Shown here: positions 1 through 64,000 of the stretch, one piece after another | Layout of the letters: each line of letters opens with the position of its first letter | How positions within the stretch are numbered: position 1 is the stretch's first letter | Assembly (NCBI GenBank): GCA_018268675.1 | Contig: JAFDWB010000080.1 | Location: 1 to 64,000, forward strand | Length of the DNA: 64,000 nucleotides | Direction of reading: 5' to 3' | DNA from: Actinomycetota bacterium | GTDB lineage: Bacteria; Actinomycetota; Thermoleophilia; Solirubrobacterales; 70-9 | Notes under the pieces: generated by a model | What the model was told of the DNA's origin: nothing | The model's database searches: none | What the model saw: the letters and a program-made list of their open reading frames with translations, nothing else | Translations under genes and position numbers: made by a program

Positions 1-180
1 GAGGGGCGTCCTCCTGGCGTCGGCGAGGTACCACTTCGGTGACCGACCCGTGGCGCTCCCGTCGCTCCCCCGCGACCCTTCCTCCTCTCCCCGGACACCC
101 GGCCGTCTCGGCCACGGCCACAGCCCGCCAGGGTCGTGGCCGAGACGGCCCGTCCCTTTCCTTGGGCGCCGGCTTCCCCG
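1..180. repeat. Right-hand part of an F1 composite palindromic element
   Basis: No gene is supported in the first 293 bases. The first ~180 bases align with 13411-13575, including the shared start GAGGGGCGTCCTCCTGGCG, the CGACCCTTCCTCCTCTCCCC stretch and the terminal hairpin. The hairpin spans 101-150: 19-nt arms and a 12-nt loop (ACAGCCCGCCAG), the reverse-complement orientation of the F1 loop. The rest of the element would lie to the left of the window. Positions 181-293 hold the leader of the next gene with no recognisable motif. Confidence 0.75.
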
Positions 181-293
181 CCCCCGGACGCCGCGTCGAC
201 CCGATCGCCCAAATTTCGGCGGCAATCGGTGCAGAAATATGTTCTTTAAACCTGGCGGGTCAAGTGGCAGGCTTCCGTGCCGATAGAGACACG

Positions 294-2588
294 ATGCCGG
301 AGCGCGGTGAGCATAACTGGCCGGGGGACGAGCTCGGCTCCTTCCTCGATCGGTTGGGCCAGGGGGAGGATGAGAGCGGGCGATTGATCGATCGGCTGCC
401 GGTGATCGTCTACGCCTCCGAGCTGGGGGAGAACGGGCGCTGGCGCTATGTCAGCCCGCAGGTCGAGAAGATCCTCGGCTACACGCCGGAGGAGTTCCTC
501 GGCGATCCGTCCCTGTGGGCGCGGCTGGTCTACCCCGAGGACCGCCTGCGGGCGCTGGCGGTGGAAAGTCGCGAACGGCTCGGCGACCGTGACACCCACC
601 CGGTCGAGTACCGGATGTTCACCAAGGCGGGCCGCGTGGTCTGGATGCTCGACGAGGCGGTGCTCGAGGCCGACGCCAACGGCATCCCGGTCTGGCACGG
701 CGTCCTCTACGAAATCAGCGAGCGCAAGAGCGCGGAGATCGACCTGCAGCGCTCGCTCGCCCAGCAGGCGGTGGTCGCGCGCCTCGGCGAACGGGCGCTC
801 AAAAACGGCGACCCGGAGGCGCTGATGCGCGACGCGGTCAGCCTGATCGGCGAACTGGACGGGGTCGAGTTCGCCTGCATCTGGGAGGTCGGCCGCGACG
901 GGCGCCGCCTCAACCTGCGGGCGGGACTCGACGAGAGCGCCCTCGCCTCCGCCCGCCGCATCTCGGCCGGGCGCGACTCGCACGCGGGCGCGGCGCTCGA
1001 CGCCGGCGTGCCGGTGATCGTCGCCGACTGGGCCGCCGAGGAACGCTTCACGATGCCGCCCGCGGTCCGCGCGCTCGGCGCCGTCAGCTCGCTGGCGGTG
1101 GTGATCGACGGCAAGGACCGCCCCTTCGGCGTGCTCGACGTCCACTCCGCCGAGCCGCACCGCTTCGACCCCAAGGACGTGCCGTTCCTGGAAGCCTCGG
1201 CCAACGTCCTCGCCGATGCCTTCGAGCGCCACGCCGCCGACCGGGCGCTCCGGCACCGCGTCCTCCACGATGCCCTCACCGGCCTCCCCAACCGGCTCAG
1301 CTTCGTCGACTCGGTGGACGAAGCGCTCGGCCGCTCCTCCGTCTCCGGCTCGCCGGTCGGGATCCTCTTCCTCGACCTCGACCACTTCAAGCTGATCAAC
1401 GACAGCCTCGGCCACCACGCCGGCGACGCCCTCCTGCGCGCGGTCGCGCCGCGGCTGCGCGCCCACCTGCGCCCCGGCGACATCGTCGCCCGCTTCGGTG
1501 GCGACGAGTTCGGGATCCTGATCGACCGGCTCGCCGACGACGGCGAGGCGATCGCGATCGCCGAGCGGGTCGCCGCCGCCTTCGCCCAGCCCTTCTCGAT
1601 GCAGGGCGTCGACCACTTCGTGAACTCCTCGATCGGGATCGCCGTCGCCCACCCGACCGCGGGCCAGGCGACCAACGCCGAGCTGTTGATCCGCGACGCC
1701 GACGCGGCGATGTACCGGGCCAAGGAGGGCGGCCGCAACCGCACCGTCCTGTTCGACGCCGAGATGCGCGCGACCGCCGCCCGCCGGCTCGAGACCGAAC
1801 GCGAGCTGCGCGGCGCGATCGAGCGCGACGAGCTCGAGCTGCGCTACCAGCCGATCGTCAACCTGCGCACCGGCGAGGTGACCGGGCTCGAGGCGCTGGT
1901 CCGCTGGCGCCACCGCGAGCGCGGCCTGCTGGAGCCGCGCGACTTCGTCTCGATCGCCGAGGACAGCGGCCTGATCGAGCCGATCGGCGTCTGGGTCCAG
2001 GAGCGCGCCGCCCTGCAGGTCCTCGAATGGCACGAGCTGCGGCCCGACGACCGCCCGCTCGACGTCGCCGTCAACCTCTCCGCCCGCCAGGTCGCGCACC
2101 GCGGCCTCGCCGCCGGCGTCGCCGAGGTGATCGCCCGCACGGGCCTCGACCCGGTCCACCTGCGCCTCGAGATCACCGAGACGGTGTTGGTCGAGGAGTC
2201 GGCCTCGGCGATCGCCTCGCTGGAGGCGCTGAACGAGCTCGGCGTCCGCCTCGTGCTCGACGACTTCGGCACCGGCTACTCCTCGCTCGCCTACCTCAAC
2301 CGCTTCCCCTTCCACGCGCTGAAGATCGACCGCTCCTTCGTCGACGCGCTCGGGGTCGAACAGGAGGGGACGGCGATCGTCGAGGCGGTGATCGGGATGG
2401 CCCGCGCGCTCTCGCTCGACGTGATCGCGGAGGGGATCGAGAACGATGTCCAGCTCGCCGAGCTGCGCCGGCTGGAGTGCGACTACGGCCAGGGCCACCT
2501 CTTCCACGAGGCGCTGCGGGCGGAGGAGATCAGCCGGCTGATCACCGCCGGCTCGCTCGACTATTCCGGGATTTCGTCGATCAGGTAG
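294..2588 (+). CDS. PAS-GAF-GGDEF-EAL cyclic-di-GMP turnover protein
   Basis: A 764-aa cytoplasmic signalling protein predicted to make and/or degrade c-di-GMP. Domain order: PAS with PAC tail (about residues 30-150), GAF (about 160-320), GGDEF (about 325-490) and EAL (about 505-760). The cyclase site is an intact GGDEF at residues 402-406, preceded by an RPGD inhibitory site with the usual five-residue spacing. The EAL half keeps EALVRWRH, VNLSARQ, LEITETVL, DDFGTGYSSL, KIDRSFV and AEGIEN, so both activities look possible. No membrane segment is seen; sensing would be by PAS/GAF. The frame is open back to 39, but the upstream part is repeat DNA, so ATG 294 is chosen. Its end overlaps the convergent next gene by 28 bp. 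Confidence 0.9.
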   Translation: MPERGEHNWPGDELGSFLDRLGQGEDESGRLIDRLPVIVYASELGENGRWRYVSPQVEKILGYTPEEFLGDPSLWARLVYPEDRLRALAVESRERLGDRDTHPVEYRMFTKAGRVVWMLDEAVLEADANGIPVWHGVLYEISERKSAEIDLQRSLAQQAVVARLGERALKNGDPEALMRDAVSLIGELDGVEFACIWEVGRDGRRLNLRAGLDESALASARRISAGRDSHAGAALDAGVPVIVADWAAEERFTMPPAVRALGAVSSLAVVIDGKDRPFGVLDVHSAEPHRFDPKDVPFLEASANVLADAFERHAADRALRHRVLHDALTGLPNRLSFVDSVDEALGRSSVSGSPVGILFLDLDHFKLINDSLGHHAGDALLRAVAPRLRAHLRPGDIVARFGGDEFGILIDRLADDGEAIAIAERVAAAFAQPFSMQGVDHFVNSSIGIAVAHPTAGQATNAELLIRDADAAMYRAKEGGRNRTVLFDAEMRATAARRLETERELRGAIERDELELRYQPIVNLRTGEVTGLEALVRWRHRERGLLEPRDFVSIAEDSGLIEPIGVWVQERAALQVLEWHELRPDDRPLDVAVNLSARQVAHRGLAAGVAEVIARTGLDPVHLRLEITETVLVEESASAIASLEALNELGVRLVLDDFGTGYSSLAYLNRFPFHALKIDRSFVDALGVEQEGTAIVEAVIGMARALSLDVIAEGIENDVQLAELRRLECDYGQGHLFHEALRAEEISRLITAGSLDYSGISSIR

Positions 2589-3583
2589 GCGTTGGAGAGC
2601 AGTTCGGAGGCTTTCGGCAGCGCCGAGATCAGTTCTTCGTCACGCATCCAGGCCGCGAATTCTTCCCACTCCTTCGGGTTCATCCAGCCGTACGGCTTGC
2701 CCGGGGTGCGGGCGGAGAGCAGCGGCAGCGTCGCTTTCATCTCCGCCGCGACGAGTTTCGGTTCGAGGCTCGGGTTGGCGGCGAGGATCGCTTCGGTCGC
2801 CGCTTTCGGGTTCTTCACCGCCGCTTCGGTGCCGCGCCGCAGGGCGGTCATGAAGAGCCGGATGCGTTCGCCGTTCGCTTCCAGGGTGGAGCGGCGGGCG
2901 ACGAGGACGAGCTCGTCGTAGGTCGGCACGCCGAGCTGGTCGACCGGGGTGATCACCGGTTCCTTGCCGCGCTGCTGGAGGTCGACGCCCTCGACGTTCG
3001 AGTAGCCGCCGAGCATCGCCTGCGCCGAGCCGCCTGCCAGCGAGGGGATCAGGCCGAAGCCGACGTTGACCAGGTTGACCGAGGAGAACGGCACCTTGGC
3101 CCGCCCGAGGATCGTCTTCATGAAGGCTTCCTGGTAAGGGATGCCGGCGTAGGAGACGGTCTTTCCTTTCAGGTCGGGGACGCTTTTGATCCCCGATTTC
3201 TTCAGCCAGATCAGCGAGGTCAGCGGCTGGTTGACGAGCGCGCCGACGGCGACCACGTCGAGCCCCTGTTCGCGGGCGAGCGCCACCTCGGGCTCGTAGG
3301 TGATCGCCAGTTCGGCGCGGCCGGAGGCGACGTCCTTGAGCGGCGCCGAGGGGTCGGTGGGCGTGTTGATCGCCACTTCCAGCCCCGCTTCCTTGAAGAA
3401 CCCTTCTTTTTCCGCCATGTAGATCCCGGCGTGGTCGGGGTTGGGATAGAAGTCGAGGTCGAGCGTCAGCTTTTCCGGTTCGCCCTTCAGGTTCTCCGAC
3501 TTGGAGCCGCAGGCGGCGAGGCCGAGGCCGACGATCAGCAGGGCGAGGGCGACGACGGTCGCCCGGGCGGCGGTGGGCTTCAT
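2561..3583 (-). CDS. ABC transporter substrate-binding lipoprotein, ThiY/SsuA-like (NMT1 family)
   Basis: A 340-aa lipoprotein receptor for an ABC importer. It has an N-terminal signal with lipobox LAAC, followed by an NMT1/THI5-type periplasmic-binding fold. The segment LDFYPNPDHAGIYMAEKEGF resembles the start of pyrimidine-precursor (ThiY) receptors, so a thiamine pyrimidine or related heterocycle is the best guess; an alkanesulfonate is the alternative. It is the last gene of a three-gene minus-strand operon, 10 bp after the permease. Most of its Glu codons are GAA, unlike cytoplasmic neighbours. I saw no thiamine-pyrophosphate riboswitch upstream of the operon. Confidence 0.82.
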   Translation of the reverse strand: MKPTAARATVVALALLIVGLGLAACGSKSENLKGEPEKLTLDLDFYPNPDHAGIYMAEKEGFFKEAGLEVAINTPTDPSAPLKDVASGRAELAITYEPEVALAREQGLDVVAVGALVNQPLTSLIWLKKSGIKSVPDLKGKTVSYAGIPYQEAFMKTILGRAKVPFSSVNLVNVGFGLIPSLAGGSAQAMLGGYSNVEGVDLQQRGKEPVITPVDQLGVPTYDELVLVARRSTLEANGERIRLFMTALRRGTEAAVKNPKAATEAILAANPSLEPKLVAAEMKATLPLLSARTPGKPYGWMNPKEWEEFAAWMRDEELISALPKASELLSNAYLIDEIPE

Positions 3584-3593
3584 CCCCTGCTTT

Positions 3594-4361
3594 CTACCGC
3601 CAAGTGACGACGAGGCGCTGCGCGAGGGTGGTCAGACCGACCAACACCACCCCGATCAGGGCCAGGATCGCGGCCGAGGCGAAGACCCGCGCCTCGTGGA
3701 AATTGTTGTTGTCTTCGACGATCAGCCGCATCAGGCCTGAGTTCGAGCCCGCCAGCTCGGCGAAGAGGGCGACGATCGGGGCGATCGCGACGGCGACTTT
3801 GGCGCCGCTGAAGAAGCTCGGCAGCGCGGTCGGGGCTTCGACCCGGCGGAAGATCGCCCAGCGCGAGGCGTCGAGCGTGCGCATCATCTTCACCGCCTCG
3901 GGGTCCACCGAGCGGAGGCCGTCGAGGGTCGTGACCGTGATCGGGAAGAAGCAGGCGAGGGCGACGATGATCACCTTCGGGCCGATCCCGTAGCCGAACC
4001 AGATCACCAGGATCGGCGCGATCACCACCACCGGCACCGCCTGCAGGGCGACGGTGAGCGGGTAGACGGTGTCGCGGAGGAGGCGGGAGAAGCGCATCAG
4101 GGTCGCCAGCGCGATGCCGACGAGGATCCCGACCGCGAGCCCGAGCAGGATCTCGCGCAGCGTCACCCAGGCGTTTTCCGCCAGCAGCGCGCGGCTGCTC
4201 CAGAGCGCGTCGGCGACTTCGGCGGGGGAGGGGACGAGGAACGGTTCGACGCTCAGCGCTGCGGCGATCGCCCCGTTCGCGGCGGCGATCTGCCAGGCAC
4301 CGACCAGGGCGGCGACCAGGGCGACGGGGAGGAGGACGCGGAGCACGGCGCGGGAGCTCAT
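3594..4361 (-). CDS. ABC transporter permease, SsuC/ThiX-like (BPD_transp_1)
   Basis: A 255-aa inner-membrane permease with about six transmembrane segments. The start ATG at 4361 overlaps the stop of the ATPase gene (ATGA, 4358-4361), indicating translational coupling. The EAA-like loop is seen as DGLRSVDPEAVKMMRTLDAS followed by PTALPSFFSGAKVA, typical of the nitrate/sulfonate/taurine/pyrimidine permease family. It should form the channel for the adjacent ThiY-like receptor and be energised by the upstream ATPase. Confidence 0.87.
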   Translation of the reverse strand: MSSRAVLRVLLPVALVAALVGAWQIAAANGAIAAALSVEPFLVPSPAEVADALWSSRALLAENAWVTLREILLGLAVGILVGIALATLMRFSRLLRDTVYPLTVALQAVPVVVIAPILVIWFGYGIGPKVIIVALACFFPITVTTLDGLRSVDPEAVKMMRTLDASRWAIFRRVEAPTALPSFFSGAKVAVAIAPIVALFAELAGSNSGLMRLIVEDNNNFHEARVFASAAILALIGVVLVGLTTLAQRLVVTWR

Positions 4362-5133
4362 CGGGGCGCCTCCGCGCTCGTCCCTCGCGCTCCCTCGTGG
4401 AGCGCTCGCAGGGCGGCCTCGCGGGTGGCGACGAAGGCGGGGTCGGTGACGGCGCCGTCGCGGTCGTCGGCGCGCGGGTCGGGCGCCCGCAGCTCCTTCA
4501 CGATCCGGCCCGGGCGGGCGGAGAGGACCACGGTGCGGTCGGCGAGGTAGAGCGCCTCCTCGATGTCGTGGCTGACCAGCAGGACGGTGCGGGACTCGGC
4601 GCGGAGCGCGCCCGCCAGCCACTGCTGCATCTCGGCGCGGGTGATCGCGTCGAGCGCGGCGAAGGGCTCGTCGAGGGCGAGGACCGGCTTGCCGGCGACG
4701 AGGGTGCGCAGGAAGGCGACCCGCTGGCGCATGCCGCCGGAGAGCTCCTGCGGCGCGCCCCCTCGAAGCCCGAGAGGCCGAAGCGCTCGAAGAGCGCCCC
4801 CGCCTGGCGCCGCGCGTCCGCCCGCGCCGCGCCACGGTTGCGGAGCGCCAGTGCCGCGTTGTCGAGTGCCGAGAACCAGGGGAGGAGGAGGTCGCGCTGA
4901 GGCATGTAGGCGCAGTGGGCGAGTCGCCCCGCCGCGTCGGTCGCGCCGCCCACCGCGACCTCGCCGGCGGTCGGCTCGCGCAGCCCGCAGACGATCTCCA
5001 GCAGCGTCGACTTGCCGCATCCCGAGGGGCCGACCAGCGCCACCGCCTCGCCGTCGCCGACCTCGAGGTCGATGCCTCCCAGCGAGCGCAGGTCGCCGTA
5101 GGAGTGGGAGAGGCCTCGCGCCACGACGCTCAC
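4358..5133 (-). pseudogene. ABC transporter ATPase (SsuB/ThiZ-like), split by a frameshift
   Basis: The two halves of one ATPase lie in different frames. Frame 1 (from 5133) carries GLSHSYGDLRSLGGIDLEV, Walker A GPSGCGKST and the Q-loop region YMPQRDLLLPW. Frame 2 carries the signature LSGGMRQRV, Walker B VLALDEPF and H-loop SHD. The switch falls at a run of five C on the plus strand (4758-4762). One extra base there would restore EGGAPQELSGG and a protein of about 258 aa. This is either a sequencing or assembly indel in a homopolymer or a real inactivating mutation. GTG 5133 is chosen as start because AAAGGA sits 7 bp upstream; GTG 5151 is an alternative. It is the first gene of the importer operon. 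Confidence 0.8.
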
Positions 5134-5158
5134 GCTGTTATCCTTTCGCACCCCGCAC

Positions 5159-5188
5159 TCTCGACCTAAAAAGTCGAGAAAGTCGAGA
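5159..5188. promoter_or_regulatory. Inverted repeat in the divergent ABC operon / TauE promoter region
   Basis: In the 90-bp gap between the divergently transcribed ABC operon and the TauE gene there is a 7-bp inverted repeat TCTCGAC-CTAAAAA-GTCGAGA (5159-5179). A second GTCGAGA follows at 5182-5188. An operator for a regulator is possible, but none is identified; the element could also be a chance AT-rich hairpin. Confidence 0.3.
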
Positions 5189-5223
5189 ACCGGTGCGGAG
5201 CCCGTAGGCAACCCACAGGATCA

Positions 5224-6150
5224 ATGGACCCGGCAATCGTCCTCTTCGGACTCTGTATCGGCGTACTCGTCGGGATGACGGGCATGGGCGGTGGATCGCT
5301 GATGACCCCGCTGCTGATCCTGATCTTCGGCACCTCGCCGACGACCGCGATCGGCACCGACATCGTCTACTCGGCGATCACCAAGATGGTCGGCAGCTGG
5401 CGCCACCTGAAGCTGGGGACGGTGAACCTGGAGCTGGTCAAGTGGCTGTCGATGGGCAGCGTGCCGGCCGCGGTGGCGGGCGTGGCGCTGGTCTCGGTGC
5501 TCGAGCAGCACGTCTCCGAAGAACGCCTCAACTCGCTGGTGTACGCGGTGCTCGGTGGCACCCTGCTGATGGTCGGCGTGGTGACCCTGACCCGGGCGCT
5601 GATCCTGCGCGGGCTGATCGACGAGCGCGAGCGCTTCGAGGTGGAGACCCGCCACAAGGTCGCCGCGGTCGTGATCGGCGCCACCACCGGGTTCGTGATC
5701 GGGATCACCTCGGCGGGCTCGGGCACGGTGATCGCGATCCTCCTGATCGCCGTCTACCGGCTGGCGCCGAAGCGGGTCGTCGGCACCGACATCGTCCACG
5801 CCGCGGTCCTGCTGGCCGCCGCCGGGGTCGCCCACATCGTCGCCGGGAACGTCGACTTCGGCCTCGCCGGGAACATCCTGGTCGGCTCGATCCCCGGCGT
5901 GATCATCGGCGCCGCGCTCTCCGACCGCGCCCCGCAGGGCTTCATCCGCATCGCCCTCGGCATCGTGCTGATGGCCTCCGGCATCGTCACGATCCAGAAG
6001 GGCGACACGACGGTCTGGCCGATCGCCGCGGCCGTCGCCGCGGTTCTCCTGGCCGGTGTCCTCTACGCCCCGCATTACATGAACAGGCGCTATCGCCGGG
6101 AGAAAGAGCGGGCGGCGGCGGCGAGCCAGGCGTCCCAATCCGCCGCCTGA
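5224..6150 (+). CDS. TauE/SafE family sulfite/sulfonate exporter-like permease
   Basis: A 308-aa polytopic membrane protein made of two related halves. Each half carries the family's GTD motif, TTAIGTDIVYSA and RVVGTDIVHAA, and the N-terminal GMTGMGGGSLMTP loop is typical of TauE/SafE (DUF81). The members known by experiment move sulfite, sulfoacetate or other organosulfur anions; the substrate here is not shown by sequence. A short basic tail ends the protein. The Rrf2 regulator 38 bp downstream on the same strand suggests control by sulfur or cysteine status. Confidence 0.85.
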   Translation: MDPAIVLFGLCIGVLVGMTGMGGGSLMTPLLILIFGTSPTTAIGTDIVYSAITKMVGSWRHLKLGTVNLELVKWLSMGSVPAAVAGVALVSVLEQHVSEERLNSLVYAVLGGTLLMVGVVTLTRALILRGLIDERERFEVETRHKVAAVVIGATTGFVIGITSAGSGTVIAILLIAVYRLAPKRVVGTDIVHAAVLLAAAGVAHIVAGNVDFGLAGNILVGSIPGVIIGAALSDRAPQGFIRIALGIVLMASGIVTIQKGDTTVWPIAAAVAAVLLAGVLYAPHYMNRRYRREKERAAAASQASQSAA

Positions 6151-6188
6151 CCTGCGCCTGCGCCCGGCCGGTTGTTTTAATTCGTCAC

Positions 6189-6647
6189 ATGCGTGTCTCA
6201 GCCAAGGCCGATTACGCCGTCCGCGCCGCCGTCGAGCTGGCCGCCGCCGGGGAAGGCGAGCCGGTCAAGGGCGAGCGCCTCGCGAGCTCCCAGGACATCC
6301 CGCTCCAGTTCCTCGAGCACATCCTGCTCGAGCTGAAGCACCAGGGGCTCGTGCGTGCCCGGCGCGGCGCCAAGGGCGGCTACTGGCTCGCCCGGCCCGC
6401 CGGCGAGGTGACCGTCGCCGATGTCGTCCGCGCGGTCGAGGGCCCGATCGCGAACGTCCAGTCGATGCCCCCGGAGACGATCGAATACGCGGGCAATGCC
6501 GAAAGCCTCCGCGACGTCTGGATCGCCGTCCGGGCCAACATCCGCTCCGTCCTCGAGGAGGTCACCCTGGCCGACCTCGTCGCCGGCGAGCTCCCCAGCT
6601 CCGTCGCCGCCCTCGCCGCCGAGCCCGACGCCTGGGCCGCGCGGTAG
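6189..6647 (+). CDS. Rrf2 family transcriptional regulator (CymR-like, cysteine-free)
   Basis: A 152-aa winged-helix DNA-binding protein. The N-terminus MRVSAKADYAVRAAVELA and the wing RRGAKGGYWLARP are hallmarks of Rrf2. The C-terminal half has the family's YAGNAESLRDVW and VTLADLV segments. No cysteine is present anywhere, so it cannot ligate an Fe-S cluster as IscR or NsrR do. This fits the CymR-type regulators of cysteine metabolism better. Its position directly after a TauE-like exporter and near sulfotransferase and sulfatase genes supports a sulfur role (inference). Confidence 0.85.
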   Translation: MRVSAKADYAVRAAVELAAAGEGEPVKGERLASSQDIPLQFLEHILLELKHQGLVRARRGAKGGYWLARPAGEVTVADVVRAVEGPIANVQSMPPETIEYAGNAESLRDVWIAVRANIRSVLEEVTLADLVAGELPSSVAALAAEPDAWAAR

Positions 6648-6677
6648 GCGGGGCCTGGGGGCGGCTGCCGCCCGGGC

Positions 6678-6730
6678 GGCGCGGCCATCCCCCTCACGCT
6701 TCGGCTGGTTATGAGGGCGATGGCCGCGCC
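6678..6730. terminator. Strong hairpin after the Rrf2 gene
   Basis: A 19-bp stem with one mismatch (6678-6696 with 6712-6730) closes a 15-nt loop, 31 bp after the rrf2 stop. The stem reads GGCGCGGCCATCCCCCTCA. No T-run follows, so an intrinsic terminator in the classical sense is uncertain. It sits in a 324-bp gap between convergent genes. Confidence 0.5.
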
Positions 6731-6828
6731 TTGGCCCGCGCCGGCCCGGCGCCGCCGTCAGAGAGACGCCACGGGACGGCGCGCCTTCCGCCGAGAACTG
6801 CGCATGTCCCGCGAGACTTCCCCATGCC

Positions 6829-6924
6829 CCGATGTTGATGGGCCCAGAGCGCGTAGCAGGGCCGGGTTCGTCCTGTGCCGTTTGGTGAGTTGTGTGCGCC
6901 CAGGGCACCCTCAACTCGCAAACG
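6829..6924. repeat. F2 half-element followed by an F3 palindrome
   Basis: Positions 6829-6846 match the flank and one arm (GATGTTGATGGGCC) of the F2 palindrome seen complete at 46122-46170, but the second arm is missing. At 6879-6924 there is an F3 hairpin: CGTTTGGTGAGTTG pairs with CAACTCGCAAACG around a GC-rich loop. The same GTTTGGTGAGTTGTGTGCGCC string occurs inverted at 46034-46078. The gap is convergent (rrf2 plus, sulfotransferase minus). The rest of 6648-6971 shows nothing gene-like. Confidence 0.65.
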
Positions 6925-6971
6925 ACGCGGGGGCCTGTGCCCTCTTCGTCACCGGCAGCTGGTTGCTGCGG

Positions 6972-7877
6972 CTACCTGGCCGCGGGCACGGGGACGAGGT
7001 CGAACTCGGTGCCGAGGCGGAGCTCGGAGTAGCGCTTGGTCCAGTCGTCGTTGACGCTGTCGGACTGTTTCTTCATCCGCGGCTTGAAGCTCAGGTCGGG
7101 GGGCGGGGAGAGGTCGAGGCGGTCGAGCAGGTTCAGGGTCGAGGTCTCGTAGTCGGCGGCGAAGTTCTCATAGAGGACGAGGATCGGCTTGATCCCGGAG
7201 TGCTCGAAGAAGGCGTCCCAGGCCGCCTCCTCGGTGATGAGCTGGGCGAGCAGGTGGTCGATCGCCCGGTAGTGAAAGCGGAGCGCGGGGCGGTGCTCCT
7301 CGATGAAGGTGCGATAGGGGGGAGTGCCGTCGTCCTCGACCGAGACCGCGTTGGAGCTCGCCTGGTCCTCGCGCCAGGTCGCCGTCTGCACCGCCTTCCA
7401 GAGCGAGACCGCCTGGCGCACCTTGTTGGCGCGGACGACGCGGACGAAGGTGAGGTCGGGGAAGACGGCCGGGAGGAGCTCGGCGAGCGGCAGATCGCGA
7501 TAGGCCGGGATGTTGCGGACGAGGCTGACGAAGTCGCCGAAGTACCCCCACATCAGCTTTGCGCCGAAGACCCCGTTCGGCGTCGTCCCCGCCTCGAAGG
7601 TCCACTCGAGATAACGGTCGTAGGCGGCGCGGCTCCAGAGCGGCGAGCGCGGCGCGAGCTCGGAGCCGACCGAACGCTCGCCGAGATGGTCGCGGATCGA
7701 CTGGTCCTCGACGCCGAGGAAGTATTCCTCCGGACGCCGCGGCCGGCCGGAGTGGCGGAGCGCCTCGTAGTACTCCTCGGGGCGCCCGGCGACGCCGGTT
7801 TCACCGAGCGCGTGACAGACGAGGGTGGAGCCGCTTCGCGGGGTGGCGCAGACGATGTAGGAGCGCTCCGGCTTCAT
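6972..7877 (-). CDS. Stf0-type sulfotransferase
   Basis: A 301-aa cytoplasmic protein predicted to move a sulfuryl group from PAPS to an acceptor. The N-terminal YIVCATPRSGSTLVCHAL is the 5'-phosphosulfate-binding loop, and RVVRANKVRQAVSLW corresponds to the 3'-phosphate-binding region. Length and pattern (GVFGAKLMWGYF, VLYENFAADYE) fit the Stf0 family, known in mycobacteria for trehalose 2-sulfation. The acceptor is unknown here. The gene is divergent from a sulfatase, so the pair may add and remove sulfate on related molecules (inference). Confidence 0.85.
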   Translation of the reverse strand: MKPERSYIVCATPRSGSTLVCHALGETGVAGRPEEYYEALRHSGRPRRPEEYFLGVEDQSIRDHLGERSVGSELAPRSPLWSRAAYDRYLEWTFEAGTTPNGVFGAKLMWGYFGDFVSLVRNIPAYRDLPLAELLPAVFPDLTFVRVVRANKVRQAVSLWKAVQTATWREDQASSNAVSVEDDGTPPYRTFIEEHRPALRFHYRAIDHLLAQLITEEAAWDAFFEHSGIKPILVLYENFAADYETSTLNLLDRLDLSPPPDLSFKPRMKKQSDSVNDDWTKRYSELRLGTEFDLVPVPAAR

Positions 7878-7956
7878 TGCTGAGTAAGTTAATCAACAAA
7901 CATCCAGAAACATTGTTACGCTCGAAGTCCGACCCAGTACCCGATCTCACGCAATC

Positions 7957-9303
7957 ATCTCTCCTCCCGACCGCCCGCCAAACATCCTCTACATCCACTC
8001 GCACGACACCGGCCGGGTCGTGCAGCCCTACGGGTTCCAGGTCCCGACCCCGAACATCCAGATGCTGGCCGACCAGGGGGTCCTCTTCCGCGAGGCCTTC
8101 TGCGCCGCCCCGACCTGCTCCGGCAGCCGCGCCAGCCTCCTGACCGGCCTCTACTGCCACAACAACGGGATGGAGGGCCTCGCCCACCGCGGCTGGGTCC
8201 TCCACGACTATGGGCAGCACTGGGTCCACACCCTGCGCCGCGCCGGGTATCACTCGATCCTGGTCGGCGAGCAGCACATCTCCAGGGACCCAGGGGTGAT
8301 CGGCTACGACGAGATGGTCAAGGTCGAGTCGAACAAGGCCTCCGACGTAGCGCCGCTGACGATCGAGGCCCTGCGCGGCGCCAGGCAGACCGGCAAGCCG
8401 TGGTTCATGTCGGTCGGCTTCTTCGAGACCCACCGCGACTTCGCCGCGCCGACCTCGGTCCGCGACACGCTCTACTCGCTGCCGCCCGGCAACCTCCCCG
8501 ACCGCTCCGCGACGCGCCGCGACATGGCCGAGTTCAAGGCCAGCGTGCGCTCGCTCGACCAGGGGATCGGCGCCGTCCTCCACGCCCTCCACGACCTGGC
8601 GCTGGTCGACGACACCCTCGTCATCTGCACCACCGACCACGGCGTCGCCTTCCCCGGTGCCAAGGCCACCCTCACCGACCGCGGCACCGGGGTGATGATG
8701 ATCATGCGCGGCCCCGCTCCCTTCGCCGGCGGCAAGGTGGTCGACGCGCCGGTCACCCACCTCGACGTCTACCCGACCCTCTGCGACGTCGCCGCGGTCG
8801 AGCACCCCGACTGGCTCCAGGGCAGGTCGCTGATCCCGCTGCTCCGTGGCGAGGTCGAGGCGCTTCACGAGGCGACCTTCGCCGAGATGACCTACCACGC
8901 CGCCTACGAGCCGCAGCGCGCCGTCCGCACCGAGCGCTGGAAGTACATCCGCCGCTTCGACGACTTCCCCGGCCCGGTCCTCGCCAACTGCGACGACTCG
9001 GCCTCCAAGGAAATCTGGGTGGCCGCCGGCTGGGCCGACCGCCGGGTCGCCCGCGAGCAGCTCTACGACCTCGTCCTCGATCCCGCCGAGCAGAACAACC
9101 TGGCCGCCGAGCCGGTCGCCCGCGAGGCGCTCGCGGCGATGCGCCGCCGGCTCGAGGACTGGATGCGGGCGACCGACGACCCTCTGCTCGACGGCCCGGT
9201 CGCCCCGCCGCCCGGCGCCGCGGTGAACGAGCAGTGGCAGATCTCGCCCGACGAGCCGACCCGGATCGTCACCCCGGACCCGGCGGCCGCGCGCTCAGCC
9301 TGA
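7957..9303 (+). CDS. Sulfatase (alkaline-phosphatase superfamily, N-sulfoglucosamine-sulfohydrolase-like), start unclear
   Basis: A sulfate-ester or sulfamate hydrolase of about 448 aa. Seen are the N-terminal metal-binding strand NILYIHSHDTGR, the formylglycine site with PTCSGSRASLLTG, FFETHRDF, and the C-terminal metal site TTDHGVAFPGAK. The catalytic Cys is in CSGSR rather than the commoner CxPSR. The first strand begins at 7981, but from the in-frame stop at 7885 to 8016 there is no ATG, GTG, TTG or CTG. The first standard start, GTG 8017/8020, would delete the metal-binding strand. ATC 7957 or ATT 7912 would be the start, or a frameshift hides it. No signal peptide is visible. Its 3' end overlaps the convergent VWA gene by 9 bp. 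Confidence 0.8.
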   Translation: MSPPDRPPNILYIHSHDTGRVVQPYGFQVPTPNIQMLADQGVLFREAFCAAPTCSGSRASLLTGLYCHNNGMEGLAHRGWVLHDYGQHWVHTLRRAGYHSILVGEQHISRDPGVIGYDEMVKVESNKASDVAPLTIEALRGARQTGKPWFMSVGFFETHRDFAAPTSVRDTLYSLPPGNLPDRSATRRDMAEFKASVRSLDQGIGAVLHALHDLALVDDTLVICTTDHGVAFPGAKATLTDRGTGVMMIMRGPAPFAGGKVVDAPVTHLDVYPTLCDVAAVEHPDWLQGRSLIPLLRGEVEALHEATFAEMTYHAAYEPQRAVRTERWKYIRRFDDFPGPVLANCDDSASKEIWVAAGWADRRVAREQLYDLVLDPAEQNNLAAEPVAREALAAMRRRLEDWMRATDDPLLDGPVAPPPGAAVNEQWQISPDEPTRIVTPDPAAARSA

Positions 9304-10725
9304 CCGGGGGGTGCCGCCCGCGACGACGTCGACGAAGTTCTCCAGGTGGCGCGTCGTCCAGCACTCGAAGGTGCCGTCGCAGAACCGTTCATACGAGGAC
9401 ATCACCGAGTCGCCGTAGTTCCAGTAGAGCTTCGGCTCCGGGTTCAGCCAGAAGAGGCGCCCCGCCCGCTCGCTGATCCGGGCGAAGACGTCGGCGTGGG
9501 GCTCGCGGCCGTTGGTCCGGGCGTCGCCGAGCACGATCACGGTCGAGCGCGGGTCGAGGTCCTCGGAGATCTCGGTCAGGAACTCGAGCCAGACGCGGCC
9601 GTAGTCGGTGTAGCCGGAGACGTCGGCGACGCCGCCCTCGCTGGAGATCTTGCGGGCGATCGCGGCGAAGTTGCGCTCCTGCTCGAAGACGTCGGTCACC
9701 TCGGAGATCCGCTCGATGAAGACGAAGCTGCGCAGCTTGCGGAAGGAGTCGTGGAGCGCGTGGAGGACGGAGAGGAAGAAGACGCTCGCCGAGGTGACCG
9801 AAGTGGAGACGTCGCAGAGGACGTAGATCTCTGGCCGGCGCGGCCGTCTCGGCCGGTAACGCAGGTGCATCGGCACGCCGCCGGTCTCCAGCGAGGCCCG
9901 CATCGTCCGTCGCACGTCGACCGTTTGGCCCTTCTTGCGCCCGCGCTGCTCCTGGCCGAGCGTGGCAAGTCGCCGCTTCATCTGCGAGACGGCGCGGTGG
10001 ACGGCGGCGAGGTCCTGGGTCGGGGACGTGGGGAGGGCGCGGTCGAGCTCGGCCAGCGGGCGCGAGGCGGGCAGCGTCTCGGTCCGCTCGATCAGGTCGC
10101 GTTCCAGTTCGCGCCGCAGGTGGCGCTCGAATGCGGTCAGCTGGTCGCGGTCGAGCGGCGGCCGCTCCTCGCCGTCGGCGGTCGGCGGCTGGGACCCGGC
10201 GCTGAGCCCGAGCGAGCGGCGGATCCGCTGCACGTCGACGCCGACCACGCCGGAGCCCTCCTCGCGGCCGAAGGCGGCGATCGCCAGCCGCGCCAGGTCG
10301 CGCAGCGCGTTCTCGTCGCCGCGCTGCATCGCGTCGCGGATCAGCTCCGCCAGCTGCTCGGAGTCGAGGCGCTCGCCGTCGCCGGCGGGCTGGGCGCCCT
10401 GGTTGATCTCGCCGTCGCCGGGCCGCTCGCCGAGCCCCTGCTCGATCGCGCTCGCCTCGGCGGCGCGGAAGAAGTAGCGCTCGAAGATCAGCTCGAAGAC
10501 GCGGCGGTCGTCCTGGGACTTGGCGATCGTCGCCGCGAGCGCCTCGCGGAAGTCGGCCTGGTTGGTCCAAGGGACGTGTTCGAGGGCGGCGAAGGCGTCG
10601 AGGATCTCCGACGTCCCGACCGCGACGCCCTCCCCGCGCAGCTCCTCGCAGAAGCCGAGCAGCTTCGCGCCGAACCCCGGTGGGCCGGGGTCCGCCTTGG
10701 GACCGTAGGGCGAGGCGGGGCTCAC
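9295..10725 (-). CDS. VWA domain protein, CoxE-like
   Basis: A 476-aa cytoplasmic protein of the CoxE/YehP-like von Willebrand A group. The C-terminal VWA domain shows a MIDAS-like IYVLCDVSTSVTSAS, then TDYGRVW and VIVLGDARTNG. The N-terminal third is a helical region (FGAKLLGFCEELRGEGV...). Such proteins work with a MoxR AAA+ ATPase in maturation or metal-insertion chaperone pairs. The expected MoxR gene is present at 13634-14506 on the same strand, but about 2.9 kb away. The start GTG 10725 lies 18 bp from the divergent ABC permease start. Confidence 0.82.
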   Translation of the reverse strand: MSPASPYGPKADPGPPGFGAKLLGFCEELRGEGVAVGTSEILDAFAALEHVPWTNQADFREALAATIAKSQDDRRVFELIFERYFFRAAEASAIEQGLGERPGDGEINQGAQPAGDGERLDSEQLAELIRDAMQRGDENALRDLARLAIAAFGREEGSGVVGVDVQRIRRSLGLSAGSQPPTADGEERPPLDRDQLTAFERHLRRELERDLIERTETLPASRPLAELDRALPTSPTQDLAAVHRAVSQMKRRLATLGQEQRGRKKGQTVDVRRTMRASLETGGVPMHLRYRPRRPRRPEIYVLCDVSTSVTSASVFFLSVLHALHDSFRKLRSFVFIERISEVTDVFEQERNFAAIARKISSEGGVADVSGYTDYGRVWLEFLTEISEDLDPRSTVIVLGDARTNGREPHADVFARISERAGRLFWLNPEPKLYWNYGDSVMSSYERFCDGTFECWTTRHLENFVDVVAGGTPRSG

Positions 10726-10743
10726 CGCACCGATAATAGGGCG

Positions 10744-12339
10744 ATGGATGCGGCGGATCGGTCGGCCGGGAAGGTGCTCGCCGCGGGCGACCCGGTGGCC
10801 GCGATGAAGGCGATGCGGGCGGCGCGGCGGCGGCGCTACGTGGCCCGCACCGACGTGATGGAGGTGCTCTACCGGGTCTACCTCTGGGCGCTCGGCGCGC
10901 TCTTCGGGCTCGCCTTCCTCGCCGGCGCGCTCCACGAAGTGCCCGCCGGACCGAGCGCGGTGGCCGGCATCCGCGTCCACGCGCCGGCGGTGATCGGGCT
11001 CGCGGTCGCGGTGTTGGTGCTGGCCGGCCTGCGCTCCGGCGCCCGCGGCGGCCCGCTGGCGATCGAGGCCGCCGAGGTCCGCTACACGCTGCTGGCGCCG
11101 GTCTCGCGGCGCACCGCGCTGCGCCCGGCGGCGCTCCAGCAGCTGCGCGTGGCGACGATCGCCGGGGCGGTGCTCGGCGCCCTCGTCGGCAACTTCGTCT
11201 TCCGCCGCTTCCCGGGGACGGCGCTGGAGTGGATCGGCTCGCTGGCGGCGTTCGGCGCGCTGGTGCCGATCGCGGTGCTCGGCGCGGCGCTCCTCGCCTC
11301 CGGGCGGCGGCTGCGCCCGGCGCTCGCCGCGGCGCTCGGGCTCGCCCTGGTCGGGTGGTCGGTACTCGACCTGGCGCTCGGTCGGCACAGCTCCCCGGCG
11401 ACGATGCTCGGCGACCTGGCGACGCTGCCGCTGCAGCACGGGGCGAGCGCCGGGCCGGCGGGGCTCGGGGCGGGCCTCGTCCTGGCGCTGCTCGCAGTGG
11501 GCCTCCTCGGGATCGGCGGCCTCGGCCTCGAGGCGGCGCGCCGCCGCGCCGACCTGGTCGCCGAGATGCGCTTCTCCGCCTCGGTCCAGGACCTGCGCAC
11601 GGTGATCCTCCTGCGCCGCCAGCTCGCCTCCGAGCACCCGCGCCGCACGCCGTGGCTGCGGCTCGCGGGCGGCGGCGCGCACCCGATCTGGCGGCGTGCC
11701 TGGCAGAGCTTCCTGCGCTGGCCCGTGGTCCGGATCGGCCGCGTCCTCGTCCTCGCGGTCGCCGCCGGGGCGGTCGCCGTCGCCGGCTTCAGCCAGACCC
11801 CGGTGCTGTTCGCCCTGCCCGGCCCGCTGCTCTTCGTCGCCGCCCTCGATCTGATCGAGCCGCTCGCGCAGGAGATGGACCACCCCTCGCGACGCCTGCT
11901 CCTGCCGCTGCCGAGCGCGGTTCTAGTGCGTCGCCACCTGCTCGCGCCGGCGGTGGCGACCGGCGTCGTCCTCGCGGTCGCGGCGGTGGCCGCGGCGGCG
12001 ATCGGCGGCAACCCGGCCCTGGCGCTCGGCGTCGGCGCCGTCAGCCTCGTCCCCTGCGCCTTCGTGCTCGCCTGCGCGGCGGCGGTCAGCGCCACCAACG
12101 ACCCCTACGAGTTCGCCCTGATGGCGCCGGAAATGAGCCAGGCGGTCAACTTCGCCCCGCTGCTCTTCGCCGCGGGCGGCGTCTTCCTGCCCCTTTTCGC
12201 CGCCTGGAAGGTCGAAGGCGGCGACGGCGCCCGGGTCGGCGCCGCCTTCGGCGTGGCGCCGATCGTCGCCGGCTTCGCCCTGATCGGCGTCGCCGTGCTC
12301 ACCTGGCGCGCCGACAAACGCGAACGGGGGGCGATGTGA
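10744..12339 (+). CDS. ABC exporter membrane subunit (unclassified)
   Basis: A 531-aa integral membrane protein with about ten to twelve hydrophobic segments in two blocks (roughly residues 45-240 and 325-520) separated by a basic cytoplasmic stretch. No catalytic motif is present. It is identified as a transporter subunit by its ATGTGA overlap with the downstream ABC ATPase gene. The arrangement resembles ABC-2-type or multidrug exporters of actinobacteria; the substrate is unknown. RVYLWALGALFGLAFL is the first clear membrane helix. Confidence 0.72.
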   Translation: MDAADRSAGKVLAAGDPVAAMKAMRAARRRRYVARTDVMEVLYRVYLWALGALFGLAFLAGALHEVPAGPSAVAGIRVHAPAVIGLAVAVLVLAGLRSGARGGPLAIEAAEVRYTLLAPVSRRTALRPAALQQLRVATIAGAVLGALVGNFVFRRFPGTALEWIGSLAAFGALVPIAVLGAALLASGRRLRPALAAALGLALVGWSVLDLALGRHSSPATMLGDLATLPLQHGASAGPAGLGAGLVLALLAVGLLGIGGLGLEAARRRADLVAEMRFSASVQDLRTVILLRRQLASEHPRRTPWLRLAGGGAHPIWRRAWQSFLRWPVVRIGRVLVLAVAAGAVAVAGFSQTPVLFALPGPLLFVAALDLIEPLAQEMDHPSRRLLLPLPSAVLVRRHLLAPAVATGVVLAVAAVAAAAIGGNPALALGVGAVSLVPCAFVLACAAAVSATNDPYEFALMAPEMSQAVNFAPLLFAAGGVFLPLFAAWKVEGGDGARVGAAFGVAPIVAGFALIGVAVLTWRADKRERGAM

Positions 12340-13067
12340 GCGGCGCGATCGAGGCGACCAGCGGCGCCGTCGATACGCCGCCGCTCGTCGCCCACGGCCT
12401 CGGCCGCACCTATGACGGGTACATCGCCCTCGGCTCCTTCACGGTCGAGGTCGCGGCGGGCGAGCTGGTCGCCCTGATCGGGCCGAACGGGGCGGGAAAG
12501 ACGACCTTCCTCAACCTCGCCGCCGGGCTGCTCGAGCCGACCGCGGGCCGAATCGAGGTCGCCGGCCAGCCGCCCGGCTCGCTCGCCGCCCGCCGCGCCC
12601 TCTCCTATCTCCCCGATTCGCCCGTCTTCTACGAAGACCTGAGCGTCGCCGAGCACCTCGAATACGTCGCCGCCCTTCACGGCACCGAGGGCCCGACTGC
12701 GCGCATCGAGGAGCTGATCGGCCGGCTCGGCCTCGACGGCTGGGAGGACGCCCTCGGCGCCGAACTCTCAAAGGGCATGAAGCAGAAGGCCTCGATCGCC
12801 CTCGCCCTCGTCCGCCCCTTCGCCGTCCTCCTCGCCGACGAGCCCCTCGACGGCCTCGACCCTCCGAGCCGCGAAGTCCTCTTCGACCTCCTCGCCGAGA
12901 CCAGGGCCGCCGGCGCCGCGATCGTCGTCTCCACCCACCGCCCCGACGTGATCGCCGCCGCCGACCGCTGCGTCGCCCTCCGCGACGGCCGCCTCGCCTA
13001 CGACGGCGCACCGGACCCCGCGGTGCTGGAGAGGTTGTTCGATGCGAGCGAGTTGGAGGGGGCTTAG
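12336..13067 (+). CDS. ABC exporter ATP-binding subunit
   Basis: A 243-aa ATPase. Walker A is GPNGAGKTT, Walker B is VLLADEPLDGLD and the H-loop lies in STHRPD. The signature is LSKGMKQK, a variant of LSGGQ often seen in CcmA/DrrA-like exporters. GTG 12336 overlaps the stop of the membrane-subunit gene (ATGTGA), so the two are translated together. It should energise the upstream 12-TM-like subunit. An F1 palindromic element begins 26 bp after its stop. Confidence 0.87.
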   Translation: MSGAIEATSGAVDTPPLVAHGLGRTYDGYIALGSFTVEVAAGELVALIGPNGAGKTTFLNLAAGLLEPTAGRIEVAGQPPGSLAARRALSYLPDSPVFYEDLSVAEHLEYVAALHGTEGPTARIEELIGRLGLDGWEDALGAELSKGMKQKASIALALVRPFAVLLADEPLDGLDPPSREVLFDLLAETRAAGAAIVVSTHRPDVIAAADRCVALRDGRLAYDGAPDPAVLERLFDASELEGA

Positions 13068-13092
13068 GGGCGGGCGCCCCGTCCGAGGTGGC

Positions 13093-13559
13093 CCCGGGCG
13101 CCTCATGGGGGTCCTGGCAGGCTGTGACCCCCATGAGGCGCCCGGGACGTGAGGGGTGCGTGGGAAAGAGGGCACGGGATCGTGACGAAGATGTCGGGGA
13201 CGTCACGCTTCCGTGCGGTCTGAAGGCTGAGATCGGGGCGCCGGAACCCGCTGCAGCGACAGGTGTCGCTGGGACGACACCTGTCGCTGCAGCGTGTCCC
13301 GGACGTCCGAGGAAGACGGGAGGAAGGGTGACGGACCTCCCTTTCCCCGGCCGACCCCGGTCAGCTGTTCTTTTTGCCGGACTGGTCGGCATAAAGAACA
13401 GCTGGACGGAGGGGCGTCCTCCTGGCGACGGCGAATTCCCACATCCGTGACGGACCCGTGGCGCTCCCGTGACCCCCACGCGACCCTTCCTCCTCTCCCC
13501 CCAGACCCGGCCGTCTCGGCCGCGGCCACAGCCTGCCAGGGTCGTGGCCGAGACGGCCG
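13093..13559. repeat. F1 composite palindromic element, longest copy
   Basis: A 467-bp non-coding element in the 566-bp gap between convergent genes. Hairpin A (13093-13146) has perfect 21-nt arms and loop CTGGCAGGCTGT. Hairpin B (13249-13294) has perfect 20-nt arms and loop CTGGGA. Hairpin C (13362-13404) has CAGCTGTTCTTT arms around a TGCCG/CGGCA inner stem. Hairpin D (13508-13559) has 20-nt arms with two G-T pairs and loop ACAGCCTGCCAG, the exact reverse complement of the A loop. Segments between the hairpins match the copy at 36011-36300, which lacks B and C. Bases 13560-13633 hold no feature I recognise. Confidence 0.88.
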
Positions 13560-13633
13560 CGTCCCTTGCCCCATCGGGCGACAGCTATCAACGGCCCATA
13601 CCTCGGGGCGGTTCCGGCTTTCGTCGCCGACCG

Positions 13634-14506
13634 CTACGCCGCGCGGTCCGGCAGTTTCATCCCCACCCGCTCCGCCACCAGGTCGATGTCGGTGCGGTGC
13701 TTGACGATGATCGACATCGAGTTGGCGAAGGTCTCGCGGTCGATGTCGTCGACGCCCATCAGCAGGAGGGTCCGGGCCCAGTCGATCGACTCGGCGATCG
13801 AGGGGGGCTTCTTCAGGTCGAGGTCGCGGACCATGCCGACCACCTCGACCAGGCGCCGGGCCAGCTCGCGCGGCATCTCGGGGGCGTGGAGGAGGACGAT
13901 CTCGATCTCCCGCTCGACCCCCGGGTAATCGAGCCAAAGGTAGAGGCAGCGGCGCTTCAGCGCCTCGGTCAGCTCGCGCGAGTCGTTCGAGGTGAGGATC
14001 ACGATCGGCATCGTCGTGGCGCTGATCTGGCCCAGCTCGGGGATCGTGATCTGGAAGTCGGAGAGGAGCTCCAGCAGCATCGCCTCGAACTCCTGGTCGG
14101 TCTTGTCGATCTCGTCGATCAGCAGGACCACCGGCTCCTCGCTCGCGATCGCCTGCATCAGCGGCCGGGTGAGCAGGAACTCGGCGCCGAAGATGTCCTC
14201 CTGGACGTCTTCCCAGCCGGCGTCGCCGCCCGCCTGGATCCGCAGCAGCTGCTTACGGTAGTTCCACTCGTACATCGCCTTCGCCTCGTCGAGCCCCTCG
14301 TAGCACTGCAGGCGCACCAGCGGCCGGCCGGTCGAGCGCGAGAGCGCCTTCGCCAGCTCGGTCTTCCCGACCCCCGCCGGGCCCTCGACCAGGATCGGCT
14401 TCCCCAAGCGCTGGGCGAGGAAGGAGACCAGGGCGGCGGGCTCGTCGGCGAGGTAGCCGACCTCGGCGAGCGCGCGCTTCACCGCCTCCACGGACTCGTC
14501 TGCCAT
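13634..14506 (-). CDS. MoxR-family AAA+ ATPase
   Basis: A 290-aa ATPase. Walker A is VEGPAGVGKTELAKAL, Walker B is VVLLIDEIDKTD, sensor 1 is VILTSNDSRELTEAL, and the arginine finger region is RRCLYLWLDYPG. This is the MoxR/CoxD type that acts with a VWA protein to remodel or mature partner enzymes. The CoxE-like partner is at 9295-10725 on the same strand, with an ABC exporter and a repeat element inserted between them. The start at 14506 is 24 bp from the divergent small membrane gene. Confidence 0.88.
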   Translation of the reverse strand: MADESVEAVKRALAEVGYLADEPAALVSFLAQRLGKPILVEGPAGVGKTELAKALSRSTGRPLVRLQCYEGLDEAKAMYEWNYRKQLLRIQAGGDAGWEDVQEDIFGAEFLLTRPLMQAIASEEPVVLLIDEIDKTDQEFEAMLLELLSDFQITIPELGQISATTMPIVILTSNDSRELTEALKRRCLYLWLDYPGVEREIEIVLLHAPEMPRELARRLVEVVGMVRDLDLKKPPSIAESIDWARTLLLMGVDDIDRETFANSMSIIVKHRTDIDLVAERVGMKLPDRAA

Positions 14507-14530
14507 GCGGGCGATGATAATCAGCCGCCC

Positions 14531-14773
14531 GTGCTCGACCTCTTCCCGCCGATCGCGGCGCTCCCGCACAGCCCCGGCCCCTACCTCGCCCTCGTCCTCG
14601 TCGGCTTCGCGGTCGGGATCGGCGGTCACCTCTTCAAGGTGCGCTGGCTGGTCGGCGTGGGGATCGCCCTGATCGTCGTCGGCGCGCTGCTACTGCCGGT
14701 CGCGGCCGGCATCCCGAGCGGCGAAAAGAGCCCGCCCGCCGAAGAATCCTTCGGTACCGAACTCGGCGAATGA
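14531..14773 (+). CDS. Small membrane protein of unknown function
   Basis: An 80-aa protein with two hydrophobic segments (YLALVLVGFAVGIGGHL and WLVGVGIALIVVGALLLP) joined by a short KVRW linker, then an acidic soluble tail. Not recognised as a named family. GTG 14531 is chosen because it gives a start close to the divergent moxR promoter region. It ends 79 bp before the lipoprotein start. Confidence 0.6.
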   Translation: MLDLFPPIAALPHSPGPYLALVLVGFAVGIGGHLFKVRWLVGVGIALIVVGALLLPVAAGIPSGEKSPPAEESFGTELGE

Positions 14774-14852
14774 AGTCAACTCGGGCCGCGAGCGCCCGGC
14801 GGAGCCCGTACAGTTGGAGGTCCTCCGTTACCGACCGAAGGAGCCCGATCAC

Positions 14853-15995
14853 TTGAGCCGCAGACGAACTTTCGCCCTGCTTGCCGCGTTCGCCGCGCTG
14901 GCGGCCCTGCTCAGCGCCTGCGGGGGTGGCGGGGGCAGCAGCGCCGATCCCCAGCAGGTGATCGAAAGCGCGACCCTCGAAGGGGTGGAAAGCGGCAACA
15001 TCGACCTGTCGCTCGAGGTCAAGGCGGAAGGGAAGCACGGCGGCGAGGTGAAGGTCGAGCTCAACGGCCCCTTCCAGTCGACCGGCAAGAACAGCATCCC
15101 CGAACTGGCCCTGGAAGCCAAGGCGAACGGCGAAGCGGGCGGCGAAAAGGTCGACTTCGAAGGCGGCCTCACCGTTCTCGGCGACCGCGCCTACATCGGC
15201 TACAAGGGCAAGGAGTACGAAGTCGAACCGACCACCTTCGGCTTCATCAAGTCGGGCTTCGAAGAAGCGCAGCAGGAAGGCGCGAAGGAAAGCAAGGGCG
15301 GCGAAGCGACCGCGTGTCAGAAGGCGGCGACCTCGCTGAAGCTCGAAGAATTCGTCCAGAACCTCGAAAACGCGGGCAGCGAGGAAGTCGAAGGCGTGAA
15401 GACCGTCAAGCTGAGCGGCGACCTCGAACCGAAGAGCGCGATCGACACGGTGATCAAGCTGCTCGAAACGCCGGCCTGCGCGTCGGAGCTGGAAGCCACC
15501 GGGTCGCTCCCGCTGGGTGAACTCAAGGCCCAGCAGCGGCAGCTCACGGACGCGATCAAGACCGCCCACGTCGAGGTCTACGTCGGCGAAAGCGACCACA
15601 TCATCCGCAAGGTGGTGGCCGACCTCTCGATCGAACCCCCGGGCACCGGCGAAAAGGCCGAAGTCGAGCTCGACCTCACGCTCGGTCAGGTGAACGAACC
15701 GCAGACGATCAAGGCGCCGTCGGGCGCGGAACCGCTGCAGAAGCTGTTCCTCCAGCTCGGCATCAACCCGATCGAACTGCTCGGGATGATGGAAGGCGGC
15801 GGCAGCCAGAATCTCGGCGGTCTGCTCGAAGGCGTCACCGGCGCGATGGGCGGCGGGGCGTCGGCGGGGGGCGGCAACTCGGGCGCGGCGGAACTCGAAC
15901 TGCCTTCGGGCGGACCGTCTAAGGAATTCACCGAATGCATCAAGAAGGCCAACGGCGCGACCGACCTGCAGAAGTGCGCCACCCTGATGGAATAG
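14853..15995 (+). CDS. Secreted lipoprotein, LppX/LprAFG-like or LolA-like fold (unassigned)
   Basis: A 380-aa lipoprotein. The signal peptide RRRTFALLAAFAALAALLSAC ends in a lipobox LSAC, followed by a Gly-rich linker and a repetitive, charged beta-rich domain (residues about 50-330) and a Gly/Ser-rich segment near 330-350. Two cysteine pairs lie late in the protein (ATACQKA, TPACAS; FTECIKK, LQKCAT). TTG 14853 is chosen because AAGGAG lies about 10 bp upstream and it places the signal peptide at the start. Glu is encoded mainly by GAA, the opposite of cytoplasmic genes here. The function is not known; anchored lipid or glycolipid carriers share this fold type. Confidence 0.72.
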   Translation: MSRRRTFALLAAFAALAALLSACGGGGGSSADPQQVIESATLEGVESGNIDLSLEVKAEGKHGGEVKVELNGPFQSTGKNSIPELALEAKANGEAGGEKVDFEGGLTVLGDRAYIGYKGKEYEVEPTTFGFIKSGFEEAQQEGAKESKGGEATACQKAATSLKLEEFVQNLENAGSEEVEGVKTVKLSGDLEPKSAIDTVIKLLETPACASELEATGSLPLGELKAQQRQLTDAIKTAHVEVYVGESDHIIRKVVADLSIEPPGTGEKAEVELDLTLGQVNEPQTIKAPSGAEPLQKLFLQLGINPIELLGMMEGGGSQNLGGLLEGVTGAMGGGASAGGGNSGAAELELPSGGPSKEFTECIKKANGATDLQKCATLME

Positions 15996-15999
15996 GCGC

Positions 16000-17184
16000 C
16001 TGACCGCCGACGAACCCGACCCCGGGCAGTCTCCGTCCAAGCCTCCCGCGGGCCCTGCCGGGCCCGCGGGGCCGCCGCGCCTCGACGCCGCCTTCCTGCG
16101 CAGCCCGCAGGGCTACCCGTACCTGCTGGCGCCGCTGATCCCGATCGCGGTGGCGCTCGACCTGGCGGGCGTCTCGTCGGTCGTCGTCTTCGCCACCTCG
16201 GCGCTCGGGATCATCCCCACCGCGGCGCTGATGGGGCGGGCGACGGAGGAGCTCGCCGCCCGCTCCGGCCCCGGCATCGGCGGCCTGCTCAACGTCACCT
16301 TCGGCAACGCGCCGGAGCTGATCATCGCCCTCTTCGCGCTCGGCAAGGGGCTGCAGGAGGTGGTCAAGGCGTCGATCGTCGGCTCGATCGTCGGCAACAT
16401 CCTGCTCGTGCTCGGCGCCGCGATGCTGGCGGGGGGGCTCGGCCGCGACAAACAGTTCTTCAACCGGACCGGCGCCGCGATCCAGACCTCGATGCTGATG
16501 CTGGCCGCGGCGGCGCTCCTGATGCCGGCGATCTTCGAGCTGGTCGAGGGCAAGGGCCTGCCGCTCCCCGGCTCGGTCGCCACCCACTACGGGGGCACGG
16601 TCGAGCACCTCTCGCTGGCGGTCGCGATCGTCCTCATCGGGACCTACGTCCTCGGCCTCCTCTTCTCGCTGAAGACCCACCGCGACCTCTTCAACCCCGA
16701 ATACGAGGAGGAGGACGGCTGGGGGTGGTCGGTGCGCACCGCGGTGATCGCGCTGGCGATCGCGGGGGTGCTGGTCGGGGTGATGTCGGAGGTGCTGGTC
16801 GGCTCGATCACCGAAGCTTCCGAGTCGATCGGCCTCTCGGAGTTCTTCATCGGCGTCGTCGTGGTGGCGATCGTCGGCAACGCGGCCGAGCACTGGGTCG
16901 CGGTCCTCGTGGCCCGCAAGGACAAGATGGACCTGGCGGTGAACATCGCGATCGGCTCGAGCGGCCAGGTAGCCCTCTTCGTCGCGCCGGTCCTCGTCAT
17001 CGCCTCCTACTTCGTCGGGCCCTATCCCTTGGCGCTGGTCTTCAACGGCTTCGAGCTGGGGGCGATCGTGATCGCGATCATGGTCGCCAACTACGTGATC
17101 CAGGACGGCGAGTCGACCTGGTTCGAGGGGGTGCAGCTGCTCGCCGTCTATCTCGTCTTCGGGCTGGCGTTCTACTACGCCTGA
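16000..17184 (+). CDS. Ca2+/H+ antiporter, CaxA-like (CaCA superfamily)
   Basis: A membrane antiporter with about eleven segments. The two alpha-repeat motifs are visible as NVTFGNAPELIIALFAL and AIVGNAAEHWVAVLVARKDKM, each with the catalytic Glu. The acidic loop YEEEDGWGW separates the halves. The conserved first helix (YPYLLAPLIPIAVAL) precedes GTG 16150, so that codon is too late. The only plausible upstream start in frame is CTG 16000, 4 bp after the lipoprotein stop, which would fit translational re-initiation. The N-terminus is Pro/Gly-rich. It overlaps the next exchanger gene by 1 bp. Confidence 0.8.
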   Translation: MTADEPDPGQSPSKPPAGPAGPAGPPRLDAAFLRSPQGYPYLLAPLIPIAVALDLAGVSSVVVFATSALGIIPTAALMGRATEELAARSGPGIGGLLNVTFGNAPELIIALFALGKGLQEVVKASIVGSIVGNILLVLGAAMLAGGLGRDKQFFNRTGAAIQTSMLMLAAAALLMPAIFELVEGKGLPLPGSVATHYGGTVEHLSLAVAIVLIGTYVLGLLFSLKTHRDLFNPEYEEEDGWGWSVRTAVIALAIAGVLVGVMSEVLVGSITEASESIGLSEFFIGVVVVAIVGNAAEHWVAVLVARKDKMDLAVNIAIGSSGQVALFVAPVLVIASYFVGPYPLALVFNGFELGAIVIAIMVANYVIQDGESTWFEGVQLLAVYLVFGLAFYYA

Positions 17185-18182
17185 TGGAATACCCGCTGCT
17201 CCTGGTCAGCTTCGCGGTCGTCCTCTCCGGCGCGCTGCTGTTCACCAACGCGGTCGAGTGGCTGGGGCACGTGCTGGGGCTGGGGGAGGGGGCGGTCGGC
17301 AGCGTGCTCGCCGCGGTCGGGACCGCGACGCCGGAGACGCTGATCGCGGTCATCGCCCTGCTCAGCGCCGAAGCGGGCTCCGAAGACGTCGCGATCGGGG
17401 CGATCGTCGGCGCGCCCTTCCTGCTCGCCACCCTGGCGATGGGGCTGATCGGCCTCTTCGCCTACCTCTACCGCGAGCGCCGCGCCCAAGGCGTCGGCCT
17501 CGCGGCCCACGGCCCGACCCTGGAGCGCGACCTGATCTTCTTCCTCGCCTTCTTCGCGCTCGCCGGGGCGCTCGCCTGGGGCCCGCCGCTCGCCGTGCGC
17601 CTGCCGGTCGGCATCCTCTTCGTGCTCGCCTACCTTCTCTACGTGCGCCGCACCCTCGCCTCTTCCGGTGAGATGCAGGGAGAGGAGACGCTCGACCCGC
17701 TCTACTTCGACCGGCGCGCCGACCGCACCGAGGGCGAGCCGCCCCCGATCCTCTGTCTGCTCCAGCTCCTGGTCGGCCTTGGCGCGATGGCGGGCGGGGC
17801 GCACCTCTTCGTCGAGGAGCTTCTCAAGATCGCCGACTCCCTCGGCGTCTCGGCGCTGGTCCTCGCTCTCGTCCTCGCCCCTCTCGCCACCGAGCTCCCG
17901 GAGAAGGTCAACAGCTTCTTCTGGGTGCGCGACGGCAAGGACGCCCTCGCCCTCGGCAACGTCAGCGGCGCGATGGTCTTCCAGTCGACGATCCCGATCG
18001 GCCTCGGCCTCCTCTTCACCTCCTGGAACCTCGACGCCAACGCCGTCGTCTCGATCTGCCTTGGCCTCGCCGGTGGCCTAATCGCCTACGAGAGCCTCCA
18101 CCGTTCCCGCCGCTTCTCCCTCCCCGCGGTGGTCAGCTGGTTCTGCCTCTACGCGGCGTTCATCGTGATCGTCGCGGCGTGA
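17184..18182 (+). CDS. Sodium/calcium exchanger family membrane protein (CaCA superfamily)
   Basis: A 332-aa polytopic protein with two alpha-repeats: VGTATPETLIAVIALLS and LAPLATELPEKVNSFFW, each ending in a conserved Glu. It belongs to a different CaCA branch from the upstream Cax-like protein. TGATG overlap (stop 17182-17184, start 17184) means the two are co-translated, so they may act in the same ion-homeostasis task or as a heteromer; the second idea is speculation. The cytoplasmic loop around residues 150-180 carries RRTLASSGEMQGEETLDPLY. Confidence 0.82.
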   Translation: MEYPLLLVSFAVVLSGALLFTNAVEWLGHVLGLGEGAVGSVLAAVGTATPETLIAVIALLSAEAGSEDVAIGAIVGAPFLLATLAMGLIGLFAYLYRERRAQGVGLAAHGPTLERDLIFFLAFFALAGALAWGPPLAVRLPVGILFVLAYLLYVRRTLASSGEMQGEETLDPLYFDRRADRTEGEPPPILCLLQLLVGLGAMAGGAHLFVEELLKIADSLGVSALVLALVLAPLATELPEKVNSFFWVRDGKDALALGNVSGAMVFQSTIPIGLGLLFTSWNLDANAVVSICLGLAGGLIAYESLHRSRRFSLPAVVSWFCLYAAFIVIVAA

Positions 18183-18242
18183 GGGGAGCTGTCGCCGACG
18201 GGCGCGCCCGGCCTGCGCCGGGATCGGGGAGCCCCGGCCTTC

Positions 18243-18404
18243 CGTGGTGAGTTACTTCGACATGGGCGAAGTTCCTAACCACGCGACGGGACGACCCCCG
18301 GTGAGTTCCCAGTAATCGTCGGATAGCGACGATAAGTGCGAGCGCCAGAGAGGCGGCCCTTGCCCGCTGTTCCTTCTGCCGACCCCTCCGGCGAAAGGAA
18401 CAGC
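18243..18404. repeat. Palindrome cluster (F3-like and F4) between convergent genes
   Basis: Three hairpins lie in the 289-bp gap. At 18243-18283 an F3-like hairpin pairs CGTGGT...ACTTCG with CGAAGT...ACCACG. At 18315-18333 ATCGTC pairs with GACGAT. At 18366-18404 an F4 hairpin has GCTGTTCCTT arms and a TGCCG/CGGCG inner stem, the same architecture as hairpin C at 13362-13404. No gene is seen. Confidence 0.6.
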
Positions 18405-18471
18405 CAACCGAGGACCCGCGCGCGCCGTCGGGCGTCAGCCGGCCAGGGGCGCCAGCCGCCCGTCCCCCGAC

Positions 18472-18942
18472 TCAGCCCGCTGAAAGTTCGCCCAGCGCCT
18501 TCAACACGAGTGCGTCGTGTTTTTTCGGCTGGACCTTGGGGAAGACCCGGGCGACCTTGCCTTTCGGGTCGATGATGAAGGTCGAGCGGAGCATGCCCAT
18601 GTACTTCTTGCCGTACATGGACTTCTCGCCCCAGGCGCCGTATTTCTCGGCCACCTTGTGGTCGACGTCGCCGAGGAGGGTGAAGCCGAGGCCGTATTTG
18701 TCGTCGAACTTCTTGATCGCGTCCGGCTCGTCGGGGGAGACGCCGAGCACCTTGGCGCCCGCCTTCGCGTACTCGTCGCCACGGTCGCGGATACCGCAGG
18801 CCTGGGTCGTGCAGCCCGGCGTGTCGGCGCGCGGGTAGAAGTAGAGGACCACGGTCTGGCCCTTGAAGTCCGACAGCTTGACCTTGTTGCCGTCCTGGTC
18901 GGGCAGCGTGAACGCAGGTGCTTTGTCCCCGGGCTCGAGCAC
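18472..18942 (-). CDS. bcp: Thioredoxin-dependent peroxiredoxin, Bcp/PrxQ type
   Basis: A 156-aa peroxidase reducing H2O2 and organic hydroperoxides. The motif YFYPRADTPGCTTQACGIRD carries the peroxidatic Cys (PGCTTQ) and, five residues later, the resolving Cys, as in the PrxQ subgroup. GTG 18942 is chosen as start; it follows the stop of the upstream acidic-protein gene by 1 bp, so the two are probably co-translated. Length is normal for the family. Confidence 0.93.
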   Translation of the reverse strand: MLEPGDKAPAFTLPDQDGNKVKLSDFKGQTVVLYFYPRADTPGCTTQACGIRDRGDEYAKAGAKVLGVSPDEPDAIKKFDDKYGLGFTLLGDVDHKVAEKYGAWGEKSMYGKKYMGMLRSTFIIDPKGKVARVFPKVQPKKHDALVLKALGELSAG

Positions 18943-18943
18943 G

Positions 18944-19279
18944 TCAGTCCTCGCGGCCGGGCTCTTGCCCGTCCTCGTCCTCGTCGAGCTCGTCATCGCC
19001 CTGCTCGAGCGCGGTCTCCGAGACGGAGCCGGTGGAGCCGGCGTGGTAGTGGGTCTGGAAGGTCTCGAGGACCCGGTCGCGTCCCTCTTCGTCGATCGGC
19101 ACCTCGTCGGAGAGGCGGACCCACTCGGCCCCCTCGTAGGCCTCGAAGTTGAAGACCTCCTGGTCGATCGAGGCGGAGTCGTCGACCACCACCACCACCT
19201 CGGTCTGCGGGTTGAAGTACGTCCCGGGCTGGTTCAGCAGCTCCTCGACCTCGTAGAGGTTCTCCTCGGGCTCAGCCAT
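18944..19279 (-). CDS. Small acidic protein of unknown function
   Basis: A 111-aa soluble protein, very acidic at the C-terminus (QGDDELDEDEDGQEPGRED). The N-terminal half LYEVEELLNQPGTYFNPQTE followed by a VVVVVDD strand looks like a small alpha/beta domain. No catalytic motif or cysteine is visible. Its stop is 1 bp before the bcp start, which hints at a role linked to oxidative stress but proves nothing. Confidence 0.7.
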   Translation of the reverse strand: MAEPEENLYEVEELLNQPGTYFNPQTEVVVVVDDSASIDQEVFNFEAYEGAEWVRLSDEVPIDEEGRDRVLETFQTHYHAGSTGSVSETALEQGDDELDEDEDGQEPGRED

Positions 19280-19315
19280 CGGCGCGATCTTAGTGCCTAT
19301 CCCGAGGCGCGTGCC

Positions 19316-19774
19316 TCAGCCCGCGCCGCCCAGCTCGGCCAGCTGGCGCTCGGTCTCGGCGGCCACGTCGAGCGGCTCGAGGCCTGCCCGCCGCCGGCGT
19401 TCGTTGCGGGCGATGACGAGCTGGCGCACCTCGATCCGCAGCTCCTCGTCGTGGCGCGCCGGGGTACCCTCGGCGGCGGCCGCGAGGAGGCGCGCCGACT
19501 CCGCCTCGACGTCCAGCGCCGGCTCGCCCCGCCGGCGCCGCCGCGCGTCCTTCGCTTCCAGCAGCTGGCGCACTTCTGCCGCCTGGATCGCCGGATCGAC
19601 CGGCTGCGCCGCCGCCGCGCCGCGCCCGTGCGGTTCTTTGAGGATCGCGAAGGGCCCGCCGCCGTAGGAGTTCCAGCTGCCCGCCACCCGTTTGATCCCC
19701 CAGCCGATCAGCGGCGCGACGACGCCGGTGAAGATCAGCACGGCGGCGGCCTTCGCCCCCACGGAGAGCGCCAT
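19316..19774 (-). CDS. Predicted membrane-anchored protein of unknown function
   Basis: About 152 aa. One N-terminal membrane segment (AKAAAVLIFTGVVAPLIGWG) is followed by a long basic and Ala/Glu-rich helical region with two similar units, LLEAKDARRRRRGEPALDVE and LVIARNERRRRAGLEPLDVA. This internal repeat, about 55 residues apart, looks like a duplicated short helix-turn unit. ATG 19774 is chosen; GTG 19786 is an alternative. The family is not recognised. Confidence 0.65.
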   Translation of the reverse strand: MALSVGAKAAAVLIFTGVVAPLIGWGIKRVAGSWNSYGGGPFAILKEPHGRGAAAAQPVDPAIQAAEVRQLLEAKDARRRRRGEPALDVEAESARLLAAAAEGTPARHDEELRIEVRQLVIARNERRRRAGLEPLDVAAETERQLAELGGAG

Positions 19775-19854
19775 TACCAGTCCCACGCCGAAAAGCCTAA
19801 TGCCGGGTCCGACGGGCCCCCTTCGGGGCGCCTTTCCGGTACTCTTGGGGCTGG

Positions 19855-19870
19855 TTGACTGACCAGTCAA
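19855..19870. promoter_or_regulatory. TetR-like operator upstream of the acyl-CoA dehydrogenase
   Basis: TTGACTG-AC-CAGTCAA is a perfect 7-bp inverted repeat with a 2-bp spacer, 75 bp before the acyl-CoA dehydrogenase start. Palindromes of this form are typical targets of TetR-family regulators of fatty-acid degradation. No cognate regulator is encoded next to it. Confidence 0.5.
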
Positions 19871-19944
19871 TCGGCAGGCAGAGAAGGAGCGCGCCCGCAA
19901 GCGCTCCGACGGAACTTGGACGACGACCAAAAGGAGCGCCCGCG

Positions 19945-21177
19945 GTGGTTGACTTCACCCTGACCGACGAACAGAAAGACCTGCGCGAGCTCGCGCACTC
20001 CTTCGCCGAGAAAGAGATGCGCCCGGTCGCCTGGGAGTACGACAAGGAGGGCACCTGGCCCGACGAGGTGCTGCGCAAGGCGTGGGACGTCGGCCTGATG
20101 AACACCCACGTGCCCGAGGCCTACGGCGGCCCGGGCCTCGACTACCTCTCCGGCTGCGTGATCGAGGAGGAGGTCGGCTGGGGCTGCTCGGGGATCGGCA
20201 CCTCGCTGATGGCGAACGGCCTGGCCTCGGCGCCGGTCGGCCTCGGCGGCTCCGAGGAGACGAAAAAGAAGTACCTCGGGATGCTCACCGAATCGTTCAA
20301 GCTCGCCTCCTTCTGCCTGACCGAGCCGGACGCCGGCTCCGATGTCGCGGGGATGAAGACGCGCGCCGTCAAGCAGGGCGACAAGTACATCCTCAACGGC
20401 TCCAAGTGCTTCATCACCAACGGCACCTACGCGGACTGGTTCACGGTCTACGCGAAGACCGACCCGGATGCCGGACACCGCGGCATGTCCGCCTTCGTCG
20501 TCGACGCCGACTCCCCCGGGGTCACGGTCGACAAGAAGGAGGACAAGATGGGGCAGCGGGCCTCGAACACCGCGACGATCTCCTTCAACGACGTCGAGGT
20601 GCCCGCCGAGAACCTGCTCGCCGAGGAAAACCACGGCTTCAAACTGGCGATGATGACGCTCGACCGCACCCGCCCGGGCGTCGCCGCGATGGCCACCGGG
20701 ATCGCCCGCGCCGCCTTCGAGTTCGCCTCCGACTACTCCAAGGAACGGGTCCAGTTCGGGGTGCCGATCGCGATGCACCAGGCGATCCAGTTCATGATCG
20801 CCGACATGGCGACCAAGGTCGACGCGGCTCGTCTTCTCACCTGGAACTCGGCCGTCCTGCTCGACCAGGGACACCGCAACACGCTGCGCTCCTCGGAGGC
20901 CAAGCGCTTCGCCGCCGACTCGGCGATGGAGGTCACCACCGACGCCGTCCAGGTCTACGGCGGCTACGGCTTCATCAAGGAGTACCCGGTGGAGAAACTG
21001 ATGCGCGACGCGAAGATCATGCAGCTCTACGAGGGGACCAGCCAGATCCAGCGCCTCGTGATCGCCAAAGAGGTGCTGCTGCCGCGCAACATCGACGAGA
21101 TCACCCCGGAGGCCCAGGCCAAGCAGGCCGACGCCGCCCGCGACGCCCAGTCCGAGCAGGCCGCCGCGACCGCCTGA
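19945..21177 (+). CDS. Acyl-CoA dehydrogenase
   Basis: A 410-aa FAD enzyme that introduces the alpha-beta double bond in acyl-CoA. Visible are FCLTEPDAGSDVAGM and GSKCFITNGTYADWF (FAD and substrate sites), GVAAMATGIARAA, and QVYGGYGFIKEYPVEKLMRD followed by LYEGTSQIQRL with the catalytic Glu of the short/medium-chain type. GTG 19945 has AAGGAG 9 bp upstream. The tail after LPRNID is Ala/Gln-rich. Beta-oxidation partners are elsewhere (fused enzyme at 41343). Confidence 0.93.
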   Translation: MVDFTLTDEQKDLRELAHSFAEKEMRPVAWEYDKEGTWPDEVLRKAWDVGLMNTHVPEAYGGPGLDYLSGCVIEEEVGWGCSGIGTSLMANGLASAPVGLGGSEETKKKYLGMLTESFKLASFCLTEPDAGSDVAGMKTRAVKQGDKYILNGSKCFITNGTYADWFTVYAKTDPDAGHRGMSAFVVDADSPGVTVDKKEDKMGQRASNTATISFNDVEVPAENLLAEENHGFKLAMMTLDRTRPGVAAMATGIARAAFEFASDYSKERVQFGVPIAMHQAIQFMIADMATKVDAARLLTWNSAVLLDQGHRNTLRSSEAKRFAADSAMEVTTDAVQVYGGYGFIKEYPVEKLMRDAKIMQLYEGTSQIQRLVIAKEVLLPRNIDEITPEAQAKQADAARDAQSEQAAATA

Positions 21178-21191
21178 CCCCGGCCGGCAGC

Positions 21192-21240
21192 GTTGAGGGG
21201 CCGAAAACCTCTGACATAGAGCGGTTTTCGGCCCATCAAC
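21192..21240. repeat. F2 palindrome, copy a
   Basis: GTTGAGGGGCCGAAAACC (21192-21209) pairs with GGTTTTCGGCCCATCAAC (21223-21240) with one mismatch, around a 13-nt loop containing ACATAG. It lies between the convergent acyl-CoA dehydrogenase and typA genes. No T-run follows on either side. Confidence 0.8.
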
Positions 21241-21275
21241 GGCGGGCGCCGTCGCCGGGTGTGGCGGCGGCCCCG

Positions 21276-23114
<1,839 letters not shown>

Positions 23115-23139
23115 CAGGGGAAGTAGGTCATTACAGAGC

Positions 23140-23163
23140 GAAGCCCGCTCGAAGGCGGGCTTC
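23140..23163 (-). terminator. Hairpin after the cold-shock gene
   Basis: On the minus strand GAAGCCCGC pairs with GCGGGCTTC around a 6-nt loop, 25 bp after the csp stop and 26 bp before the typA start. No clear T-run follows, so termination may be partial or Rho-assisted. Confidence 0.6.
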
Positions 23164-23187
23164 CCAGACTGTCTATGAGCGCTGGCT

Positions 23188-23394
23188 CTACGAAGTCTGC
23201 TGAACGCTGGCCGCGGCGGGGCCCTTCGGGCCTTCCTCGGACTCGTAGCTCACCTTGGCGCCCTCGGTCAGGGACTTGAAGCCCTCACCCAGGATGGCGC
23301 TGTGATGAACGAAGACGTCCTTCGAGCCGTCGTCGGGCGTGATGAACCCGTAGCCCTTGTCGTCGCTAAACCACTTTACGGTTCCAGTAGGCAT
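23188..23394 (-). CDS. Cold-shock domain protein
   Basis: A 68-aa nucleic-acid chaperone. RNP1-like [15 protein letters not shown] and RNP2-like [10 protein letters not shown] are intact, and length is normal. ATG 23394 has a near-perfect GGAGG seven bases upstream. An approximately 190-bp spacer to the divergent corA gene contains no other feature I can name; it may hold a long 5' leader, which is common for csp genes. Confidence 0.95.
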
Positions 23395-23582
23395 GCATTG
23401 CCTCCACATCGTGTGCTGCAAACGCTGACGATGCGGGACGCAACGACATGCGAGCGCTAGACACAAACTTACAGCCGGGTAGCCCCGGCCCTTTCAAGGC
23501 GGGACCGTAGCAGGATCGCGGGCCGGCGGAGGTGAATTTTCGGCTTCGGCGGTGCGTCCGCACCCGCATCTAGCTTTCCTCC

Positions 23583-24554
23583 GTGCGCTTCCTCGATCAC
23601 ATCGACCGGGGCGCGATCGGCGAGATGCTCGACCGCGACGAGTATTTCTGGCTCGACCTGGATGCCCCCGGCGACGCCGAGATCCAGACGCTCGAGGAGC
23701 TTTTCCGCTTCCATCCGCTGGCGCTGGAGGATCTGCGCAAAAAAGGGCAACGGCCGAAGCTCGAGGATTACGGCAAGTACATGTTCCTCGTCTACTACGG
23801 CGCGGTCCCGCCGGTCGAAGGCGAGCCGCGGCCCGAGGCGGGGCCGGAGGAGGGCGAGCGGATCGAGCTCGAAGAGGTCCACGCGTTCGTCAGCGGCGGC
23901 TACCTGGTCACCGTCCACGACGGCAAGTGCGCCGCGCTGGAGGAAGTCCGCAAGCGCCTCGTCGCGCAGCCGCCGAGCTCCGAGCAGTTCGTCGTCTACC
24001 GCGTCATCGACGGTCTCACCGACACCTTCTTCCCGTTGCTCGAGGACCTCGAAGACCGGCTCGAACGGCTGGACGAAGAGATCTTCAACCAGCCCTCGCC
24101 CGATCATCTCCAGCCGCTCACCGATCTGCGCCGCGACCTCGTCGTGGTGGGCCGCGTGGCGACGCCGCAGCGCGACATGCTGGCCCGCCACATCGACGAC
24201 ATCCTCAACATCCCCGGGCTGCAGGCCGACTCGCGCAACTACTTCCGCGACATCTACGACCACGCGATCCGCATCTCCGACCAGATCGACGCCTACCGCG
24301 ACCTGCTGATCGGCAGCCGCGACGCCTACCTCTCGGTCACCTCCAACCGGCTCAACGAAATCACCAAGCAGCTCACCGTGATCGCGACGATCTTCCTGCC
24401 GCTCTCCTTCGTCGTCGGCTTCTTCGGCCAGAACTTCAAATGGATGGTCGAACGGATGACGACCCTGACCGAGTTCTGGGCGATCGGCGGCGGCAGCATG
24501 CTCGTCTCGCTGGTGATCCTGCTGATCTGGCTGCGCCGCTCCTCCTACGCGTGA
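23583..24554 (+). CDS. corA: CorA-family Mg2+/Co2+ channel
   Basis: A 323-aa inner-membrane divalent-cation channel. The long cytoplasmic funnel helices (VTSNRLNEITKQLTVIATIF) lead to TM1 and the pore loop, then TM2 at the C-terminus ending WLRRSSYA. The signature loop reads GFFGQNF instead of the usual GMN, a variation seen in the wider metal-ion-transporter superfamily; it may change selectivity. The start is GTG 23583. Confidence 0.9.
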   Translation: MRFLDHIDRGAIGEMLDRDEYFWLDLDAPGDAEIQTLEELFRFHPLALEDLRKKGQRPKLEDYGKYMFLVYYGAVPPVEGEPRPEAGPEEGERIELEEVHAFVSGGYLVTVHDGKCAALEEVRKRLVAQPPSSEQFVVYRVIDGLTDTFFPLLEDLEDRLERLDEEIFNQPSPDHLQPLTDLRRDLVVVGRVATPQRDMLARHIDDILNIPGLQADSRNYFRDIYDHAIRISDQIDAYRDLLIGSRDAYLSVTSNRLNEITKQLTVIATIFLPLSFVVGFFGQNFKWMVERMTTLTEFWAIGGGSMLVSLVILLIWLRRSSYA

Positions 24555-24594
24555 TCTCTTCCGCGGGTCCGGGGCGTGGCGGCCGTCCGAGTTG

Positions 24595-24961
24595 CGTCTT
24601 GGGCCTCTCATGGGGGTCCTGGCAGGCTGTGACCCCCATGAGAGGCCCAAGACGTGAGGGGTTCGTAGGGGGAGACGGCACCGGGGACGTGAGGAAGTCG
24701 GACTTCCGTGACGGTCTCTTGTGGATCCGTCGCCTACGACCACGGTGCCGGGGCGTCTGTGGCGCTTTACTCGGGCATAGACCGAGTAAAGCGCCACGGC
24801 AAGGCCCTGACCGATGGGAAGGCAGGAGGAAGACGGGGGGAACCGTGACGTTCTCACCGTCTTCGTCACGAGGTCGGTCTTCGGTGACGGATCCTTCACG
24901 CCTTTCATACCCGGCCCTCTCGCCGCGGCCACAGCCAGCCCGGGCCGTGGCGAGAGGGCCG
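24595..24961. repeat. F1 composite palindromic element, copy with divergent stems
   Basis: A 367-bp element in the 506-bp gap between corA and the subtilase gene. Hairpin A (24595-24654) has perfect 24-nt arms and loop CTGGCAGGCTGT. A middle hairpin (24759-24797) has perfect 16-nt arms GTGGCGCTTTACTCGG and a 7-nt loop. Hairpin D (24912-24961) has 19-nt arms and loop ACAGCCAGCCCG. Stem sequences differ from the 13-kb copy, yet both arms change together. Here the flanking genes run in the same direction. Bases 24962-25060 contain only element tail and leader. Confidence 0.85.
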
Positions 24962-25060
24962 CGTCCCTTGTCCCTCGGGCGCCAGCCGCCAAGCCCCCAT
25001 CCCTTCCCGGCATCCGCCAGCCGCTAAAGCTCCCCCTGGCGTGGTCGATACGTTTCCTGG

Positions 25061-27718
25061 ATGTCTCGCAGGTCCAGGCGCGTACCTTCACCTCTTGCCC
25101 TCGCACCGCTGATCGCGGTGGTGCTCGCGCTAGGCCTGCTTGCGCCGGCCGGAGCTGAGGCCGTCGCTGGGTTGACGACTTCCTCGGCGCTCTCGCCGCA
25201 GCTTGCGCAGTTGGCGACGCCGGCGGTGCGGGCGAAGTCGCTCGCCGGGCAGGCGGCGGCCGTCGGCGTGCCGAGCGAAGGGGCCGGGACGCTGGTCCGC
25301 GAAGGCCGCCGGGTGATCGTCGAAGCGCGCTTCGAAGCCGGCGCGGCGGCCGCGGTCGAAGCGGTGGAAGCGGCCGGGGCGAAGGTGCTGAACGTGAGCG
25401 GCCGCTACCAGACGCTGGTGCTCTCGGTGGCGCCCGCGGACCTCCCGGCGCTTGCCGCGGTCCCCGGGGTCGTGGCCGTGACCCCGTCGCTGGCGCCGGA
25501 AGTCGCCGCCGTGGGGGCCGCCGGCGCCGCGGCGATCTCCTCCAACGGGCTCTGCGAAGGCGGCTCGGTAATCAGCCAGGCGGTCGAACAGCTGAACGTC
25601 GGCGCCGCCCGCGCCGCCTTCGGCTACCGCGGGGCGGGGGAGACGATCGGGATCATCTCGGACTCCTTCAACTCGGCCACCGAAGGCCCTGGCGGCGGGC
25701 CGATCGCGACGACCGCCCACGGCGACGAAGTCACCAACGACCTGCCGGGGCCGGCGAGCACCTGCAGCGGCCAACAGCTCCCGGTGAACGTGATCGCCGA
25801 AGCCCCCGCGGGTCAGCCGTCGTCCGCCTACACCGACGAGGGCCGGGCGATGCTGCAGGCCGTCCACGACCTGGCGCCGCACGCGAAGCTCGCCTTCGCC
25901 ACCGGCGAGCCGGCGGAAATCTCCTACGCCCAGAACATCGAACGGCTGGCGGCGCCGGTCAGCGCGGGCGGGGCGGGGGCGAACGTGATCGTCGACGACC
26001 TCTCCTACACGAGCGAACCGTTCTTTCAGGAAGGACCGGTCGCCGTCGCGATCCGCCGGGTGACCGAAAAAGGCGTGCTCTACTTCGCCGCCGCCGGCAA
26101 CGACAACCTGATCGACGCGTCGGGGCGCAACATCTCCTCCTGGGAAGCGCCGAAATTCCGCGGCGTGAGCAGCTGCAACCCGCTGGTCGTGATCACCCTG
26201 ACCGCAGCTCTCCTCGAAGCGGGCCTTGGGCCGTACCAGCCGGACTGCATGGACTTCAACCCGGGCGCGGGCGTCGACACCGAATTCGGCTTCACGGTCG
26301 AACCGGGGGGCAAGCTGTCGCTCGACCTGCAGTGGGCCGAACCGTGGTTCGGGGTGGAAACCGACCTGTTCGCGTTCCTGCTCGGGGAAGAAGGCGGCAC
26401 CCAGAAGATCCTCGAAGCGGCCGGCTCCAACCAGCTCTCGCCGAGGCCGTTCCTGCCGATCACGTGGGCCAACGAAACCGCCGCCCCGCAGACCGTCCGC
26501 CTGGTGATCGCCCGCTGCTCGGGCGCCGCCTGCAACCCGCAGGGGAGCGCGAGCGCCAACCCGCGGATCAAGCTGGCGATCGTCGACGACGGCTTCGGGG
26601 TCTCGGAGACCGAGTACCCGGAATCGAAAGAAGGGGACGTCGTCGGCCCGGTGATCTACGGCCACGCCGGGTCCTCCTACGTGACCGCGGTCGGCGCGGT
26701 CAACTTCCAGGAATCGAGGACGGCGCCGAAACAGCCGGAGCCGTACTCGTCGCGCGGGCCGGTCACCAACTACTTCGGCCCGGTCACGGGGACCACGCCC
26801 GCGCCGCCGCTCGGTGCGCCGGAAGTGATCCCGAAGCCGAACGTGACCGCCACGGATTGCGCCTCGAATACGTTCTTCGGCATCTTCGTCGCCTCCGGCT
26901 GGCACTTCTGCGGCACCTCGCAGGCGGCCGAGCAGGCGGCCACGGTTGCCGCCCTGATGCAGCAGGCGTCGCCGCCGGCGAGCCCCGCGAGCATCCTTTC
27001 GAGCCTGGGGTCGACCGCGACCAAATTCACCGTCGTCAAATCACCTGATGCGGTCGGCGCGGGGATGGTCAACGCGCTCGGTGCGACGCAGGCGCTCGGC
27101 GGCGCCCCGGTGGAAGACCCGCCCAGTCACGTCGTGGCGTCGGTGGAAGAAGAAGAACGGGCGGGGCCGCCGACGGTGCGGATCACCAACGGGCCGAAGC
27201 CGCTCGGCAACGACAACCGCCCGACCTTCGAATTCAGCGCCAGCCACGCGGCCGCGTTCCGCTGCCAGCTCGACGGCGGCGCCCCGCAGCCCTGCGCCTC
27301 GCCCTACCTCCTGCCGAGCCCGCTGGCCGACGGCGCCCACGGCTTCACCGTCACCGCCACCGACGCTCTGGGACGCAACGGCTCGAGTGGCGTCTACCAG
27401 TTCACCGTCGACACGGTCGCACCGCGCACGCGGTTCGTCGGGCACCCGAAGAAGGTCGTGAAGACCGCCAAGCGCAGCGTCGTCCTCAAGTTCAAGCTGC
27501 GGGCGAGCGAGTCCCCGGTCACCTTCTACTGTCAGTTCGACAAGGAACCGCTGCAGATCTGCGGGTCGCGCTTCCACCACCGCTTCACGAGGGGCAAGCA
27601 CGCGGTCCGGGTGCGCGCCAAAGACGCGGCGGGCAACCTCGCCGCGAAGCCGACCGTCTTCCACTTCCGGGTCAGGGAGCTTCCTCGGGCGGCGGGTCGG
27701 GCGCACCACTCGCACTAG
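25061..27718 (+). CDS. Secreted S8-like serine protease with His-to-Glu change and two C-terminal Ig-like domains
   Basis: An 885-aa exported protein. A signal peptide (residues 1-34) precedes a propeptide-like region (LPALAAVPGVVAVTPS). The subtilase core shows Asp 201 in IGIISDSFN, oxyanion Asn 347 in FAAAGNDN and Ser 620 in CGTSQAAEQAA. Where subtilisin has HGT, this protein reads DEGRAMLQAVHDLAPHA, placing Glu 260 at the His position. After it come two Ig-like modules (residues about 705-790 and 795-880) with paired Cys (FRCQLDGGAPQPC; FYCQFDKEPLQIC). Glu is mostly GAA. Activity with an E-D-S triad is plausible but unproven. Confidence 0.85.
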   Translation: MSRRSRRVPSPLALAPLIAVVLALGLLAPAGAEAVAGLTTSSALSPQLAQLATPAVRAKSLAGQAAAVGVPSEGAGTLVREGRRVIVEARFEAGAAAAVEAVEAAGAKVLNVSGRYQTLVLSVAPADLPALAAVPGVVAVTPSLAPEVAAVGAAGAAAISSNGLCEGGSVISQAVEQLNVGAARAAFGYRGAGETIGIISDSFNSATEGPGGGPIATTAHGDEVTNDLPGPASTCSGQQLPVNVIAEAPAGQPSSAYTDEGRAMLQAVHDLAPHAKLAFATGEPAEISYAQNIERLAAPVSAGGAGANVIVDDLSYTSEPFFQEGPVAVAIRRVTEKGVLYFAAAGNDNLIDASGRNISSWEAPKFRGVSSCNPLVVITLTAALLEAGLGPYQPDCMDFNPGAGVDTEFGFTVEPGGKLSLDLQWAEPWFGVETDLFAFLLGEEGGTQKILEAAGSNQLSPRPFLPITWANETAAPQTVRLVIARCSGAACNPQGSASANPRIKLAIVDDGFGVSETEYPESKEGDVVGPVIYGHAGSSYVTAVGAVNFQESRTAPKQPEPYSSRGPVTNYFGPVTGTTPAPPLGAPEVIPKPNVTATDCASNTFFGIFVASGWHFCGTSQAAEQAATVAALMQQASPPASPASILSSLGSTATKFTVVKSPDAVGAGMVNALGATQALGGAPVEDPPSHVVASVEEEERAGPPTVRITNGPKPLGNDNRPTFEFSASHAAAFRCQLDGGAPQPCASPYLLPSPLADGAHGFTVTATDALGRNGSSGVYQFTVDTVAPRTRFVGHPKKVVKTAKRSVVLKFKLRASESPVTFYCQFDKEPLQICGSRFHHRFTRGKHAVRVRAKDAAGNLAAKPTVFHFRVRELPRAAGRAHHSH

Positions 27719-28436
27719 CGTCAGTCGCCCCGGAGCGTCGGATGACCCAGTTGGGGACCAGGACCAGGGCGACCGCGACCAGCAACGCCCCGATCACCGC
27801 CGGATCGGTTGCTCTGATCCCTTCCAGCCGCGTGCCGAGGTAGACCGCCAGCGTGGTGATCGGCAGGAAGCCGACCGCGGTCGTCCAGCAGTACCGGTGG
27901 AAGGGCACGCGCGCCGCGCCCGCCGCGTAGGAGACCAGGCTGAACGGGACGATCGGCAGCAGCCGCAGGGCGATCAGCAGGGTGATGCCGCCCCGCTCGA
28001 CCATCCGTTCGTAGTGGGTGAAGCGCTCCTCCCCGAACCAGCGCGCCAACAGCGGCCGCGCCACCCCGGCACCGAACCAGTAACAGAGCAGCGCCGAGGC
28101 CATCCAGCCGATCGCGACGAGCCCGAGCCCACCGAAGAAGCCAAACGCGAACCCGGCGGCGGCGTTCACGATCTCGGCCGGGTAGGGCACGATCGAGTGG
28201 AGCAGCCCGAGCCCGACGATGATCAGCGGCCCGCCCGCGCCGAGCGACTTGATCTGCCGCCTGACTTCGCCCGTTTCCCCGTGGGCCGCCGCGACCGCCG
28301 CGTGTCGCAGGGCCGGGACCCCGGCGACGAGCCCCGCGAGCAGCAGCACCCCGATCAGCGTCGCGCCGATCTCGAGCCACGGGAGCCGGGCCCGCGCCTC
28401 TTGCGTCTTCTCGGTCACCCGTAGCCAATGTGGCAC
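27672..28436 (-). CDS. TVP38/TMEM64 (VTT/DedA-like) membrane protein
   Basis: A 254-aa inner-membrane protein of the SNARE-associated/VTT group. The family region FGFFGGLGLVAIGWMASALL and the ERFTHYERMVERGGITLLI, LRLLPIVPFSLVSYAAG segments are clear. Homologues act in lipid scrambling or membrane homeostasis. GTG 28436 is taken as start; GTG at the following VTEKTQE is an alternative. The 3' end overlaps the subtilase gene by 47 bp in convergent orientation. Confidence 0.85.
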   Translation of the reverse strand: MPHWLRVTEKTQEARARLPWLEIGATLIGVLLLAGLVAGVPALRHAAVAAAHGETGEVRRQIKSLGAGGPLIIVGLGLLHSIVPYPAEIVNAAAGFAFGFFGGLGLVAIGWMASALLCYWFGAGVARPLLARWFGEERFTHYERMVERGGITLLIALRLLPIVPFSLVSYAAGAARVPFHRYCWTTAVGFLPITTLAVYLGTRLEGIRATDPAVIGALLVAVALVLVPNWVIRRSGATDASASGAPDPPPEEAP

Positions 28437-28472
28437 AGCGAGAGACCCGGCGAGTGAAGTTTCGGCCTGTCC

Positions 28473-30599
28473 TCAGGCGCTCCTCAGGCGTTCCGCCAGC
28501 CCCGAGTGCCGCCTGCTGCCCTCACCGCGGCCGACCGCGGCGGCCAGGGCGGCGGAGTCGCCGACCAGGATGCAGTCGCGGCGGGCGCGGGTGATCGCGG
28601 TGTAGAGGAGCGGGCGGGTCAGCATCCGGGTGTGGGAGCGGTGGCAGACGGCGACCACGACCGGGACCTCGCAGCCCTGCGCCTTGTGGACCGAGATCGC
28701 ATAGGCGAGCTTCAGGGTCGCCGTCTCGGAGTAGGGCATCCTCAGGGTGCCGCCCTCGTCGGTGTCGACGACGATCGATTCCTCGTCCGGGTCGTCCGCG
28801 CGCAGGAAGACGATCGAGCCGTTCATCAGCCCCAGCTCGTGGGAGTTGCGGGTCTGGATCAGCCGGTCGCCGATCCGGAAGCGCTCGCCGAGCGCCTTCT
28901 TGCCGTCCGGGTTGAGGCGCTCCTGGAGGCGCTCGTTGAGGGCGTCGATCCCGACCGGCCCGCGGTACATCGGCGCCAGCGTCTGCACCTCCCGGATCGG
29001 ATCGACGCCGAAGCTCTCCGCCGCCCGCTCGGCGACCACCTCGACCACCGTCTCCAGCGCTCGCTCGGGCCGGGGGCGCTCGATGAAGAAGAAGTCGCGT
29101 TCCTGGTCCGGGCCGGGCTCGAGGTGGGGCGGACGGCCGCGGTTGATCTCGTGCGCCGCGGTCGTGATCATCGATTTCGCCGCCTGGCGGAAGATCTGGG
29201 TGAGGCGGACCACCGGCGCCGCGCCGGATTCGATCAGGTCCTCGAACGGCTTGCCCGCCCCGATCGGCGGCAGCTGGTCGGCGTCGCCGACGAAGACGAC
29301 GTGGGTCGTCTCCGCCAGCCCCTCGAGCAGCACCTCGGCGAGCCGCAGGTTCAGCATCGAGGACTCGTCGACGATCACCAGCTCCACGGGCAGCGGCCGC
29401 CCGGGGCCGAAGCCGGGGTCGCCGCCGGGGATCCATTCGAGCATCCGGTGGATCGTCTGCGCCTCGTGGCCGGTCGTCTCCTGCAGGCGGCGGGCGGCGC
29501 GGCCGGTCGGCGCGCAGAGGGCGATCTTCGCCCCGGCGTCTTCGGCGGCGAGGACGATCTCCTTGGTCGCGCGCGTCTTGCCGACGCCCGGGCCGCCGGT
29601 CAGCACCGAGACGCGCGAGGCGAAGGCGCCCCGCACCGCCGCCCACTGCTCTTCGGTCAGCTCCTCGGAGGGGTCGCTCTCGCCCGGGTCGTGGTCGAGG
29701 TGCGGCGGCGCGGCCAGCCGTCGGGCCAGCGTCGCCGCCACCGCCCGCTCGCCGGCCAGGGTCAGCTCGCGGTAGACCCGCCCTTCCTCCTCGACCAGGC
29801 CGCGCGCCGCGGCGAGCACCGCCGGGTCGGGGACGAGGCCGATCAGCTTCGCCGTGCGCGCCGCGAGCTCCTCTGCTGGCAGGAAGCTGTTCCCGTCCTG
29901 CTCGGCCTCGCGCAGCGCATAGACGGCGGCCGCCTGGGCGCGTTTGTCGGACTCCGGCGGCACGTCGGCGGCGAGCGCGATCTTGTCGGCGCGGGTGAAG
30001 CCGACGCCCTCGACCTCGGTCAGCCGGTAGGGGTCCTCGTGAAGGATCTGGGTCGAGCGCTCGCCGTAGCGCGCGTGGATCGGCGCGGCCAGGTGGGCGA
30101 GGCCATGCGGGGCGAGCTGCACGTGGAGCTCGCGGACGGCGCGGCTCTCGTGCCAGGACCGGGTTGCCGCCGCGGCCTGGTCGACGCTGACGCCCTTCAG
30201 CGCGGCGAAGGTCCGCTGCGGGTCGGCGGCGATCACCTGCAGCACCTCCTCGCCGTGCGTGTCGCAGAGCCGTTCGGCGCGCTTCCTGCCGATGTGGCGC
30301 AGGGTGGCGAGGTAGGCGACCTGACCGGCGCGGTCGGTCGGGTCGAGCGGCAGCGCCCCCTGCGCGCGGAGCTGGCGGCCGTAGCGCGAGTGGGTCTGCC
30401 ACTCGCCGCTCACTTCGGCGCGATCGCCGGGCCCGAGGTGGGCGACCGGCCCGACCAGCGCGAAGCCTTCGCCGCCGTCGGCCTCCTGCACCTCGAGCAC
30501 CGCGTAGCCGTCGTCCTCGGCGCGGAAGATCACCCCGAGCACCTCGACGGTGCCGGTGTAGGAGGCGGCGTCGGCGTCGAAGAGGGTGGCGGTGCGCAT
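28473..30599 (-). CDS. recD2: RecD2-type ATP-dependent DNA helicase
   Basis: A 708-aa SF1B 5'-3' helicase acting without RecBC. The N-terminal OB-like region (VIFRAEDDGYAVLEVQE) and helix-hairpin-helix part (LRHIGRKRAERL, VEGVGFTRADKIA) define RecD2. Helicase motifs: Walker A GGPGVGKTRA, motif II VIVDESSML, motif III FVGDADQLPPIGAG, and the C-terminal YAISVHKAQGCE and LLYTAITRAR. ATG 30599 is the first start giving the conserved N-terminus; the open frame extends further but without support. Confidence 0.94.
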   Translation of the reverse strand: MRTATLFDADAASYTGTVEVLGVIFRAEDDGYAVLEVQEADGGEGFALVGPVAHLGPGDRAEVSGEWQTHSRYGRQLRAQGALPLDPTDRAGQVAYLATLRHIGRKRAERLCDTHGEEVLQVIAADPQRTFAALKGVSVDQAAAATRSWHESRAVRELHVQLAPHGLAHLAAPIHARYGERSTQILHEDPYRLTEVEGVGFTRADKIALAADVPPESDKRAQAAAVYALREAEQDGNSFLPAEELAARTAKLIGLVPDPAVLAAARGLVEEEGRVYRELTLAGERAVAATLARRLAAPPHLDHDPGESDPSEELTEEQWAAVRGAFASRVSVLTGGPGVGKTRATKEIVLAAEDAGAKIALCAPTGRAARRLQETTGHEAQTIHRMLEWIPGGDPGFGPGRPLPVELVIVDESSMLNLRLAEVLLEGLAETTHVVFVGDADQLPPIGAGKPFEDLIESGAAPVVRLTQIFRQAAKSMITTAAHEINRGRPPHLEPGPDQERDFFFIERPRPERALETVVEVVAERAAESFGVDPIREVQTLAPMYRGPVGIDALNERLQERLNPDGKKALGERFRIGDRLIQTRNSHELGLMNGSIVFLRADDPDEESIVVDTDEGGTLRMPYSETATLKLAYAISVHKAQGCEVPVVVAVCHRSHTRMLTRPLLYTAITRARRDCILVGDSAALAAAVGRGEGSRRHSGLAERLRSA

Positions 30600-30653
30600 C
30601 GCCACCAACGCTAGCCGGCGGCGAGGCGGGACGGCTCGGTATACCCTCGGGTC

Positions 30654-31133
30654 GTGGCAAGTTGGGGAGAAATCGAGAGCGCCGCGCCGGATCTCGCGCG
30701 CCTTGCGCGCAATTTCCTCGACGCCCGCGTGCACAAGACGATCGCCACGCTGCGCGCCGACGGCTCCCCGCGGATCAGCGGCATCGAGGCGAAGTTCATC
30801 GACGGGGAGCTCTGGTTCGGTTCGATGCCGGGTTCGCGCAAGGGCGCCGATCTGGCCCGCGATCCCCGCTTCGCCCTCCACGGCGGCTCGGTCGACCCGC
30901 CCGACTGGGAGGGCGACGCGAAGGTCTCCGGGCTGGCCGAGCGGATCGACGACCGCGACCGCAAGGCAGCGATGTTCAAGGCGATGGGGGCGGAGGAGGT
31001 GTCCGTCGACTCCGACCTATTCCGCGCCGACGTGCGCGAGGTGGTGGTCACGAACCTGACCAAGTCGAAGGACGAACTGGCGATCGAGTTCTGGACCGAC
31101 GCGGGCGGGGTCCGCTCGCTGACGCGCAAATGA
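30654..31133 (+). CDS. PPOX-family flavin/F420-binding protein
   Basis: A 159-aa split-barrel protein of the pyridoxamine-5'-phosphate-oxidase-like superfamily. FLDARVHKTIATLRADGSPR and GELWFGSMPGSRKGADLARDP are the cofactor-binding strands. Whether FMN or F420 is bound cannot be told from sequence alone. It overlaps the next gene by 4 bp (ATGA, 31130-31133), the first of two tight junctions in a three-gene operon. Confidence 0.82.
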   Translation: MASWGEIESAAPDLARLARNFLDARVHKTIATLRADGSPRISGIEAKFIDGELWFGSMPGSRKGADLARDPRFALHGGSVDPPDWEGDAKVSGLAERIDDRDRKAAMFKAMGAEEVSVDSDLFRADVREVVVTNLTKSKDELAIEFWTDAGGVRSLTRK

Positions 31134-31651
31134 GCGGCGCTCCGGGGGCGGCGTTGCCCTGGGTCGACGAGCACGCGATCGAGCTCGACGCGCCGCCCGC
31201 CGTCGTCTGGCCGGCGCTGCTGCGGACGGTGGAGGCGATGACCGCCGGGCGGGGGGCGCCGCGCTACGCCCGGGCGGTCGGCTGCGCCGACGTCGAGGCG
31301 GGCGGGCCGCGGCCGCTCGAGGTCGGCTCGACGGTGCCCGGCTTCCACGTCGCCGCGCTCGCCCCGGAGCGCCTCCTCTCCCTGCGCGGCTCCCACCGGT
31401 TCTCCGACTACCAGCTGGCCTTCCGCCTCGAACCGCTGGGCGGGGTCCGCACCCGCCTCGTGGCCGAGACCCGCGCCGAGTTCCCGGGCGCCTTGGGGCG
31501 CGCCTACCGGGCCCTGGTGATCGGCACCCGCATGCACGTCCTCGCCGTCAAGCGGGTGGAGCGCAGCGTCGCCCGCCGGGTCCACTCCACTGGCGCCGCG
31601 CCGGGCGGCGCGGTGCCCCGCGATCCGGGCGCGCCCGACCGCCCCCGCTGA
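31130..31651 (+). CDS. SRPBCC (START-like) domain protein
   Basis: A 173-aa soluble protein. VDEHAIELDAPPAVVWPALL is the typical first strand and helix of a polyketide-cyclase/START-type ligand pocket, and LRGSHRFSDYQLAFRLEPL followed by TRLVAETRAEFPG gives the later strands. The ligand is unknown. It overlaps its neighbours by 4 bp upstream and 1 bp downstream (TGATG), so it is part of one translational unit. Confidence 0.8.
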   Translation: MSGAPGAALPWVDEHAIELDAPPAVVWPALLRTVEAMTAGRGAPRYARAVGCADVEAGGPRPLEVGSTVPGFHVAALAPERLLSLRGSHRFSDYQLAFRLEPLGGVRTRLVAETRAEFPGALGRAYRALVIGTRMHVLAVKRVERSVARRVHSTGAAPGGAVPRDPGAPDRPR

Positions 31652-31854
31652 TGGCGCCGACCCAGGCCCGCCCGCCCGCCGGCCTCTGCGACTCCTGCCG
31701 CCACCAGCGCCTGGTCCCGAACACCCGCGGCTCGGTCTTCTCTCTCTGCGAACGCTCCCGCACCGACCCCTCGTTTCGCCGCTACCCGCCCCTCCCGGTC
31801 CGCGAGTGCCCAGGCTTCGAGCCGGTCGAAGCGTCACGGGAGCGGAGAAGCTGA
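31651..31854 (+). CDS. Small CxxC protein, putative zinc-binding
   Basis: A 67-aa protein. Four cysteines, in LCDSCRHQRLV, FSLCERSRTD and VRECPGFEP, could hold a metal ion as a zinc ribbon. It is preserved as the third gene of the PPOX-SRPBCC unit with TGATG coupling. The function is unknown; small proteins of this pattern occur in actinobacteria beside unrelated enzymes. Confidence 0.65.
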   Translation: MAPTQARPPAGLCDSCRHQRLVPNTRGSVFSLCERSRTDPSFRRYPPLPVRECPGFEPVEASRERRS

Positions 31855-31877
31855 CGCCCGCCGGCGCGCCCGTCCCC

Positions 31878-31930
31878 CGCCGCGCTGCAGTGATTTGTGT
31901 CGCCCTGGCGACCAAAGTGCTGCAGCGCGG
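31878..31930. repeat. Palindrome between convergent genes (hairpin B-like)
   Basis: GCCGCGCTGCAG pairs with CTGCAGCGCGGC, with an imperfect inner stem and a terminal TCGCCCTGGCGA hairpin. The CTGCAG-rich stem recalls hairpin B at 13249-13294. It lies between the CxxC gene (plus) and the cupin gene (minus). Confidence 0.6.
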
Positions 31931-31996
31931 CCCTCGGCACCTCCGTGGTGGGTCCACCCTGTCCCGGCGCGGGCCACCGGGGCGCCAGCCGGCCCT

Positions 31997-32389
31997 CTAC
32001 ACCATTTTCGGGTCCGGCCCGCCGATCTCGCTCGGCGCCGGGGCGGTGTAGGCCCGGCCGGGGACGCCGCCCAGCACCAGCAGGCGCATGCCCTCCGGGC
32101 CGACCCAGACCTTGCGCTGCTCCGCCGGGCCGACGCGGGCGATGTGGTCGGGGTCGAGCGGCATGCGCTCGCCGTCGACCTCGAGCTCGCCGGTGCCCCG
32201 CAGCGCCAGGTAGACCTCCTCCTGGTCGTCGTGGCTGTGGTCGTGGCTCGGGTAGCCGTCGAAGGACGCCGGCAGGTCGATCACCTGCATGCCGAAAGAC
32301 GCCACCCCCAGCTCCGCCCGCGCCCGCTTGAAGCTCCCGTACAGCGCCGCATCCATCTCGTCGATCCGCTTCACGGCGTAATCGGCCAT
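31997..32389 (-). CDS. Cupin domain protein
   Basis: A 130-aa single-domain cupin. The metal motif SHDHSHDDQEEVYLALRGTGE matches cupin motif 1 with its His and Glu ligands, and PDHIARVGPAEQRKVWVG covers motif 2. It is divergent from a TetR regulator with a shared palindromic operator, so it is probably the regulated target. The substrate is not evident; the family includes isomerases, dioxygenases and sensors. Confidence 0.85.
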   Translation of the reverse strand: MADYAVKRIDEMDAALYGSFKRARAELGVASFGMQVIDLPASFDGYPSHDHSHDDQEEVYLALRGTGELEVDGERMPLDPDHIARVGPAEQRKVWVGPEGMRLLVLGGVPGRAYTAPAPSEIGGPDPKMV

Positions 32390-32406
32390 CTCGCCTCCCT
32401 TGGTTT

Positions 32407-32426
32407 AAGTACGAACGTTCGTGCTT
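32407..32426. promoter_or_regulatory. Operator for the divergent TetR regulator and cupin gene
   Basis: AAGTACGAACGTTCGTGCTT is a 20-bp near-perfect palindrome; its core ACGAACGTTCGT is perfect. It lies 17 bp before each start codon region in the 53-bp divergent gap, covering where promoters should be. TetR-family proteins usually repress from such sites. Confidence 0.75.
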
Positions 32427-32442
32427 TTTATATCCTGCGGGA

Positions 32443-33030
32443 ATGGTCGATGCAACCGACGCCGCGACGAAGGGGGAGCGGACGCGCGCCGCGATCCTCG
32501 ACCGCGCCGTCGACCTCGCCTCGGTCGAGGGTCTCGAGGGCCTCACGATCGGTCGCCTCGCCGACGAGCTGGGGATGAGCAAGAGCGGCCTCTTCCGCCA
32601 CTTCGGCTCCAAGCAGGACCTCCAGCTGGCGACCGTGGCCGCCGCCCGCGAGCGCTTCGTCGCGATGGTGATCGAGCCCGCTCTCGGCGCCCCCGACGGC
32701 GCCCCGCGCCTGCGCGCGATGGGCGAGCGCTACCTCGACTTCCTCGACAGCTTCCCCGGCGGCTGCTTCTGGGGCGCGGTCGCGGGCGAGTACGACGACC
32801 GGCCCGGCCCGGTCCGCGACGCGATCGTCGCCTCGCTCGACGCCTGGATGGCGGAGCTCGTCCGCCAGGCGACCGCCGCCGGGGTCGCGGATCCCGAGCG
32901 CTACGCCTTCGAGCTCTACGCCGTCGTCACCACCGCCAACGCCCGCTGGCGCCTCGGCGGCGGCGACCGCCGCGCCCTCGACCTCGCCCGCGCCGCCCTC
33001 GCGCGCCTCGACGCCGAACTCCCCGCTTGA
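32443..33030 (+). CDS. TetR family transcriptional regulator
   Basis: A 195-aa one-component repressor. The N-terminal helix-turn-helix reads LTIGRLADELGMSKSGLFRHFGSK, preceded by RAAILDRAVDLA. The C-terminal helical domain holds the FPGGCFWGAVAGEYDDRPGPVRD segment seen in the TetR_C group with a large ligand pocket. It probably controls itself and the divergent cupin through the palindrome at 32407-32426. No ligand can be assigned. Confidence 0.92.
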   Translation: MVDATDAATKGERTRAAILDRAVDLASVEGLEGLTIGRLADELGMSKSGLFRHFGSKQDLQLATVAAARERFVAMVIEPALGAPDGAPRLRAMGERYLDFLDSFPGGCFWGAVAGEYDDRPGPVRDAIVASLDAWMAELVRQATAAGVADPERYAFELYAVVTTANARWRLGGGDRRALDLARAALARLDAELPA

Positions 33031-33055
33031 GCGCTCGGCCCGCCCCCGCGCCGCC

Positions 33056-33454
33056 CTACGGGTTCGTGTGGTTCACCTTCACCGGCTCGATCCGCACGAT
33101 CACCCGCTGTTCCCCCGGCTGGCGGAAGGGGTAGGAATCGGCGTCGAGGTAGCGCTTGGCGAGCGCGTCGATGTCGGCGTCGGCGCCTTCGTGGGTCATC
33201 TCGACGACCCTGCCCTGGACGATCACGTTCTCGTAGGGGTTCTCCTGCGCGGCGACCGAGACCGCGACGTTCGCGTTGGCGCGCAGATTGTTCGTCTTCA
33301 CCCGCCCCTCGGCGGTGTTGAAGGTGACGAGGTCGCCGTCGATGCCGACCCAGACGGGTGAGACCTGCGGCGTGCCGTCCTGGTTGACCGTCGCCACGTG
33401 GGCGAAGTTCTTGCCTTCGAAGAGATGCCGTGCCTCGCTGGGGATCGCAGCCAT
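33056..33454 (-). CDS. PPOX class F420-dependent enzyme
   Basis: A 132-aa split-barrel enzyme. HLFEGKNFAHVATVNQDGTP, SPVWVGIDGDLVTFNTAEGR and KTNNLRANANVAVSV match the F420-dependent PPOX class. RYLDADSYPF is also typical. ATG 33454 has AGGAGG five bases upstream. F420 use fits an actinobacterial host, but the substrate is not known. Confidence 0.88.
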   Translation of the reverse strand: MAAIPSEARHLFEGKNFAHVATVNQDGTPQVSPVWVGIDGDLVTFNTAEGRVKTNNLRANANVAVSVAAQENPYENVIVQGRVVEMTHEGADADIDALAKRYLDADSYPFRQPGEQRVIVRIEPVKVNHTNP

Positions 33455-33500
33455 GATTCCTCCTGATCGTGAGTTAGTGTCTTCGTCAATCACTTCTACT

Positions 33501-33794
33501 ATGACGGTCGCGGGGATGAGAAATTCGGCACGGGTGTCGGTGCGGCTGCGGCCGGGGGGTCGCGGCGACGCGCTGCTCGGTTTCGAGGCGGGGGTCCTGC
33601 GGGCGCAGGTGTCGGCGCCGCCGCTCGAGGGCCGCGCCAACCGGGCGCTCTGCAAGCTGATCGCGAAGCGGGCCGGCGTGCCGCCCTCGCGGGTCAGCGT
33701 GCTCCGCGGGGAGAAGTCGCGCGACAAGGTCGTCGCCGTCGCCGGGCTCGACGACGAGGAGCTGGGACGCCGGCTCGCGGCCGCCGACGCATGA
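33501..33794 (+). CDS. DUF167/YggU family protein
   Basis: A 97-aa small basic protein. SVRLRPGGRGDALLGFEAG, VSAPPLEGRANRALCKLIAK and RVSVLRGEKSRDKVV are the conserved YggU strands and helix. The biochemical role of the family is unresolved. The stop overlaps the next start by 4 bp. ATG 33501 is taken; ATG 33516 is an alternative. Confidence 0.88.
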   Translation: MTVAGMRNSARVSVRLRPGGRGDALLGFEAGVLRAQVSAPPLEGRANRALCKLIAKRAGVPPSRVSVLRGEKSRDKVVAVAGLDDEELGRRLAAADA

Positions 33795-34369
33795 TGCCCG
33801 ACGACCTGCCGATCCTCCTCTTTCGCGGCCCCGACGACCTCGAGGCCTGGCTTGAGGAGCACGGCGCCGTCTCCGACGGCCTCTGGCTGAAGATCGCCAA
33901 GAAAGGCGCGCCGGAGCCGAGCGTCACCTACGCCGAGGCGGTCGAGCTCGCCCTCTGCTTCGGCTGGATCGACAGCCAGAAGCGGGCGCTCGACGACACC
34001 CACTTCATCCAGCGCTTCACGCCTCGTCGCCCACGCGGCCGCTGGTCGAAGATCAACCGCGAAAAGGCCGAAGCGCTGGAGGCGGCCGGCGCGCTCCGCC
34101 CCGCGGGCGCCGCCGAGGTCGCCGCGGCGAAGGCCGACGGCCGCTGGGAGGCCGCCTACGAGGGCGCCGCCACCGCCAAGGTCCCCGAGGACCTCCAGCG
34201 GGAGCTCGACGCCAACCGCGTGGCCGCCGCCTTCTTCGCCGAGCTCGACAGTGCCAACCGCTACGCGATCACCTACCGTCTCGCCGAGGCGAAAAAGCCG
34301 GAGACCCGCGAGCGCCGGCTGCGCAAATTCGTCGCCATGTTGGAGCGCGGCGAGAAGATCCACGGCTAG
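33791..34369 (+). CDS. YdeI/OmpD-associated family protein
   Basis: A 192-aa cytoplasmic protein. The N-terminal DDLEAWLEEHGAVSDGLWLK and ELALCFGWIDSQKRALDDT followed by QRFTPRRPRGRWSKINREKA are hallmarks of the YdeI (bacteriocin-resistance/OmpD-associated) family. The C-terminal SANRYAITYRLAEAKKPETR is the second conserved module. No catalytic function is established. It overlaps the YggU gene by 4 bp. Confidence 0.88.
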   Translation: MMPDDLPILLFRGPDDLEAWLEEHGAVSDGLWLKIAKKGAPEPSVTYAEAVELALCFGWIDSQKRALDDTHFIQRFTPRRPRGRWSKINREKAEALEAAGALRPAGAAEVAAAKADGRWEAAYEGAATAKVPEDLQRELDANRVAAAFFAELDSANRYAITYRLAEAKKPETRERRLRKFVAMLERGEKIHG

Positions 34370-34393
34370 CTCTTCCGAAGCTACCCTTCACCT

Positions 34394-34576
34394 ATGGAAA
34401 CCGGCGAGGAGCAGGGAGTCCGTGCCGACCAGGCTGAGGCCTGGAGCGACGGGGAGGAGTCGCGCCGCCGACAGCTGCGCGAAGACGCCCGCCGCTCCCT
34501 CGCCGAGAACCTCGCCGAGGGTCTCGCGCTGAGCGAATTCCTCTCGACCTTCACCGGCGCCGCGCAACCGCGGTGA
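34394..34576 (+). CDS. Small helical protein coupled to a nucleotidyltransferase gene, possible antitoxin
   Basis: A 60-aa charged protein with no membrane segment. The helical stretch RRRQLREDARRSLAENLAEG leads to LALSEFLSTFTG. It overlaps the following nucleotidyltransferase remnant by 4 bp (GTGA). Small helical proteins encoded before AbiEii/MNT-like nucleotidyltransferases often act as the antitoxin or partner. Here the partner is broken, so any such function is probably lost. Confidence 0.6.
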   Translation: METGEEQGVRADQAEAWSDGEESRRRQLREDARRSLAENLAEGLALSEFLSTFTGAAQPR

Positions 34577-34975
34577 CGCAACCGGCCCTACGCCTCCGGG
34601 TCCTCCTGGAACGCCTGCGAGAGGCGGAGATCGACTTCGCCCTGGTGGGCGGCCTCGCCGTCAACGCTTGGGGCTATCTGCGGGCGACCCGCGACGTCGA
34701 TCTGGTGCCCGACCCTTCGCCCGCCAACCTTGTGCGCCTCGACGCCCTGCTGGTCGACCTCGGGGTCGGGTCGAGGTCGGCGGCCGCCTGTTGGCGTCGT
34801 CGGCGATCGCGACTTTCCTGCGGACCGGCGATCGGACGCTCGTGCTCACCGACCTCGGGTGTGCTCCCTGGGCGATCTGCTGGCGATGAAGCGGGCAAGC
34901 GATCGGCCTCGGGATCGCGAAGACGTCGAAGCGCTGGAAGCCGGCCGTGCCGACCTCCCGTCGGGTGCTGATTAA
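34573..34975 (+). pseudogene. Decayed nucleotidyltransferase (MNT/AbiEii-like)
   Basis: Pieces of one protein appear in three frames. Frame 1 gives FALVGGLAVNAWGYLRATRD with VDLVPDP, the nucleotidyltransferase core; GG and the DVDL acidic pair are present. A second frame (around 34775-34855) gives SSAIATFLRTGDRTLVLTDL. The third gives VCSLGDLLAMKRASDRPRDR followed by EDVEALE, the usual C-terminal helix. At least two frameshifts and probably a central deletion separate them. The original would have been a toxin-like or tRNA/protein-modifying nucleotidyltransferase paired with the small upstream gene. Confidence 0.75.
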
Positions 34976-34984
34976 CCTCCTCGG

Positions 34985-35968
34985 GTGGACACGCAGCGAC
35001 TGAACGAGGTTCTGGGCGACGCCGGGGAGCCCGCGTATCGCGCGGCGCAGGTGTGGGAGTGGGTCGCGAAGGGGGCGGCCGAGTACGGGGAGATGACCAA
35101 CCTGCCGGCGGCGCTGCGGGAGCGGCTCGAGGTGGAGGTGCCACTTTCGACGCTTTCCGTCTGCGCCGAGGCGCGCTCCGACGACGGGACGGTGAAGACG
35201 CTGTTCAACACCGCGGACGGACGGCCGATCGAGGCGGTGCTGATGCGGTACCGGGACGGCCGACGGTCGGTTTGCGTCTCGTCGCAGTCGGGGTGCCCAC
35301 TGACCTGCACGTTCTGCGCGACCGGGAAGATGAAGTTCGGCCGCAATCTCTCGGCGGACGAGATCCTGGACCAGGCGCTCCACTTCAGGCGGGTCGAACC
35401 GATCGACCACGTCGTCTTCATGGGGATGGGGGAGCCGACGATGAACGTCGACAACGTCCTCGCCGCCTGCGAGCGGTTGCCCGACCTCGGGGTGACGAAC
35501 CGACGGACGGCGATCTCCACGGTCGGCTGGGTGCCGGGCATCGACCGGCTGGCGGAGTGCGAGATGCCGATCGCCTTGGCGCTGTCCCTGCACGCGCCGA
35601 ACGACGGGCTGCGCTCGCAGCTGATGGCGGTGAACGACCGCTTCCCGCTGGCCGAGGTGCTCGCGGCCTGCGAGCGCTACCGGGCGCGCCGCCGGCGCAA
35701 GGTCTTCGTCGAGTACGTGATGCTCGACGGCGTCAACGACCTCCCCGAGCACGCCCGCGAGCTCGCCGCCCTCCTCGACCCGCGCGGCTACAAGGTGAAC
35801 CTGATCCCCTACAACCCGACCGGCGCCTACGACGGCTCCTCACCAGAGCGGATCGAGCGCTTCCGCGCGATCCTCGCCGAGCACCGCGTGCCCGCCACCG
35901 TCCGCCTCACGCGCGGGCGGGATATCGACGCGGCGTGCGGGCAGTTGGCGGCGAAGGCAGCGGCCTAG
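34985..35968 (+). CDS. rlmN: 23S rRNA (adenine2503-C2)-methyltransferase
   Basis: A 327-aa radical-SAM methyltransferase acting on 23S rRNA A2503 and some tRNAs. The CxxxCxxC cluster motif is GCPLTCTFCATGKMKFGR, with HVVFMGMGEPTMNVDNV and ALSLHAPNDGLRSQLM following. The C-terminal TRGRDIDAACGQLA holds the methyl-carrying Cys. The start is GTG 34985, only 9 bp after the pseudogene. Length is slightly short but complete. Confidence 0.95.
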   Translation: MDTQRLNEVLGDAGEPAYRAAQVWEWVAKGAAEYGEMTNLPAALRERLEVEVPLSTLSVCAEARSDDGTVKTLFNTADGRPIEAVLMRYRDGRRSVCVSSQSGCPLTCTFCATGKMKFGRNLSADEILDQALHFRRVEPIDHVVFMGMGEPTMNVDNVLAACERLPDLGVTNRRTAISTVGWVPGIDRLAECEMPIALALSLHAPNDGLRSQLMAVNDRFPLAEVLAACERYRARRRRKVFVEYVMLDGVNDLPEHARELAALLDPRGYKVNLIPYNPTGAYDGSSPERIERFRAILAEHRVPATVRLTRGRDIDAACGQLAAKAAA

Positions 35969-36010
35969 GGGAGGTACGGGGAGGGCTCGCGGCCGTCGCG
36001 GCCGTCCGAG

Positions 36011-36300
36011 TCACGTCCCGGACGCCTCATGGGGGTCCTGGCAGGCTGTGACCCCCATGAGGCGCCCGGGACGTGAGGGTTCCGTGGGGAAGAGGGCACG
36101 GGTTCGTCACGAAGACGCCGGGGACGTCACACTCCCATGCCGTCTGAAGGCCGAGATCGAGGGACGTCTGAGGAGAACGGGAGGAAGGGTGACGGACCCG
36201 TGCCGCCCCCGTCACTCCCCCCGACCCTTCCTCCTCTCCCCACAGACCCGGCCGTCTCGGCCACGGCCACAGCCTGCCCGGGTCGTGGTCGAGACGGCCG
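36011..36300. repeat. F1 composite palindromic element, minimal copy
   Basis: A 290-bp element in the 420-bp gap between rlmN and a P450 gene. Hairpin A (36011-36076) has 27-nt arms with one mismatch and loop CTGGCAGGCTGT. Hairpin D (36249-36300) has 20-nt arms on each side of loop ACAGCCTGCCCG. The spacer aligns with 13147-13240 and 13300-13500 but lacks hairpins B and C, so this looks like the basic form. Bases 36301-36388 show nothing else. Confidence 0.87.
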
Positions 36301-36388
36301 CGCCCCTTGCCTCTGCGGGCGTCAGCTTCCCCGCGCCCGATCTCGACTGACTGGCCAGCCGGCCAAGCGCGCCGATAATCTCCCGCGC

Positions 36389-37828
36389 ATGGCAACGGCC
36401 GACCCGACGGGACCGATCGCCACCCGACCGCCGCGGATGTCGGCGAATCCGCTCCGGCGGGTCGCCGAGGACCTTCTCGCCGAGTGGCGGGGGCGGGGCT
36501 CCTATCCGCCGGGGCCCGGTGATCTCAGCGTCTCCCGCACCAGGCAGATGGCTCGTGATCCGCTGCCGCTGCTGCTCGGCGCCTACGAAGAGCTCGGCCC
36601 GATCTTCAGCATGCGGCTACTCCACACCAAAGTGATCTTCATGCTCGGTCCGGAGGCGAACCACTACGTCACCGTCGGCCACCCGGAGAACTTCCACTGG
36701 CGCGAGTCGAGCCTCGGCGACCTGATCCCGCTGCTCGGCGACGGCCTGCTGACGGTGGACGGCGATTACCACGACCGCGCCCGGGCGATCATGCTCCCCG
36801 CCTTCCACCGCGAGCAGGTCGAGGCGGCGACCGCGGCGATGGTCGCCGAGGCCGAGGCCGCGCTGGCCGCCCTGCGCCCCGACAGCGTGGTCGACGTCTA
36901 CGCCTGGATGCGTCGTCTGGCGATGCGGATCGCGATGCGGGCGCTGCTCGGGCTCGATCCCGACGACGGCGGCAACGGTGCGCTGGCGGCGGAGAACTTC
37001 GAGGCGGCGCTCGGCTTCTTCGGCATCGATTTCGCGCTGCGCCTCGTGCGCGGGCCGGGCTCGCCGTGGCGGCGGCTGATGGCCTCGCGCGCGGTCATCG
37101 ACCGGATCGTCTACACGGAGATCGAGCGCCGCCGCGCCGTCCCCGACAGCGGCCGCCGCGACATCCTCAGCCTCCTGGTCGAGGCGCGCGGCGAGGGCGG
37201 CGAGCGCTTCACCGACACCGAGATCCGCGACCAGCTGACGACGCTGATGTTCGCCGGCCACGACACCTCGACCTCGACCGTCACCTTCGCCCTCTGGGAG
37301 CTCGCTCACCACCCCGAGGCGCTTGCCCGCCTCACCGAGGAGCAGGACCGGGTGCTCGGCGGCGCCCCGCCGACGATCGACCAGCTGGAGCGCGAGCTGC
37401 CCTACCTGGACATGGTCGTCGACGAGGTCCTGCGCCTCTACCCGCCCGCCTGGATCGGCCCCCGCCGCGCCGTCCGCGACTTCGAGTGGGGCGGCAGCCG
37501 GGTGCCGCGCGGCGCCTACGTCAACTACTGCTCCTGGGCCAGCCACCGCCTCCCCGAGGTCTTCCCCGAGCCCGAGGCCTTCGTCCCCGAGCGCTTCACC
37601 CGCGAGCGCAAGGCCGCCCTGCCGCGCGGCGCCTACGTCCCCTTCGGTGGCGGCAAGCGAATCTGCATCGGCAAACGCTTCGGCCTGATCGAGGTGAAGC
37701 TGGTGACGACGATGCTCCTCCAGCGGCTCCGCCCCGACGCCCTGCCAGGCCGCACGATGACGGTCCGCCAGATGCCGACGCTCTCGCCCCGCGGCGGTCT
37801 GAAGATGCGCCTTAGGAACCGCGCCTAG
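36389..37828 (+). CDS. Cytochrome P450
   Basis: A 479-aa haem monooxygenase. The I-helix oxygen-activation motif is FAGHDTSTSTVTF, the K-helix ExxR lies in DEVLRLYP, and the haem-binding loop is PFGGGKRICIGKRFG with the axial Cys. FVPERFTRE is the aromatic region. Length exceeds the usual ~400 aa of soluble bacterial P450s and the pattern is closer to CYP102/eukaryote-like families. No ferredoxin or reductase is next to it, so the redox partner and substrate are unknown. Confidence 0.93.
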   Translation: MATADPTGPIATRPPRMSANPLRRVAEDLLAEWRGRGSYPPGPGDLSVSRTRQMARDPLPLLLGAYEELGPIFSMRLLHTKVIFMLGPEANHYVTVGHPENFHWRESSLGDLIPLLGDGLLTVDGDYHDRARAIMLPAFHREQVEAATAAMVAEAEAALAALRPDSVVDVYAWMRRLAMRIAMRALLGLDPDDGGNGALAAENFEAALGFFGIDFALRLVRGPGSPWRRLMASRAVIDRIVYTEIERRRAVPDSGRRDILSLLVEARGEGGERFTDTEIRDQLTTLMFAGHDTSTSTVTFALWELAHHPEALARLTEEQDRVLGGAPPTIDQLERELPYLDMVVDEVLRLYPPAWIGPRRAVRDFEWGGSRVPRGAYVNYCSWASHRLPEVFPEPEAFVPERFTRERKAALPRGAYVPFGGGKRICIGKRFGLIEVKLVTTMLLQRLRPDALPGRTMTVRQMPTLSPRGGLKMRLRNRA

Positions 37829-37839
37829 GCTCTCTCCAC

Positions 37840-38073
37840 ATGGTGCAACCGGACGCTTTGACCGCGGGTATCCGCCTCGTCCGCGCCGAAGAGGCGTGGG
37901 AGTCGGTGCTGTTCGCGGGGCTGATCCCGATCGGCGGCGCCGTCGCGGTCGGCGGGCTGATCTGGCGCGCGGTCAAAGACCCGCCGGAGCACAACAGGGA
38001 CCTCCCGCCCGAGGACGAGCCGTTGCCGCCCCCGGGCCCGGAGGACGACGGGCACGAAGGCCCGTTGTCCTGA
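37840..38073 (+). CDS. Small single-span membrane protein, unknown
   Basis: A 77-aa protein with one hydrophobic segment (SVLFAGLIPIGGAVAVGGLI) and an acidic, proline-rich tail (PPEDEPLPPPGPEDD). It follows the P450 gene by 11 bp and may be co-transcribed. No family is recognised. Confidence 0.55.
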   Translation: MVQPDALTAGIRLVRAEEAWESVLFAGLIPIGGAVAVGGLIWRAVKDPPEHNRDLPPEDEPLPPPGPEDDGHEGPLS

Positions 38074-38081
38074 CGCGCGAG

Positions 38082-38130
38082 GTCGATGGGCCGAAAACCC
38101 GCCTATATGGCGGGTTTTCGGCCCATCGAC
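38082..38130. repeat. F2 palindrome, copy b (perfect)
   Basis: Perfect 22-nt arms (38082-38103 and 38109-38130) starting GTCGATGGGCCGAAAACC surround the loop TATAT. It sits between the convergent small membrane gene and glutamine synthetase III, 8 bp before the end of the latter. It could end transcription from both sides, though no T-run is present. Confidence 0.85.
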
Positions 38131-38137
38131 ATAGGAC

Positions 38138-40285
<2,148 letters not shown>

Positions 40286-40401
40286 CGCTTGGCTTGTCCC
40301 TCACTTGGCGGCGCGTCCGGTGGCCGGCCGCGGTCGATTTCCTTTCAAGAACTCCCTAGGCAGCGCCAAAAAAGCCTAATGCCGAGGGTGTAGGCGACGT
40401 T

Positions 40402-40415
40402 TGTACGCGCGTACA
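40402..40415. promoter_or_regulatory. Palindrome upstream of glutamine synthetase III
   Basis: TGTACGCGCGTACA is a perfect 14-bp palindrome in the 166-bp gap upstream of glnN. The gap belongs to the glnN leader since the gene upstream also points left. It could be an operator for a nitrogen or other regulator; nothing identifies the protein. Confidence 0.35.
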
Positions 40416-40451
40416 GAGTTTGCCTCATGGCGGTGTCCCTCATGGAGGCGA

Positions 40452-41261
40452 TCAGGGGCGGCGGCGCAGGACGGTGAGCTCGCCGACGGTCTCGAAGCCG
40501 AGCCGGGCGTAGAAGAGCTGCGGCCAGTCGGCCGCCTCGGCGGTGAGGAAGATGGTCGCGGCGCCCTCGGCCCGGGCGGTGGCGAGTGCGGCGAGGACGG
40601 TCGCCTTCGCGTAGCCACGTTCGCGGGCGGGCGCGATCGTGCTGACGTCCTCCACCTGGGCGACGTCCCCGAGGCGCAGGAGGCGGCAGGCGGAGAGCGG
40701 CTCGCCCGCGGCCGGGGCGACGAACCAGCGGTCGCCGCCCGCCTCGCCGTAGCGCCGGTCGAGCTCGAGGAGCTGGTCGACGAGCGGCGCCGTCTCCGAG
40801 ATCCCCCGCGGGGTTGCCTGTTCGGCGACGATCGCCCGCCGCAGGTCCTCGATCTCGCCCAGCGGCACCTCGCGCGCGCCCGGGGAGGGCGCGCGCAGCT
40901 GGACCTCGCCGCCGCGCCAGCGCATGTAGCGGGTGCGCTCGACCGCCCAGCGCGGCCGGCGCGCCGCCTCCGCTTCGACCTCCGCGCCGATCCGCTTCCC
41001 GTCGGCTTCGTCGAGCAGGCCGATCGTCCGGTGGCCGAACCCCTCGCCGCCGAGCGCGTCGTCGCCGATCGCGACGATCTGGTCGACGCTCAGCCCGACC
41101 GCCTCGATCGCGAGCCAGTTGGCGTCCCAGACCAGCGGCGCCGAGGGCGTCAGGAAGAGCCGGCCCCAGCGCTCGCGGTGGACCGCGTCGGAGACCCGCT
41201 CGTCGAGCGCCAGCTCGAAGGCGAGGAACGCGTCACGGTCTGGTGTCGCCGAGCCGTCCAT
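40452..41261 (-). CDS. GNAT-family N-acetyltransferase
   Basis: A 269-aa protein with a C-terminal GNAT fold. The acetyl-CoA-binding region is VEDVSTIAPARERGYAKATV with ALATARAEGAATIFLTAEAA, then FYARLGFETVGEL. The N-terminal half contains a second, divergent module (GFGHRTIGLLDEADG). ATG 41261 is chosen; upstream sequence in the same frame is the antisense of the neighbouring gene. The acceptor is unknown. Confidence 0.83.
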   Translation of the reverse strand: MDGSATPDRDAFLAFELALDERVSDAVHRERWGRLFLTPSAPLVWDANWLAIEAVGLSVDQIVAIGDDALGGEGFGHRTIGLLDEADGKRIGAEVEAEAARRPRWAVERTRYMRWRGGEVQLRAPSPGAREVPLGEIEDLRRAIVAEQATPRGISETAPLVDQLLELDRRYGEAGGDRWFVAPAAGEPLSACRLLRLGDVAQVEDVSTIAPARERGYAKATVLAALATARAEGAATIFLTAEAADWPQLFYARLGFETVGELTVLRRRP

Positions 41262-41342
41262 CCGGATAGCCTCCCAATTCGCGCGGCCGCCGGCCGCCCG
41301 GCCAAGTCGCCAGAACCAGGAATCAGGGAGGAGCCGACTCGA

Positions 41343-43343
<2,001 letters not shown>

Positions 43344-43364
43344 GGAGGAGCGCCCGGCAGGCGG

Positions 43365-43685
43365 TCAGAACCTGACCGCCTGCCTTTCGCAGTCGGCGAC
43401 GATCGTCTCCGCCCGCGCCCCGGTGTAGCCGGCGGCGCGGGAGCAGATGTCGACCGCTTTCTGACCGCAGGCGTTGAGCGTTTCCGCGCCGACGATCCCG
43501 GCGACGGTGGGGTTGATGCAGCCGGGGGGCGGCGCCGGGTTCGTGTTCGCGGCGCCGCTGAAGGCGACCAGGCCGACCACGGCCGCGACGGTCACGGCGA
43601 CGATCGCGACCGCGACCCGGAGCTCGCGCGCGCTCAGCTTGTAAAGCGGCGTGGTCTGGCGCTCGTAGTGCCCTTCGAGTGGCAT
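43365..43685 (-). CDS. Small bitopic protein with an extracytoplasmic four-Cys domain
   Basis: A 106-aa protein. One membrane segment (VAVAIVAVTVAAVVGLVAF) is followed by a secreted domain with four cysteines (PGCINP, NACGQK, DICSRA, DCERQ), likely two disulfides. The function is unknown. It is convergent with the fused beta-oxidation gene and divergent from amtB. Confidence 0.65.
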   Translation of the reverse strand: MPLEGHYERQTTPLYKLSARELRVAVAIVAVTVAAVVGLVAFSGAANTNPAPPPGCINPTVAGIVGAETLNACGQKAVDICSRAAGYTGARAETIVADCERQAVRF

Positions 43686-43839
43686 GGGCGCACCTTACGT
43701 GTGTCGTCGCCGATCGCGTATCGCCCGTCGGGAGAAGATCGTGCGCCGATCTTTGGACACTCGTACGTAGTGAGGTCGCTTTCTTCGCGTGAGGGTTACG
43801 CCTGTCCCGTTGCGTCGAACGAAAGGAAGCAGGGAACAG

Positions 43840-45204
43840 ATGCATTGGTTGAGCGAAGGCGCCAACTCCTGGCAGCTCACCGCCGCCACGCTGGTGGGGC
43901 TGATGAGCATCCCGGGCCTGGTCGTGCTCTACGGCGGAGTGATGCAGAAACGCTGGTCCGTGAACTCGATGATGATGGCGTTCGTCGCCTTCGCGATCGT
44001 GCTCATCCTCTGGGTCCTGGTCGGATTCAAGATGGCGTTCGGCGATCCGGTCCACATCTTCGGCGCCACCTCCGGCTTCTTCGGCAACTTCATCGGTCGG
44101 CCGGGGTCGATCCTGAACAGCCATAGCCTGCTCGAACAGGCCCACATCGGCGAGCTGCCCGAAGAAAAATTCCTCTTCCCGATGTCGACGCTGGCCTACT
44201 TCCAGATCGTCTTCGCCGCGATCACCCCGATCCTGATGCTGGGCTCGGTCCTCGGCCGCTTCAACTTCAAGGCGTGGATCCCGTTCGTCGCCCTCTGGAC
44301 GCTGCTGGTCTACACGATCAACGCGTTCATGATCTGGGGCGGCGGCTTCTTCGCCCAGCAGGGCGCGGTCGATTACTCCGGCGGGTACGTGATCCACCTC
44401 TCCGCCGGCGTCTCCGGCTTCATCGCCGCGGCGGTGATCGGGCCGCGGCTCCAGCGTGACCGCGAGGTCGACGCACCGAACAACCTGGCGATGGTCGCGG
44501 TCGGCGCCGGTCTCCTCTGGATGGGCTGGAACGGCTTCAACGGCGGCGACTGGTACAGCGCCGGCAACGTCGCCGCCGCGTCGGTGCTGAACACGAACCT
44601 CTGCACCGCGGTCGCCTTCCTCGTCTGGGTCGGCCTCGACTACGCGACCGGCCGCAAGCCGAGCCTGATCGGCAGCGTCAACGGGATGATCGTCGGCCTC
44701 GTCGCGATCACCCCGGCGGCCGGGTTCGTCAACGGCTGGGCGGCGATGATCATCGGCGTCGTCGCCTCCTCGCTCGTCTACTTCGCGCTGAACTACCTGA
44801 GCCGCACGCGGCCGTTCCGCAACGTCGACGACACCCTCGGGGTGGTCTACACCCACGGCTTCGCCGGGGTCGCCGGCGGTCTGCTGACCGGCATCTTCGC
44901 CAACCGGCTGATGGCGGGCGAACACGAGGGGCTGATCTCGGGGGGCGGTCTCCACCTCCTCTGGGTGCAGGCCTACACCGCCGCCTGGGTGATCGCCTTC
45001 TCCGCGATCGGCACCTTCGTGCTGCTGAAGGTCGTCGCCCTGTTCGTGCCGTTGCGGATGACCGAGGCCGAAATGGAGACCGGCGACATCGCCGTCCACG
45101 GCCACGAGGTGTACCCGTCCGACGTGCCGTCGCTGGGGTACCCGGACGGCATCGGGTCGGGCGGCGCGGCGGGGTCGGCGGCCCCGGCGGCCGGGACGGC
45201 CTGA
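43840..45204 (+). CDS. amt: Ammonium channel, Amt/MEP family
   Basis: A 454-aa membrane channel with eleven expected segments. GLVVLYGGVMQKRWSVNSMM, GGYVIHLSAGVSGFIAAAVI with the pore His, NNLAMVAVGAGLLWMGWNGF and the second pore His in GVVYTHGFAGVAGGLLTGIF are present. ATG 43840 is preferred over the upstream in-frame ATG because AAAGGAAG lies just before it. No glnK gene follows directly, unlike many amtB loci; a stress protein gene does. Confidence 0.94.
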   Translation: MHWLSEGANSWQLTAATLVGLMSIPGLVVLYGGVMQKRWSVNSMMMAFVAFAIVLILWVLVGFKMAFGDPVHIFGATSGFFGNFIGRPGSILNSHSLLEQAHIGELPEEKFLFPMSTLAYFQIVFAAITPILMLGSVLGRFNFKAWIPFVALWTLLVYTINAFMIWGGGFFAQQGAVDYSGGYVIHLSAGVSGFIAAAVIGPRLQRDREVDAPNNLAMVAVGAGLLWMGWNGFNGGDWYSAGNVAAASVLNTNLCTAVAFLVWVGLDYATGRKPSLIGSVNGMIVGLVAITPAAGFVNGWAAMIIGVVASSLVYFALNYLSRTRPFRNVDDTLGVVYTHGFAGVAGGLLTGIFANRLMAGEHEGLISGGGLHLLWVQAYTAAWVIAFSAIGTFVLLKVVALFVPLRMTEAEMETGDIAVHGHEVYPSDVPSLGYPDGIGSGGAAGSAAPAAGTA

Positions 45205-45229
45205 CGCCGCCGGCGCGCGCCCGAGGTCC

Positions 45230-45261
45230 GGAGCCGCTCCCGCCCCCGCGGGGGCGGCTCC
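45230..45261 (+). terminator. GC-rich hairpin after amt
   Basis: GGAGCCGC...CCCCC pairs with GGGGGCGGCTCC (45230-45261) 25 bp after the amt stop, with a bulge in the left arm. No T-run follows. It may separate amt from the stress protein gene. Confidence 0.45.
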
Positions 45262-45304
45262 GCGATCGGGCACACTTCGACTCCACCACGCCCAGGAGAC
45301 CCAC

Positions 45305-45976
45305 ATGGCACTGAAGATCATCGTTTCCTACGACGACACCGACAACGACCGTGACGCGCTCGCGCTCGGCCGGCTGCTGGCCCTGCCGGGCGCCGAGCTC
45401 TCGCTCGCCTACGTGCGCCATTCGTTCGGCGAATCGCTCGACCAGGCGGCCGCCGAAGAGCTCCTCGCCCGCGGCGCCAACTCGATCGGCACCGCGGAGA
45501 TGCCGAAGTACGTGGTGATCAACCCGGCGACCAGCGTCGGCCTCGCCGAACTGGTCGAGCAGGAGGACGCCGACGTGCTCGTCTTCGGGTCCGAGTACCG
45601 GACCGCGAAAGGCCTGGTGAAGCCCGGCATCTCGGCCCACAAACTGCTGCTCGGCGGTGGCTCGGCGATCGCGGTCGCGCCCGCCGGCCTTTGGACCGAG
45701 GCCGATCCCTCGGTCGCGACCGTCGGCGTCATCGACGAGGGCGACATCGCCGCCCGCCAGACCGCGGAGAGCCTCGCCGCCGCCCTCGGCGCCACCGTCG
45801 CCGAGCACGGCTCCGGCCGTCTCGACCTCCTCGTCGTCGGCTCCCGCAAAGAGGCCCCGCCCGGCAAAGTCGTCCTCAGCGCCTCGAGCGATTACGCCGT
45901 CGAGGCCGCCAACTACCCGGTGCTCGTGATCCCGCGGGAGACGCCACTGGACTTCGGGGCCGCGGCGGCCGGCTGA
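45305..45976 (+). CDS. Universal stress protein family
   Basis: A 223-aa protein with two degenerate UspA modules. The first starts LKIIVSYDDTDNDRDALALG and ends DADVLVFGSEYRTAKGLVKP; the second ends with NYPVLVIPRETPLDFG. The typical ATP-binding G-x2-G-x9-GS motif is only partly kept. ATG 45305 has CAGGAGA upstream. It may be linked with ammonium transport by proximity only. Confidence 0.82.
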   Translation: MALKIIVSYDDTDNDRDALALGRLLALPGAELSLAYVRHSFGESLDQAAAEELLARGANSIGTAEMPKYVVINPATSVGLAELVEQEDADVLVFGSEYRTAKGLVKPGISAHKLLLGGGSAIAVAPAGLWTEADPSVATVGVIDEGDIAARQTAESLAAALGATVAEHGSGRLDLLVVGSRKEAPPGKVVLSASSDYAVEAANYPVLVIPRETPLDFGAAAAG

Positions 45977-46033
45977 GGAGGACGGCTGCCGCCTCCTGCG
46001 TATCCGGTGACGGATTCGTCGCACCCCGCGCGT

Positions 46034-46170
46034 CGTTTGCTGAGCTGACGGCGTCCCGGCGCACACAACTCACCAAACCCCCAGGGGGCCGAACTCACCG
46101 GGGTCTCCGGGCGCCCGCCACGTTGATGGGCCGAAAACCCGCCTATATGTCGAGTTTTCGGCCCATCAAC
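46034..46170. repeat. F3 palindrome followed by F2 palindrome copy c
   Basis: At 46034-46078 CGTTTGCTGAGCTG pairs imperfectly with CAACTCACCAAAC; this is the inverted copy of the string at 6879-6924. At 46122-46170 the F2 palindrome has 20-nt arms GTTGATGGGCCGAAAACCCG with one G-T pair, around TATAT-containing loop CCTATATGT. The gap is 247 bp between convergent genes (usp plus, 46224 minus) and holds no gene. Confidence 0.75.
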
Positions 46171-46223
46171 ATCGGGGGCGGGGACGCCCTGGCCCGGTGC
46201 ACGCCCCCGGCGGCCGGCCGGCC

Positions 46224-46679
46224 TCAGTCCTTCTGCACGACGAGGATCACGGCGGCGAGGGAGGGATCCCGGGCGTCGATCCGCTCGCGCGCCTCCTCGA
46301 TCGGGACGCTTTCGGTGGCGTGGCCGGAGACGATGTCGGCGACGGTCTGCACGGCGGAGTCGGTGTGGACGACGATCGCGGCCGGGCCGCGGCTCGCGCG
46401 CTGCCGCTCGGCGGCGGTGCCGAGGACGGTGGCGGTGACGTCGGTCGAGGAGCGTTGGGCGTTCGCCCAGCCTTGGCTGAAAGCGAGGTCCTGATTCGAG
46501 AGCTCGGGGCCCTCGAGGACCTTCAGCTCACCGTCCTCGCGTGTCCACTTGCGGTCGCCGAGCAGGACCGCGCGGCCGGCGAGCCAGGGGTCGAGCACGG
46601 TGCGCCGCAGCTCCTCCTCGGTGAGGTTGAAGGATCGGGCGTGCTGCCTGCCGGTCGCGACCTCGATGTGGAAGGCCAT
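46224..46679 (-). CDS. Conserved hypothetical protein
   Basis: A 151-aa soluble protein. It begins FHIEVATGRQHARSFNLTEE and contains the strand-rich DRKWTREDGELKVLEGPELS and a variable C-terminal domain ending LAAVILVVQKD. No cysteine or catalytic motif stands out. ATG 46679 is chosen. Divergent from the HAD phosphatase with a 56-bp gap. I do not recognise the family. Confidence 0.65.
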   Translation of the reverse strand: MAFHIEVATGRQHARSFNLTEEELRRTVLDPWLAGRAVLLGDRKWTREDGELKVLEGPELSNQDLAFSQGWANAQRSSTDVTATVLGTAAERQRASRGPAAIVVHTDSAVQTVADIVSGHATESVPIEEARERIDARDPSLAAVILVVQKD

Positions 46680-46735
46680 CGCCGCCGCGACGCTACCGGG
46701 TTTCGGCGGCAGCTGGTCGAGGTCTGCGGGTTGAC

Positions 46736-47407
46736 ATGATGCGCGCCATGCCACCGCAAAGGCCCGACGCGGTCCTCTTCGACAACGACGGCCTCCTGCT
46801 CGACACCGAGTCCGTCTGGACCCGCGCCGAGGGAGACCTCTTCGAGCGCCACGGCGTCGAGTTCACGCCGGAGCACAAGCTCGAGCTCATCGGCACCTCC
46901 GCCGACATCGCGGGCCGGCTGCTCGAAGAGTGGCTCGACATGCCGGGTGGGCTCCCGATCCTGATCGAGGAGCTGAACGAGCTGGTCGTGGTCGAGCTCG
47001 AGCACGGGGTTGAGGCGATGGTCGGCGCCCGCGACCTGCTCGAACGGCTGAAGACCCAGGGGACGCCGATCGGGCTGGTTTCCAACTCGCCGCTCGCCTT
47101 CGTCGTCCGCTCGCTGGAGATCGTCGGCTTCGAGGACATCTTCGATGTCCTGATCAGCGGCCACGAGGTGGCGGCGCCGAAGCCGGCGCCTGATCCCTAC
47201 CTGGCGGCCTGTCGTCAGCTCGGGGTCGAGGCGGGCCCCGGCGTGATCGCCCTGGAGGATTCGCCCACCGGGGTCGCCGCGGCGCGGGCGGCGGGGTTGA
47301 CGGTGATCGGGGTGCCTTCGGTTGACGGGGTCGAGCTGGTCGAAGCGCATCACATCGCGGCATCGCTGCTCGATCAGACGGTCCTCGGCCTCACCCTCCC
47401 GATCTAA
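46736..47407 (+). CDS. HAD-superfamily phosphatase, beta-phosphoglucomutase-like
   Basis: A 223-aa haloacid-dehalogenase-type phosphatase. Motif I is VLFDNDGLLLDTE, motif II the Ser in GLVSNSP, motif III the Lys in AAPKPAPDPYL and motif IV VIALEDSPTGVAAARAAG. The nucleophile Asp and the general acid two residues on are DND. The helical cap follows motif I. Family members act on sugar phosphates or phosphoglycolate; the substrate is open. Confidence 0.9.
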   Translation: MMRAMPPQRPDAVLFDNDGLLLDTESVWTRAEGDLFERHGVEFTPEHKLELIGTSADIAGRLLEEWLDMPGGLPILIEELNELVVVELEHGVEAMVGARDLLERLKTQGTPIGLVSNSPLAFVVRSLEIVGFEDIFDVLISGHEVAAPKPAPDPYLAACRQLGVEAGPGVIALEDSPTGVAAARAAGLTVIGVPSVDGVELVEAHHIAASLLDQTVLGLTLPI

Positions 47408-47422
47408 GGCTCGACTTGAGGG

Positions 47423-48312
47423 TTAGCTGCCGAGGATTCGGCGGCGGCGGAGGACTCGCTCGGCGATCTCCAGTGCTTCGCGGGTGGACGGCTCCGCGTC
47501 TGGCGGGAGTTCGTCCTTCAGGGCGCGGTCGGCGTCTCCTTCGATCGCGGGGCGCAGCTCTTCCAGGGACTCGATGTCGCGTCGGTGGTCGGGGTCCTCG
47601 AGGGCGCCGGGGAGCTCGGCGAGCAGCGCTTCGACGGCGGGGCGCAGTTGCAGGGCCGCCTCGCGCCGACGGCCCGCGTCGAGGTCGAGGCGGGCGCGCA
47701 GCAGCAGCGTCTCGCAGGCGTCGGCGCGCTCGCGGCCGCGCAGCAGGGCAGCGACGCGCTCCTGCGGGCGCAGGCCCTCCTGGCGCCGGCGCCGGCGCGA
47801 GGCCCCGCTCGGCCCGACATCGACCTCGCGGGCCTCGGCGTAGCCCCCCGCGGCGGTCTGCTCGCCGCTGCCGAACCCGATCCTGACCGCGACGGCGCGC
47901 TCGGCGGCGACGGCGACGGTCGTGGGGTCGGCCGCGGCGACCGCGTGGGCGTGGAGGGCCGTGTTGAGGAGGGCGATGCCGTTCTCGACCACCGCGTCGA
48001 TCGCGGCGTCGGCGGCGGTCGCCGTCGCCAGCCAGGCGGCCGCCTTCTCGGGATCGTCGAAGGGCTCGAAGGCGCGAATCGCGGTGGCGCGGGTGATCGG
48101 CACCGCGGGCGCGATCGGGGCGGCCTCGGCATCGCGCGGGCGCCGCCGCTTCCGCCCGGGGCGCGGCGGCGCGGCGAGCGTCTGGATCACGAGCACGCTC
48201 TCGAGGCCCGCATCGCCGGCGCGCGCCAGATAGCGCCCGTCGGCGAGCGGCAGCGTGCCGGCGAGGTCGAACTGGGCGAATCCGAAGAAGGGGCTCAGGG
48301 CCCTGAGCCTAG
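47423..48312 (-). CDS. Hypothetical protein, 5' end abutted by an insertion sequence
   Basis: An Ala/Arg-rich protein of about 290 aa. The conserved-looking N-terminal part FFGFAQFDLAGTLPLADGRY starts 13 bp inside the IS boundary. A helical tetratricopeptide-like C-terminal half (LLLRARLDLDAGRRREAALQ) follows. The IS982-like element ends at 48313. The present frame runs into it for 19 more codons to ATG 48367. If the IS is removed, an in-frame GTG in the right flank would be fused. CTG 48298 is another possibility. The original start or promoter has thus probably been lost. Confidence 0.5.
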
Positions 48313-49328
48313 ATGAGTAGTTCCACGAATCCCTCGGCCCGAGGGCGTCGGCAGGGGTAACGAGCAACGCGGTCGAAGTCGGCGGTGCTCAATACCACCG
48401 CCTACCCAAGGAGGGCCACGATGCTCGCCGACCTCGACCTGCTGCTCATTGCGGTCTTCTGCACCGCCGACGATCTCCTGCCTGAACGGAAGAAGAACGC
48501 CAGGAGGAGGTTGACCGACGCGGAGGTCGTGACTCTCTGTGTGGCGCAGTCGATCATGGGCGTGACCTCCGACGAGCGCTTCGTCCGGACGGCGGCGAAG
48601 CGGCTCGGGCACCTGTTCCCAGGCCTGACCAGGCGCTCCGGCTTCCACAAGCGCCGCGGCCGGCTCGCCGACGTGATCGAGGCGTTGATCGACGTCTTCG
48701 CGAGCCGTTCCCCCGGCTACCACGACGAACTGCTCCTGGCCGACTCGACCCCGGTGGAGTGCGCCCGCTCGCGCGAGACGGTGAAGCGCGGCGGGTCGAG
48801 CTGCCTGCCCGACGCGATCGCCGACGCCGCCGACTACGGCTACTGCGCCTCCCACAGTCGCTGGTTCTGGGGCTTTCGCCTCCACACCCTGATGGCGCCC
48901 GACGGCACCCCGCGGGCGATGGCGCTGACCTCGCCCAAGGAGGGCGAGAGGGAGGTCTGCCTGCGGCTCCTCGGGCGGGTCAACCGGACCGGGCCGCTCG
49001 TGGTGCTCGGCGACAAGGGCTACGCCGGCGCCGATTTCGAGGCCGATGCCGCCGGGCTCGGGGCGACCGTGGTCAGGCCCCAACGCAAGGACGAGCCCGG
49101 GGGCGGGCCTCACCTGGCGCCGCTGCGACAGCGGATCGAGTCGATCTACTGGAGCGCCAAGGACATCCTGGCGCTCGAGCGCCACGGCGCCCGGACGCTA
49201 CGCGGCCTGCGGGCCCGCATCGCGGCGCGGCTCCTTGCCCTGGCCGCGGCGGTCTGCCTGAACCATGAACTCGGGCGCAACAGCCGCGCCCTGGTCGACT
49301 ACGTCGTCTGAGTCGTGGAACTACTCAT
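48313..49328 (+). mobile_element. IS982-family-like insertion sequence
   Basis: A 1,016-bp element with terminal inverted repeats ATGAGTAGTTCCACGA(A/C)TC (one mismatch in 19) at 48313-48331 and 49310-49328. CTAG occurs at both edges (48309-48312 and 49329-49332), either a 4-bp target duplication or an extension of the inverted repeats. Because CTAG is palindromic, the two cannot be told apart here. One complete transposase gene fills it. A perfect 16-bp palindrome GCTCAGGGCCCTGAGC (48293-48308) touches its left edge. Confidence 0.88.
48421..49311 (+). CDS. IS982-like DDE transposase
   Basis: A 296-aa transposase, apparently intact. LADSTPVECARS gives the first acidic residue, FWGFRLHTLMAPDGTPRAMA and VVLGDKGYAGADFEADA the second, and QRIESIYWSAKDILALE the Glu. 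ATG 48421 with AAGGAGG 6 bp upstream is preferred over the open-frame start at 48385. Intact frame and near-identical ends suggest recent activity. Confidence 0.88.
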   Translation: MLADLDLLLIAVFCTADDLLPERKKNARRRLTDAEVVTLCVAQSIMGVTSDERFVRTAAKRLGHLFPGLTRRSGFHKRRGRLADVIEALIDVFASRSPGYHDELLLADSTPVECARSRETVKRGGSSCLPDAIADAADYGYCASHSRWFWGFRLHTLMAPDGTPRAMALTSPKEGEREVCLRLLGRVNRTGPLVVLGDKGYAGADFEADAAGLGATVVRPQRKDEPGGGPHLAPLRQRIESIYWSAKDILALERHGARTLRGLRARIAARLLALAAAVCLNHELGRNSRALVDYVV

Positions 49329-49436
49329 CTAGAGGCTTGATGCGGGTCATCCACGCACACGGATGACGCCCCATGCCGTCGCCGGATCGCCCTGTGACGC
49401 CCCCGCGCACGCGCCTGACCCACATCAAGCCTCTAG
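49329..49436. repeat. 108-bp inverted-repeat (MITE-like) element next to the IS
   Basis: CTAGAGGCTTGATGCGGGTCA (21 nt, 49329-49349) is repeated inverted at 49416-49436 with one mismatch. The 66 bp between them contain a small ACGGATGACG palindrome but no gene. The right arm includes the stop codon of the peptidoglycan hydrolase gene. It shares its first CTAG with the right edge of the IS, so the IS may have inserted into it or beside it. Confidence 0.65.
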
Positions 49437-51904
49437 TCTTCGCCGCGCGAACGGCCGCCGAGGATGCTCGCCGCCGAGTTCTGCCGCGGGTGGTCGGGCA
49501 GCGAGTACCTGGACGGTTCGATCGGCACCCTCGGGTTTTCGATCTGCCCGAGGCGGGTGATCAGGTGCTGCCACTGATTCGGCTTCAGCAGCGCCTGGTA
49601 CTGGGCTTCGAGGGGGTTGCCGGCTTCGATCGGGCGGTAGCCGATGTGGACGTGGTCGTAGTGGGACGGTTCGGCGAAGCTCACTTCACCGGGGAAGTTT
49701 TCGAGCGAGATCACCTGGTGCGGCTGCATCGGGCCCTGCAGTTCGAGCACGTCTTCGATCAGTTCGTGGACGAGCGTGCCCGGGCCCTGGTGCCCGGCGA
49801 CCGGGACGCCGTCGATTTCGGAGATGTCGACCGCGTCGCCGCTCGAGTGCTCGGAGACGTTGCCGCTTTCGGTCAGGTAGCTGTGGCCGCACTCGAGGGC
49901 GCTGATCCGCATCGTGAAGCCTTTCGTGCGCAGATACTCGAGCACCGCGAGGACGCGCCTATCGATCTTCCCCTGTTCGATGTCTTCGCGGCCGCACTGG
50001 TAGATGTCGAGCCCTTTGTCGTGGAGGACCCGCTGCTCCAGCGCTTCCTTGGAGAGCAGCAGGACCCCGGCGCCGCTCAGCTTTTCGTTGAACGGGTTCT
50101 TGCCCTTGGCGCGGTAGATCGCGGTGGCTTCGAGCAGCTTCCAACCGTCGAGGATCGGCTTCGGGTCGATCTGCGGTGCGCCCTTGCCCGCCGGCCGGAT
50201 CGAGAAGTTGATGTGAGCGTCGGAGCCTTCGGCAACGGGGGCGACATGGGAGATGACCGTCCCCGCGATCACCTTCGAGCCGACCCGGATCGAGCCCTTC
50301 CCGGCGGACTTTTCGATCAGTTCGACGGCCTTCTGTTCCTTTTCCACCTTCTTGCCCGAGCGCTGCGGGAGGGCGCGGAGCCGCGACCGCGGCTGTTCCC
50401 CGGCTTCTTCGGCCGGCAGCTGCTTTTCCTGGCCCCCGGGGGTGACGATCGTGCGGCCGTTGCGGACCAGCTTGCCGAGCCCGGCGTAGGTGTAGCGGTT
50501 GCCGTAGGTGTCTTCGAGGATGACGAAGTTGCCGAGCCTGGCCGAGTTGCCCATCTTGCGGATCACGCCATCGTTGACGGCGACCACCGGCGCCCCCGCC
50601 TTGGCGAAGACGTTGATCCCGCGCGGGTTCGGCGAGGAGGAGATGACTTCGGCGGCGTTGCTGCCGATCTTCGCGGTGGCCGCCGAGTCTTCCAGCGAGG
50701 TGCGGGCGGCGAGTTCGTCCGAGTAGCGGGCATCGGCGGCGATCGGGAAGTGGGCGCCCTCGGTGAGTCCGGTCAGCGAGCCGACCAGGTCAGACGGGAT
50801 GCGGCCGTAGGCGCGGGCGTAGGTGAGCACCTCCTGCGCGTACCAATCGGCGTGGTTGTAGGCGAGGATGGCGCCGTAGAGGTTCTTCTGGCCCCCCGCG
50901 ACCTTGAGGTAATGGGCGGCGGCGCAGATCGCGTCGACCGGGTTGTAGGGGTCTTTGACGCCGTCGCCGTTGGCGTCCAGCCCGTAGGTTTCCCAGGTCG
51001 ATGGGAGGAACTGCATCCAGCCGACCGCGCCGGCGCTGGAGACGTTGAGGTTCCGCCCGAAGTCCGTCTCGATTTTGTTGATCGCGGCGAGGACCTCCCA
51101 GGGGATCCCATATTCGCTGCCGCAGGCCTGGTAGATCGGGAGCAGGAACGGCGGGATCTCGAACGAGTTGATGACGAAGTTCGGGACGCCGATCGGTGCC
51201 GGGCCGAACGGCGCGATCGTCGTCGTCGGGTTCGCGGTGCTCGGCGCGCCGCCTGGTTCGAACTGGGCGCCTCCGGTGCTCGATTCGGGCAGCGGTTGCG
51301 TGCCACCGCCGGTGGCGCTCGGCGCGGTTACACCACCGCCGCTCTTGTTGCCCCCGCTCGGCTTGCCGAGGCTTTCGTTGTGGGTGACCCCGCCGCGGGC
51401 TTCTGGTCCCGGTTCTGCTTCGAGCGATTCGCCGCGGCCGAACTTCTTGTGGTGGCTCTTGCCCGATTCAGGTTTGCTTTCTTCAGACCCTGAGGCTGAG
51501 GTAGAGGCTGAGGGTGGCGACGGGGCGAGCGTTTCCCCGTGGGTCGGTTTGGTGGTCGCCGGTTCCGGCCCCTCGGTGTTGTCGCTGGGCGAGCTGCAGC
51601 TGGGATCTTCCATGTCGACCAGCCCGTTGCCGTCGTTGTCGATTCCGTCCGAGCACTGCGGCGGGGTCGTGCCCGGGGGCGTGGTGGTGGTCGATGGCGG
51701 GGTGGTCGTGGTCGGGCTGGTCGAGGTGGTGCCCAGGGCCGGCGACGGCGAGCCGCTCGTGCCGGGCGCGCCGCTCGCTTCGGAGGCGCCGCTTCCGGTG
51801 GTCGAGCTCCGGGTCCCGGCTGCCGGGGCGTTGGCGACCGCGGCCAGCGCGAGGAAGGCGGCCAGCGCCACGATCAGTACGAGCTTGCTTCTCATGCGCC
51901 TCAT
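49433..51904 (-). CDS. Secreted multi-domain peptidoglycan hydrolase (lytic transglycosylase + M23-like + M15-like)
   Basis: About 823 aa, exported. After a signal sequence (RSKLVLIVALAAFLALAAVA) there is a long Ser/Thr/Pro-rich linker with the motif CSDGIDNDGNGLVDMEDPSC. Module 1 (about residues 255-400) is an MltB-like transglycosylase with catalytic Glu in NKIETDFGRN and AVGWMQFLPSTW. Module 2 (about 450-600) resembles LytM/M23 but reads RGINVFAKAGAPV and HINFS, lacking the usual metal-binding His and Asp. Module 3 (about 640-780) is M15-like with SEHSSGDAVDIS and DHVHIGY. Mainly GAA for Glu. Its stop lies in the inverted-repeat element. Confidence 0.82.
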   Translation of the reverse strand: MRRMRSKLVLIVALAAFLALAAVANAPAAGTRSSTTGSGASEASGAPGTSGSPSPALGTTSTSPTTTTPPSTTTTPPGTTPPQCSDGIDNDGNGLVDMEDPSCSSPSDNTEGPEPATTKPTHGETLAPSPPSASTSASGSEESKPESGKSHHKKFGRGESLEAEPGPEARGGVTHNESLGKPSGGNKSGGGVTAPSATGGGTQPLPESSTGGAQFEPGGAPSTANPTTTIAPFGPAPIGVPNFVINSFEIPPFLLPIYQACGSEYGIPWEVLAAINKIETDFGRNLNVSSAGAVGWMQFLPSTWETYGLDANGDGVKDPYNPVDAICAAAHYLKVAGGQKNLYGAILAYNHADWYAQEVLTYARAYGRIPSDLVGSLTGLTEGAHFPIAADARYSDELAARTSLEDSAATAKIGSNAAEVISSSPNPRGINVFAKAGAPVVAVNDGVIRKMGNSARLGNFVILEDTYGNRYTYAGLGKLVRNGRTIVTPGGQEKQLPAEEAGEQPRSRLRALPQRSGKKVEKEQKAVELIEKSAGKGSIRVGSKVIAGTVISHVAPVAEGSDAHINFSIRPAGKGAPQIDPKPILDGWKLLEATAIYRAKGKNPFNEKLSGAGVLLLSKEALEQRVLHDKGLDIYQCGREDIEQGKIDRRVLAVLEYLRTKGFTMRISALECGHSYLTESGNVSEHSSGDAVDISEIDGVPVAGHQGPGTLVHELIEDVLELQGPMQPHQVISLENFPGEVSFAEPSHYDHVHIGYRPIEAGNPLEAQYQALLKPNQWQHLITRLGQIENPRVPIEPSRYSLPDHPRQNSAASILGGRSRGED

Positions 51905-52127
51905 AAACGGCGGGACGCTGCCACGGATGGCCGCAATCACGACCGGTTCCCCTCCCGGCAGGTTCCGTGGTTCACGCTACCGATGAGCCCGGTCGTGAGC
52001 AACGGCCTGCCGCGCACCCAATATGGCCTTAACGATCGTCCACCTCATGCCGCGGCCGGGAGATTTCCATGTAATGCGGATGCGGTCGTTAACCTGGCGT
52101 CAACAGCCCAAGAAGATTGGATTACGT

Positions 52128-52505
52128 GTGAGTCCGGACGAGTACGCGGATGGAGATGGCATCGTGGGCGAGGGTGAGAGTCTGCGAGCCCGCTCCGAGC
52201 AGGCGATCGGCGAGATCGCCCAGGCGTTGATCGACAGCCCCACCCTTCACAGCGCCCTGCAGGCCGCATTCGGCGCCCGCGAGAAGGCTCTCGAGGCCCA
52301 GCAGGCGGCCTTGAGCGCCCTTAATCTGCCCTCGGCGAGCGATGTCGAGCGCCTCGAGCGGCGCCTGCGTTCCTTCTCCCAGCGCCTGGAGGATGTCGAG
52401 GAGCAACTCGACGATCTGAGCCGCGAGATCGGCTCCCTTCGGCGCAAAGTCGCCGCAAAAGCTACTAAATCAGAGACGAAGCCTCACCCTAAACCTGAGC
52501 CTTAA
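52128..52505 (+). CDS. Phasin-like coiled-coil protein
   Basis: A 125-aa helical protein. ARSEQAIGEIAQALIDSP is followed by the coiled coil DVERLERRLRSFSQRLEDVE and a lysine-rich, proline-ending tail. The pattern resembles polyhydroxyalkanoate granule-associated proteins, but no pha gene is nearby, so the assignment is weak. GTG 52128 is chosen; an earlier ATG (52077) is possible. The 223-bp gap before it contains no other feature I can support. Confidence 0.6.
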   Translation: MSPDEYADGDGIVGEGESLRARSEQAIGEIAQALIDSPTLHSALQAAFGAREKALEAQQAALSALNLPSASDVERLERRLRSFSQRLEDVEEQLDDLSREIGSLRRKVAAKATKSETKPHPKPEP

Positions 52506-52585
52506 GGCACGCGCGCTCGGCGACTGCCTCGGCGGCGGACGGCGGCCGGCCGCGGAGGGGTGGCGGGTTGACGGCAGCGCAAAGG

Positions 52586-52643
52586 GAGCCGCGGATGCCG
52601 ATCCGACCCGGGCTGGCTGAGGTCGGCCCGGCATCCGCGGCTC
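52586..52643. repeat. F1 hairpin with a different stem and a variant loop
   Basis: Arms of 23 nt (52586-52608 and 52621-52643) pair except for a 2-by-2 internal loop. The stem reads GAGCCGCGGATGCCG..CCGACC, unrelated to the other F1 stems. The 12-nt loop CGGGCTGGCTGA matches the variant loop at 24931-24942 read on the other strand (CGGGCTGGCTGT). It stands alone, without a partner hairpin. Confidence 0.75.
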
Positions 52644-52705
52644 TCGTGGCGGGGGAGATGTGACGAAAAGCGGGAGAAGTCACGCTTCCGTGACGGGCCC
52701 CGTCA

Positions 52706-52939
52706 CTTGGTGAGTTGTAGGCGCCCTGGCGCCCTCAACCCACCAGGCGTTGATGGGCCGAAAACCGCTCCATATCAGCGGTTTTCGGCCCATCGACCTG
52801 AAGCGCCCACGGAAGACGCACCGAACCCGCGCACTTCATCACGAGCTCGACGCAAGGCGCCCCGAACCCCGTCGCCATCCTCAAAACCGCCGGACGGTTG
52901 GTGAATTGACCACACCCCAGCGGGGTCAACTCACCAACC
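52706..52939. repeat. F3 - F2 - F3 palindrome cluster between convergent genes
   Basis: An F3 hairpin (52706-52747, TTGGTGAGTTG arms) is followed after 1 bp by F2 copy d (52749-52797; 21-nt arms GTTGATGGGCCGAAAACCGCT with one mismatch, loop CCATATC). A second F3 hairpin (52896-52939) has 16-nt arms GGTTGGTGAATTGACC with one mismatch. Together with the F1 hairpin at 52586 they fill the 477-bp gap between convergent genes. No gene is seen in it. Confidence 0.78.
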
Positions 52940-52982
52940 GGCCGAGGCGTCGGCCCGAGGCGCCGGCCGCGGCGCCCCGAGG

Positions 52983-53648
52983 TCACGCGAAAAGCGCGCG
53001 AAGTGAGGCTTCGGCGACGAACGCGGCGCGATCGGCGAGGGCCTCGTCGTCCAGCAGGTCGCCGCCTTCAACCTCGGTGACGATCAGTGCCGCGGCCAGG
53101 GTGACGCCGAGACTCGGTCCTGTGGCGAACAGCGCGGCGGTCTGCATGTCGGCGACCTCGCCGTCGGGGGTGGGCTGTCCGGGGGTGGGGTGGAGGAAGT
53201 CGAGGCTCGCGACGCGACCCGGACGGCCGACGTCGCCGAGCTCCGCTCGCAGACGCGCCGACAGCTCCTCGTCGGGAAAGGTCGCGGCGCCGGGGCCGCG
53301 TCCGTCGGCCGCCCACGCCCGCGCTTCCCCGGCGCAGACGACATCCCCGGGTCGCAGCCCCGCCGCCCCGAGCGCCGCGCAGGTGCCGATCCGCACCGCC
53401 CGCCGCACTCCCAGCCCCGCCAGGTCGGCCAGCACCAGGGCGGCGCTCGGGCCGCCCATCCCGGTCGACTGCACGGTCAGGCCGCGTCCCCCCGCGGTCA
53501 GCCCGGAGTACCCCCAGAGGCCGCGCGCGTGGTTGCTCATCTTCGGCTCCGCGATCACCACCTGGGCGAGCGCCATCGCCCGGCCCGGATCGCCGACCAG
53601 GATCGCGTCCGGATGGATCTCCGCCGTAGGTCGCAGCCGCCGTGGCAC
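52983..53648 (-). CDS. Nucleoside phosphorylase family protein (PNP/UDP type)
   Basis: A 221-aa phosphorylase of the PNP_UDP_1 fold. IHPDAILVGDPGRAMALAQ is the phosphate-binding start, LTVQSTGMGGPSAALVLADL and VRIGTCAALGAAGLRPGDVV are the core strands, and DMQTAALFATG is the nucleoside-binding region. It would release a free base from purine or pyrimidine nucleosides. GTG 53648 is chosen. Length is a little short for the family (about 240-250 aa). Confidence 0.85.
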   Translation of the reverse strand: MPRRLRPTAEIHPDAILVGDPGRAMALAQVVIAEPKMSNHARGLWGYSGLTAGGRGLTVQSTGMGGPSAALVLADLAGLGVRRAVRIGTCAALGAAGLRPGDVVCAGEARAWAADGRGPGAATFPDEELSARLRAELGDVGRPGRVASLDFLHPTPGQPTPDGEVADMQTAALFATGPSLGVTLAAALIVTEVEGGDLLDDEALADRAAFVAEASLRALFA

Positions 53649-53708
53649 GGCCGCGACCCTAGCGCCATGGTTCGCCCGAAAGGCGCAGGGGTGAACTAGC
53701 CTCCGCCC

Positions 53709-54905
53709 GTGGCCGACGAGCGGATCAGCCTGAGCGAGGCGGCGCGCCGTTCCGGGGTCCCGGCCGCGACCCTCACCCGCTGGGCGGAAGAGCGGATCGT
53801 GCCGGTCGGCGGCGGCCGCTGGACCGTGGCGGCCGCGGCCCAGGCGCGGGTCGTCGCCCGCATGCGCGAGCGCGGCTACTCGCTCGAGGACCTGAAGGCG
53901 GCGGGGCGCGAGGGCCGGCTCGCGTTCGGCGTCGCGGAAGAGCTCTTCGCCGAAGACGAGGGCACGATCACGGTCGCGACGATCGCCGCCGAGACCGGGC
54001 TCGAGGTCGAGCTGATCGAGCGCGTCCTGGTGATGATGGGCACCCCGGTCGACCGCCGGCGGGACCTCACCGCCGAGGACGCGGCCGCGCTCCGGCTCTG
54101 CGCTCAGGTCCTCGACGCCAGCTTCCCCCTCGTCGCCTTCCTGCAACTGGTCCGCGTCTACGTGCAGAGCCTGCGCCACATCGCCGAGGCCGAGATCCGC
54201 CTCTTCCACCTCTACGTCCACGAGCCGCTGATCCGCGACGGCGTCCCCGAGCTGCAGATGGCCGAGGCGATGGGCGACCTGGCGGCCGAAATCATGCCCT
54301 TGGCGGCGCCGCTCACCGAATATCTCCACAATCGCTACCTCCGCTATTACGTCGAGCAGGACGTCGTCGGCCACATGGAGACGGGCGGCGAGCAGTCGAC
54401 CGCGGAAATGGAGCTCGGGCACGTCGCGGTGACGCTCTGCTTCATCGACCTCACCGGCTTCACCCGCTTCACCGAGGAGGAGGGGGACATCGAGGCGCTT
54501 GACGTGGTCGAGAACTTCGTCGCGACGGTCGAGGCGACGCTGCCGCGCGAGGCGACGATCGTGAAGACGATCGGCGACGAGGTGATGGTCGTCTCGCCGG
54601 ACGCCGCGGCGCTGACCGGGTGGGCGGTCGCCTTCCTCGGCCGCTTCGACCGCTGGCCCCAGCCGCGGGTCGGCATCCACAGCGGCGACGCGGTCTACCG
54701 CGACGGCGACTACTTCGGCAACAGCGTCAACCTCGCCCACCGGATCGTGAACCGGGCCCTGGCCGGTGAGGTGCTGGTCACCGACCGGGTGGCGGCGACG
54801 CTCGCGGGCCGGGCCGACCTCCAACTGGAGCCGATCGGCGACGTCTCGCTGAAAGGCTTCCCGGTGCCGACGGCGCTCTTTGCGGTCCGGGCGGCGGACG
54901 GGTGA
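53709..54905 (+). CDS. MerR-like HTH fused to a class III adenylate/guanylate cyclase domain
   Basis: A 398-aa soluble protein. The first ~60 residues form a MerR-type winged helix (LSEAARRSGVPAATLTRWAE). A helical middle domain (residues 90-230) follows. The C-terminal cyclase homology domain has metal Asp residues in CFIDLTGFTRF and IGDEVMV, the base-selecting Lys in IVKTIGDE, and transition-state Asn/Arg in GNSVNLAHRIVNRA, so it looks active. A DNA-binding domain joined to a cyclase suggests coupling of promoter binding and cAMP formation. The stop overlaps the tilS start (GTGA). Confidence 0.88.
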   Translation: MADERISLSEAARRSGVPAATLTRWAEERIVPVGGGRWTVAAAAQARVVARMRERGYSLEDLKAAGREGRLAFGVAEELFAEDEGTITVATIAAETGLEVELIERVLVMMGTPVDRRRDLTAEDAAALRLCAQVLDASFPLVAFLQLVRVYVQSLRHIAEAEIRLFHLYVHEPLIRDGVPELQMAEAMGDLAAEIMPLAAPLTEYLHNRYLRYYVEQDVVGHMETGGEQSTAEMELGHVAVTLCFIDLTGFTRFTEEEGDIEALDVVENFVATVEATLPREATIVKTIGDEVMVVSPDAAALTGWAVAFLGRFDRWPQPRVGIHSGDAVYRDGDYFGNSVNLAHRIVNRALAGEVLVTDRVAATLAGRADLQLEPIGDVSLKGFPVPTALFAVRAADG

Positions 54906-55939
54906 CTGTCGTGGGGGGCGACGGATCCGGGGGAACCTCGGCGGAACAACAGCGGGGAGGTTCCGGCGAGGTTCCCCCGGATCCGTCGCTGCGTCGCCGG
55001 GTGGCCGACGAACTGCTCGCGCGGATCGAGGTTGGCGGGTTGATCGCGCCGCCCGCGCCGGTGGTGGTGCTGCTTTCGGGCGGGCGGGACTCGGTTTGCA
55101 TGCTCGATCTTGCGGTGCGCGCGCGGGGGTCTGGGGCGGTTCTCGCGCTCCATGTCGACTATGGCCTGCGTCCGGAGTCCAGGGGGGACGCCGAGTTCTG
55201 TGCCTCCTTATGTAGGGGCTTGGGGGTGAAGATGGAGCTCGAGCGGCCGGTCCGTCCGGAGGGCCCCGGCAACCTGCAGGCCTGGGCGCGCGACGTCCGC
55301 TACGCGGCGGCGGCCCGCCTCGCCGAGGCGTCCGGGGCGACGATCGTCACCGGCCACACCGCCGACGACCAGGTCGAGACGATTCTCTACCGCCTCGCCT
55401 CCTCGCCGAGCCGGCGCGCCCTGCTCGGTATGAAGGAGCGCGACGGCCGCCTCGCCCGCCCGCTGCTCGCCACCACCCGCGCCGAGATCACCGCCTACGA
55501 CGAGGCGCGCGGGCTCGCCTGGCGCGAGGACGCCACCAACGCCGAGGAGGCCTACGCGCGCAACCGGGTCCGCCACGGCCTGCTGCCGGAGCTCGAGGCG
55601 ATCCACCCGGCCGCCGCCGCCAACCTCCTGCGCACGGCGGCGTTGCTGCGCGACGAGGCCGAGGTCCTCGATGCCCTGGTCGCCGCCGAGCTCGACGGCT
55701 CCGGCGCCGCCCCCCGCGGCCGCATCGCCCACGCCCGCTTCGCGGCGCTGCCGCCCGCCCTCCGCCGCCTCGTTCTGCAGCGCCTGGCCGACGCAGCCGC
55801 CGGGCGCCCGGTCCCCGGCGCCGCCCGCTTTGCCGACCAGGTCGCGGGCCTCACCCGCGGCGGCTCGCGGCTCGACCTCGGCGACGGCGTTCGCGCCGTG
55901 CTCGAGGCCGGCGTGCTGCGCGCCGAGCGCGAGCCCTGA
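54902..55939 (+). CDS. tilS: tRNA(Ile)-lysidine synthase
   Basis: A PP-loop ATPase that converts C34 of tRNA-Ile(CAU) to lysidine. VVVLLSGGRDSVCMLDL is the PP-loop, LHVDYGLRPESRGDAEFC and VTGHTADDQVETILYRL are the usual further motifs. From GTG 54902 the protein is 345 aa; from GTG 55001 it is 312 aa. The first 33 codons of the long form lie mostly in a 72-nt palindrome, so either a repeat has become coding or the real start is 55001. It begins the tilS-hpt-ftsH-fol cluster. Confidence 0.93.
   Translation: MTVVGGDGSGGTSAEQQRGGSGEVPPDPSLRRRVADELLARIEVGGLIAPPAPVVVLLSGGRDSVCMLDLAVRARGSGAVLALHVDYGLRPESRGDAEFCASLCRGLGVKMELERPVRPEGPGNLQAWARDVRYAAAARLAEASGATIVTGHTADDQVETILYRLASSPSRRALLGMKERDGRLARPLLATTRAEITAYDEARGLAWREDATNAEEAYARNRVRHGLLPELEAIHPAAAANLLRTAALLRDEAEVLDALVAAELDGSGAAPRGRIAHARFAALPPALRRLVLQRLADAAAGRPVPGAARFADQVAGLTRGGSRLDLGDGVRAVLEAGVLRAEREP
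54918..54989. repeat. 72-nt palindrome in the 5' end of tilS
   Basis: Perfect 23-nt arms (54918-54940 and 54967-54989; GCGACGGATCCGGGGGAACC plus CTCG start) enclose a smaller CGGAAC/GTTCCG stem. It lies 13 bp after the cyclase stop and before GTG 55001. It is in frame with tilS without stops, so it may be translated. It could also hide or expose the tilS start in the mRNA. Confidence 0.8.
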
Positions 55940-55992
55940 GCGCTGCCCCCGCCTCCCGTCCCGCCGGCGCCCCCTTATCTACACTGCGGCCG

Positions 55993-56520
55993 GTGGACGA
56001 CCCGGCGATCGGCGCGACCCTTGTCTCGAGCGAGGAACTCCAGGTGCGGATCGCCGAGCTCGGCACCGCGATCTCGCGCGATTATGCGGGCCGGGACCTG
56101 GTCATGGTCGGGGTGTTGAAGGGCGCGGTCCTCTTCCTCGCCGATCTGATGCGACACATCGACATCCCCTGCGAGATCGACTTCATGGCCGTCTCCAGCT
56201 ATGGCTCGCAGACCGACAGCTCCGGCGTCGTCCGCATCCTCAAGGACCTCGACGCCTCGATCCAGGGCCGCGACGTGCTGATCGTCGAGGACATCATCGA
56301 CTCCGGCCTGACGCTGCAGTACCTGATGCGGAACCTCGGCGCCCGCGAACCGTCCTCGCTCGAGGTCTGCTCGCTTCTGACCAAGCCGGAGCGCCTTCGG
56401 GTCGACCTTCCGGCCAAGTACGTGGGCTTCGAGATCCCCAACGAGTTCGCGATCGGGTACGGCCTCGACCACGCGCAGCGGTACCGCAACCTGGATTACG
56501 TTGCCGCGTTGGTGCACTGA
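55993..56520 (+). CDS. hpt: Hypoxanthine-guanine phosphoribosyltransferase
   Basis: A 175-aa purine salvage enzyme. The PRPP-binding motif is DVLIVEDIIDSGLTLQYL, the flexible-loop SSYGSQTDSSG and the base-binding KYVGFEIPNEFAIGYGLD are present. The start is GTG 55993. The position between tilS and ftsH is the common actinobacterial order. Confidence 0.95.
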   Translation: MDDPAIGATLVSSEELQVRIAELGTAISRDYAGRDLVMVGVLKGAVLFLADLMRHIDIPCEIDFMAVSSYGSQTDSSGVVRILKDLDASIQGRDVLIVEDIIDSGLTLQYLMRNLGAREPSSLEVCSLLTKPERLRVDLPAKYVGFEIPNEFAIGYGLDHAQRYRNLDYVAALVH

Positions 56521-56555
56521 GCGGCCAAACCGCCCTGGTACGCTGATTTCTTCCC

Positions 56556-58505
<1,950 letters not shown>

Positions 58506-58525
58506 CCGATCCCGCCGAACCGCCC

Positions 58526-59323
58526 GTGGCGGTGTCCGAGGTGAAACTGATGGGGGTCGTGAATGTGACCCCGGACTCGTTCTCCGACGGCGGGCTGTAC
58601 CTTGACCCGCGGGCGGCGATCGCGCACGGGAAGGCACTGGCGGGGGCGGGGGCGGCGATCCTGGACGTCGGCGGGGAGTCGACGCGGCCGGGGGCCGAGC
58701 CGGTCGGTGCGGAGGAGGAGCTGGCGCGGGTCGAGCCGGTGATCGCGGGGCTGGCCGGGGTGGCGGAGGCGATCTCGGTCGACACCTCGAAGGCGAGCGT
58801 GGCGGCGGCGGCGCTCGACGCGGGCGCCTCGATCGTCAACGACGTCACCGCCCTGCGGGGCGACTCCGAGATGGCGGCGCTGATCGCCGACCGCGGCGCC
58901 GGCGTCATCCTCATGCACATGGCGGGCGAGCCGCGGACGATGCAGGTGAACCCGCAATACGGCGATGTCGTCGCCGAGGTGCGTGATTTCCTCGCGGCGC
59001 GGCTGGCGGTGGCGGTGGCCGCCGGGATCGACGAATCGCGGATCTGGCTCGATCCCGGGATCGGCTTCGGCAAGACGGCCCAGCACAACTTCGAACTGCT
59101 GCGTGGGATCGGCGAGCTGGCGCGGCTCGGCCGGCCGCTCGTGATCGGCACCTCGCGCAAGACCTTCATCGGCCGCGTCGACGGCTCCGAGCCCGACCAC
59201 CGCCTGGGGGGCACGATCGCGACCTCGATCCTCGCCGCCACGGCCGGCGCCGCGGTCCTCCGCGTCCACGACGTGCGCGAGATGGCGCAGGCGCTGACCG
59301 TGGCGAGCGCGGTGCTCGGATAA
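58526..59323 (+). CDS. folP: Dihydropteroate synthase
   Basis: A 265-aa folate enzyme joining pABA and dihydropterin diphosphate. MGVVNVTPDSFSDGG is the first signature, ILDVGGESTRPGA the second, and WLDPGIGFGKTAQHN and IGTSRKTFIG the later substrate sites. GTG 58526 is the start. It heads the folP-folB-folK run. A folE gene, usual between ftsH and folP in related genomes, is not present here. Confidence 0.95.
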   Translation: MAVSEVKLMGVVNVTPDSFSDGGLYLDPRAAIAHGKALAGAGAAILDVGGESTRPGAEPVGAEEELARVEPVIAGLAGVAEAISVDTSKASVAAAALDAGASIVNDVTALRGDSEMAALIADRGAGVILMHMAGEPRTMQVNPQYGDVVAEVRDFLAARLAVAVAAGIDESRIWLDPGIGFGKTAQHNFELLRGIGELARLGRPLVIGTSRKTFIGRVDGSEPDHRLGGTIATSILAATAGAAVLRVHDVREMAQALTVASAVLG

Positions 59324-59332
59324 GTTCTCGTT

Positions 59333-59776
59333 GTGTCCGAGCCCGAGCCCCAGATGAATCCCGACGCAGGCAACGGCGGCGTCGAGTCGAGCGCCGAAGT
59401 CGAGCTCCGCGCCCTTTCGATCTACACCCACCACGGCGTGAGCGACGCCGAGCAGGAGGTCGGCCAGCGGCTCGAGTTCGACATCTCCTTCGACGTGCCC
59501 GACTGCGACGCGATGTTCACCGACCGGATCGAGGACACCGTCGACTATGCCGAGGTCTGCGACATCGTCGCCTTCGTCGCCACCGAGCGCAGCTACCGCA
59601 CCCTGGAGCGCCTCGCCCACGTGGTCGGCGAGCGGCTGATCGAGCGCTACGGCTGCGAGTCGGTCCGCGTCCGTGCCGCCAAGCCGGAGCCGCCGCTGCC
59701 GCTGGCGATCCAGGAGGTGGCCGTCGAGATCACCCAGGAGCGGGCGGTCGACGACGACGATTCCTCCGAGGACTAG
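59333..59776 (+). CDS. folB: Dihydroneopterin aldolase
   Basis: A 147-aa tunnelling-fold enzyme. VELRALSIYTHHGVSDAEQEVGQRLEF is read here in two pieces: LSIYTHHGVSDAEQEVGQ and the following strand. DTVDYAEVCDIV and TLERLAHVVGERLIE with the catalytic Glu/Lys region (AAKPEPPLPL) are clear. The N-terminal 20 residues are a non-conserved extension; the true start could be ATG 59354. The C-terminus is acidic. Confidence 0.92.
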   Translation: MSEPEPQMNPDAGNGGVESSAEVELRALSIYTHHGVSDAEQEVGQRLEFDISFDVPDCDAMFTDRIEDTVDYAEVCDIVAFVATERSYRTLERLAHVVGERLIERYGCESVRVRAAKPEPPLPLAIQEVAVEITQERAVDDDDSSED

Positions 59777-59788
59777 GCAGTTTCGACC

Positions 59789-60292
59789 GTGCCCGAGCGC
59801 GTCGGCTATCTCGGCCTGGGCTCCAACGTGGGCGATTCGGTGGGCCACCTGCGCGCGGCCCTCCAGCTGCTGCCGGCCACTGGCGTCCAGATCCTTGCCG
59901 TCTCCTCTACCTACGTGACCGAGCCGGTCGGCGAGATCCTCGACCAGCCCGACTTCCTGAACGCCGCCGTCCGCGTCCGCACCGACCTCGGGCCGGAGCA
60001 GCTCCTCGATGCCTGCAAGGCGGTCGAGGCCGAGCGCGGCCGCCAGTTCGACCTGCCCCGCCACAGCCCTCGCCCCCTCGACGTCGACCTGCTCCTCCTC
60101 GGCGACCTCGAGCTCCAGACCGACCGCCTCACCCTCCCTCACCCACAGGTCCGCGACCGCCGCTTCGTCCTCGCCCCCCTCCTCGAGCTCGACCCGAGCC
60201 TCACCCTCCCCGACGGCACCGCCCTCGCCGACGCCCTCGCCGCCCTCCCCGCCGACGAGCAGCGCGCCGAGCGCCGCTCCCCGCTCGCGTAA
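59789..60292 (+). CDS. folK: 2-amino-4-hydroxy-6-hydroxymethyldihydropteridine diphosphokinase
   Basis: A 167-aa HPPK. YLGLGSNVGDSVGHLRAAL is the N-terminal signature, STYVTEPVGEILDQPDFLNA the pterin site, and SPRPLDVDLLLLGD the metal-binding signature. The loop between reads ERGRQFDLPRH, a variant of the usual GRxRxxRWGPR. GTG 59789 follows folB by 12 bp. The fol run stops here; the next gene belongs to a lower-G+C islet. Confidence 0.93.
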   Translation: MPERVGYLGLGSNVGDSVGHLRAALQLLPATGVQILAVSSTYVTEPVGEILDQPDFLNAAVRVRTDLGPEQLLDACKAVEAERGRQFDLPRHSPRPLDVDLLLLGDLELQTDRLTLPHPQVRDRRFVLAPLLELDPSLTLPDGTALADALAALPADEQRAERRSPLA

Positions 60293-60373
60293 TCCGCGAT
60301 CGCGGTCGCCGAACCATCTGCGCCCCCTGTCAGACTCGCGATCGAGGTCAGTCGGCCTTGGAAAGGGGGAACT

Positions 60374-60592
60374 ATGAACAAGAACGTCCACGTAGTTCCG
60401 AGCGGCGGGGGTTGGGACGTGAAGGTCGAGGGGAGAAAGAGCGCTCGCCACTTCGCAACGCAGTTCGAAGCCATGCAGGAGGGGCGCACCATGGCGCGCA
60501 ACTACCGGTCCGAGCACATCGTCCACGGGCGCGATGGCCGTATCCGACAGCGGGATAGCTATGGTCGGGACCCGTTCCCGCCTCGGGGTTAG
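60374..60592 (+). CDS. DUF2188 family small protein
   Basis: A 72-aa protein matching the DUF2188 pattern throughout: NVHVVPSGGGWDVKVEGRKS, FATQFEAMQEGRTMARNYRS and IVHGRDGRIRQRDSYGRDPF. The family is small, widespread and uncharacterised. GGAAAGGGGG lies 6 bp before the ATG. Its base composition is lower in G+C than folK. A strong terminator follows. Confidence 0.85.
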   Translation: MNKNVHVVPSGGGWDVKVEGRKSARHFATQFEAMQEGRTMARNYRSEHIVHGRDGRIRQRDSYGRDPFPPRG

Positions 60593-60685
60593 GCATCCTG
60601 CCTTGCTGGTACTTTTCGAGTTGCTGGCTGAGAGTAGGTTCGCGTCAGCGAGCTTCAGGCATCGCCCTCGGTCGGCCCGTCTTCA

Positions 60686-60720
60686 CAGGGGCCCCGCATT
60701 GCGGGGTCCCTGTTTTTTTT
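60686..60720 (+). terminator. Intrinsic terminator with T8 tract
   Basis: CAGGGGCCCCGC pairs with GCGGGGTCCCTG (one G-T) around ATT, followed by eight T at 60713-60720. This is the only clear Rho-independent terminator I see in the window. It ends the DUF2188 transcript and also sits at the 3' end of the convergent DUF3800 gene. Confidence 0.88.
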
Positions 60721-61462
60721 ATCCGGGGTACCAGACTTCGTTGACCGACAGAAAAGGCTGAATCCGTTTCTCCCATAGCCTGAAGACGGCGTCCGCGGAT
60801 CGATTGCGCGAGACCAAGCCTTCGTGAAGCTTGCGGACTCGCGCCGCGATGTAGGCGGTGCAGTCGGCGAGTTGAATCGCGATGTTGCGATGCGAAGGGA
60901 CGAAGTGGATCGTGTCGATGATCCACTCGATCGGCTCGGTGCGCCAGCCCCATCCCGTGCCTACCTCCTGGTATTGCGCAAGATCCCGCAGGGCTGCCTC
61001 CTCGACTTCTTTCGCCTCGTCGGCGACCAGCAGGACGTGGCATCTCCGGTTTCGGGCCAGCCGCTCGATCGACTCGATAGTGAACTTCAGGGCTACATCG
61101 TGAGGGTGGTATGGATCCGCGTATCGAGTGTTCAGCCCCGGCTTGTGGACGCCGCGGATCACGACCTCAGCTCTGGCCCGGGCGATGCCGCGCAGGAGTT
61201 CGTCGTAGATCGCGATCCTCTCGTCGGGCGACTTCTCCGCGAACGGGCCTTCCCCGCTGAAGAGGTCGTTGCCATGAAACTCGAAGTCGGCCTCGTTGCA
61301 TCTGCTGGGGCAGCGGCGCCGTCCGACCTCGCGCATGTGCTCGTGTAGATCGGTGACCCTGGTCTCGTCGACGACCAGGCCGACGATCATGTGGATCGGT
61401 TGATCCGGGTTGTCGAAATGACGACCCGTGTTACCGGTCTCATCCATGTAGACGAACCGCAT
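60719..61462 (-). CDS. DUF3800 domain protein
   Basis: A 247-aa protein of the DUF3800 family. The N-terminal FVYMDETGNTGRHF carries the conserved acidic DE, and HVLLVADEAKEVEEAALRDL and FVPSHRNIAIQLADCTAYIA give the later acidic positions of an RNase-H-like fold; a nuclease role is suggested for the family but not shown. One 60-base line counted (60781-60840) is about 62% G+C against about 73% in the fol genes. It probably came in by transfer. DUF3800 genes often occur near mobile or defence loci. Confidence 0.85.
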   Translation of the reverse strand: MRFVYMDETGNTGRHFDNPDQPIHMIVGLVVDETRVTDLHEHMREVGRRRCPSRCNEADFEFHGNDLFSGEGPFAEKSPDERIAIYDELLRGIARARAEVVIRGVHKPGLNTRYADPYHPHDVALKFTIESIERLARNRRCHVLLVADEAKEVEEAALRDLAQYQEVGTGWGWRTEPIEWIIDTIHFVPSHRNIAIQLADCTAYIAARVRKLHEGLVSRNRSADAVFRLWEKRIQPFLSVNEVWYPG

Positions 61463-61536
61463 CCTGCCTCCCCGCCGAATCCTCTGTCGCAGGCACCCCC
61501 ACCTGACGCGGGGACGACATTAGCGGGAAGTGAGGA

Positions 61537-62280
61537 TCAGCTCGCCGCGGGCTCCGGCAGCCACGCCGGCGGGAGGATCGGCGGGGTGTGGCCGGGGTAG
61601 TTGGGGACGATCCGGTCGGCGAGGGCGGCGGCGGGGCGGGGTTCGATCAGGGGCTTCAGGTCGTCGAGGGTGAGGGCGAGGCCGATCGAGGTGGCGATCT
61701 GGAAGTCGGCGGCGTTGGGCAGCTCGGCGCCGATCGTGCCGGCGGCGATGTAGGCGTCGACGCGGTCGAGGAGGGCGGGCAGGGAAGCGAGATCGGCGCG
61801 GGCGTTGGCGTCGGTCGCTTCGTTGAAGCGGGCCGAGAGGGCGACGAGGGGGCCGCCGGTCTTGATCGCGAGGCCGATCGGGACGCCGAGATGGGCGCCC
61901 GCCGAGTAGGCGCGCAGGTTCTCCTTTTCGTGCTTGAAGCCCCACCAGAGCAGCTGGCGGATCGGGTGCTGGAGCTCCTCGTCGCCGAAGCGCTCGGCCT
62001 CTTCGACCGCGACGCGCTTGTCGGGGTCGGCGGGGAAGAGGGGCGGGTCGGGCTTGATCCGGTCGAGCGCGCGGGCGATCTCGCGCGACCCCTGCACCCG
62101 CTCGCCCTCGATCTTCAGCGCCGGCACGGTCACGCGGGGGAAGCCCACCGCCCGCAGGACGCCCTTGGAGACGACCGGCATCAGGTCGGTCCGGTTATAG
62201 GGGATGCCCTTGAAGTCGAGCATCAGGGCCGCGGTCGTGGCCGGGTGCGAGGCCGGGATGACGTACAGGCGGGCTCCCAT
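61537..62280 (-). CDS. Glutathione S-transferase N-terminal domain family protein
   Basis: A 247-aa protein with a thioredoxin-like N-terminus (ARLYVIPASHPATTAALMLD, KGIPYNRTDLMPV, RVTVPALKIEGERVQGSREI) and a helical C-terminal domain. The cis-Pro (TVPAL) and the Ser-Arg after it fit the GST fold. Actinobacteria mostly lack glutathione, so the real thiol partner is uncertain. Divergent from coaX with an 11-bp gap. Confidence 0.82.
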   Translation of the reverse strand: MGARLYVIPASHPATTAALMLDFKGIPYNRTDLMPVVSKGVLRAVGFPRVTVPALKIEGERVQGSREIARALDRIKPDPPLFPADPDKRVAVEEAERFGDEELQHPIRQLLWWGFKHEKENLRAYSAGAHLGVPIGLAIKTGGPLVALSARFNEATDANARADLASLPALLDRVDAYIAAGTIGAELPNAADFQIATSIGLALTLDDLKPLIEPRPAAALADRIVPNYPGHTPPILPPAWLPEPAAS

Positions 62281-62291
62281 GAGACGATCTT

Positions 62292-63062
62292 ATGCTCATG
62301 TTGCTCGCGGTGGACATCGGCAATACCCAAACGCACCTGGGCGCGTTCGAAGGCGAGGAGCTGATCGAGCACTGGCGCTTCCAGACCCGCTCCGGCGCGA
62401 CCGGCGACGAGCTCGGCGAGCGGATCGCCGGCTTCTTCAACCTCAGCGAGATGAACTTCGGCGACATCGACGCGGTCGTCGTCTCCTCGGTGGTACCGCC
62501 GCTGGGCAGCCAGTTCGAGCGGATGACCGAGCGCTACCTGGAAGCCGACTGCCTGACGATCGGCCCCGGGGTGAAGAGCGGCATGCCGATCCGCATCGAC
62601 AACCCGCTCGAGGTCGGGGCCGACCGCCTCGTCAACGCGATCGCCGCCTACGAGCGCTTCGGCGCCGCCTGTGTGGTCGTCGACTTCGGCACCGGGATCA
62701 ACATCGACGCCGTCTCGGCCGACGGCGCCTACCTCGGCGGCGCGATCGGCCCCGGCCTCGAGATCGCGCTGACCGCGCTGATCGACCGCGCCGCGCGGAT
62801 CACCAGGATCGACCTCGGGGAGCCCGAGTCGGCGATCGGCCGCTCCACCCGCGCGGCGATCAACTCCGGGTTCATCTTCGGCTTCGCCGGGATGATCGAC
62901 GGGATCGTGCGGCGCTTCGAAACCGAACTCGAGCGCCCGAAGCTGCTGGCGACCGGCGGCCTGGCGGCGGCGATCGTCCCGTTCTGCGAGACGATCGAGG
63001 AGGTCGACGACCTGCTGACGCTGAAGGGCCTGCGGCTCATCCATGAGCGCCACGCGTCCTGA
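62292..63062 (+). CDS. coaX: Type III pantothenate kinase
   Basis: A 256-aa kinase for the first step of coenzyme A synthesis. The phosphate-1 motif is LLAVDIGNTQTHLGAFEG, the pantothenate site NPLEVGADRLVNAIAAY, and the second phosphate motif VVDFGTGINIDAVSADGAYLGG is split here as VVDFGTGINID and GAYLGGAIGPGL. DFGTGINID replaces the more common DFGTATT. It overlaps dusB by 20 bp. Confidence 0.93.
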   Translation: MLMLLAVDIGNTQTHLGAFEGEELIEHWRFQTRSGATGDELGERIAGFFNLSEMNFGDIDAVVVSSVVPPLGSQFERMTERYLEADCLTIGPGVKSGMPIRIDNPLEVGADRLVNAIAAYERFGAACVVVDFGTGINIDAVSADGAYLGGAIGPGLEIALTALIDRAARITRIDLGEPESAIGRSTRAAINSGFIFGFAGMIDGIVRRFETELERPKLLATGGLAAAIVPFCETIEEVDDLLTLKGLRLIHERHAS

Positions 63063-64000
63063 GCTGACCGACCCGTTCGAGATCGGCGGCGTGCCGATCG
63101 CCAACCGGGTGCTGCTGGCGCCGCTGGCCGGGATCGGCAACTGGTTCGTCCGCCTGCAGGCCAAACGCCACGGCGCCGGGCTGGCGGTCTCGGAGATGGT
63201 CTCGAGCTTCGCCCTCCACTACCGCAACGAGCGCACCCTGCGCGAGCTCCTGGTTCTCCACCCCGAGGAGCACCCGGTCTCGATCCAGCTCTTCGGCCAC
63301 GACGCCGAGATCATGCGCTCGGGCGCCGCGATCGCCGCCGAGGCGGGCGCCGACCTGATCGACATCAACATGGGCTGCCCGGTGCCGAAGGTGCGGAAGA
63401 CCGGGGCCGGGGCGCAGCTGCTGCGCGACCCCGACCTGGCGGTGGCGCTCGCCGTCGCCGCCCGCGAGGGCAGCGGGCTGCCGGTCACGGTGAAGCTCCG
63501 TTCCGGGATCGAGGCGGGGGACCGCTCCGGCTTCGACCTCGCGATCCGGCTCGCCGAGGAGGCGGGGGTCGCGGCGATCGGCTTCCACCCGCGCGCCGCG
63601 ACCAAGGGCCACAAGGGCAAGCCGGACTACGCGTTGACCCGGGAGCTGACCGAGCGCCTCGCGGTCCCGGTGATCGTCTCCGGCGGCCTCGCCGACGCCG
63701 ACGCTGCGCGCCGCGCCTACGAGGAGTCGGGCGCCGACGCGGTGATGATCGCCCGCGGCAGCCTCGGCAACCCCTGGGTCTTCGAGGAGCTGATCGGCCG
63801 CCGCGCCGCGCCGCCGAGTCGCGAGGAGATCGTCGCCGAGCTGCTCTGGGTGCTCGATCGCGCCGAGGAGCACCTGGGGGCGGAGCGCGCCCAGCGCTAT
63901 CTGCGCAAGTTCTACCCCTGGTACTTCGACGGTATCGGGGCCTCCGCCCAGGTCCGCGACGAACTCCAGCGGAGCGCCGACCTGGACCGCGCACGGGCGC
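63043..64000 (+). CDS. dusB: tRNA-dihydrouridine synthase (partial, runs off the window)
   Basis: At least 319 aa of an FMN enzyme reducing U to dihydrouridine in tRNA. It reads RVLLAPLAGIGNWFVRLQAK, DLIDINMGCPVPKVRKTGAG with the catalytic Cys, VTVKLRSGIEAGD, IGFHPRAATKGHKG and VIVSGGLADADAARRA. ATG 63043 overlaps the coaX end by 20 bp. No stop codon occurs before base 64000, so the C-terminus is missing. Confidence 0.92.
   Translation, partial: MSATRPELTDPFEIGGVPIANRVLLAPLAGIGNWFVRLQAKRHGAGLAVSEMVSSFALHYRNERTLRELLVLHPEEHPVSIQLFGHDAEIMRSGAAIAAEAGADLIDINMGCPVPKVRKTGAGAQLLRDPDLAVALAVAAREGSGLPVTVKLRSGIEAGDRSGFDLAIRLAEEAGVAAIGFHPRAATKGHKGKPDYALTRELTERLAVPVIVSGGLADADAARRAYEESGADAVMIARGSLGNPWVFEELIGRRAAPPSREEIVAELLWVLDRAEEHLGAERAQRYLRKFYPWYFDGIGASAQVRDELQRSADLDRARA

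What the first reader, a model, noticed from the sequence alone, without database searches (positions are those of the whole stretch)
13093..13559. F1 hairpins: a conserved 12-nt loop on stems that change sequence by compensation
Eight long hairpins (101-150, 13093-13146, 13508-13559, 24595-24654, 24912-24961, 36011-36076, 36249-36300, 52586-52643) all have a loop of exactly 12 nt: CTGGCAGGCTGT or a close variant, read on one strand or the other. Stems are 19-27 bp and differ strongly, yet both arms change together. For example, four pairs differ between the A hairpins at 13 kb and 24 kb, and the 52.6-kb stem is unrelated to the rest. Ordinary REP sequences conserve the stem instead. The pattern suggests selection for a structure with a recognised loop, as RNA, as extruded DNA, or as the single-strand substrate of a transposase or recombinase.
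Basis: seen in the sequence. Interest (0 to 1): 0.78.

Follow-up and report, generated by a model that had tools for sequence, protein, structure and literature searches.

The report
Transposable elements with conserved-loop hairpins
The hairpins are real and are paired parts of a protein-less jumping element, present about a hundred times in this bacterium's genome, that probably borrows a common (IS982-type) transposase; the fixed loop on changing stems is a genuine oddity whose purpose is still unknown.

Summary
All eight hairpins exist; loop-blind scans of 850 kb in this species and three congeners recover the same loop, C[T/G]GGC[A/G/T]GGCTGT, on stems that co-vary beyond a phylogeny-aware null. 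Seven of the eight hairpins are the two sub-terminal hairpins (A and B, inverted) of a non-coding element of roughly 0.3-1.2 kb, with about a hundred or more hairpins in each of six species of one genus and none in 44 other genomes of the family. Well-preserved copies are bounded by CTAGATGGTTGATTCCACGG, the terminal inverted repeat of IS982-family insertion sequences; one such IS lies in this window (48309-49332). Elements sit just after gene ends, next to an excess of TAG stop codons (69% against 29%) that mostly predate insertion. So this is an IS982-type MITE family, a known kind, with an unusual feature: conserved-loop hairpins whose stems break on recent branches but stay paired along internal ones, suggesting selection tied to propagation. 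What reads the loop (transposase, host factor or RNA machinery) is not shown. The eighth hairpin (52586-52643) has an unrelated stem and a looser loop.

The parts
96..155 (-). B-type hairpin (loop CTGGCGGGCTGT on the minus strand); element cut by the window start
13065..13067 (+). TAG stop codon of the upstream gene (ABC transporter ATP-binding protein) directly before the 13-kb element
13093..13146 (+). A hairpin of the 13-kb element, loop CTGGCAGGCTGT
13241..13302 (.). internal palindrome (CGCTGCAGCGACAGGTGTCG type) between A and B
13362..13404 (.). internal palindrome (CAGCTGTTCYTTWTG type) between A and B
13504..13563 (-). B hairpin of the 13-kb element, loop CTGGCAGGCTGT on the minus strand
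24595..24654 (+). A hairpin of the 24-kb element (four compensated pairs against the 13-kb copy)
24759..24797 (.). internal palindrome GTGGCGCTTTACTCGG / CCGAGTAAAGCGCCAC
24909..24964 (-). B hairpin of the 24-kb element, loop CGGGCTGGCTGT on the minus strand
35966..35968 (+). TAG stop codon (rlmN-like gene); most congeners have TGA here and no element
36011..36076 (+). A hairpin of the 36-kb element
36249..36300 (-). B hairpin of the 36-kb element, loop CGGGCAGGCTGT on the minus strand
48309..48331 (+). left terminal inverted repeat of the IS982-type insertion sequence (CTAGATGAGTAGTTCCACGAATC)
48421..49311 (+). IS982-family DDE transposase, the only PF01609 match in this genome
49310..49332 (-). 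right terminal inverted repeat of the insertion sequence
49329..49436 (.). small inverted-repeat element CTAGAGGCTTGAT...ATCAAGCCTCTAG abutting the IS; the same first 13 bases end one F1 element (L024)
52578..52651 (+). solitary hairpin with an F1-like loop (CGGGCTGGCTGA, 9/12) on an unrelated stem; membership uncertain

Best explanation
The hairpins are the paired sub-terminal structures of a non-autonomous (MITE-like) DNA element: TIR - hairpin - optional palindromes - hairpin - TIR, both loops reading CTGGCAGGCTGT inwards. Shown: the layout, the copy number, near-identity of the outer ends with the TIRs of IS982-family insertion sequences, lineage-specific insertion, location just after stop codons with an excess of TAG, and stem covariation around a near-invariant loop. 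Inferred: an IS982-type DDE transposase moves the elements in trans by acting on the CTAG... ends and joining them at TAG-containing sites, which outside coding sequence are largely stop codons. Inferred with less certainty (about 0.4 on its own): the hairpin is a cis-acting site for propagation, read as a folded strand with the loop as the sequence-specific part, so that any stem will do if it pairs; landed copies decay, lineages that keep multiplying stay paired. The confidence below is for the element class and its mobiliser, not for the hairpin's role.
For: A and B occur as inverted pairs, loops mostly 230-560 bp apart, with palindromes between them. All 7 matches to CTAGATGRTTGATTCCACGG (3 or fewer mismatches) in this genome lie on F1 elements, with 0 control matches (the copy without an A hairpin is seen). 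The recognisable TIRs start mostly 63-73 nt outside A and B. Complete TIR-to-TIR copies with A, B and no transposase occur in congener G006. IS982-type insertion sequences have TIRs CTAGATGATTGATTCCACGG and CTAGATGGTTGATTCCACGG, and the transposase in this window passes the NCBIfam IS982 cut-off. Insertion: 8-18 bp in two relatives against about 375 bp at the 36-kb site. Target: TAG stops 51/74 against 29%, 30% beside other palindromes, and TAG already in 22 of 43 element-free orthologues. Covariation and its branch distribution.
Against: Only about a dozen of the own copies keep a recognisable TIR. The IS in this window has a TIR only 15/20 identical to the F1 ends, so the true partner may be another, lost or unassembled, IS. 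No exact target duplication could be read, because the relatives are 10-20% diverged. Short TIR elements without F1 hairpins exist in congeners, so the hairpins are not needed for every element with these ends.
Confidence: 0.75

Rival explanations
1. RNA function: after insertion behind a stop codon the hairpin is transcribed and acts as a 3'-UTR terminator, stabiliser or protein/RNase site. Because A and B are inverted, transcripts entering from either side meet a CUGGCAGGCUGU loop first. Selection is for making insertions harmless or useful.
For: Elements lie just after stop codons; inward symmetry of the loops; among elements between tandem genes 16 of 22 have A first in the direction of transcription.
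Against: The gene-end and convergent location is explained by a TAG target. Wobble-type mismatches do not favour the inward-read strand (A.C exceeds G.T). Stems break in recent copies, unexpected if each copy works where it sits. A terminator needs no fixed loop. No Rfam family.
Confidence: 0.3
2. Mutational maintenance: long palindromes are kept symmetric by template switching or arm-to-arm correction during replication, so both arms change together without selection; the loop only marks common descent.
For: Symmetric single-pair indels in B subtypes; a hairpin whose loop is flipped relative to its flanks (L006); species-specific stem types shared by copies within a genome.
Against: Ten of 12 loop positions stay almost invariant while stems differ between species; other palindromes in the same DNA vary in the loop; an exact loop occurs on an unrelated stem in G006 (L049).
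Confidence: 0.2
3. Y1/HUH-mobilised REP or REPIN (RAYT system), as first proposed.
For: Extragenic palindromes in inverted pairs, downstream of genes, high copy number, confined to one clade.
Against: No Y1_Tnp in 12 of 12 genomes of the genus while control genomes ring; no unpaired GTAG or CGTC tag; stems of 19-27 bp against 5-13 bp in published families; element bounded by DDE-type TIRs.
Confidence: 0.04

Closest known systems
IS982-derived MITEs (MITECca01 of Cardinium, PMC9769881)
   Same: non-coding, high-copy, bounded by inverted repeats like those of IS982-family insertion sequences
   Different: F1 elements carry two inverted conserved-loop hairpins and further palindromes, are up to about 1.2 kb, and adjoin TAG stop codons; no sequence relation was tested
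REP / REPIN / BIME (GTAG and CGTC superfamilies, PMC3733652)
   Same: high-copy palindromes, often in inverted pairs, downstream of genes; alternative complementary stem residues within families
   Different: no unpaired GTAG/CGTC tag, stems two to three times longer, no tyrosine transposase in the genus, element bounded by DDE-type TIRs
BOX, RUP and SPRITE of Streptococcus pneumoniae (as described in PMC10969869)
   Same: mosaic small elements that insert into one another and form stable hairpins
   Different: unrelated host; sequences not compared

Membership tests
MITE (non-autonomous TIR element) | terminal inverted repeats at both ends | tested here: met
   G006 copies L336, L341 and L344 complete; partly preserved in own copies
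MITE (non-autonomous TIR element) | no transposase gene inside | tested here: met
   no transposase-bearing copy among the own elements aligned or the complete G006 copies; ORFs there are low-complexity frames, not searched one by one
MITE (non-autonomous TIR element) | ends match those of an autonomous element | tested here: met
   19-20 of 20 bases with IS982-type ISs L299 and L302; 15 of 20 with the IS in this window
MITE (non-autonomous TIR element) | target-site duplication | tested here: inconclusive
   CTAG at both ends of L024 and of the ISs; cannot be separated from the TIR itself
MITE (non-autonomous TIR element) | mobilised in trans by the cognate transposase | not testable with these tools
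   needs a transposition assay
REP/RAYT system | Y1/HUH transposase in the genome | tested here: not met
   PF01797 0/12 genomes
REP/RAYT system | unpaired GTAG (or CGTC) tag at the hairpin foot | tested here: not met
   the CGTC at the foot of A is paired with GACG in most copies; no GTAG
IS630/Tc1-type MITE | IS630 (DDE_3) transposase present where the repeat is | tested here: not met
   PF13358 absent from own, G006 and G008; present in F1-negative G003 and G004
Rfam RNA family | match at gathering score | tested here: not met
   none in the window; none over the gathering score in five element loci

The most novel reading that the evidence does not exclude
A DDE-type MITE family whose propagation depends on a folded sub-terminal hairpin read through its 12-nt loop by a trans-acting factor: a structure-plus-loop recognition step in a system thought to use only double-stranded terminal repeats.
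Probability: 0.22. Interest if true: 0.72.

Novelty: new variant of a known kind. Interest (0 to 1): 0.46.

Why it matters
It ties an abundant repeat to a transposase family and a target (TAG stop codons) in a little-studied actinobacterial group, and offers a clear natural case of a loop kept while stems turn over, with many copies in each of six species. That makes two questions directly testable: whether a mobile palindrome is read by its loop, and whether symmetric stems are kept by selection or by a mutational process.

Tried and rejected
RAYT/Y1 partner: no match in 12 genomes. IS630: does not track the repeat. PF01609 as such does not track it either: absent from G008, present in F1-negative G003, G004 and G010; the link rests on the TIR. 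Rfam: none. Autonomous copy at L076 with A and B 1.3 kb apart: the 'B' was a chance match inside a host gene. Kissing of the complementary A and B loops: loops within an element are no more alike than chance. Strand-specific RNA inferred from wobble pairs: A.C exceeds G.T, but in B this is dominated by one inherited pair, so not decisive. Convergent-gene excess as a sign of terminator function: expected from gene-end targeting alone. Element ends supplying the TAG: element-free orthologues already have TAG in 22 of 43 cases, so TAG is mainly a target preference, although at the 36-kb site and at L080 the relatives have TGA or TAA.

Full report
What is there. The eight hairpins are real. Seven belong to A/B elements: an A hairpin (arm CGTCCCGGGCGCCTCATGGGGGTC in this species) and, about 170-360 bp further on in the window, an inverted B hairpin (arm GACGCGGCCGTCTCGGCCACGACC). 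Both loops read CTGGCAGGCTGT inwards. In own copies with both hairpins the loops are mostly 230-560 bp apart (the one at 1.3 kb is a false B). The stretch between them is homologous across copies and holds none, one or several further palindromes. The loop with its flank occurs 95 times in the 4.2-Mb genome at two or fewer mismatches. A covariance model finds 103-109 hairpins (109 being the number of candidates scored per genome) in each of six species of the genus, and none in 44 other genomes of the family, six congeners included.

Is the loop conservation real? The first copies were fetched with the loop as bait, so I repeated the search with no loop criterion in 458 kb of this genome and 392 kb of three congeners. 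Hairpins selected by arm motif nearly all have the loop within two mismatches. Other palindrome families in the same DNA keep the stem and vary the loop, an internal control. Within the loop, positions 2 and 6 vary and the other ten are almost invariant.

Is the covariation real? On 50 aligned hairpins 20 of 25 pairs have changes on both sides; 197 double-change cells against 65 in shuffles, and sliding the partners destroys the signal. A null that replays substitutions on the hairpin tree leaves 10 of 24 pairs at E below 0.05 for A and B together, 3 each for A and B alone. On that tree terminal branches are dominated by pair-breaking (55 breaks, 11 pair-to-pair), internal branches are balanced (25 breaks, 28 repairs, 18 pair-to-pair). 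I read this as selection tied to making further copies, with decay after landing. The tree rests on 60 sites and parsimony, so the counts are approximate.

What the element is. No Y1/HUH transposase exists in any of 12 genomes of the genus. The best-preserved outer ends read (C)TAGATGGTTGATYCCACGG. The only PF01609 transposase of this genome lies in this window and is bounded by inverted repeats CTAGATGAGTAGTTCCACGA; the protein is above the NCBIfam cut-off for IS982. Relatives of that IS in other actinobacterial metagenome-assembled genomes have ends CTAGATGATTGATTCCACGG and CTAGATGGTTGATTCCACGG. Searching the genus with that repeat, all seven matches in this genome fall on F1 elements (one a copy that has lost its A hairpin), with no control match. 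Recognisable ends start mostly 63-73 nt outside A and B. Complete TIR-to-TIR copies with A, B and extra palindromes but no transposase were read in congener G006. The element is therefore a MITE-like relative of IS982 insertion sequences. IS982-derived MITEs are known (PMC9769881).

Where it inserts. Two relatives have 8-18 bp at the 36-kb site where the window has about 375 bp. None of 56 own elements lies in a gene; 20 of 44 are between convergent genes and 2 between divergent ones; adjoining stop codons are TAG in 51 of 74 against 29% genome-wide and 30% beside other palindromes. Orthologues of eleven such genes that lack an element have TAG 22, TGA 11, TAA 10, so TAG mostly comes first and is a target preference. 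From the background counts, choosing gene ends at random would give about 43% convergent sites, so the convergent excess needs no terminator function. Gene calls were made with a simple codon-score script, not a standard gene finder.

What the hairpins do. Not shown. The evidence is for a constrained loop on any stem that pairs. My order is: a cis-acting site for propagation read as a folded strand (about 0.4 on its own), a transcribed 3'-end hairpin (0.3), arm-to-arm correction with an incidental loop (0.2). Against a general requirement, short elements with the same TIR but other hairpins or none occur in congeners. One gene end carries elements in three species, each with its species' own stem type, which fits either repeated insertion or homogenisation within genomes; another gene end has an A hairpin nearest in one species and a B hairpin nearest in another, which points to repeated insertion.

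The eighth hairpin (52578-52651) has an unrelated stem and a loop 9/12 identical; it may be a diverged member or coincidence. A congener has an exact loop on an unrelated stem (L049/L166), so stem replacement does occur.

Noticed in passing
window 21191-21241, 38082-38130, 46112-46180, 52749-52797: A second palindrome family, GTTGATGGGCCGAAAACC...GGTTTTCGGCCCATCAAC, with conserved stem and variable loop, found in all scanned congeners; also mostly extragenic.
   Followed up: partly
window 52891-52944 and 54918-54989: Two more long hairpins with loops of exactly 12 nt but other loop sequences (ACACCCCAGCGG, AACAGCGGGGAG); the second lies just after the stop codon of a cyclase-domain gene.
   Followed up: no
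L006 about 1480-1540: An A hairpin whose loop is flipped relative to its flanks, as if the stem-loop had inverted between its arms.
   Followed up: no
G009 loci L337, L338, L345-L347; G001 L339; G004 L340: Short elements (about 120-230 bp) with the same CTAGATGGTTGATTCCACGG ends, without F1 hairpins, in species with and without F1 elements: a wider family of IS982-type MITEs in the genus.
   Followed up: partly
G006 loci L161, L162, L167, L168, L171, outside A and B hairpins: Degenerate tandem repeats of about 35-50 bp (CACCCGTCCGAGATG units outside A, AAGCTGTCGCCCG units outside B) expand the sub-terminal regions in this species.
   Followed up: no
G000 contig starts C55, C59, C60, C63, C67, C86: Many contigs of this assembly end inside these elements, so the copy number is probably underestimated; C55 begins with long poly-G runs.
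   Followed up: no
outer side of B hairpins, e.g. window 24978-25005: A small third hairpin GGGCGC-CAGCCGGCAA-GCGCCC outside B has a loop resembling the F1 loop (CTTGCCGGCTGG against CTGGCAGGCTGT, 9/12).
   Followed up: no

Follow-up and report, generated by a model that had tools for sequence, protein, structure and literature searches.

In the genus of the genome studied here (called g1), GAA and GAG have probably ceased to be synonymous codons. GAA appears to be read by an orphan tRNA with the anticodon UUC, putatively charged by a second class II lysyl-tRNA synthetase (LysRS2), and the residue seems to be used in a manner resembling Glu or Asp; basing on sequence comparisons, we put the probability of this reading at roughly two in three. 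With somewhat less assurance, though still slightly on the favourable side of even, we propose that the residue is a noncanonical amino acid, i.e., a natural sense-codon addition to the genetic code that would be charged by a rebuilt LysRS and used mostly outside the cell.

Sequences and gene calling

The stretch of DNA analysed, hereafter the window, has 64,000 nucleotides and corresponds to G000:C78:1-64000; the source genome G000 comprises 4.2 Mb in 95 contigs and is 96.65% complete. The wider sample of G000 covers 40 contig stretches (1.45 Mb of the 4.2 Mb) with 1332 called genes and a coding fraction of 0.887, and its codon statistics refer to the 1232 of them that encode 100 aa or more. 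GC content is 0.705 in the window and 0.71 in the wider sample. The custom gene caller masks Glu codons and scores GAA and GAG equally, so the GAA effect cannot be created by gene calling. Topology was assigned by simple rules of hydrophobicity and charge (positive-inside), and loops misassigned by such simple rules dilute the contrast in GAA between outside and inside. The genomes compared, most of which are fragmented assemblies, include the 11 sisters of G000 in g1 (G001-G011), G019 of another genus (g9) and the outgroup G014. Features are collected in Table 1.

Table 1. Features discussed in the text. Coordinates without a contig name refer to the window; counts are GAA:GAG of the gene or protein unless a part is named.
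Feature	Location	Strand	Characteristics
Lipoprotein, 380 aa	14853..15995	+	TTG start, lipobox LLSAC; 39:8
Substrate-binding lipoprotein	2561..3583	-	22:7
Exported subtilase-like protein	25061..27718	+	38:10 (38:9 if start is 25226)
Exported MltB-like lytic transglycosylase with carboxypeptidase-like part (latter by eye)	49433..51940	-	47:10; Glu of KIET (aligned to the MltB catalytic Glu) and of PWE (PxE) are GAG
FtsH	56556..58505	+	extracytoplasmic part 6:2, cytosolic part 4:49, P = 9e-5
Polytopic exchanger	16150..17184	+	2:17
TypA, cytosolic control	21276..23114	-	8:43
RecD2-like, cytosolic control	28473..30605	-	11:53
fol genes, cytosolic control	58526..60292	+	3:43 summed; singly 2:14, 1:19, 0:10
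PBP1	L044:4527		71:12; Glu of SIED and FRE are GAG
PBP	C71:42802		28:12; two essential Glu are GAG
Kumamolisin-like	C75:44053		41:11; catalytic Glu and Glu of LDVE are GAG
GH92	C76:15907		25:10; Glu of TLE, EGN and GNEP are GAG (that of GNEP is Gln in 1/4 homologues)
CESGG protein	C76:63622		34:8; Glu of CESGG is GAG
RseP-like	L029:5834		19:8; Glu of HEAGH is GAG
COX2-like	C74:37631		Glu of CuA motif is GAA, sole exception of 14
Orphan tRNA, 96 nt	G000:C40:12115-12210		acceptor GCGCCCG/CGGGCGC, A73, loop CUUUCAA, extra D-loop hairpin (read by eye)
LysRS2, second class II LysRS	C40:8561-10060		about 2 kb upstream of the orphan tRNA
Resident LysRS	C78:64740		just right of the window

Codon use in exported and cytosolic proteins

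A preliminary description of the window stated that Glu is mostly GAA in the lipoprotein at 14853, the ABC receptor at 2561, the subtilase at 25061 and the peptidoglycan hydrolase at 49433, and mostly GAG in typA, recD2, the fol genes and polytopic exchangers. The counts in Table 1, to which a second exchanger of the window (3 GAA, 15 GAG) can be added, agree with both statements. Pooled, the four exported genes have 146 GAA and 34 GAG versus 174 and 972 in the 48 other window genes of at least 100 aa (odds ratio 24, P = 4e-70). The other two-fold codons of the lipoprotein end in G or C (AAA 0/AAG 27, CAA 0/CAG 16, GAT 1/GAC 10), and in FtsH the switch between GAA and GAG falls inside one gene.

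The enrichment of GAA in exported proteins is real and strong also when the split by export is made on the 1.45 Mb. The GAA fraction of Glu codons is 0.126 in 459 strictly cytosolic genes (11828 Glu codons) and 0.684 in 95 strictly exported genes (1975 Glu codons), reaching 0.819 in lipoproteins. This corresponds to a log2 change of +2.44 for GAA, when codons of other families change by at most 0.62 (rare ATA, AGA and AGG excepted) and AAA, CAA and GAT show no shift with export or topology in this sample. Judged by eye, the 80 genes richest in GAA almost all appear to encode exported proteins, many having been labelled cytosolic through a wrong start. Several low-GAA genes of the exported class look misclassified or represent N-terminal anchors with cytosolic domains, and one gene, C76:1946-3259 (GAA 0.08 of 12 Glu), is an apparent true exception among exported genes.

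The difference is kept in every GC3-matched bin (cytosolic/exported GAA of 0.184/0.784, 0.143/0.654, 0.125/0.782, 0.113/0.583 and 0.096/0.519). GC3, base context and disorder were each considered as a cause of the GAA rise and rejected, on account of these bins, of four base contexts described below and, for disorder, of a GAA fraction of 0.155 in disorder-like stretches of cytosolic proteins compared with 0.79 outside. Expression level is excluded as the cause solely by the switch inside single genes. In the outgroup G014, which is without the orphan tRNA, no export effect was found in 20 stretches with 403 genes (GAA 0.019 in lipoproteins, 0.079 in signal-peptide proteins and 0.066 in the cytosol).

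Codon use in register with the residue

For 75 polytopic proteins the positive-inside topology could be assigned with confidence, and in these GAA accounts for 345/623 Glu codons in outside loops, 173/837 in inside loops and 7/90 in membrane spans, that is, 0.55, 0.21 and 0.08 within the same proteins (odds ratio of outside versus inside 4.8, P = 8e-43). The difference is present even in loops as short as 13-25 aa (52/90 outside versus 15/80 inside). When the topology was slid along the codons, the log-odds peaked at 0 (1.56), were about 1.5 at 10 codons either way, and had fallen to 0.61 at -40 and 0.39 at +40, with values of 0.4-0.6 at 40-50 codons either way. Because short loops differ and the contrast is greatest at the residue itself, the position of the ribosome relative to the translocon is not decisive. 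A cause at the level of the ribosome would shift the contrast by tens of codons, and since no such shift is seen, a difference between the residues themselves is the most economical interpretation; two codons for one identical residue would not be expected to produce it. In acyltransferase-SGNH, MMPL, FtsX-like and sigma-like/membrane fusions (family names assigned by eye), the switch lies near the domain border, and in some fusion proteins it precedes the predicted span by as many as about 70 residues.

The preliminary description regarded GAA in exported proteins as selected, perhaps for translation rate or for avoidance of internal GAGG/GGAG motifs. Our results support selection rather than drift, and this part of the interpretation stands; the two suggested reasons do not. 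Without a flanking G, where GAG could not form such a motif, the GAA fraction goes up from 0.119 to 0.680 all the same, the other three base contexts behaving alike, and the contrast has zero lag and is already present in the shortest loops mentioned above. Ordinary codon bias, due either to translation speed during export or to avoidance of Shine-Dalgarno-like motifs, can point to the mRNA-programmed pauses in E. coli membrane-protein targeting that are described in PMC4359368; we nevertheless regard it as very improbable, because, besides the base context, the lag and the short loops, only one codon family is affected and the effect is absent in G014.

Two families were observed on the side. 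In a family of large polytopic proteins (C74:104360-106570, C9:5703-7955 and C7:41246-43900), the conserved Glu of the large outer loop (VLEFGGL) are GAG and the variable Glu of this loop mostly GAA. Three paralogues that have one span and whose N-terminal part resembles a sigma factor (by eye), L092:13649-14974 (C7:53649-54974), C74:94124-95500 and L019:8931-10349, carry a Pro/Ser/Thr tail packed with GAA, GAG being dominant before the span and GAA after it; these adjoin genes for large exported proteins.

Conservation of GAA between species

Homologues of the lipoprotein at 14853 have 36-48 GAA and 1-8 GAG in 10 g1 sisters, and 0-4 GAA and 5-36 GAG in 18 outgroup loci; pooled, the 11 g1 sequences have 467:51 and the outgroup 21:396, and the G019 lipoprotein is intermediate (8:11). 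At conserved Glu of the g1 lipoproteins, GAA is paired with GAG in only 4.6%, although this change is a single transition along the GC bias of the genome; the corresponding values are 74% for AAA to AAG and 94% for GAT to GAC. The GAA codons are kept across species in which the lipoprotein shares 50-72% identity with the query. In the alignment, columns with Glu in the outgroup hold GAA in 42/66 g1 cells. A public genome scan with the lipoprotein gave no match.

We also noted that, besides their use of GAA, exported g1 proteins are richer in Lys and poorer in Asp and Arg than their homologues from other genera. A recent shift of exported proteins toward Glu-rich sequence, in which GAA would have arisen from GAC as a mutational intermediate, would fit this composition; the persistence of GAA between species so divergent, and its occurrence in columns where the outgroup has Glu, leave this explanation barely credible.

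The orphan tRNA and LysRS2

Searching all of G000 for tRNAs with Rfam gave 51 matches, and ARAGORN at these sites assigned tRNA-Glu(CUC) on C91 and one single UUC anticodon, that of the orphan tRNA on C40. This program mis-folds the orphan tRNA of G000 and labels its relatives tRNA-Pro(ggg). The anticodon is that of tRNA-Glu, the loop CUUUCAA being found in 12/12 sequences; body and acceptor are unlike tRNA-Glu, since the best match to tRNA-Glu(CUC) is 9 nt. The nearest of 18 other tRNAs is tRNA-Arg(ACG), with the first 15 nt identical and 83% identity over 52 nt. Across the 12 sequences, inspected by eye, pairing in the D-loop insert is kept by two-sided changes (G000 and G019, for instance, differ by G-C to C-G and U-G to A-U), and the same holds for the T-stem.

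Full-length copies (88-99% identity) are present in 10/11 g1 sisters and in G019, and none was found in the other 28 relatives searched; in an even sample of 396 genomes across the phylum, G000 was the sole carrier. Canonical tRNA-Glu(UUC) was not found in G000 by the Rfam search and ARAGORN at its sites. A relaxed pattern applied to G000-G011 and G019 gave merely orphan-type copies or fragments and chance-like matches, and in the 100% complete G009 it gave the orphan tRNA alone. In the outgroup, ARAGORN verified a canonical tRNA-Glu(UUC) at 20 loci. Pieces of the 3' part of the orphan tRNA, resembling remnants of integrative elements, lie elsewhere in G000 (C82:342239-342285) and in G002, G003, G006, G008, G010, G011 and G019.

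LysRS2 belongs to the class II LysRS family: it scores 487.7 bits against TIGR00499 (NCBIfam lysS_bact, cutoff 427.6), matches PDB 3a74 with E = 1.6e-128 over 17-494, and aligns to LysRS over 14-494 of its 499 residues, with 51% identity to the resident copy. It is found (70-94% identity) in G000, in G019 and in the same 10 g1 sisters as the orphan tRNA, lying on two contigs in G011; the LysRS of the other 28 relatives have at most 53% identity. Of 399 genomes drawn from the class, 11 have LysRS2, representing 2/128 genera and including a second g9 genome, and a public genome scan with LysRS2 gave canonical LysRS alone among the 592 relatives listed (best listed, 45%). The tRNA and LysRS2 therefore co-occur in the same 12/41 genomes (P = 1e-10 if the genomes were independent, which is not the case) and lie within about 2.5 kb of each other in 11/12, the distance being 36 kb in G006, perhaps from an insertion. 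As a single gain would explain the co-occurrence equally well, the argument is carried by the linkage and by the GAA effect. In G005 (78% complete), the lipoprotein is GAA-rich (43:6), yet the assembly is without the orphan tRNA, LysRS2 and the prmC paralogue described below; canonical LysRS is also absent from it. We take these absences as missing sequence, which still leaves a gap in the correlation.

Compared with 99 canonical LysRS, LysRS2 has 13 columns with fixed differences, including Y276F, Y279G, S388W, N415G, F417G and E419D. All of these except S388W presumably belong to the lysine pocket or border on it, judging from LysU residues Y280, N424, F426 and E428. F, G, G and D occupy the positions of these four residues in 11/11 LysRS2, where at least 93% of the 99 LysRS have the canonical state, and we therefore class LysRS2 as a paralogue of LysRS rather than as an enzyme for lysine. 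Because no basic residue is gained among the fixed pocket changes, there is no obvious fit to an acidic substrate. An AlphaFold model from the 11 sequences was poor (pLDDT 54).

A prmC paralogue directly adjoins LysRS2 in 11/11 loci, with a 4 nt overlap in 5. At 72% identity or more, it occurs solely in the 11 LysRS2 carriers among 25 genomes, the other 14 having more distant PrmC (40-55%). G000 has two PrmC paralogues, L041:7767-8564 and L023:8286-9059, each with NLPY where PrmC of E. coli and Thermotoga has NPPY; since the resident PrmC thus shares NLPY with the paralogue beside LysRS2, a special change of this motif in the latter was rejected. In most of the loci L265-L273, including that of G019, an lgt-like gene (identified by eye) adjoins the prmC paralogue and LysRS2.

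The residue encoded by GAA

Catalytic or invariant Glu of the GAA-rich exported enzymes in Table 1 are GAG in 13/14 cases (P = 8e-8), or in 13/13 without the COX2 Glu (P = 2e-9), for a set that was compiled while looking and not fixed beforehand and whose positions come from PDB alignments or family motifs. Outside the 14 counted, the CAAX-type EE pair and the PVYE Glu of Lgt in g1 loci are all GAG. Together with the 4.6% change from GAA to GAG noted above, this suggests that GAA no longer behaves as a synonym of GAG. The absence of a lag, the increase of GAA in outside parts and the use of GAG for essential Glu argue that the product of GAA would not be plain Glu.

At 513 GAA positions in 126 reciprocal best pairs with G014, Glu is the best model for GAA among the 20 standard residues (-2.295), followed by Asp (-2.586), Gln (-2.801) and Lys (-2.979). 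Lys was our first guess, suggested by LysRS2, and was rejected by these alignments. Asp is the partner of GAA in 86/267 cases versus 244/1426 for GAG (P = 5e-8). In 12 exported orthologue pairs, the net charge per residue is -0.058 in G014 and becomes -0.021, +0.027 or +0.076 on the g1 side when GAA is counted as acidic, neutral or basic. The fit to Glu and Asp, the acidic charge balance and the lipoprotein columns together suggest that the GAA residue replaces surface Glu and Asp.

Reassignment of GAA to another standard residue, namely Lys by descent of LysRS2, Asp or Gln, is quite improbable on these figures: Glu fits better than any of the three, the charge balance comes nearest to G014 with an acidic residue, and the lysine-binding residues of LysRS2 are changed. 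What speaks for it is that LysRS2 passes the lysS_bact cutoff and that a discriminator A with U34-U35 would suit LysRS.

A stronger competitor, though still unlikely, is that GAA continues to mean Glu through the orphan tRNA, charged by GluRS or LysRS2, with error-prone or ambiguous decoding, so that GAG is kept for essential and cytosolic Glu. Glu is the best standard model, the essential Glu are GAG, and GluRS could recognise the anticodon UUC. In addition, GAA is depleted at conserved Glu, both in cytosolic genes (60/565 versus 89/492 elsewhere) and in the rest (68/721 versus 119/653); in GAA-rich exported genes there is no such depletion (53/77 at Glu conserved in G014 versus 124/177 elsewhere). 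Ambiguity explains avoidance of GAA, but not its rise to 0.7-0.8 outside against a GC3 near 0.95; nor does it explain why sister species keep GAA instead of changing to GAG, and it leaves the rebuilt pocket of LysRS2 without a role.

Proposed decoding and comparison with known systems

In the decoding that we prefer, GAG would be read in g1 by the ordinary tRNA-Glu(CUC), the ordinary tRNA-Glu(UUC) would have been lost, and GAA would be read by the orphan tRNA, the sole GAA reader found. From linkage and co-occurrence we infer charging of this tRNA by LysRS2. The amino acid would differ from standard Glu, and the prmC paralogue beside LysRS2 may help to make it. The residue would be Glu/Asp-like in substitutions, would be no stand-in for catalytic or invariant Glu, and may be useful outside the cell. 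Extracytoplasmic surfaces and tails would be its preferred places, and it would be avoided in cytosolic parts, in membrane spans and where Glu is essential. The sequences themselves show the link of codon to topology and its residue-level register, the orphan tRNA and LysRS2 with their linkage and co-occurrence, the altered pocket, and GAG for essential Glu; the charging, the nature of the residue and the reason for its use outside are deduced from these. Several observations speak against the proposed decoding: Glu is the best standard model for GAA, GAA is not depleted at conserved Glu of exported genes, the CuA Glu of the COX2-like protein is GAA, the rebuilt pocket gains no basic residue, about 13% of cytosolic Glu codons are GAA, and G005 leaves its gap in the correlation. 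Candidates that combine a Lys-sized pocket with Glu/Asp-like use are diaminopimelate, 2-aminoadipate and, because of the linked prmC paralogue, side-chain-methylated Gln or Glu, none of them supported so far.

If true, a sense codon captured by a dedicated pair, sorted by compartment and used in most exported proteins would represent a new mode of code evolution, a natural orthogonal LysRS/tRNA pair would be available, and a blind spot of code-inference programs would become evident. Selenocysteine and pyrrolysine are both inserted at stop codons. PMC11764691 describes them as the two natural extensions known for the set of twenty amino acids. Our literature searches gave no report of a GAA/orphan tRNA/LysRS2 system. 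The authors of Codetta note in PMC8629427 that for a noncanonical residue the program would return either a nonspecific model or an amino acid of similar use; as the latter would here be Glu, such screens could have missed the GAA case.

Several known systems share features with the one proposed. In export-linked codon bias, rare codons occur in signal peptides and pauses near spans. Codon choice correlates with export in both cases; unlike that bias, the present effect concerns Glu codons alone, extends over whole extracytoplasmic segments and is in register with the residue. EpmA/GenX, a LysRS paralogue that modifies EF-P, is likewise a LysRS-derived enzyme with a new substrate, as LysRS2 is proposed to be; unlike it, LysRS2 is full length and remains below the cutoff of the genX model (189 versus 287 bits). 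The pyrrolysine system consists of PylRS, tRNA-Pyl and pylBCD, and has a LysRS-related class II synthetase with a modified pocket, an odd tRNA and linked genes in few lineages. Among bacterial sense-codon reassignments, that of AGG to Met and those of CGA/CGG to other residues are described in PMC8629427; they resemble our case in capture through a changed tRNA and in that several of the codons are rare for the base composition, as GAA would be, whereas they concern Arg codons and standard residues and ours a Glu codon. The pyrrolysine system is similar to LysRS2 and the orphan tRNA in its LysRS-related class II synthetase with a modified pocket, its odd tRNA, its linked genes and its few lineages. 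It differs in that pyrrolysine is encoded by UAG and our case concerns the sense codon GAA in most exported proteins; moreover, LysRS2, unlike PylRS, is a paralogue of bacterial LysRS, and the orphan tRNA has a tRNA-Arg-like body with a D-loop hairpin and would carry an amino acid that is putative.
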